23,046 nucleotides of DNA, from the IMG/VR virus record IMGVR_UViG_3300027791_000144, positions 1-23,046 of that record; one strand, written 5' to 3'. The stretch's first letter is position 1. Each line of letters begins with the position of its first letter. This DNA is from a virus. Positions 1 to 23,046 of the stretch are shown in pieces. Below the pieces are notes generated by a model. That model was given only the letters and a program-made list of their open reading frames with translations, had not been told where the DNA came from and ran no database searches. Made by a program: the position numbers and the translations under genes.

Positions 1-8
1 CAGAGCAC

Positions 9-275
9 CTAGGGTTTTTGGGCCATCTTCTCGACAGCGCCTCGAATGTGTTGAATGTTTTCGTCAATACGAGCCATGCTTACTGCTTGGCTTTGTACCA
101 TTGTCTCGACCTTCGACACTCGCTCAGAGAAGTTCATTAGCTTCTCGTTGTTCTGCTGGATATCCGCCATCATCATGGACACTGTCCATACGATTGCAGC
201 AGCTTGTGTCATAAGGCCGAGCAAGAGAGTTGCGGGGACACTTCGGGATATGTGCCAACCGTCTTGGTCTTTCAT
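9..275 (-). CDS. Single-TM membrane protein with coiled coil (holin- or spanin-like)
   Basis: An 88-residue protein with a short charged N-terminus (MKDQDGWHISRS), one hydrophobic segment at about 13-37 (PATLLLGLMTQAAAIVWTVSMMM) and a long amphipathic helix or coiled coil to the end (NNEKLMNFSERVSKVE ... ARIDENIQHIRGAVEKM). Its position after the tail genes is where T7 keeps its lysis genes. The plan of one TM plus coiled coil is seen in XhlA-like haemolysin/holin proteins and in i-spanins. A holin or lysis accessory is therefore likely but unproven; an endolysin neighbour would lie outside. No strong ribosome-binding site is visible; a TAATG overlap with the previous stop suggests coupled translation. 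Confidence 0.72.
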   Translation of the reverse strand: MKDQDGWHISRSVPATLLLGLMTQAAAIVWTVSMMMADIQQNNEKLMNFSERVSKVETMVQSQAVSMARIDENIQHIRGAVEKMAQKP

Positions 276-691
276 TACTCAGGCTTAGTGGGCCAAGTAA
301 TGTCTGCTGGGAAACCCGCCTGCTGTGGTACACCCAGTAGGTCAGTCCTGTACTGTGACCACTCAGCCTGTTTGTCAGACGTAAGGTCAGCCCAGCGAAG
401 TGGGTTAGACACCAGTGGGTCAACCTCTGTGGTCAAACGATTGTCACGATCTGCACGAACCTGTGCGGCAGCGGCTGCATCTAGCTCTGCCTGTGTAGGC
501 GGAACATATGCTGCGAAGCCTGTGCCGATCAGAGCCATGACTGCATCATTGTCAATCGTGGTGTCTGTATCGGCAGGGTTAAGAGTGTAAGGTATCCAGC
601 CGTGCTGTGGATGGTTAATCTCTACGTTCATGCGAAGGTTATCCGCTTGAAGGGACGCCGCATTGCGAACTTGTGTGATTGTTATAGTCAT
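275..691 (-). CDS. Tail assembly chaperone-like protein (Phage_tail_APC-type C-terminus)
   Basis: A 138-residue protein. The C-terminal half, from RADRDNRLTTEVDPL to EWSQYRTDLLGVPQQAGFP and ITWPTKP, follows the pattern of the phage tail assembly chaperone domain (R-xx-R-x-xLL-xxtD, W-xxYR-xxLr-xiPqQ-xxFP-xx-xWP). The N-terminal half (NVEINHPQHGWIPYTLNPAD) resembles the accessory part often found before this domain next to tail fibre genes. An AAGGAT site 7 bases upstream of the ATG fits, and the start is coupled to the preceding stop by TAATG. It probably assists fibre folding or attachment, or is itself a small virion protein. Confidence 0.78.
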   Translation of the reverse strand: MTITITQVRNAASLQADNLRMNVEINHPQHGWIPYTLNPADTDTTIDNDAVMALIGTGFAAYVPPTQAELDAAAAAQVRADRDNRLTTEVDPLVSNPLRWADLTSDKQAEWSQYRTDLLGVPQQAGFPADITWPTKPE

Positions 692-999
692 TATGAAATC
701 CTTACAAAAAGTGTAGAGGCTTCTTCATTTGTAAAACTGTCTGCCTTAATTCCCATACAGCGCCAAGACCCTGATGATATGTTTGTCCCGCCCGTGTTGC
801 CAAAGGCGTTGGTTGGTCTTAGTGCGTATGTACCAGCAGCAATCACTTGGCCTTGGGTAAATGCGGGGCTTCCTCTGTACTGAGCAAATACATAACTCCC
901 AACAGCACCAAGGTCTGTACTACTACCAGCCCCACTTACAATATTTACAAGGTTCCTACTATCATCAATAACCGTAGTACCGTTTACTTTAATCGCCAT
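691..999 (-). CDS. Small tail-fibre-like protein (102 residues)
   Basis: A 102-residue protein that begins MAIKVNGTTVIDDSRNLVNI, a segment I recognise as a common N-terminal or linker module in marine phage tail fibre and structural proteins. The rest is Gly/Ser/Thr-rich and probably beta (GSYVFAQYRGSPAFTQGQVIAAGTY). The AAGGA ribosome-binding site 9 bases upstream supports this start. Its stop overlaps the next ATG (TAATG). It could be a short tip or decoration protein on the tail, or a remnant of a longer fibre gene. It is complete with its own ribosome-binding site, so I favour a functional small gene. Confidence 0.72.
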   Translation of the reverse strand: MAIKVNGTTVIDDSRNLVNIVSGAGSSTDLGAVGSYVFAQYRGSPAFTQGQVIAAGTYALRPTNAFGNTGGTNISSGSWRCMGIKADSFTNEEASTLFVRIS

Positions 1000-1029
1000 C
1001 TTCGTGTTCCTTCACTATTAGCGTAGAGA

Positions 1030-1332
1030 TTACCAAGGAAGCCCAGCGGTAGTCGTTGGGTTCAACTCAGCTTTGATCTGATCCGTAATGCTTGCTTCAA
1101 CGTCAGCACGGACGACTGTATCCCAGACCCAAGCAAGCACTGTGTCTTGAGTTAAGCTGTCGAATGCAATGAAGTCAGATGCAGATGCGTCAGGTGTGCA
1201 TGAGGTTGTGCCATACTGACCAACCGAAGCCTCCCCATCCACGCCATCGCAGCGCCAGTGGACTACTGTCACACCGCCGTCTGCTGTTGTGCGCTCAAGG
1301 TTTGCTACAGACCATGTAAATGTTACAGCCAT
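1030..1332 (-). CDS. Small conserved phage protein, probably tail-associated (100 residues)
   Basis: A 100-residue protein starting MAVTFTWSVANLERTTADGG and ending NPTTTAGLPW. The opening (MAVTFTW-VANLER) and the -TTxGLPW ending are familiar from small proteins of marine and cyanobacterial phages, often near tail genes, with no known function. The middle contains a VVHWRCDGVDGEASVGQYGTT beta-like segment and a helical AWVWDTVVRADVEASI region. Its ribosome-binding site (AGGAGAA) is formed by the last codons of the tail fibre gene, and its ATG is 2 bases after that stop, so it is translated with the fibre. A role as a fibre or virion accessory is inferred from position. Confidence 0.75.
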   Translation of the reverse strand: MAVTFTWSVANLERTTADGGVTVVHWRCDGVDGEASVGQYGTTSCTPDASASDFIAFDSLTQDTVLAWVWDTVVRADVEASITDQIKAELNPTTTAGLPW

Positions 1333-1334
1333 AA

Positions 1335-4163
1335 TTATTCTCCTAGTTTAAGTTCGAGGGCTTCAATGCGAAGCTGCTGCTCTTTGATTGCCTCAATCAG
1401 CACCGCAACCATGTTACCGTACTTGACTGACTTAATGCCTTCGCCGTTAGTGCTGACTAAATCAGGTAGAACTGCTTCCACCTCTTGAGCGATTACGCCG
1501 ACCTCTGAGTTGCCATTCTCTAGCCAATCGAATGATACACCACGCAGGGACTTAACGGCATCCAGAGAGCCTGTGAGGGTCTCTACGTTGGTCTTGAGTG
1601 TAGCGTCTGAGGTGGTGTTGAAGTTGGCTGCGTTGACTGTTCCTGAGAAGTGGCCGTCATTGAACTTATATGACGCATCACCAAGTGTTAAAGCTCCGTT
1701 AGAAAGTGCGCCCACATTATTGGTTGGGTACAATGCTGCACCGCCACCAGAGAGACCGCCACCACCAGAACGAGGGTCAAGTATTATTGTCGAAACAACA
1801 CCAGCCCGTGACATCCAGCTGCCCACAGATGTGCCGTCTTTATATAGGTCAAAAAGTGCACCATCAGTGCTTTTTCTGTTTACATAGAAAGGCCTACCAA
1901 CGGAAGTAGTTGCTCCAGCAATACCATTAGACTGAATTTGAAAACCAGCCGTATTGTAAGCAGCACTCGTCTTACCCACAAGCAGGTTGCCCGATGAGTC
2001 GACGCGCATACGTTCTGCAAAGGTTGAACCCATACGGAAGATTAGATTGCCAGCACCACTCATGTTTATGTAAGAAGTGTCTCCGTAACCCTGTAAGGAA
2101 AGACCTTTAGAGGTTGATGCGTCTTGCCCTAAGTTACTACTTGTAATGCTTCCATTTACATGTAGGCCGGAGTTAGGGGCAGTCATGTTTATGCCAACAT
2201 TGCCTGACGAGTCGATACGCATACGTTCTGAGGAGTTTGTAAAGAACCTTTGTCCTAAACCTGTAACAGCATAAAAATCATAATAACCTGCACCACCACC
2301 AACTGCACTACTTTCACCAATAAAAAGTTTAGTTGCGCCAGACTCCTTAAAAGACATAAAGGGGGTTGTAGTATCCACAGTCAGCCCATCAGCCGTCACT
2401 GTGCCTGTTACGTCAATGCCAGTGGCTGTGGTGTTCAATTTCATTGCGGCGTTATGAAACAATTCTACTTGTGCGCCCTCAACAGCAACAATCATCTCTG
2501 CATTATTAGCAGCATTGTTAACTTGTAAACGACTAGCAGCAATAACTAAAAACCCTGTTCCAGTATCATTTATGCGGCTATGAGTACCATCATGGTAAAT
2601 CTGTAGGTCAGACCCAGCACCGAAGATGGCCTTGTCGTTGTCGCCGAAGGACACATCAGCAGTTGTAGTTAGACCAGCGAACGTAGGGCTGTTGCTAGTT
2701 CCAAGGCCGAGGTTAGTACGACCAGCAGATGCACTTGCTAAATCAGACAGATTGTTTGCAGCAAGCAGAGCGCCTGACAGGGAAGCATAAGCAGCAACCC
2801 AGCTAGAACCTTCATACACCTTCATGACATCGTCAGTCGTATTGAAGTACAAAGCTCCAGCTACTAAAGCGTTACCGTCATTGTCTACAGTTGGGTCAGC
2901 AGACTTCTGGCCTAAATACCTGTCGTCAAATGAATCTAATGCAGCAAGGGCAGCGTCTTTAGATGCCTGTGCGGATGATGCAGATGTTGCACTAGCTGAT
3001 GCAGATGCAGCAGATTCACTAGCTTTGGTTGTGGCAATACCAGCTTGGGTTGTTGCAGTGGACGCAGACCCAGCCGCAGCCGTCTCAGATGCAGCAGCTT
3101 CGCCAGCCTTGGTTGTTGATATGCCAGCTTGGGTTGTCGCTGTTGAGGCAGATGTGGAAGCGTTAGACGCAGATGTTGCCGCTTCACCCGCTTTAGTCGT
3201 AGAAATCCCAGCCTGAGTAGTAGCTGTACCAGCACTTGTAGAAGCAGAAGATGCACTAGAAGAGGCAGCATTCTGGCTACCTAAAGCAGCCGCAGCACTT
3301 GAAGATGCTTCAGAAGCCTTTGTAGTTGAGATACCAGCTTGGGTTGTAGAAATGCCAGCCTGTGTAGTAGCTGTAGACGCTTGAGTTGTTGCTATACCAG
3401 CTTGTGTAGTAGCTGTAGAGGCACTTGCAGAAGCTTCCGAGGCTTTAGTCGTTGCAAGTGAAACCTGAGCCGTAGCCAGAGAAACCTGAGAAGCACCGTT
3501 GGATGTTGCAAGTCCCGCTTGGGTTGTTGCAGTACCTGCAGAACCCGCAGCATTCGTTTCAGAAGTCGCCGCTGCATTCTTAGAAGCTAGGGCAGCTGCA
3601 GCACTTGCAGCACTCTCACCAGCTTTAGTCGTTGAAATGCCAGCCTGAGTAGATGCAGTGCTAGCAGATGCAGAAGCCTCTCCAGCTTTAGTCGTAGCTG
3701 TAGCAGCATTAGTATCAGCAAGTAGCACTTCAGCCATGTTGGTTGATACATCATTGACGCTGGCTATATTGCTGGACACTGTATTAACCGCAGTGTTGCT
3801 AGCAGCTACTGTGTTAATGTTCGTGATATTAGCATTCAAAGTCGTGATGGCATTATCTGCACGGTCACGGCTTTCCTCGGAGATTAACCTGTTCTGCTGG
3901 TGAGCGAGGTCTAGGTCAGCCTCAAATAGAGTTGAGCCATCTGTAAAGTCTACAAGTGCTACTACAGGCGTAACTCGCTTTACGATTACTATGAGGCCTG
4001 CGGCTGGTGTGGGGGATACACTAAGCTGAGTATCGTTAATGAAAGTAGGCGTTACGCTAACACCATCTACGGTGACTACCACATGCGATTGGCTTATGTA
4101 GGTGAACGGGATTTGAAACGAGTTCGTCGATCCGTCAGCGACATAGTTAATAATGGAAGACAT
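1335..4163 (-). CDS. Tail fibre protein with gp17-like N-terminus and S74 self-cleaving chaperone
   Basis: A 942-residue receptor-binding fibre. Residues 1 to about 106 resemble the T7 gp17 N-terminal tail-attachment domain ([19 protein letters not shown], then [19 protein letters not shown]). Residues 107 to about 395 form an Ala/Ser/Thr-rich heptad-repeat shaft. The section around 396-850 is beta-rich with repeated phage-fibre motifs ([26 protein letters not shown] and [13 protein letters not shown]). The last 91 residues are a peptidase S74 intramolecular chaperone: [10 protein letters not shown] puts the catalytic dyad at S852 and K857, and [12 protein letters not shown] with a terminal coiled coil ([17 protein letters not shown]) completes the domain. 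This domain trimerises the fibre, then cuts itself off before Ser852. An AGGAG site precedes the start. It determines host range. Confidence 0.92.
2940..3715 (-). repeat. Imperfect coding repeats forming the tail fibre shaft
   Basis: This stretch encodes many degenerate copies of units like [20 protein letters not shown], giving an Ala/Ser/Thr/Gln-rich shaft. The cleanest block (3309-3413, residues 251-285) is five direct heptads: [35 protein letters not shown]. The seven-residue period and alternating small hydrophobics point to a trimeric coiled-coil shaft. Near-identical DNA units make the region prone to length change by slippage or recombination. Confidence 0.85.
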
Positions 4164-4180
4164 CCATATCTCCTGAATTT

Positions 4181-4210
4181 AAAAGGGAGAGACCCCTCCG
4201 AAGAGGGGCC
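4181..4210 (-). terminator. Hairpin with UUCG tetraloop before the tail fibre gene
   Basis: Just after the gp16-like stop the coding strand reads GGCCCCUC-UUCG-GAGGGGUC, an eight-pair stem (one G-U) closed by the very stable C(UUCG)G tetraloop, then UCUCCCUUUUAAAUU. The shape is that of an intrinsic terminator, although the U-run is short and starts six bases after the stem, so it may be inefficient. The tail fibre ATG lies 17 bases beyond, which leaves no space for a promoter. Confidence 0.75.
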
Positions 4211-4218
4211 TGTAGGTG

Positions 4219-7200
4219 TTAATCAACTGAGAAAATCAGTTCCCCGGCTTCTCTACCGCCCTGCATTAGTTTCCTATTGCGGGTGTTCTGATTTTTAGCG
4301 TCTGCCATATCGGGGAATTCCTTTAATAGCTGACGTTCTGCTTTTTGTTTAGCAACTTGAATGAAGATATTTAGGTGCTTAACTCGCGGATCGTTTGCGG
4401 AAGCGGGTTGGTTTATCTCTGAAGATGCGGTGTAAGACGCATAGCGTTTAGACCCCATCTCATGATTAAGAGTCTCTAATAGTGTGCGACCACCTTTGAC
4501 TACTACCGAGCCAACCAATTCGTTATATCGTTGATACTGAACTGAGTTTAGTTCGATATCGCCAATATTTCTCTGTGGGCCTACGAAAGCGTGATTAAGG
4601 TTTCTAAGTTCCTCGTATACTTTTGCAGTAATGTTTCCAGCTGTCTCAAGTTTCTTCTGACGGATAAACCCAAGAAGATAATCGGGAGTGTCCACAGCTT
4701 CACCTGTCAACCAATCGTGCTTAGGAGTGGACGTATCCATACCATACACACGGGATTTCAGTCGATCTGTTGTTGTGCGTAGCTCTGTCATCACATCATT
4801 CTGGTTCTGGTTCATTTGGTATGAGAGACTTGAGAATGGGATTGCAGATGCTAATCGGTAGTCAAAGAAATTCTTAAACTTACTACCTGACGCAGAACCA
4901 TCAAACAGCTTCATAGTATCACTGAGTGACATCATATAAGTCTTAGACATTACGTTATTTGCAAATGAGGCTGCTACCATACCAGTTAATTCAGTTAACT
5001 CTGGGTCAGGTGCATCGGACATATACTCAGCCATCTCAAACAGGTCGCCTACAATACCAAAGATCATCCCATGTGGGTCTAATCTTTTCAGCTCAACCCA
5101 CTGGGGTTTCTCAACTGAACCAATATTCATGGAGTATGGTTGCCAATCTGGTGAAGCGTTCCACAATTTAGCTTTATCTGAGTCACTACTATAAGATGGC
5201 CCACCTCCGGTAATCCTACCATTGGAAGCTAATTGGTAAGCTGCAAAAGTGAATGCAGCACCAGCCGCCATGTTGCCATAAATAATTGCCTTCTCATCAG
5301 GGGTCCCTGTCCTTAGCAATTCACGCTGTCTTTTCATTATTAAGTTTAGACCGGGGGTGCGTTCAAAGGCTGTGCGAAGGATATTGGTAGGCGTCTGCAC
5401 AAACGGCATAATTTGACGCATCCAAGGGTTACGTGCGATGAGCTTTTGCATGTCGTTAGTGAACGTGCCGTTTCTCAATGGAGTGGTAAACGTACTCTCA
5501 CGCGCATCACCTAGTGCTTGAGTAGCCATTTCACTTGTGTGGTTATAGGAGCCTGTATGCTTACTGATGAATATATCTTTAGCTGCAGCATCATCTAGAA
5601 CCTGACCTGACTTAACCATTTTCTGCCATCTCTCAGCGAGAGCTTCTTTGGTGTTAATAGCCCTGTCCATCTCACCAATAATGTAATCGTTTTTGGTTTT
5701 GTATCCTTGGGCCTTTAAGGCCTTAGCATCCAAACGATGAGCCTGTGATGTAACCATTGCTCTCATACGAGAACGGAAAATCATCTGCTTAAACAACTCA
5801 TCCTCTGCAGTTAATGCGCGGTTTGACATTGTAGCCAATTTACCAGCTAGGTTTATCGTTCCCTTAGCTAGTCCGTTACCAAATACGTTACCATTTCCCG
5901 CTGATATTGCACGATGCTTTCCCCTAACAGGGTCAAACTTTGTAGCGGTATCTAGTATACTCTCAGCGTTGTAGAAGGACCTGAAGGCGTTAGCCATTGA
6001 GCTATCCTTTTGGGTCCTGCCGATTGTGGCTAAGTATGTAATGCCTTCAAAGATTTCGCTGGCTAAGTAGGCATACTGTCGTGCGCCTTCTTCCATAGCC
6101 TGAGTGTTTCCAGTAAGAGCACCACCTACTGCACGAATGCCGGGGCGGAGTATCATGTTAAATCCGTTAGCGCCCATGTTGAGTATGTGAGTTCTTGGGC
6201 CAGATAAAATGGCGTTCAGCCACACTTCGTTAATAACACCCCAGAACTTGTTCTCACTAGCCTTCCTAATCATCTTAGCTTGAGCTGCTCTATTGCCATC
6301 AGCTGAAGCTATTTTCTTGGCGAGTTTCTGTACTTGTTTAGAACCACCAAATTGCATCAACGCATCTAGAGCATCATCACCTAAAGCATCTGCAGTCCTG
6401 ATACGGCCTGCACCTACAGCTCTAGCTGCAGCAGTCTGAATTCCTTTTACAGATAATTGAATATCTGCATGTAATGTCATTAGATTAATAAGTTGTCGCT
6501 CAACTGCGGTATTAGTGTCGCCTGCCTTTGCTGACCTTGTGATAAGCTCAGACAGTTCAGAAATCCTACGACCTGTAGATTGTAGTATCATCTTACCGGA
6601 CACAATGCGCCGTGCGCTATCTCGGGTAACCTTCTCTGCAGTTAAGAATGTTGCTCTAACCGTATCGGGATTTGCCCCTACCAAGTCAGCTACCTCTTCT
6701 ACAGATTCGTCGTACACTGTTTGCAGGGTCTGTTTTGTCTCTAAGCCATTAGCTTTGAGGACACCAGCGTCTGATAAGGCCTGCTGAGTAGAGTCCATGA
6801 CTTTCATGGCGTCCTGTGGACCATCCATATTGTCCCAGTTAAACAGGCCAATATCGTTACCCTCAAGATCGAGCGCGCTGAGTGGCACAATCTCGTTAGT
6901 TTTAGTAGTGCCTCGTAGAGCTGCCTTAAACAATTTAGCGTCCCCGACAACAGCACTAGGGACCTTCTTAGGCTTTACAACCTTAACCGGGGCATCGGCT
7001 GCACTTGCTACAGGTATGTCAGAAGTCTCAACAGTTGGAGCCTTTGGGGCATCTGGTTGAAGTTCATCTGCTAGGTTTACCCGCGATGGTGGCGTCGTAT
7101 CCAAATCAGGGGACGTACCAACTTCAGGAGTGTCTAACGCTCCCGGCTGTGCTTGGTCTACTGCAGTGTCAACTTTAGTCTCTAAGTCAAAGCGGCGAGT

Positions 7201-8421
7201 ACCAGCATTGTTAGGGTCAAACTTCATACCTTCAGGAGTGGTGAACATCCCGTCAGGTGTCATAGCGCCTCTAGGCTTACCGTCAGCTGCTAGATCGTCG
7301 AAGCTTTGGATAGTTGCCTCAATCTCTTCAAGTTCCGCTAGGGTATCCGAACTAACTGATCCGTTAGTCGCTACCTCTGTTTTCGCCTTCTTAGTTGCCC
7401 GAGCAAATTTCACCATTGCTATGGGAAATTCAATTAGACCACCCAGAATGCCGCCCTCAATAGAGGATTTCATTCGAGCTTCCCACTCAGTATCATCTGC
7501 ATTCTTGACTAGAGCTTGAGGGACAAACTTCTTAACCCATTCGTTTTCCGAAGAGTCCATCCAAGTAGATAAGTTTGCATCTAAAGGATCAAACATAGTG
7601 GCGTCTACTGCCGCGCCAATCGCAATACCACGGACGATACCTGCACCACCGCCACCAAGTGCTACATAACCTGTAAGAAACTGTGATAGTCCTTCAGCCA
7701 GACTACCTTTAATGGTATCTGGGGCAGCCAGTTCATCTCGCAAGTCAATAGTTTTACCGAGAACTCCGACAGTAGCTAGGTTGCCGAGGGCCGTATCGGC
7801 ACTATAATCTGGTAAATCATCAGGGTCCCCAATCTTTGCATTCATGAAAGGGTTCTTGAGGCTCCAAGTATTGCGGAATGCCATGCTCTCTTTTAATTCA
7901 AGCTCACTACGCTCCGCACTTGTGAGTGGTGTGCCGCGAGATGTTTCAATTTCAAGCGCCTTGGCATCCACCATCTCTCTAAATTGAGCTTCATTGATAG
8001 AACCAAAGTTTTCATAAGTCTGTCGAAGCTCCGCACCAGCTCCTAAAGAGCCGCGAACTACCCCTGAGAATACGTCCTTCGCCCCCTGAATAAAGCCACC
8101 TTCTTTCTCTTCAGGTTCTGCAGGTAGTACATACTTATTTTGCATAATTGAGAGGGCTGCACCGGGGCCGTACTTCTTATCAATCATAGGACCCATAGTT
8201 TCTGGGTTCTTTGAGATAAGGGCCTTGGCTCGATCTAGTTCTTCTTGTGTCTGTAGGATTGCAGTAGGAGCAGTTTCTGCAGTAGCTGCGGGGACCACAG
8301 GAGCAGCGGCGGGAGTGTTAATCTTTGACATCATCCCGGCCAGCTCTGAGGCTGCATTCATAGTATTCTCTTGGACGCCGAATGCAGACAGCATCTGATC
8401 GACGGGATTATTCTCAGCCAT
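4219..8421 (-). CDS. Internal virion protein D (T7 gp16-like, very large ejection protein)
   Basis: A 1400-residue protein, the largest here, in the T7 gene 16 position (1318 residues). An AAGGAG ribosome-binding site 7 bases upstream fixes the start. The layout is: Ala/Pro-rich N-terminus (about 35-60); Gly-rich hydrophobic segments near 242-275 and 322-340 that could enter membranes; a Pro/Asp-rich disordered linker near 435-500; a conserved-looking section near 720-765 (WLNAILSGPRTHILNMGANG); NPWMRQIMPFVQTPTNILR near 998-1016; and a hydrophobic GNMAAGAAFTFAAYQLA near 1045-1060. The SGP-RTHILN and MPF-TPTN motifs recur in giant polyvalent phage ejection proteins. I see no lytic transglycosylase motif at the N-terminus, unlike T7 gp16. 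Confidence 0.83.
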   Translation of the reverse strand: MAENNPVDQMLSAFGVQENTMNAASELAGMMSKINTPAAAPVVPAATAETAPTAILQTQEELDRAKALISKNPETMGPMIDKKYGPGAALSIMQNKYVLPAEPEEKEGGFIQGAKDVFSGVVRGSLGAGAELRQTYENFGSINEAQFREMVDAKALEIETSRGTPLTSAERSELELKESMAFRNTWSLKNPFMNAKIGDPDDLPDYSADTALGNLATVGVLGKTIDLRDELAAPDTIKGSLAEGLSQFLTGYVALGGGGAGIVRGIAIGAAVDATMFDPLDANLSTWMDSSENEWVKKFVPQALVKNADDTEWEARMKSSIEGGILGGLIEFPIAMVKFARATKKAKTEVATNGSVSSDTLAELEEIEATIQSFDDLAADGKPRGAMTPDGMFTTPEGMKFDPNNAGTRRFDLETKVDTAVDQAQPGALDTPEVGTSPDLDTTPPSRVNLADELQPDAPKAPTVETSDIPVASAADAPVKVVKPKKVPSAVVGDAKLFKAALRGTTKTNEIVPLSALDLEGNDIGLFNWDNMDGPQDAMKVMDSTQQALSDAGVLKANGLETKQTLQTVYDESVEEVADLVGANPDTVRATFLTAEKVTRDSARRIVSGKMILQSTGRRISELSELITRSAKAGDTNTAVERQLINLMTLHADIQLSVKGIQTAAARAVGAGRIRTADALGDDALDALMQFGGSKQVQKLAKKIASADGNRAAQAKMIRKASENKFWGVINEVWLNAILSGPRTHILNMGANGFNMILRPGIRAVGGALTGNTQAMEEGARQYAYLASEIFEGITYLATIGRTQKDSSMANAFRSFYNAESILDTATKFDPVRGKHRAISAGNGNVFGNGLAKGTINLAGKLATMSNRALTAEDELFKQMIFRSRMRAMVTSQAHRLDAKALKAQGYKTKNDYIIGEMDRAINTKEALAERWQKMVKSGQVLDDAAAKDIFISKHTGSYNHTSEMATQALGDARESTFTTPLRNGTFTNDMQKLIARNPWMRQIMPFVQTPTNILRTAFERTPGLNLIMKRQRELLRTGTPDEKAIIYGNMAAGAAFTFAAYQLASNGRITGGGPSYSSDSDKAKLWNASPDWQPYSMNIGSVEKPQWVELKRLDPHGMIFGIVGDLFEMAEYMSDAPDPELTELTGMVAASFANNVMSKTYMMSLSDTMKLFDGSASGSKFKNFFDYRLASAIPFSSLSYQMNQNQNDVMTELRTTTDRLKSRVYGMDTSTPKHDWLTGEAVDTPDYLLGFIRQKKLETAGNITAKVYEELRNLNHAFVGPQRNIGDIELNSVQYQRYNELVGSVVVKGGRTLLETLNHEMGSKRYASYTASSEINQPASANDPRVKHLNIFIQVAKQKAERQLLKEFPDMADAKNQNTRNRKLMQGGREAGELIFSVD

Positions 8422-8431
8422 TTTCGGCTCC

Positions 8432-10225
8432 TTATTCTAGCGCGAGGCTTAGGTCATCATTTGACATGAGGGCTATTTCTTCAGGGGTTAAACCTTGGGC
8501 AGTCGCTTGTTGGACTAAGAGGACCCGCGTAGCTGCGTCTTCTCGCTCTTGTCGCTCGGTCTCTTGTATTACAACTTGGTTCTCTTCGAGTAAGCCTTCA
8601 GCCGAAGCTAATGTCTCTAACTCTACCAATGTGGGATATATTCTTTGTCTAACTTCTTGAGCTACCCTCATCTGTTCCAGAGGTTCCAAGACACGACCTA
8701 ACTCAGCCTTTAAAGCTGAAGAAGCCTTTAGATATTCCATATTATAGGTATCAATCGCTAATGATGTTCTGATACGGTTCTCACCAGTAGATACTCCAAA
8801 CTCTGTAGCGTACCCGAGAGATGTTATAAAATTGTCTCGCTCTTTTGAGGCGATACTAGAGGGGTCATAAACGGCTAATTGGTTTTCTGGATTTGCACCA
8901 ACTATTGATTTCCACTGAGCTAGAAGTGGAGCCATCTCTTTACCCTGAATCTTCCCATTACGCCTAGCTACGGCTAACATATTAAAGACCATAACAGGGT
9001 CTGTCTCCCTCATCACATCCATCTGCAGTTCAAAGAGTTCGTTAGGAGTTGCGGGGTTTCGTTCTTCTTCTTCAGCTTTTTGCTGTGCGTCTATGAAATT
9101 GGTCATAGAAATTAGCTGTGCGCTTGCACCAGCCACGCCATTTCTAGCGAGTACGCCTAATTCGTTAAGATGCTTAGTTATGATCTGTTGGGCCTGTTGA
9201 GCTACTGCATCATCCGGTGAACCTCGATCTGCTAGCGCAGCCATAATTATCTCACCGGACGATGCCGCTATTGTTACCTTCTGAGACTCTTTCCTTGCAT
9301 CGTTCTGAGCCTTTTCAGCCGCAGCAATGCTTGTAGCGATATCGCCTCTAGCTTTATATACAGCTTCTCGGGCTGCTGGTCCTCTTCCAAGGACGCCTGT
9401 ACCTGTGACAACCCCATCGAGAACATCGAGAACACTTAGGTCATTCTTTTCATAGGCTGTAAGAATTACGCTGTTGATTACTGTCTCGTTAATCTTTGCT
9501 CGGCTCATGCCATCGAGGTCAGCTTCTTTGACCTTCTGACTTAACCATACAGCAAGTTGTCCTTGCTTCTTCTGACGGACTTCCTCGGTATCGCCGGGTA
9601 AAAAGAGAGTATCGGTATAGGCACTAACTTCCATAGACCAAGCGTTGTAGTTGGCTTCTTTTTGGTACGCTATGTTTTTCTCTTTCCAAGCTGACCTGAA
9701 AGTCTCGTTAGCCTTTGCAGCTGCTCCTGAGAAGAACTCAGCTACCTCAACGTCACGATAACCATCGATGCCATTTGAAGATTGGAATTCCTCGTAGAAC
9801 TTATCAGTAAAGTCTTCGATAGCTTTAGGGTCGCCGTTCTTATACAACTTCTTAGCTACCAGAGCATTCTGTAGTTCATCAGTGTACCTAGCTGCCATCG
9901 TATTTAAGTGAGAAATTCTATACCCCTTACGGAGGTACGGACTTTCACCCTCTTGAATGATGCCATCTTTTACAGCCTGACCCATTGCTACCCGGTTAGT
10001 GTTATATAGTTCTACACCCGCTGCATATTCTGCTTCAGCAGCTCGTGCTTCAGCAGCTTGTATAGCGGGGGTAGCCTTCTGCTCTAAGCGTGACAGGGTA
10101 TTTGCTAAAGCCACAAAAGGACTACGCTGCACTACGCCACGCTGGTAAATATCTACGGGAGATGCTGTAGGTGCTACCGTCCCAATTTGCCCATCGAAGG
10201 GATTACCAATTGCTGGTCTAGCCAT
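8432..10225 (-). CDS. Internal virion protein C (T7 gp15-like ejection protein)
   Basis: A 597-residue, mostly helical, charged protein lying between the gp14- and gp16-like genes, where T7 encodes gp15 (747 residues), which forms the periplasmic tube during ejection. The assignment rests mainly on position. Supporting features are length, absence of a signal peptide, a Gly/Pro-rich start (MARPAIGNPFDGQIGTVAP) and a long Ala/Glu-rich helical body (for example QAAEARAAEAEYAAGVELY near 57-75 and Glu-rich coiled segments near the end). It is shorter than T7 gp15. An AGGGAT site precedes the ATG, and the gene ends 10 bases before the gp16-like start. Confidence 0.78.
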   Translation of the reverse strand: MARPAIGNPFDGQIGTVAPTASPVDIYQRGVVQRSPFVALANTLSRLEQKATPAIQAAEARAAEAEYAAGVELYNTNRVAMGQAVKDGIIQEGESPYLRKGYRISHLNTMAARYTDELQNALVAKKLYKNGDPKAIEDFTDKFYEEFQSSNGIDGYRDVEVAEFFSGAAAKANETFRSAWKEKNIAYQKEANYNAWSMEVSAYTDTLFLPGDTEEVRQKKQGQLAVWLSQKVKEADLDGMSRAKINETVINSVILTAYEKNDLSVLDVLDGVVTGTGVLGRGPAAREAVYKARGDIATSIAAAEKAQNDARKESQKVTIAASSGEIIMAALADRGSPDDAVAQQAQQIITKHLNELGVLARNGVAGASAQLISMTNFIDAQQKAEEEERNPATPNELFELQMDVMRETDPVMVFNMLAVARRNGKIQGKEMAPLLAQWKSIVGANPENQLAVYDPSSIASKERDNFITSLGYATEFGVSTGENRIRTSLAIDTYNMEYLKASSALKAELGRVLEPLEQMRVAQEVRQRIYPTLVELETLASAEGLLEENQVVIQETERQEREDAATRVLLVQQATAQGLTPEEIALMSNDDLSLALE

Positions 10226-10236
10226 TTTTTATATCC

Positions 10237-10863
10237 CTATATACTAGCGTTACGCGCTTTGGAGTCGGCATAATCAATGCCAAATCCAGCGATGGGTTCA
10301 ACTACGTTAAACAGTGTCTCGGCAAACCCAATAGGCTGCATAGAGGCGATGCGGTTAATAGCTTCGCTCTGGTAGCCAAGCTTATTCATTTCATTCTGTG
10401 ACTGAATACCTTCGAGGCGTTGGCTGATACGATCAGTCAGGACACCTTCAGAACGCTCAAAGTCATTTAGTAGTTGCGCTACGTTAGCGCCTTGAACCCC
10501 AGAGCCACCTGCAGCTGCCATAGCTGTGCCTTGTGCCTTCATAGCTTTAAGGTCAGCGTCTTGCTTCTGCTGAGATGCTTGGGTCTGCTCTTGTAAAACC
10601 CGAAGGTTTGATTGTTTAGACTTCAGGAAGTAGGCATCTTTAGCTGCTCTGGTATTCTGGACATATGCAGCGTTGGAGTTATTGGATTGATCCATTGCTC
10701 CAAGTACCTTCGCACCTGCGCTTATACCTTGAACGGCTAGTCCTACTTTAGACCATGTAGCTGCTGTAGTTGCGGCTGTGGCGGCTGTGCCTGCTACTGC
10801 TGCTGTTGTACCCACGCCTGCTGCTGTGGTGCCAAGGGTAGCCAGTGTCACTGGTTCACACAT
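10237..10863 (-). CDS. Internal virion protein B (T7 gp14-like)
   Basis: A 208-residue core/ejection protein; T7 gp14 is 196. It starts MCEPVTLATLGTTAAG, the typical start of this family. A long Ala/Gly/Thr hydrophobic stretch (about 5-58) could insert in the host envelope, since gp14 forms the outer-membrane channel during T7 DNA ejection. A Gln/Lys coiled-coil-like section (about 80-108) follows, then a Gly-rich turn GGSGVQGANVAQLLNDF and a helical end. A GAGGA ribosome-binding site in the end of the gp13-like gene serves it. The order gp13-gp14-gp15-gp16 is conserved. Confidence 0.88.
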   Translation of the reverse strand: MCEPVTLATLGTTAAGVGTTAAVAGTAATAATTAATWSKVGLAVQGISAGAKVLGAMDQSNNSNAAYVQNTRAAKDAYFLKSKQSNLRVLQEQTQASQQKQDADLKAMKAQGTAMAAAGGSGVQGANVAQLLNDFERSEGVLTDRISQRLEGIQSQNEMNKLGYQSEAINRIASMQPIGFAETLFNVVEPIAGFGIDYADSKARNASI

Positions 10864-11328
10864 TTATTTAATCCTCACAAATTCGTAGAAGAGCCTTTTC
10901 TCGGCCCCATAATTTTCGTGCTTGTTGATGAACGTGAAGCCCATCCAACGAAGCCACTTGATGTGGACTGAATTTCGGGCATCTACACAGTTAAAGAGAA
11001 CTAGATAGTCCTCAGAGAGATGCTTTAAGGCTCTCTTCGAGTTACGCAGGAATGTTGTCTGGTGCTGATAGATGTCATCTGTTGCGACCATCCAAACAAC
11101 TCCTGCGCCCTCTATATGGGAAGAATTAACAACCCCACAAAGACCCACGCGGTTACCATCAGGCGCGCGTAGGGTCAGAGAGATTGCCCCAAGATCAAGA
11201 CTTCGATGTAGGACACCACGAGGTTGTTTACCTGTAGAAGCCGTACACTCATTGTAATCTGCTTTTCTTAATCTTGGGGCAACGAAGTCGATATCTTCCA
11301 CCGTAGTTGGTGTAAGTAATTTATCCAT
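10864..11328 (-). CDS. Gp13-like internal virion protein (DUF2833, GNAT-like fold)
   Basis: A 154-residue protein at the T7 gene 13 position. The segments GAGVVWMVATDDIYQHQTTF (about 74-93), YLVLFNCVDARNSVHIKWL and RWMGFTFINKHENYG are the recognisable core of the phage gp13/DUF2833 family, which resembles GNAT acetyltransferases but has no demonstrated enzyme activity. In T7, gp13 is needed for correct virion assembly and is absent or minor in the finished particle. The start overlaps the gp12-like stop by 8 bases (ATGGATAA) and its stop abuts the gp14-like ATG. Confidence 0.85.
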   Translation of the reverse strand: MDKLLTPTTVEDIDFVAPRLRKADYNECTASTGKQPRGVLHRSLDLGAISLTLRAPDGNRVGLCGVVNSSHIEGAGVVWMVATDDIYQHQTTFLRNSKRALKHLSEDYLVLFNCVDARNSVHIKWLRWMGFTFINKHENYGAEKRLFYEFVRIK

Positions 11329-13675
11329 TAACTCGTCTGCTTCTCAGGTGCATCTGACCTTCCCACTCAGCCGATAGGAACTGGCAGGGGAGGTGGCTAG
11401 CACTCTCAATGGTTATCCGAATATTCTCGGCTTTAGACATAACAGGGAACCTGAAGTCTCCTGATGACAGAGTAGTAGAACCCAGCGTACTCGCACCGCT
11501 ACCAATCACTCGACCTGTAAATACATAGTCTAGAGATGTGGAGCTGGTCCGTTGCTGTACCTTCACAACGAAGTCACCGCTGTCTTGGTATCGAAGTAGC
11601 CAATGCTTAATCTGTAATCGACCACCTGTAATTGCTACCCGTCCACCGGAAGCTGTAGGCTCCTTTAGGGTGGGCTGAGAGAATTCATATGTCATTGTAT
11701 AACGCTCACCAATATAGAACTCAGTGGCTGTGTGGTCGCCTGCTACGACGACTGTAGTCGAGCTAGCGGATACTGTAGGTAACACCACACCCTGCGATGC
11801 CCCTCGACGTACAACTACGGGAGAGGTCAGTGCGAATGGCGTTGTGATTGTAGTCTGGTTAGCTGCACTAGAGTAAGTTTTAGTTACCTGTGCTTCTGTC
11901 ATCCTACCATCTAGGCGTGTTACATAGAGTTGATTTACATCGAAGCGCCCAGCATCAAAGTGAATCTGAAATAGAACAGTCTTACCTGCTTTATTTGCTA
12001 CCACATAAAGAGAACTCTCAATGAACTCGACACTCAGTATCTCGCAGCCACTTAAAGTGTACTTGATCCAAGCAGATTGTACCTTCTCTCTACCTGCTAT
12101 GTGATACTTATAAATATACATAGAGCTGGTATCCTGGGAAGTCAGACAAACTAGAGCATTCTCAGCTGTACTTGCTTCCATCTTGTAGACACCATCAGGG
12201 ACATACTTCGCCACATGGGATGTAATGTCTTGAGCATCTGATCGGTCAGTATCATCGATAACGTAGTATTCACGAACTGATGTGAAGCCACCCCGTTTAG
12301 CTGGGAAGTACACAACACTGCCAGCACTTGCAGGCTTAGAGGTTGTACTGGATTCATACTCAGTTGTCTGGCTGATCGATGTATTCTTAGGCGTGATGAA
12401 GTCAGCACCTTTGAGAATGAACTGTGTCTGATCTGAGAACAGCAATAGCTTCCGGTCAAACGGAATAGCATGTTTCAATGTGGACACCTTGGTGTGACTA
12501 GCAGCCACATCAATTGGATCGTTATCCAGTAGGGTCCTCGCAGTCGTTGCAAAGAAGTCAAAGTATTCTGACGTTCTCGACATGACTACGTTCTCATCCG
12601 ACAGGACACCTAGACGGTTCTGGAAGAAGAACACATCTGAAATCTTCTGATCTATGAACGATGGGTCTGGTACAGATACTAGGTCACCTACAGCCCTGTC
12701 ACCCCAGTTAGCTTCTTGAAACGTGAAGGAGCCATCAGATTGACGGATCAATAGGTGAGGCATGGTTGCAGCATCAACTTCATAGGTAATGCCGGGTTTA
12801 ACCCATTCTATCCATGTACCCTGACCAACGCTGCTCTGTGAGCCGTTGTCGCTTACAAACTTAACATAGTAATCATCAAAGTCATTTGTCTGGTCACCCT
12901 GAATGTGAGCTATATACCCTTCAGGAGCTGTCTCAGGTAAATCGTCGAAACGCTGTACTGTCCCAGAAGTGGGGGATAGACCTTGGTCAGCTAAACTGTC
13001 GTATGTAGCCATGTCGAAAGTAGCGTTACCTGTCTTAGTAATTACTACAGTCGAACCATCAGCCCGAGCAGTAAAATTAGATTGACCATCGATTGCTGTA
13101 GCTAATCGCGTAGCAATGTCATCTGTCCTAGTTTGGACTTGGTCAGTGGCAGACGTTGTAATGTTTGCAGCCTCAACACCATCTAGAAACACAGTGAACC
13201 GCTGGTTGTAGTCACCCTGCTTAACCGCAATCAAACCAGTGAATGGGTAGAGAGGGGTAAGGGCTGTCTCCATAGCTGTGGTCTGTGTTGAGTTAACTAT
13301 GAAAGTATAATCGGCAACCGTAACAGCCCTGAAGTCAGCTGCAGGAGTGGTACTATTTAGATAAGCTGTGCCATTAGGATATGCCACTGTCTTCTGGTTA
13401 CCTGCCAGATCATAGATAGAAACTTGATTACTAGCATTGATGAACATGAAGTATCGTTCATTTACATCTCTGTTAATCAAGTGTGTGAAGGACCCCGTGG
13501 TTTCGGAGTCACTAATTTTAGCCACATATTCTAGCGGTGGTCGCTTTTGTAATCCCTCAACCAAAGACGGAAACGCATTAACCTGCAGCTCTGCCTGAGA
13601 TGACAGACGAAGTGTAGGTGACTGCTGTGAAACGCCTTGGATTAGGTTGGGGATGGCAGAACTTATCATTCCCAT
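11321..13675 (-). CDS. Tail tubular protein B (T7 gp12-like nozzle)
   Basis: A 784-residue protein that forms the hexameric tail nozzle below the gp11 ring; T7 gp12 is 794 residues. The N-terminus contains IPNLIQGVSQQSPTLRL (about 8-24) and NAFPSLVEGLQKRPP (33-47), the strongest family signature. LFSDQTQFIL and the KRGGFTSVREYYV segment further in are also typical, as is the beta-rich, Thr/Ser-rich remainder. The first ATG (MGMISS) has an AGGAT site 8 bases upstream; Met3 is a possible alternative. It overlaps the gp11-like stop by one base and the gp13-like start by 8 bases. Confidence 0.94.
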   Translation of the reverse strand: MGMISSAIPNLIQGVSQQSPTLRLSSQAELQVNAFPSLVEGLQKRPPLEYVAKISDSETTGSFTHLINRDVNERYFMFINASNQVSIYDLAGNQKTVAYPNGTAYLNSTTPAADFRAVTVADYTFIVNSTQTTAMETALTPLYPFTGLIAVKQGDYNQRFTVFLDGVEAANITTSATDQVQTRTDDIATRLATAIDGQSNFTARADGSTVVITKTGNATFDMATYDSLADQGLSPTSGTVQRFDDLPETAPEGYIAHIQGDQTNDFDDYYVKFVSDNGSQSSVGQGTWIEWVKPGITYEVDAATMPHLLIRQSDGSFTFQEANWGDRAVGDLVSVPDPSFIDQKISDVFFFQNRLGVLSDENVVMSRTSEYFDFFATTARTLLDNDPIDVAASHTKVSTLKHAIPFDRKLLLFSDQTQFILKGADFITPKNTSISQTTEYESSTTSKPASAGSVVYFPAKRGGFTSVREYYVIDDTDRSDAQDITSHVAKYVPDGVYKMEASTAENALVCLTSQDTSSMYIYKYHIAGREKVQSAWIKYTLSGCEILSVEFIESSLYVVANKAGKTVLFQIHFDAGRFDVNQLYVTRLDGRMTEAQVTKTYSSAANQTTITTPFALTSPVVVRRGASQGVVLPTVSASSTTVVVAGDHTATEFYIGERYTMTYEFSQPTLKEPTASGGRVAITGGRLQIKHWLLRYQDSGDFVVKVQQRTSSTSLDYVFTGRVIGSGASTLGSTTLSSGDFRFPVMSKAENIRITIESASHLPCQFLSAEWEGQMHLRSRRVNG

Positions 13676-14262
13676 CAGAGTATCCTACGGTTATGTCCAC
13701 GGTTCAGGACACGGGCTACAGAGTAACTGTCCATCATATTGAAATCCGCTGTGTCACCTTCAAAGTCCTTGAGGTCTATGAGGGCCTTCTGTTCGTCTCG
13801 GGCAACCATCTTGTGGATAGTCTCGCTGTTAATCATACGATCAGAGAAGATGCGGGATGCGCGTGTTGTGATGTATTTCTTCACGACATCTGGGAGGACT
13901 ACAAAGTCTTGATAGTAGACTATGGTAGCCTCGACGGTGCCTGAGAATTCATAGGTACGATCAGTCAGGTTAAACAACTTACCTGAACGCACTACAGTAT
14001 TAAAGTCGGGGGTATCTATACGGGCCGCATCTGCGGGTATCGCAATGTGATTAAATTCGTCACGGCTAAGTTTAACTCGGTCTTCAGTGTTGAAGTGCCA
14101 GCCTTGGCCTTGGACCTCACGGCTCACCTCGGTCAACACTTGGTTAGCAATAGTCACATCAGTCACTTGGTTACCCGTCAGGGTGTTCACAGGTGCTTCA
14201 CCGATTGTCGTTAGCAGGACGTTGACTGCTTCTAATTCAGTCATGGACGTTGGTTTTGTCAT
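13675..14262 (-). CDS. Tail tubular protein A (T7 gp11-like)
   Basis: A 195-residue tail adaptor protein that forms the ring joining the portal to the nozzle. The N-terminal sequence MTELEAVNVLLTTIGEAPVN (from residue 7) followed by LTEVSREVQGQGWHFNTED is diagnostic of this family. T7 gp11 is 196 residues, nearly identical in length with the start chosen here. It follows the capsid terminator, and its stop shares a TGATG with the gp12-like gene, so the two tail-tube proteins are translationally coupled. Confidence 0.94.
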   Translation of the reverse strand: MTKPTSMTELEAVNVLLTTIGEAPVNTLTGNQVTDVTIANQVLTEVSREVQGQGWHFNTEDRVKLSRDEFNHIAIPADAARIDTPDFNTVVRSGKLFNLTDRTYEFSGTVEATIVYYQDFVVLPDVVKKYITTRASRIFSDRMINSETIHKMVARDEQKALIDLKDFEGDTADFNMMDSYSVARVLNRGHNRRIL

Positions 14263-14266
14263 GATG

Positions 14267-14271
14267 TCCTC
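14267..14271 (-). promoter_or_regulatory. Ribosome-binding site deciding the gp11-like start
   Basis: GAGGA on the minus strand lies 4 bases before the ATG at 14262. An in-frame upstream ATG at 14313 would add 17 residues, but it sits inside the terminator stem with no ribosome-binding site, and the added residues do not look like family sequence. The start at 14262 (MTKPTSMTELEAV) is therefore chosen. Confidence 0.85.
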
Positions 14272-14273
14272 AT

Positions 14274-14312
14274 AAAGAAAAAAATGGGCTGGCCCAATTA
14301 AGAGCCAACCCA
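14274..14312 (-). terminator. Intrinsic terminator after the capsid gene (T7 T-phi position)
   Basis: On the coding strand the capsid stop is followed by UGGGUUGGC, a ten-base loop and GCCAGCCCA (a nine-pair stem with one G-U), then UUUUUUUCUUU. Stem plus U-run is a textbook rho-independent terminator. The position, between coat protein and first tail gene, equals that of T7 T-phi. The next gene's ATG is only 11 bases past the U-run, so there is no room for a promoter, and tail genes must be reached by read-through. Confidence 0.9.
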
Positions 14313-14320
14313 AAAAGAAA

Positions 14321-15286
14321 TTAAGCAGATTTGATTTCTACTGAACACTCAGGACGCAAGATACCGTGGCCCATGGCGTATTTAGCAGCCATCAGTGTAC
14401 CTTGGTACATTACTTCAAAGTCACCGGAAGTACGCTCAACAGCAAGGTCCATCAATTTGACAGTACCCAATGCTTGCTTCTGCATAACTACAGCAACTGT
14501 GGTTGAGAAGTTACCGTGGTAAGTGTTGTTCTCACCAGTTACAGCTGATGCTATGTTTGTTGATGGGATGTTGTTAGATTTTACAATCTGAACACCAGCA
14601 ACTTTAAGAACTGTACCGTCTGCGTATACACCAGCACCACCGAAGTCACGGTTGATGACATCAGTTGTTTGTACCAATTGGTAGTATTGAGCAGGGCGAA
14701 CAATCGCTACGCGGTCATTCTCAGGAACGTCTTTCTCGTCCATAGCTTGAGCAGCAGCAAAGATAGAAGCAGCCAAAGATGCTCCGTTAGTTGCAGCATC
14801 TGCATCAGTGATAGCAGTACCACCGTTACCACCAGTTACAGTCGCAGCGCCACGAGCAGCCAATACGGCTAACTGAAGCAAGCGCAGGTCAAACTGCTTG
14901 GCAAGAGCCATACCCAACAAGCGGGAATACTCAGCACGGACATCATAGTGGTTCTTGGCCTCATCTATATTTGCAATAAATGTATCAGCAATCAGAACGT
15001 CATCGATGTTAACAACGATTTCGTTATGTGCAATTTTCTGTGTACCCAACAGAGGGGTGCCAACAACATGGTAAGCAGCGTTGGCTTTACCTGTCACTGG
15101 GAAAGAGGCTGACTTGCCAGACGCGATTGTGCGTGAGACATGCAGGTCTTTCATTACGTTAGTTTCGTCGAAGGCGGTGAGAACTTCACCAGCAAAGACT
15201 TTAAGGAACAGAGCCGAGGCTGCTGCGTTATCACCGGGGGTCGCCTTATTGACAACACCTAAGCGTGATGCGGTTACATTGGTCAT
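14321..15286 (-). CDS. Major capsid protein (T7 gp10-like, HK97 fold)
   Basis: A 321-residue major head protein. Characteristic family segments are GEVLTAFDETNVMKDLHVSR (about 33-52), GKSASFPVTGKANAAYH (57-73), LIADTFIANIDEAKNHYDVR (98-117) and the C-terminal VMYQGTLMAAKYAMGHGILR. These match coat proteins of marine T7-like podoviruses. The start has a TAGGAT ribosome-binding site 9 bases upstream and the expected MTNVTASRLG N-terminus. The gene is bracketed by a structured leader and an intrinsic terminator, as expected for the most abundant late product. I saw no slippery sequence near the stop that would give a longer gp10B-like form. Confidence 0.95.
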   Translation of the reverse strand: MTNVTASRLGVVNKATPGDNAAASALFLKVFAGEVLTAFDETNVMKDLHVSRTIASGKSASFPVTGKANAAYHVVGTPLLGTQKIAHNEIVVNIDDVLIADTFIANIDEAKNHYDVRAEYSRLLGMALAKQFDLRLLQLAVLAARGAATVTGGNGGTAITDADAATNGASLAASIFAAAQAMDEKDVPENDRVAIVRPAQYYQLVQTTDVINRDFGGAGVYADGTVLKVAGVQIVKSNNIPSTNIASAVTGENNTYHGNFSTTVAVVMQKQALGTVKLMDLAVERTSGDFEVMYQGTLMAAKYAMGHGILRPECSVEIKSA

Positions 15287-15481
15287 TTTCTTTATCCTAT
15301 GAAGAATTGATTTAGATTGAGAATGACTGTCGCTTACTACTTGTCTCGGTTGTCGGACGCATCCGGCCTAGTCGTTCATCTTTGATAGTCTCAGCCACCT
15401 AAAGAGGTGTGCTAGATGTTCTCGTGTCATAGGAATTGACGGGGGCGCAGTTAATACCTGACACCCCCGCCAGAGGTACTT
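15287..15481 (-). promoter_or_regulatory. Structured leader between scaffold and major capsid genes
   Basis: This 195-base stretch is the longest non-coding gap in the window and stands just upstream of the most highly expressed gene. On the coding (minus) strand it contains a strong hairpin right after the scaffold stop (15438-15471), a second smaller one (15394-15412, CACCT-CUUU-AGGUG with GC closing pairs and one bulged A) and a short third one (15354-15365, CGGA-UGCG-UCCG). The capsid ribosome-binding site (TAGGAT) is at the end. In T7 the equivalent gap carries the phi-10 promoter and an RNase III site. I found no convincing sigma-70 or T7-type promoter here, so the promoter role is inferred from position only. 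Confidence 0.55.
15438..15471 (-). other. Strong RNA hairpin after the scaffold stop codon
   Basis: Read on the minus strand, GGCGGGGGUGUCAG is followed by the loop GUAUUAA and CUGCGCCCCCGUC. About eight outer pairs (including one G-U) are followed by a further G-U, a G-C and a CAG:CUG closing helix with one bulged U. No U-tract follows (GUCAAUUCC), so it is a poor intrinsic terminator. An RNase processing site, a 3' stabiliser for the upstream messenger or a 5' stabiliser for the capsid messenger are all possible. Confidence 0.65.
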
Positions 15482-16177
15482 TTAAAATACCGAAGACCTA
15501 CCTAGCTTCTCTTCTACGTCCTTAGTGTACGCAGAGTCCTTGCCGTATCGTTGGTCTTTCATTGCAGCTACAACTTCCGCTGTGCTACGGAACTCATCTT
15601 TGGATGCGCCAGATGACTTACCGGAGAGCAGTTGAGGCTCAGAGCCATCCATTGCTTCCCGCTTAGATTGTAGCCATTCGACTGCCATCTTAGCGTTATC
15701 TGTGCTTGTCCCAACCATCTGGTTGTAGAGTTCAAGTTCTTTTGTATCGAGGCTATCTCTAGCCCAATCGGTTAGGTCGGCATAGCCTTCCTTCCCACCA
15801 GCGACTTCCATCACTGCGTCTGCATCTGCTGTCTGTGCGGATTGCATTCCCTTGATGTAGGTGTCCACCATCTCTTTGGGGTAACCCATACTCTCAAGTT
15901 CTGTGTAGCTTTCCTCACCCAACTCTCCAGAGCCAGCAAATTCCTCAGAGAACTTATTGAAGCTTACGGGTTCACTTTTAGGTGCCTCTGTTTCTGCTGG
16001 GGCTTCATCATCTGAAGGGGCAGATAGCTTCTTTTCTAGTTCGCTGTAGGATTTCGCTAGGTCCTCGGGAGAGCTGAATTTCTCAGGTAACCATTCAGGA
16101 CGTTCAGTTTGGTTATCCTCGGCAACGGGTGCTTCTGGGCCAGTATCGTCTGATACGATTGTGATGCTTTCACTCAT
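15482..16177 (-). CDS. Capsid assembly scaffolding protein (T7 gp9-like)
   Basis: A 231-residue acidic scaffolding protein that guides procapsid formation and leaves before maturation. The N-terminal half is highly acidic and Pro/Ser-rich (for example APSDDEAPAETEAP), with the WLPEKFSSPEDLAKSYSELEKKL segment typical of podovirus scaffolds at about 29-51. The C-terminal half is helical and more charged-balanced, with FRSTAEVVAAMKDQRYGKD near the end, which in this family contacts the coat protein. Its position directly before the major capsid gene is diagnostic. The ribosome-binding site (AAGGGAAGA) lies rather far from the ATG, inside the 44-residue gene, so translation may be coupled to that gene. 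Confidence 0.92.
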   Translation of the reverse strand: MSESITIVSDDTGPEAPVAEDNQTERPEWLPEKFSSPEDLAKSYSELEKKLSAPSDDEAPAETEAPKSEPVSFNKFSEEFAGSGELGEESYTELESMGYPKEMVDTYIKGMQSAQTADADAVMEVAGGKEGYADLTDWARDSLDTKELELYNQMVGTSTDNAKMAVEWLQSKREAMDGSEPQLLSGKSSGASKDEFRSTAEVVAAMKDQRYGKDSAYTKDVEEKLGRSSVF

Positions 16178-16180
16178 GCT

Positions 16181-16315
16181 TTAAAAATCTTCCCTTGTAC
16201 GAGTTGATTTCTTGAGAATGGTGGGAGCAGCCAACGGCTTCTTCTCAGGCGTGGAAGGTGCTTCGTTAGAGGCTCTATCCTTCTCCACCGCCTTGCTGTC
16301 TTTGGCTTTCAACAT
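16181..16315 (-). CDS. Small basic protein (44 residues) overlapping the portal 3' end
   Basis: A short ORF bridging portal and scaffold. It reads MLKAKDSKAVEKDRASNEA, then a PSTPEKKPLAAPTILKK linker, and ends STRTREDF. It is lysine/arginine-rich and likely disordered. Its first 41 bases overlap the portal gene in another frame. An AGGAAA ribosome-binding site (16321-16326) stands 5 bases from its ATG, and the scaffold gene starts 3 bases after its stop. Tight spacing and a good ribosome-binding site argue for a real gene. I cannot name a family. Its position between portal and scaffold suggests a head-assembly or minor capsid role. Confidence 0.65.
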   Translation of the reverse strand: MLKAKDSKAVEKDRASNEAPSTPEKKPLAAPTILKKSTRTREDF

Positions 16316-17828
16316 ATGAGTTTCCTAATGCTTTAGCGCCTTCTTGAATTGCACCGGGTCCTGCTTGCATCATCATCTGTTGCTGCATTGCCTGTTGCTG
16401 TTCTTGGGCGATTTGTTCTTCTGTTTTAATCAAGCCTTCAGTCTCGATACCGAGAGCTGTTGCTCGACGTTTGATATAATCTTGAAGGTTAACGTACTGC
16501 TTCAGTACCTCTGGACCCAATGCCTGCGTCATACCTTGAATAAACATATCAAGTTTGCGTAGGTCGTGTCCCCGTCCGAGAGCTTCCATGCCTGTAACAA
16601 TGGTAGGTTTAACTACATCGTCTGGCAGCTTAGGAAGTTTCTTAGACCTAGTGAGGACCTCAATCTTGCGGTTAACGTAGGGAAGCTGGAATTCCTGCGA
16701 GAGTATAGAGTAGATACCCGATAGGGTGTCCTCTAGTTCTCCTGCGAGGTATCGGATTTCTTCCGCTGTAACTCGCTCTCCGTTACGTTGAACAGAAGAT
16801 TGAAGCATAAACTGCTGTGATAGACGTTCTTCAATTCCTTGCATTGCCTGATAGGCCACTCGGAAATCGTTGAACTTATCCATTTGAAGTACGGAAACAT
16901 CATTCTTATTGCCCTCTATGATTGCTGTGTTCTCTGCCTGTGCGATGGTACGCATTCGCGTTGTGCCATTAGGGTTCACCATAAAGATGACCTTAGCGGC
17001 TGCGGCTGCACCCTCGACGATGGCTTGAGTTAAGCCCTCAAGAGACCGTAGGTCACCTAAGAGTTCCTCAACAAATCCACGCCCATAGTCTTCACCGTCA
17101 ATGCGGGAGAAGCGTAGGGGCAGGAAGGGCATGTTGTTCTTCTTATATTTACCCTTGGAGCCAGAGACTACTGAGCCTTTGACTTCTTGGTATACATTAT
17201 AGAATTCGTTCTTACGCTCAATGTGAGTGTAAACCTCTACGGTCTTCTCATCACCTTCGAGCTTACCAGTGATGTTAGCGGCTGTCGCTTTATCCAGAGC
17301 GTTAGGTGAGACATGCTCTACCGTAACGATCTCTAGAACCTCACCGTTAGGTGCGCGAGATACTACATAACTATCTAGGTGAATTACTCTGGTCTTCTCG
17401 GGGCCAACCTGCAGTAGCACGTTGCCTCCGACGATTAGATGTTTCAGTGCTTCATGCACCGCCACTCGATCTCCAGACGTTTCAATCTCTGACATAACTG
17501 CCCGTTCATACTCACCCAGTTGTTGTTCAATCTGGGTACGAGCAGCCTCATCTTGAGCAATATCTTTTAAAGTATAAGGCTCAACCATGAAGCGGAAGAA
17601 GGGGGAGTTAGGAGGCATCAAAGCCAGTGAAAGTTTAGAGGCTAAGTTATTCACACCACGCGCACCAATGCCCTGAAACGGAGTATACAAGTCACTCGTC
17701 TCATTGTGGACATCTGGCGGTATTAGCGATGGGATAGTTAGCTCTGCACAATCTCTGGCTCGATCCAAGTAAGATTGTCGTGTCTGTTCGAGTTGACGGT
17801 AACGCTGTTCAGCGGTTCCCATACTCAT
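16275..17828 (-). CDS. Portal protein (head-tail connector, T7 gp8-like)
   Basis: A 517-residue portal that forms the dodecameric ring at the capsid vertex through which DNA is packaged and ejected. T7 gp8 is 536 residues, so the length fits. Family landmarks include the N-terminal RYRQLEQTRQSYLDRARDCAE helix region, SKLSLALMPPNSPFFRF (about 64-80), LPLRFSRIDGEDYGRGF in the middle, and MLQSSVQRNGERVTAEEIRYLAGELE in the conserved core. The C-terminus is Gln/Met-rich (EQQQAMQQQMMMQAG), typical of these portals. The first ATG (MSMGT) is chosen because a purine-rich site lies before it; Met3 is an alternative. The 3' end overlaps a 44-residue ORF by 41 bases. Confidence 0.95.
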   Translation of the reverse strand: MSMGTAEQRYRQLEQTRQSYLDRARDCAELTIPSLIPPDVHNETSDLYTPFQGIGARGVNNLASKLSLALMPPNSPFFRFMVEPYTLKDIAQDEAARTQIEQQLGEYERAVMSEIETSGDRVAVHEALKHLIVGGNVLLQVGPEKTRVIHLDSYVVSRAPNGEVLEIVTVEHVSPNALDKATAANITGKLEGDEKTVEVYTHIERKNEFYNVYQEVKGSVVSGSKGKYKKNNMPFLPLRFSRIDGEDYGRGFVEELLGDLRSLEGLTQAIVEGAAAAAKVIFMVNPNGTTRMRTIAQAENTAIIEGNKNDVSVLQMDKFNDFRVAYQAMQGIEERLSQQFMLQSSVQRNGERVTAEEIRYLAGELEDTLSGIYSILSQEFQLPYVNRKIEVLTRSKKLPKLPDDVVKPTIVTGMEALGRGHDLRKLDMFIQGMTQALGPEVLKQYVNLQDYIKRRATALGIETEGLIKTEEQIAQEQQQAMQQQMMMQAGPGAIQEGAKALGNSYVESQRQQGGGEG

Positions 17829-17836
17829 TTAAATTC

Positions 17837-18043
17837 TCACTTCATTACCTGTAAACCAGCACCCAATAATTCGGGGGCGTCTATGTTCTTTTCAACTAAT
17901 TCTTTTTTCTTAGTCACGGCTTCCTTAGCTATCTGAATAGGCAGCAATCCTTTGTCTGCCATCTTATCAGCAGCTAGAATACCAAGAGGAGCTACTCCTG
18001 TTTTCTGGATAGCTTTTGCTCCAAGTCCTAATGCGGTACACAT
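17837..18043 (-). CDS. Hypothetical 68-residue protein upstream of portal
   Basis: I do not recognise this protein. It starts MCTALGLGAKAIQKTG, has a mildly hydrophobic Ala/Gly/Leu-rich first third (about 3-27, too weak to call a membrane segment), a lysine-rich middle (KEAVTKKKELVEKN) and ends LLGAGLQVMK. An AAGGGG ribosome-binding site precedes the ATG. It lies 9 bases after the proline-rich protein and 8 bases before the portal gene, so it is probably co-expressed with head genes. Its C-terminal GxGLQ-V echoes the GTGLQI ending of the preceding protein, which may hint at a shared assembly role. Confidence 0.7.
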   Translation of the reverse strand: MCTALGLGAKAIQKTGVAPLGILAADKMADKGLLPIQIAKEAVTKKKELVEKNIDAPELLGAGLQVMK

Positions 18044-18052
18044 ACTAGCCCC

Positions 18053-18298
18053 TTACTTATTAATTTGAAGGCCTGTGCCTTTATCAACATTAGTTGTCGT
18101 TGGGTCGAGGTCCACACGCAGCTGTGACGTACCAGCTGCTTTACCAGCAAGTGCGCCCTTCTCTGCAGCGGTGCCACTCTCAGGGGATGACGGGTCATAC
18201 ATATTTGTCATCACTGGGTTAGGCGCACCGGGTGCTGCAGGTGGCGGAGCAGGCGCAATCTCTTGCGGGGGCGGCGGGGTGGGTGATGAAAAGCACAT
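18053..18298 (-). CDS. Proline/alanine-rich small protein, possible gp7.3-like virion or tail-assembly protein
   Basis: An 81-residue protein starting MCFSSPTPPPPQ, with proline runs through about residue 28, a Gly/Ala-rich middle (EKGALAGKAAG) and a tail LRVDLDPTTTNVDKGTGLQI. A low-complexity body with a C-terminal 'basic/LxV ... GxGLxI' ending, placed just before the portal gene, recalls T7 gp7.3, which has a similar -GGGINI ending and is needed for tail assembly. The resemblance is positional and short, so the call is tentative. The strong AGGAG site before its ATG lies inside the end of the preceding gene. Cys follows the initiator Met, as in two other virion-block proteins here. Confidence 0.7.
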   Translation of the reverse strand: MCFSSPTPPPPQEIAPAPPPAAPGAPNPVMTNMYDPSSPESGTAAEKGALAGKAAGTSQLRVDLDPTTTNVDKGTGLQINK

Positions 18299-18301
18299 TA
18301 G

Positions 18302-18478
18302 CTATTCTCCTAAGTTCGCAGCGGTTTGCTCTGCGTGAATTGTTGTTAGAAAATCTACGACAGAACGCTGACCACCTCTCCACATCAGCATGTTGTGCTG
18401 TTCAAGGTATTCAGGAGCCTTATCAGGGAAGCGGGAATTAAGTTCATCTAGTAGTTCGTTAGATATAAAGGGAAACAT
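18302..18478 (-). CDS. Small hypothetical protein, 58 residues
   Basis: This short ORF fills an otherwise empty gap between phoH and the proline-rich protein. It begins MFPFISNELLDELNSRFP, continues through DKAPEYLEQHNMLMWRGGQRSVVDFL and ends ANLGE. The composition looks like a real soluble helical protein. An AGAGGA-type ribosome-binding site lies about 13 bases before the ATG, and its own 3' end supplies the AGGAG site for the next gene. Small proteins of this kind are frequent just upstream of the portal gene in marine T7-like phages. The function is unknown; the location at the border of the head block suggests a virion or assembly accessory. Confidence 0.72.
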   Translation of the reverse strand: MFPFISNELLDELNSRFPDKAPEYLEQHNMLMWRGGQRSVVDFLTTIHAEQTAANLGE

Positions 18479-18506
18479 TGTTTATTCTAATCCTCTAAGG
18501 TGCAAC

Positions 18507-19190
18507 CTAATCAAAGGCGCGGGTCCACATGGCACAGATGCCAGAGCGAACTACGTCATCATGAGTGAAGTTGCAGTGAGCTGCAGGGATGTTGTGTTTG
18601 TGCATAAGGTCTATAGCAACCTGCAGGCCACTGGTGCCTGATAGGTCATGCTGAGTTACATCCCCATTGACGATGACCTTACTATCCTCACCGATACGGG
18701 TCAGGAACATCTTCATCTCATGGGGTGTTAGGTTCTGTGCTTCATCTAGGATGACGAAGGCATTGTTGAAAGATCGTCCACGCATAACTTCAAAAGGTAC
18801 AATCTCAATGTCACCACGCTTACGGGCAACCTCGAACCTACCTTTACCTAGTCGTGCCTCTAAGACCTCAGTCAAGGGGACTACCCATGGGGCAATCTTA
18901 TCCTCGATAGTCCCCGCAAAGAAACCAAGAGACTTACCTGCAGGGATGTTAGGGCGAGTTAAGATTATCTTGTGTATCTTGTGGGCATGGAACATATCCG
19001 CAGCTACGGCTGCAGCAATGTAGGTCTTACCTGTACCTGCAGGCCCTGTGACAAATGTCTGAGGGTACTGAGAGATACAGTCCATGTAGTTCTTTTGAGC
19101 AGGGTTCATGGGTAGCAGAGGCTGCACACGGGGACCGCGCACAACCTCAACATCCTCCTGCTTACGTTTGTAAGTGGATTTCTTTCGCAT
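18507..19190 (-). CDS. phoH: PhoH-like P-loop ATPase
   Basis: A 227-residue PhoH-family protein. Walker A is GPAGTGKTY (49-57) and Walker B with the adjoining motif is VILDEAQNLT (146-155), followed by FLTRIGEDSKVIVNGDVTQ, the sensor region of the superfamily 1 helicase-like fold. The N-terminus is short and basic (MRKKSTYKRKQ). PhoH proteins are common in marine phages and are used as a signature gene; their role is unresolved (RNA metabolism and phosphate stress have both been proposed). The RNR stop codon forms part of its ribosome-binding region (TAAGG before the ATG), so it is probably co-translated with RNR. I saw no pho box, so phosphate regulation is not supported here. Confidence 0.93.
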   Translation of the reverse strand: MRKKSTYKRKQEDVEVVRGPRVQPLLPMNPAQKNYMDCISQYPQTFVTGPAGTGKTYIAAAVAADMFHAHKIHKIILTRPNIPAGKSLGFFAGTIEDKIAPWVVPLTEVLEARLGKGRFEVARKRGDIEIVPFEVMRGRSFNNAFVILDEAQNLTPHEMKMFLTRIGEDSKVIVNGDVTQHDLSGTSGLQVAIDLMHKHNIPAAHCNFTHDDVVRSGICAMWTRAFD

Positions 19191-19199
19191 TATTTTACC

Positions 19200-21182
19200 T
19201 TAGCGGATGGGGCAGGCCCCGGTGGCGCATTCATCGTCTGTTAATTCGTCGAATGAATTAGCGTTCTCGATGTCTACATTTGCAAGCGTTGAGACATACA
19301 CATCATATGTCTCCTTAGTGACTACCTCTTGTGGGAGATAGGCATAGCCAAGGTCGGCTGCTGTCTTGGTCGGATCGTTGCGATAGATGAACGATACACC
19401 AACATAGGTATCCCAGTTCTCCATAATCCAATTGATGATGGAGGGTATTTCAGGGGGGTCATAGCTGATGGTGACTGAACAGTTATGGTCTACATAGTTG
19501 TCCATCATAAGCTTGTATCGATCCAGCTGTTGCACAGCAGTCTCAAGGTTTACGAACTTACCATCCACCACTTGGAACTCAACATCATCATAGGCCACCG
19601 GGAAGGTGATTAGGACACTGTCAGGTTCAAAGGGTTTCTCGATGACTGTGTAGTTAGCTGCAGTCATGATGGGTACTATTGGGTCATGCTTAGAGAAGGT
19701 GACGTTGTTGAAGAGGTACTTCCCTAGAGGTCGATGTACTCCCTCAGTAGTTGACATGACCTTTGAAAGGGTTCCACTTGGCTTGATAGTTGAGACAAGC
19801 TTGGCCCTTGGTAGACCTAGTTCATCTGCAATTGAGTTAGCACCATTTTTAGCTGAAGCTCGCAGTATCTGCAGCATACTGGGGATGTTCATATGCTTAT
19901 TGTAATCGAGAAACTTCACGATGCCTGTAGCACCTACACCACACAGGCGAAGAAACTCATTCAGCTCGTGCCAAGATCGTTGAAGGATACCATCATCCAA
20001 GTTCACACAAGTCTGACGGTAGTTAGCACGGGCTGCTAGGTACACAGCATGTTGCAATCCTTCAAAGTCATCAACGTATTTACCCCAATCTACCTCAACT
20101 AGGTTACAGAAACTCTTGTTACCTAATAGAATTTCCGCACATGGGTTAACTCCCTTGAAGTGAGGAGCACGTTTAAGGGCTGCTTCTGCATTGATGAAGC
20201 CCGGTTCAGACCCACCAGCTTCAACCATACGGTCAAAGATGTAGGACAGTTCCCACTTGGTAGGCTTCTTATAGAACATCAGAGAGTTGTTGGACTGCTG
20301 GCGGTGGGCGTTGTCGTGAAGCCAGAAGTCTTTCTTAGCTGAGATGAACTCATCAGCCTCTAGGTCATCGACAGGCATCACAGCAATCTCTGCAGATCGA
20401 CGGGAGGACAGTGTAGTACCCATGTGGTTGAGGAGGTCTAGGATATCCATGCGGGTCAGTAGCTGCCCTGCACGTTTGTTCATGATGTCACAGATTTTAC
20501 CCAGGGCGATGTGAAGTGTATCGTCCCCTGAACTGATCCATCCGTACCCTTTGAGGCGTGTACCAGCTGGACGGATTTCACTGAAGTCCAAGATGATCTT
20601 GTCCACAGGGTCCTTCAGGGCCATGAGTTTCCCCAAGGCTTTAGCCCATGCCTTAGCACTATCACCAATGGTCAGCTTGTAGACCCGGTAGCCCTCATCA
20701 CCGATAGAGCGCAGCTGTGAGATGTTGTCCTCACGACCTTTGCCTTCACGGTCTGAACGCCACATCTCAACCTCTGTCTCCTTAGCGAAGCCATTAAGAG
20801 TGCCAACCACAGGCTCGAAGCCTACACCACAGCCCTGCAGTAGCAGCCAGAAGGCATCAACTACATCGTGAACTGTCTCGATACGTCCGAAGCTACAATT
20901 GAACTGTGAGGCCTCGTGCTTCTTAGCTACGTCTGTGCCACCAAGCCACAAGGTGCGGCCTGATGTTGTAGCCCTACGCTCAAGCATGAGTATCCGTAGT
21001 TCTTCTAGCTCTCCAAGTTCCCCTTGGTTAAGCTTCTCAGTTTTAGCTCGTTCCCAGAGCCACTGCTGGTGGTTAATAACCCTACCAACTGTCTGCTCCC
21101 AAGTCTCGAACACAGTCCCCTCATCGTTGAGTGGCCTGTTATATGTGCGGCGTGTTACCACCGCAGCTCTTACGTCTGTCAT
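19200..21182 (-). CDS. nrdJ: Adenosylcobalamin-dependent ribonucleotide reductase, class II monomeric
   Basis: A 660-residue class II ribonucleoside-triphosphate reductase, which makes deoxynucleotides with vitamin B12 (adenosylcobalamin) as radical generator and needs no separate radical subunit or oxygen. Key residues are visible: FNCSFGRIE with C96 (one of the redox pair), GCGVGFEP (117-124), NPCAEIL at 346-352 with the radical-bearing C348 and E350, C359 in SFCNLVEVDW (second redox cysteine), and PSGTLS (468-473). The C-terminal tail ECATGACPIR carries C652 and C657, the shuttle pair that passes electrons to the active site. The pattern matches the Lactobacillus leichmannii RTPR type, although this protein is shorter than that roughly 740-residue enzyme. 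No nrdB-like radical subunit is nearby. It overlaps mazG by 4 bases, and phoH follows 9 bases on. The enzyme needs host cobalamin. Confidence 0.95.
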   Translation of the reverse strand: MTDVRAAVVTRRTYNRPLNDEGTVFETWEQTVGRVINHQQWLWERAKTEKLNQGELGELEELRILMLERRATTSGRTLWLGGTDVAKKHEASQFNCSFGRIETVHDVVDAFWLLLQGCGVGFEPVVGTLNGFAKETEVEMWRSDREGKGREDNISQLRSIGDEGYRVYKLTIGDSAKAWAKALGKLMALKDPVDKIILDFSEIRPAGTRLKGYGWISSGDDTLHIALGKICDIMNKRAGQLLTRMDILDLLNHMGTTLSSRRSAEIAVMPVDDLEADEFISAKKDFWLHDNAHRQQSNNSLMFYKKPTKWELSYIFDRMVEAGGSEPGFINAEAALKRAPHFKGVNPCAEILLGNKSFCNLVEVDWGKYVDDFEGLQHAVYLAARANYRQTCVNLDDGILQRSWHELNEFLRLCGVGATGIVKFLDYNKHMNIPSMLQILRASAKNGANSIADELGLPRAKLVSTIKPSGTLSKVMSTTEGVHRPLGKYLFNNVTFSKHDPIVPIMTAANYTVIEKPFEPDSVLITFPVAYDDVEFQVVDGKFVNLETAVQQLDRYKLMMDNYVDHNCSVTISYDPPEIPSIINWIMENWDTYVGVSFIYRNDPTKTAADLGYAYLPQEVVTKETYDVYVSTLANVDIENANSFDELTDDECATGACPIR

Positions 21183-21499
21183 CGATTGTCCCCATTACCC
21201 TGCAAGGCACCGCGCTCTTTGCGGGATGCCAACTTGTCCAAATTCTTTTGTGCTAATACTGACAGCTCACAGTTATGTACTCGTGCGAGTTCACTAACGA
21301 ACCAAAGGATATCCCCTAGTTCATCAAGTACCGCTGTGTGTGGGTAGGCATTATCTTTGCGATACCACTTGGCTACCTTACTCATCAGCTCGCCCACCTC
21401 ACCTGTCAGGCCAGAGGTTAAAAATTCCAATGCTTTATCTTCTGGATATATTGCAGTTGTCGCAGCTAGGCGTTGGTACTTGTCTAAGTTCAGGGGCAT
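21179..21499 (-). CDS. mazG: MazG-like nucleoside triphosphate pyrophosphohydrolase
   Basis: A 106-residue all-alpha NTP pyrophosphatase. MazG-type enzymes hydrolyse (d)NTPs to monophosphates plus pyrophosphate. Phage versions are thought to alter host nucleotide pools; a role in lowering (p)ppGpp has been proposed for them but is disputed. The magnesium-binding acidic residues are visible as E34-x-x-E37 in LTGEVGELM and E60-x-x-D63 in DELGDILWF. The C-terminal NLDKLASRKERG and GNGDNR fit the end of single-domain phage MazG proteins. A 40-base gap separates it from the DUF3310 gene, and a GGAA-containing site precedes the ATG. Its stop overlaps the RNR start by 4 bases (ATGA), so it is coupled to RNR. 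The family is confident; the exact substrate is not. Confidence 0.88.
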   Translation of the reverse strand: MPLNLDKYQRLAATTAIYPEDKALEFLTSGLTGEVGELMSKVAKWYRKDNAYPHTAVLDELGDILWFVSELARVHNCELSVLAQKNLDKLASRKERGALQGNGDNR

Positions 21500-21539
21500 T
21501 ATATTATTCCAATGTAAGCTTTAAGATTGTGTGACTGGC

Positions 21540-21785
21540 TCATAGGATGCAGTCCCCTCGCAGTTGGTTGATCCGCATCTGTGCATACCGCATTACCTTT
21601 TTAAGGTCGGTGACCTCACTCTCCACAGGGTCCATGCCATCGTAGAGTTTACTACCAGCCCTCATTGAATACTTAATGATGTTACCAGTGTGGAAAGGCA
21701 GGGAGTTACGGAGGATGAACTCGATAGGCTCGATGGCAAACTGAGTGTAATGCGCTGGGCGTGTTACTATGTCGGGGGTGTCCAT
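21540..21785 (-). CDS. DUF3310 domain protein
   Basis: An 81-residue protein that is essentially one DUF3310 domain. Visible landmarks are PAHYTQFAIEPIEFI (about 10-24), GNIIKYSMRAGSK (34-46) and DLKKVMRYAQMRI (60-72), which follow the family pattern of an HY near the N-terminus, an IEciefi segment, GN-x-xKY-xxRaG and a final DLKKA-xxY helix. The domain is widespread in phages and also forms part of T7 gp1.7, a nucleotide kinase, but its function on its own is unknown. The start overlaps the exonuclease end by 19 bases and is preceded by a good ribosome-binding site (GGAAAGG). Being next to MazG and RNR suggests a role in nucleotide metabolism; this is inference. Confidence 0.85.
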   Translation of the reverse strand: MDTPDIVTRPAHYTQFAIEPIEFILRNSLPFHTGNIIKYSMRAGSKLYDGMDPVESEVTDLKKVMRYAQMRINQLRGDCIL

Positions 21786-22507
21786 AGAATTACCTTTCCT
21801 GTGTTGAAATCAAAATCATCTTTCCGACATATTCGAGCCACTCGTGCTTGGGTGGTGGCTACAAATTCGGAGAGGCCCTTCTTTTCGTAGGCGTTAACAA
21901 CAGCTGCCCACATCTCCATGGGTGTCTTGCAACCGTCCAAGATTTTTTCTGCTGTTTTCGGACCACAACCATCCAAGCCTTTATAGCCATCGACTGCATC
22001 ACCTGTGAGAGCCTGCAGCATGTGGAAGTAGTCAGCCTCGAACTCAGTGATGGTGCGAACTGCTTCATCCTTAGCTGGGTTGAAGAGCTTACCGGGGATG
22101 GTAGCTAGGTCCTTGTCCTCACTGATAATGACACAGTCAGGCTCGTTGGTAGAAGTGATACCAAGTAAATCGTCTGCTTCCATATTAACAACCATGACAG
22201 CACCCATCTCATCTAGAAGGTACTGTCGTAGGGCCTTCAGAAGTAGTGGACGCCTTACAGCTTTCCTATTGGATTTGTAGGAGGGCAGGATATCCTTGCG
22301 CCAGTTACTTGGGTCAGTGATGAACATAACAAACTCACCCTCACCAATCTTATCTGTCACCTTGTTGAGATAATCGTGGATGTATTGGATACCCTCATGT
22401 TCGTAAGCGTGGAGGGTCCACATCCCATCACCCCAATCGATAGGGCGCTCAGCATTAATAGCAGCTTTGAAGGCCACGATGTCTGCATCTATGAGAAACT
22501 TGGTCAT
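21767..22507 (-). CDS. 5'-3' exonuclease (T7 gp6-like, FEN/5' nuclease family)
   Basis: A 246-residue 5' nuclease that in T7-like phages removes RNA primers and degrades host DNA to feed phage dNTP pools. Metal-binding acidic residues appear in the family order: D7 and D9 in FLIDADIVAF, D65 in FITDPSNWRK, E110/D112/D113 in MEADDLL, D131/D133 in SEDKDLATIPG, and D170/D173 in LTGDAVDGYKG. The basic segment YKSNRK (77-82) fits the DNA-threading arch. LDGCGPKTAEKIL (about 178-190) is the helix-hairpin-helix DNA-binding element. The start is the ATG coupled to the preceding gene by a 4-base ATGA overlap. The length suits a stand-alone phage exonuclease. Its neighbours (ThyX, RNR, MazG) fit nucleotide recycling. 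Confidence 0.92.
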   Translation of the reverse strand: MTKFLIDADIVAFKAAINAERPIDWGDGMWTLHAYEHEGIQYIHDYLNKVTDKIGEGEFVMFITDPSNWRKDILPSYKSNRKAVRRPLLLKALRQYLLDEMGAVMVVNMEADDLLGITSTNEPDCVIISEDKDLATIPGKLFNPAKDEAVRTITEFEADYFHMLQALTGDAVDGYKGLDGCGPKTAEKILDGCKTPMEMWAAVVNAYEKKGLSEFVATTQARVARICRKDDFDFNTGKVILWTPPT

Positions 22508-22704
22508 TGCATTTTACCCCCATCAAGGGACATCAACTCTGCAGTCATGGAGTCATCGATGGTCATAACCTGTAAGCAGATCAGGGCTGCATCGTGGACT
22601 ATGTTTCGCATGTTGATGTCATCTACTGAGGAGTAGACTTCAGCTAGCTTGGCTATGCTTGCTGACATAGCTGTGAATACTATCAGTTCTGTACCTTCAT
22701 CCAT
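22504..22704 (-). CDS. Hypothetical 66-residue protein between thyX and exonuclease
   Basis: I do not recognise this protein. It is small, acidic and probably mostly helical, with no signal peptide or clear membrane segment. Its start overlaps the thyX stop by 8 bases and its stop shares an ATGA with the exonuclease start, so it sits tightly in the nucleotide/replication operon. That arrangement supports it being a real, translationally coupled gene. The position suggests an accessory role in DNA metabolism or host takeover, but nothing in the sequence shows it. Confidence 0.7.
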   Translation of the reverse strand: MDEGTELIVFTAMSASIAKLAEVYSSVDDINMRNIVHDAALICLQVMTIDDSMTAELMSLDGGKMQ

Positions 22705-23046
22705 CTGTCAGCGCCTTCCATGAGATTGGGTAGAGTGATGCCATCTGCTCACCGAGCAGTTCTGCAAAGTCTCTAGTTTCTTTTTGAGTGTCTGGTTTGA
22801 TGCGTAGGTTGTAGACGCGGGACCAGAACAGTAGGCTCCCGGTCCACACCCACTCAGTGATAGCACCCTGCGGAAGGATAGCCCGTGCCTGTTCGGCGCA
22901 GATGCCCAGCGCCACCATCTTATTATAGGTAGCAATCGCATCGATGCAGATGTCGTGGTATTCCTCTAGGAACTCTTCACTCCTGCGGTGAGCTTCAGCA
23001 CTTGAGCCTTGCTTAACGTCAGCTGCAGTGCCCCTGAAAAACTTAG
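22697..23046 (-). CDS. thyX: Flavin-dependent thymidylate synthase ThyX, C-terminal part (partial)
   Basis: ThyX makes dTMP from dUMP using FAD, NADPH and methylene-tetrahydrofolate, so the phage does not depend on host ThyA. The frame is open to the right edge, so the start and the N-terminal FAD-binding half lie outside; about 115 residues are visible. They show KQGSSAEAHRRSEEF near the visible start, then ARAILPQGAITEWVWTGSL, then an R-x-YNLR segment and DTQKETRDFAELL. This matches the family's C-terminal pattern (ARxxLP, a TG(N/S)L turn, the dUMP-binding arginine region and the AQ-x-EIR-like helix). An internal Met at 22918 begins a shorter ORF, but the homologous sequence extends upstream of it, so it is not the real start. 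The stop overlaps the next gene's start (ATGGATGA). The family call is firm; activity cannot be judged from a partial gene. Confidence 0.9.
   Translation of the reverse strand, partial: KFFRGTAADVKQGSSAEAHRRSEEFLEEYHDICIDAIATYNKMVALGICAEQARAILPQGAITEWVWTGSLLFWSRVYNLRIKPDTQKETRDFAELLGEQMASLYPISWKALTDG

Follow-up and report, generated by a model that had tools for sequence, protein, structure and literature searches.

T7-like phages need far more capsid than scaffold protein from neighbouring genes, which raises the question of how the output of the two genes is set apart. In T7 the leader of gene 10 contains the promoter phi10 and the terminator Tphi lies behind the gene, while gh-1 has a putative promoter phi13 together with an annotated putative RNase III stem-loop (R10). 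Here, we address the question at a leader that contains no promoter match, namely the gap between the scaffold and capsid genes in a virus record of 23,046 bases (IMG/VR record IMGVR_UViG_3300027791_000144), which was analysed over its full length and will be referred to as the window.

The scaffold-capsid gap of the window

According to the list of open reading frames (ORFs), the main genes of the window are read on the minus strand. The window is affiliated with the Autographiviridae roseophages, its closest annotated relatives being the Roseobacter phages CRP-114, CRP-227, CRP-361, CRP-125, CRP-113 and CRP-171 (76-83% capsid identity). The gap before the capsid gene had originally been described as the sole sizeable non-coding stretch among some 30 genes: it is the largest gap between neighbouring likely genes, but the ORF list yields a count of about 25 genes. 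The features discussed below are collected in Table 1. No tRNA gene is present in the window. At a distance from the locus, the stretch 1335-4163 (minus strand) encodes a long protein with many degenerate repeats, probably a tail fibre, and the part of the CRP-114 genome that matches this stretch contains two genes annotated as collagen-like.

Table 1. Genes, structural parts and putative signals around the capsid leader (window coordinates)
Feature	Position	Strand	Basis or remark
Terminator-like hairpin with U-run, directly 3' of the capsid gene (position of T7 Tphi)	14285..14312	-	Terminator scan
Major capsid protein gene	14321..15286	-	phrog_267, E 4e-85; ATG at 15286
Likely ribosome-binding sequence AGGA, upstream of the capsid ATG	15295..15298	-	By eye
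Capsid leader, the whole scaffold-capsid gap, 195 nt	15287..15481	-	ORF list, fold
P2, 3' strand AGUC	15325..15328	-	Pairwise scan
P3/P4 module GGCC-GGA-UGCG-UCC-GACAACC	15348..15368	-	Alignment covariation
P3 GG/CC, internal loop C / ACAA	15368-15367/15349-15348	-	
P4 CGGA/UCCG, UGCG loop	15365-15362/15357-15354	-	
P2, 5' strand GACU	15387..15390	-	Pairwise scan
P1 hairpin, lower stem UAGC/GCUG, upper stem CACCU/AGGUG, loop CUUU	15392..15414	-	Alignment covariation
P1 pairings, 9 pairs	15414-15411/15395-15392 and 15409-15405/15400-15396	-	
Bulged A of P1, proposed counterpart of the LUZ100 mapped end T15	15410	-	Correspondence and cleavage putative
H1, GC-rich hairpin TGGCGGGGGTGT / GCGCCCCCGTCA, 12 pairs	15437..15472	-	Hairpin search
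Scaffold (head assembly) protein gene	15482..16177	-	phrog_1052, E 2.2e-52; stop ends at 15482
Nearest upstream palindromic promoter-like repeat ATTAGGTTGCACCTTAG, ~3.2 kb from the capsid gene	18495..18511	-	Promoter role putative

On the transcribed strand the leader folds with a minimum free energy of -59.9 kcal/mol, whereas the shuffles average -45.3 (sd 4.1; z -3.55), and none of 200 shuffles folded as well; for a slightly longer stretch of the opposite strand the z-score is -1.69. The GC-rich first stem had been placed 10 bases past the scaffold stop and was said to be followed by no U-run. H1 indeed starts at the 10th base (15472) and is followed by AAUUCC. The three stem-loops that had been seen in series are present as H1, P1 and P4, with the amendment that the third is a small hairpin within a short long-range helix. 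A hairpin of the H1 type, i.e. GGYGGGG...CCCCRUC or a close variant, is found in 23 of 35 distinct best leader hairpins (own count, window included), and these hairpins differ in length and loop among relatives. The conserved part is the 3' half of the leader, which comprises the bulged hairpin P1, the enclosing helix P2 and the hairpin P4 with the conserved frame GGCC(...)GACAACC around it and a UGCG loop.

Covariation across relatives

The leaders of six CRP phages and of IMG/VR relatives found via the capsid protein were aligned (28 rows, 27 distinct). RNAalifold recovered two hairpins with 12 pairs, 7 of which show two-sided changes, and a pairwise scan of the alignment added two further short helices; in P1, two-sided changes occur in 4 pairs. 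Over the 27 distinct rows 99.6% of the cells are paired (83.9% in shuffles), 81 cells carry two-sided changes (22.1 in shuffles) and the covariation score is 0.484 (0.163 in shuffles), and none of 500 shuffles attained any of these values. Two further measures did not stand above the shuffles, namely the number of pairs with a two-sided change (8 of 17, reached by 44 of 500) and the number of further pair types (16, reached by all 500). When the partners were slid by 1-3 columns only 19-41% remained paired.

P2 is the weakest part of the element: it is short, and its support in the main alignment comes from one clade and is shared with an alternative pairing. One pair of P2 and one of P3 change jointly in a single clade (L017, L018, L029, L031, L032), so that two choices of partner are inseparable in the main alignment; the distant leaders agree by eye with the choice made for P2 and P3. 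In one clade P2 reads AACU/AGUU. Neither is the bulged P1 universal, as among 47 representatives with capsids less than 80% identical the hairpin with a 5' bulge was found at 19 loci at p<=0.05, in comparison to shuffles of bases rather than dinucleotides. Among 34 distinct instances of P4, collected under the rule that all but at most one pair is Watson-Crick, the stems contain three G-U and no A-C pairs, which, small as the numbers are, is the expectation for an RNA of mRNA sense.

A covariance model built from the close relatives (R1) scored 72-109 bits in those that are untruncated and also matched the Pelagibacter phages HTVC011P (39.6 bits, E 3e-8) and HTVC041P (35.9 bits, E 2e-7). The check that the original prediction had put forward, i.e. 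whether the stems are conserved and covary in related phages, thus came out in its favour: P1, P2 and P3/P4 covary directly before the capsid gene and the element recurs well beyond the close relatives.

Linkage of the element to capsid genes

IMG/VR was scanned blindly with GCCNNNTGCGNNNGACAACC, in which six stem bases were left free, and at least 120 matches were obtained; capsid genes were located with a T7-like capsid profile grown from the capsid of the window. The stems are complementary in 94 of the 120 matches listed. Among these matches, 90 of the 94 complementary ones stand directly before a T7-like major capsid gene, against 0 of the 26 non-complementary ones, and 23 different stem pairs occur among the 90 linked loci. 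In 86 of the 90 linked loci among the matches listed, the distance from the end of the motif to the called start is 47-96 nt; for L130, L137, L149 and L182 the ORF start was called too far upstream and the aligned capsid begins 57-70 nt past the motif. The four complementary exceptions among the 94 listed concern a motif within the capsid coding sequence according to the profile alignment (L175), a motif 906 nt away from the nearest detected capsid ORF (L109), a contig that ends 26 nt behind the motif (L150) and a locus where no capsid ORF of 90 aa was detected (L199). The linked capsids among the matches listed fall into 47 groups at 80% identity (90 linked rows, with L013 omitted and L175, which forms a group of its own, included).

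A replicate with four free bases placed 10 of 11 complementary matches before a capsid gene and 1 of 109 others, among the matches listed. In a control in which GACAACC was changed to GACCAAC, none of the 120 matches listed, including nine complementary ones, preceded a capsid gene. The scan of genome contigs gave 18 matches, four of them complementary and one adjoining a capsid gene (L341, Telmatospirillum sp.). Capsid loci chosen independently of the motif gave the same picture from the opposite direction: 64 of 77 follow the strict P4 rule (77 of 86 loci were used, the remainder having less than 130 nt upstream), 11 of the other 13 show by eye a compensated or slightly altered form and the P4 element is absent from two of the 77 (L077, L078). 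Over the 986 kb of all 86 loci, both strands included, the strict rule matched 66 times.

The leaders of the relatives range from 132 to 1330 nt, partly through inserted small ORFs, and despite these upstream insertions the core remains directly 5' of the capsid gene. The insertions are Lys/Arg-rich small ORFs (MPKGKGTYGTK...GRPPKKK and MAKKGLYANIHAKRARG..., among others, in the leaders of L005, L006, L011, L036 and L054) that recur between H1 and P1 or ahead of H1.

Distribution among named phages

The P4 rule is matched by 14 of 26 phage records, namely those of CRP-114, CRP-227, CRP-361, CRP-125, CRP-113, CRP-171, CRP-804, HTVC011P, HTVC041P, HTVC309P, BB8 (Bordetella), RHEph01 (Rhizobium), P-SCSP2 (Prochlorococcus) and Syn5 (Synechococcus). 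As judged by eye, LUZ100, Pasto and Lo5R7ANS have a longer P4 stem, and ctgrD200 and P-SSP7 offer a divergent candidate only. Among these 26 records the P4 motif was not found in YIMV22061, RHph_I20, ProddE, T7, LUZ19, gh-1 and SP6. Of 50 Syn5-like loci, 46 were used (four have no capsid start) and 34 of these match the rule; among the others, four have by eye a loop that starts with C (L485, L488, L500, L504), seven have by eye a divergent form at best (L517-L521, L523, L524) and one contig has just 115 nt upstream (L487). None of eight LUZ19-like loci follows the P4 rule.

Between scaffold and capsid gene a promoter is annotated in T7 and LUZ19 and, as a putative one, in gh-1; in SP6 the sequence at this place is recognisable as the SP6 promoter. 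The latter four phages are without the P4 frame, whereas the leader studied here is without a promoter match. The records of ProddE, YIMV22061 and RHph_I20 carry no promoter annotation in the sequence inspected upstream of the capsid gene. Since these three phages have neither the motif nor an annotated promoter, an RNA element instead of a promoter is not a clean rule, and promoters alone fail to explain the absence of the motif.

The original prediction had likened the locus to the equivalent place in T7. The location is the same and T7 has phi10 there, but T7 is without the element. The likeness to T7 and gh-1 therefore consists of the same scaffold-capsid place, a leader of the capsid mRNA and a terminator after the capsid gene, and the leader is better regarded as an analogue of the T7 arrangement than as a demonstrated homologue.

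Other RNAs were observed in the same region. A tRNA-Asn(GTT) gene lies upstream of the capsid element in LUZ100, RHEph01 and a contig (L208 840-915, L212 746-819 and L139 6727-6802), and in several Syn5-like leaders a hairpin resembling a T-arm (GGGTTCGATTCCC) can be seen by eye at a comparable position. The glutamine-II riboswitch aptamer (RF01704; gathering score 33) precedes the capsid gene in P-SSP7 (L476 6523-6576, plus strand; 48.1 bits) and in contig L107 (2401-2348, minus strand; 37.1 bits), and 15 of the 46 Syn5-like loci (L479-L524) carry its signature CATGGAACGG on the 5' side of the capsid start.

Promoters and terminators

In agreement with what had been reported from inspection of the letters, the leader contains neither a sigma-70-like site nor a promoter-like repeat (<=3 mismatches), and no match to the likely phage RNA polymerase (RNAP) promoter of this group was found in it directly before the capsid gene. 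A sigma-70 promoter and an intrinsic terminator in the leader were ruled out by scans without a match; H1, with AAUUCC behind it, does not qualify as a terminator either. Two likenesses were considered and dropped as well, namely that of the P1 loop (CUCUUUA) to boxA, as the loop bases vary between relatives, and that of the P4 flank to the start of the T7 phi10 transcript, which was a likeness by eye only.

The 19-base palindromic repeat TTAGGTTGCACCTAAGCTC occurs in CRP-114 in three exact copies (L088 4310-4328, 6875-6893 and 8493-8511) and in partial copies in other gaps, and a related copy stands behind phoH both in CRP-114 and, at 18511-18495, in the window. Because of its resemblance to the Syn5 promoter we read this repeat as the likely phage-RNAP promoter of the group to which the window belongs. 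Syn5 RNAP is reported to have only two genomic promoters, one of which serves over 37 kb (PMC3950665). In Syn5 no match to this promoter (<=3 mismatches) was found in 14 kb around the capsid gene. In phages that are this poor in promoters, the capsid mRNA would need to be set apart post-transcriptionally or at translation.

Mapped transcript ends in LUZ100

Among the phages that carry the element, mapped ends were found for LUZ100 alone (features of GenBank record OP329100; PMC10134795). It shares with the window the frame GGCC...UGCG...GACAACC, by eye with a longer stem, and a bulged P1 (AAGUC-gc-ACUGGC...GCCGGU-GACUU), and differs in that its leader also contains tRNA-Asn; its P4 is longer and the fold of this leader is not clearly above shuffles (z -1.66). 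The available text describes the LUZ100 capsid gene as having a local phage promoter and a downstream terminator, and describes no RNA element there (PMC10134795). The mapped phage promoter lies ~560 nt upstream. A mapped 3' end that is not marked as intrinsic, T15, falls at the two-base bulge of LUZ100 P1, its base having been read from the 100-base windows of the record, in which five intrinsic terminators place the end near base 60. The chance that any of the 22 ends falls within 2 nt of a given base is about 0.003, and that for one end in the interval from tRNA to capsid is 0.018, the site having been picked after inspection. T15 represents one mapped end from a single, distant phage, and as there is a 4-bp hairpin, albeit a weak one, upstream of it, exonuclease trimming could be an alternative cause. 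With this reservation, T15 hints at cleavage at the bulge of LUZ100 P1. In the same record the end named terminator T14 (OP329100 20769-20868) lies about 2 nt before the 5' end of tRNA-Asn and for that reason seems to have arisen by RNase P cleavage and not by termination.

Relation to known RNAs

A comparison of the window with Rfam 15 gave no match at the gathering score of any family. The leader searched at E<=10 gave three snoRNA matches only and ten relatives searched at E<=1 gave two matches, all of which are below gathering; known self-cleaving ribozymes, riboswitches and other Rfam families were ruled out on the ground that no covariance model matched at gathering score. In the titles and abstract starts of the open-access papers listed no description of a capsid-leader RNA in these phages was found. 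A likeness exists to the structured RNAs manA, wcaG and PhotoRC-II of marine phages and cyanophages (Weinberg et al. 2010, PMC2864571), which were also found by comparative genomics in potential 5' UTRs of marine phage genes; the difference is that the main text of that paper makes no mention of "capsid", and neither does that of a second comparative RNA paper (PMC8040213). Given the absence of a match in Rfam and of a description in the literature searched, we regard the element as a new family within a known kind of RNA, the cis-acting phage mRNA leaders, with a putative mechanism.

Putative mechanism and alternatives

The conserved structure stands directly before the capsid gene and probably shapes the capsid mRNA. 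We propose that H1, P1 and P2/P3/P4 together would constitute a cis-acting structured element that acts after transcription. A distant phage promoter would give rise to one long transcript of the structural genes, which a putative cutter would cleave at or near P1. The separate capsid mRNA released in this way would have the folded element over its 5' end and would stop at the terminator behind the gene, and H1 would cap the scaffold message upstream at its 3' end. As an outcome, we infer that the capsid mRNA would be stabilised, i.e. longer-lived, and better translated than the scaffold mRNA, with a higher output of capsid, which T7 achieves by means of phi10. That such a leader defines and protects a separate capsid mRNA through a cut at or near P1 seems to us about evenly poised between right and wrong. 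Processing or stabilisation of mRNA, as had been suggested at the outset, is consistent with three observations, namely that no promoter match lies nearby, that Syn5 has the element and that the LUZ100 end falls at P1, and remains a putative mechanism. RNase III-type sites have a cleaved stem of about 20 bp and are longer than P1 with its 9 pairs and bulge; H1 has 12 pairs, and cleavage itself is putative.

Conservation reaches furthest at P4 and its unpaired ACAA and UGCG, as would be expected of a protein site, and the position of P4 relative to the called start (within the range given above in 86 of the 90 linked loci among the matches listed) would also suit an operator, at which a phage protein (capsid or scaffold) or a host protein binds P3/P4 and represses or activates capsid translation without any cleavage. 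However, the RNA frame recurs in phages whose capsid sequences and hosts differ considerably, which a phage-specific partner would fit less well, and an operator leaves T15 of LUZ100 unexplained; because that end lies at the P1 bulge we favour cutting at P1 over pure protein binding, which we hold to be unlikely, although a serious contender. The same end would agree with a self-cleaving ribozyme of an undescribed class, the core of which would cleave itself at the bulge of P1 or at its 5' edge, as would the conserved unpaired bases around short helices (ACUAUC, AUGAAC, ACAAC, CGA). Yet no ribozyme model is among the Rfam matches of the leader up to E 10 and P1 was not found at every locus, which makes self-cleavage distinctly unlikely.

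Still less probable is that the hairpins form incidentally in a signal for the phage RNAP (promoter, pause or terminator) or in a DNA element such as an origin or packaging site. The position of phi10 in T7 and the stable GC-rich H1 are what such a signal might look like, but the bases of the P4 stem differ between loci with pairing retained (23 stem types at 90 loci among the matches listed), T7, gh-1 and LUZ19 have annotated promoters at this place and yet no motif, Syn5 has the motif and no nearby promoter match, and H1 has no U-run; against a DNA element, the G-U and A-C counts of the stems argue mildly, the numbers being small. Conservation might finally stem from a short coding region or leader peptide that overlaps the element, as small ORFs do run across P1 in the window (e.g. 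MTREHLAHLFRWLRLSKMND), and are retained in some close relatives, and 37 of 54 distinct leaders contain some ORF with a length of 12-60 codons across P1-P4. Such an ORF is missing from the other 17, the ORFs differ between groups and the changes in the stems are compensatory; with no frame common to the leaders, the coding explanation is largely refuted and very improbable.

Returning to cleavage of a long transcript, a more far-reaching version of it would see the element as a widespread and hitherto undescribed RNA class of T7-like phages, either self-cleaving or cut by a dedicated activity at the P1 bulge, that replaces the capsid promoter of T7. In this generality we consider the claim rather unlikely. 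If it were true, a single long phage transcript would be split at the P1 bulge into a scaffold and a capsid message, and a general route to capsid over-expression in promoter-poor autographiviruses would be at hand. For the location of capsid genes the motif provides a compact marker, as a complementary GCC-hairpin-GACAACC has a capsid gene right behind it in 90 of 94 cases among the matches listed. Where T7 has a promoter at the junction, many of its marine, soil and cyanobacterial relatives carry the RNA element instead, and a conserved RNA element exactly between the scaffold and capsid genes offers a concrete and testable answer to the question of how the unequal need for the two proteins may be served.
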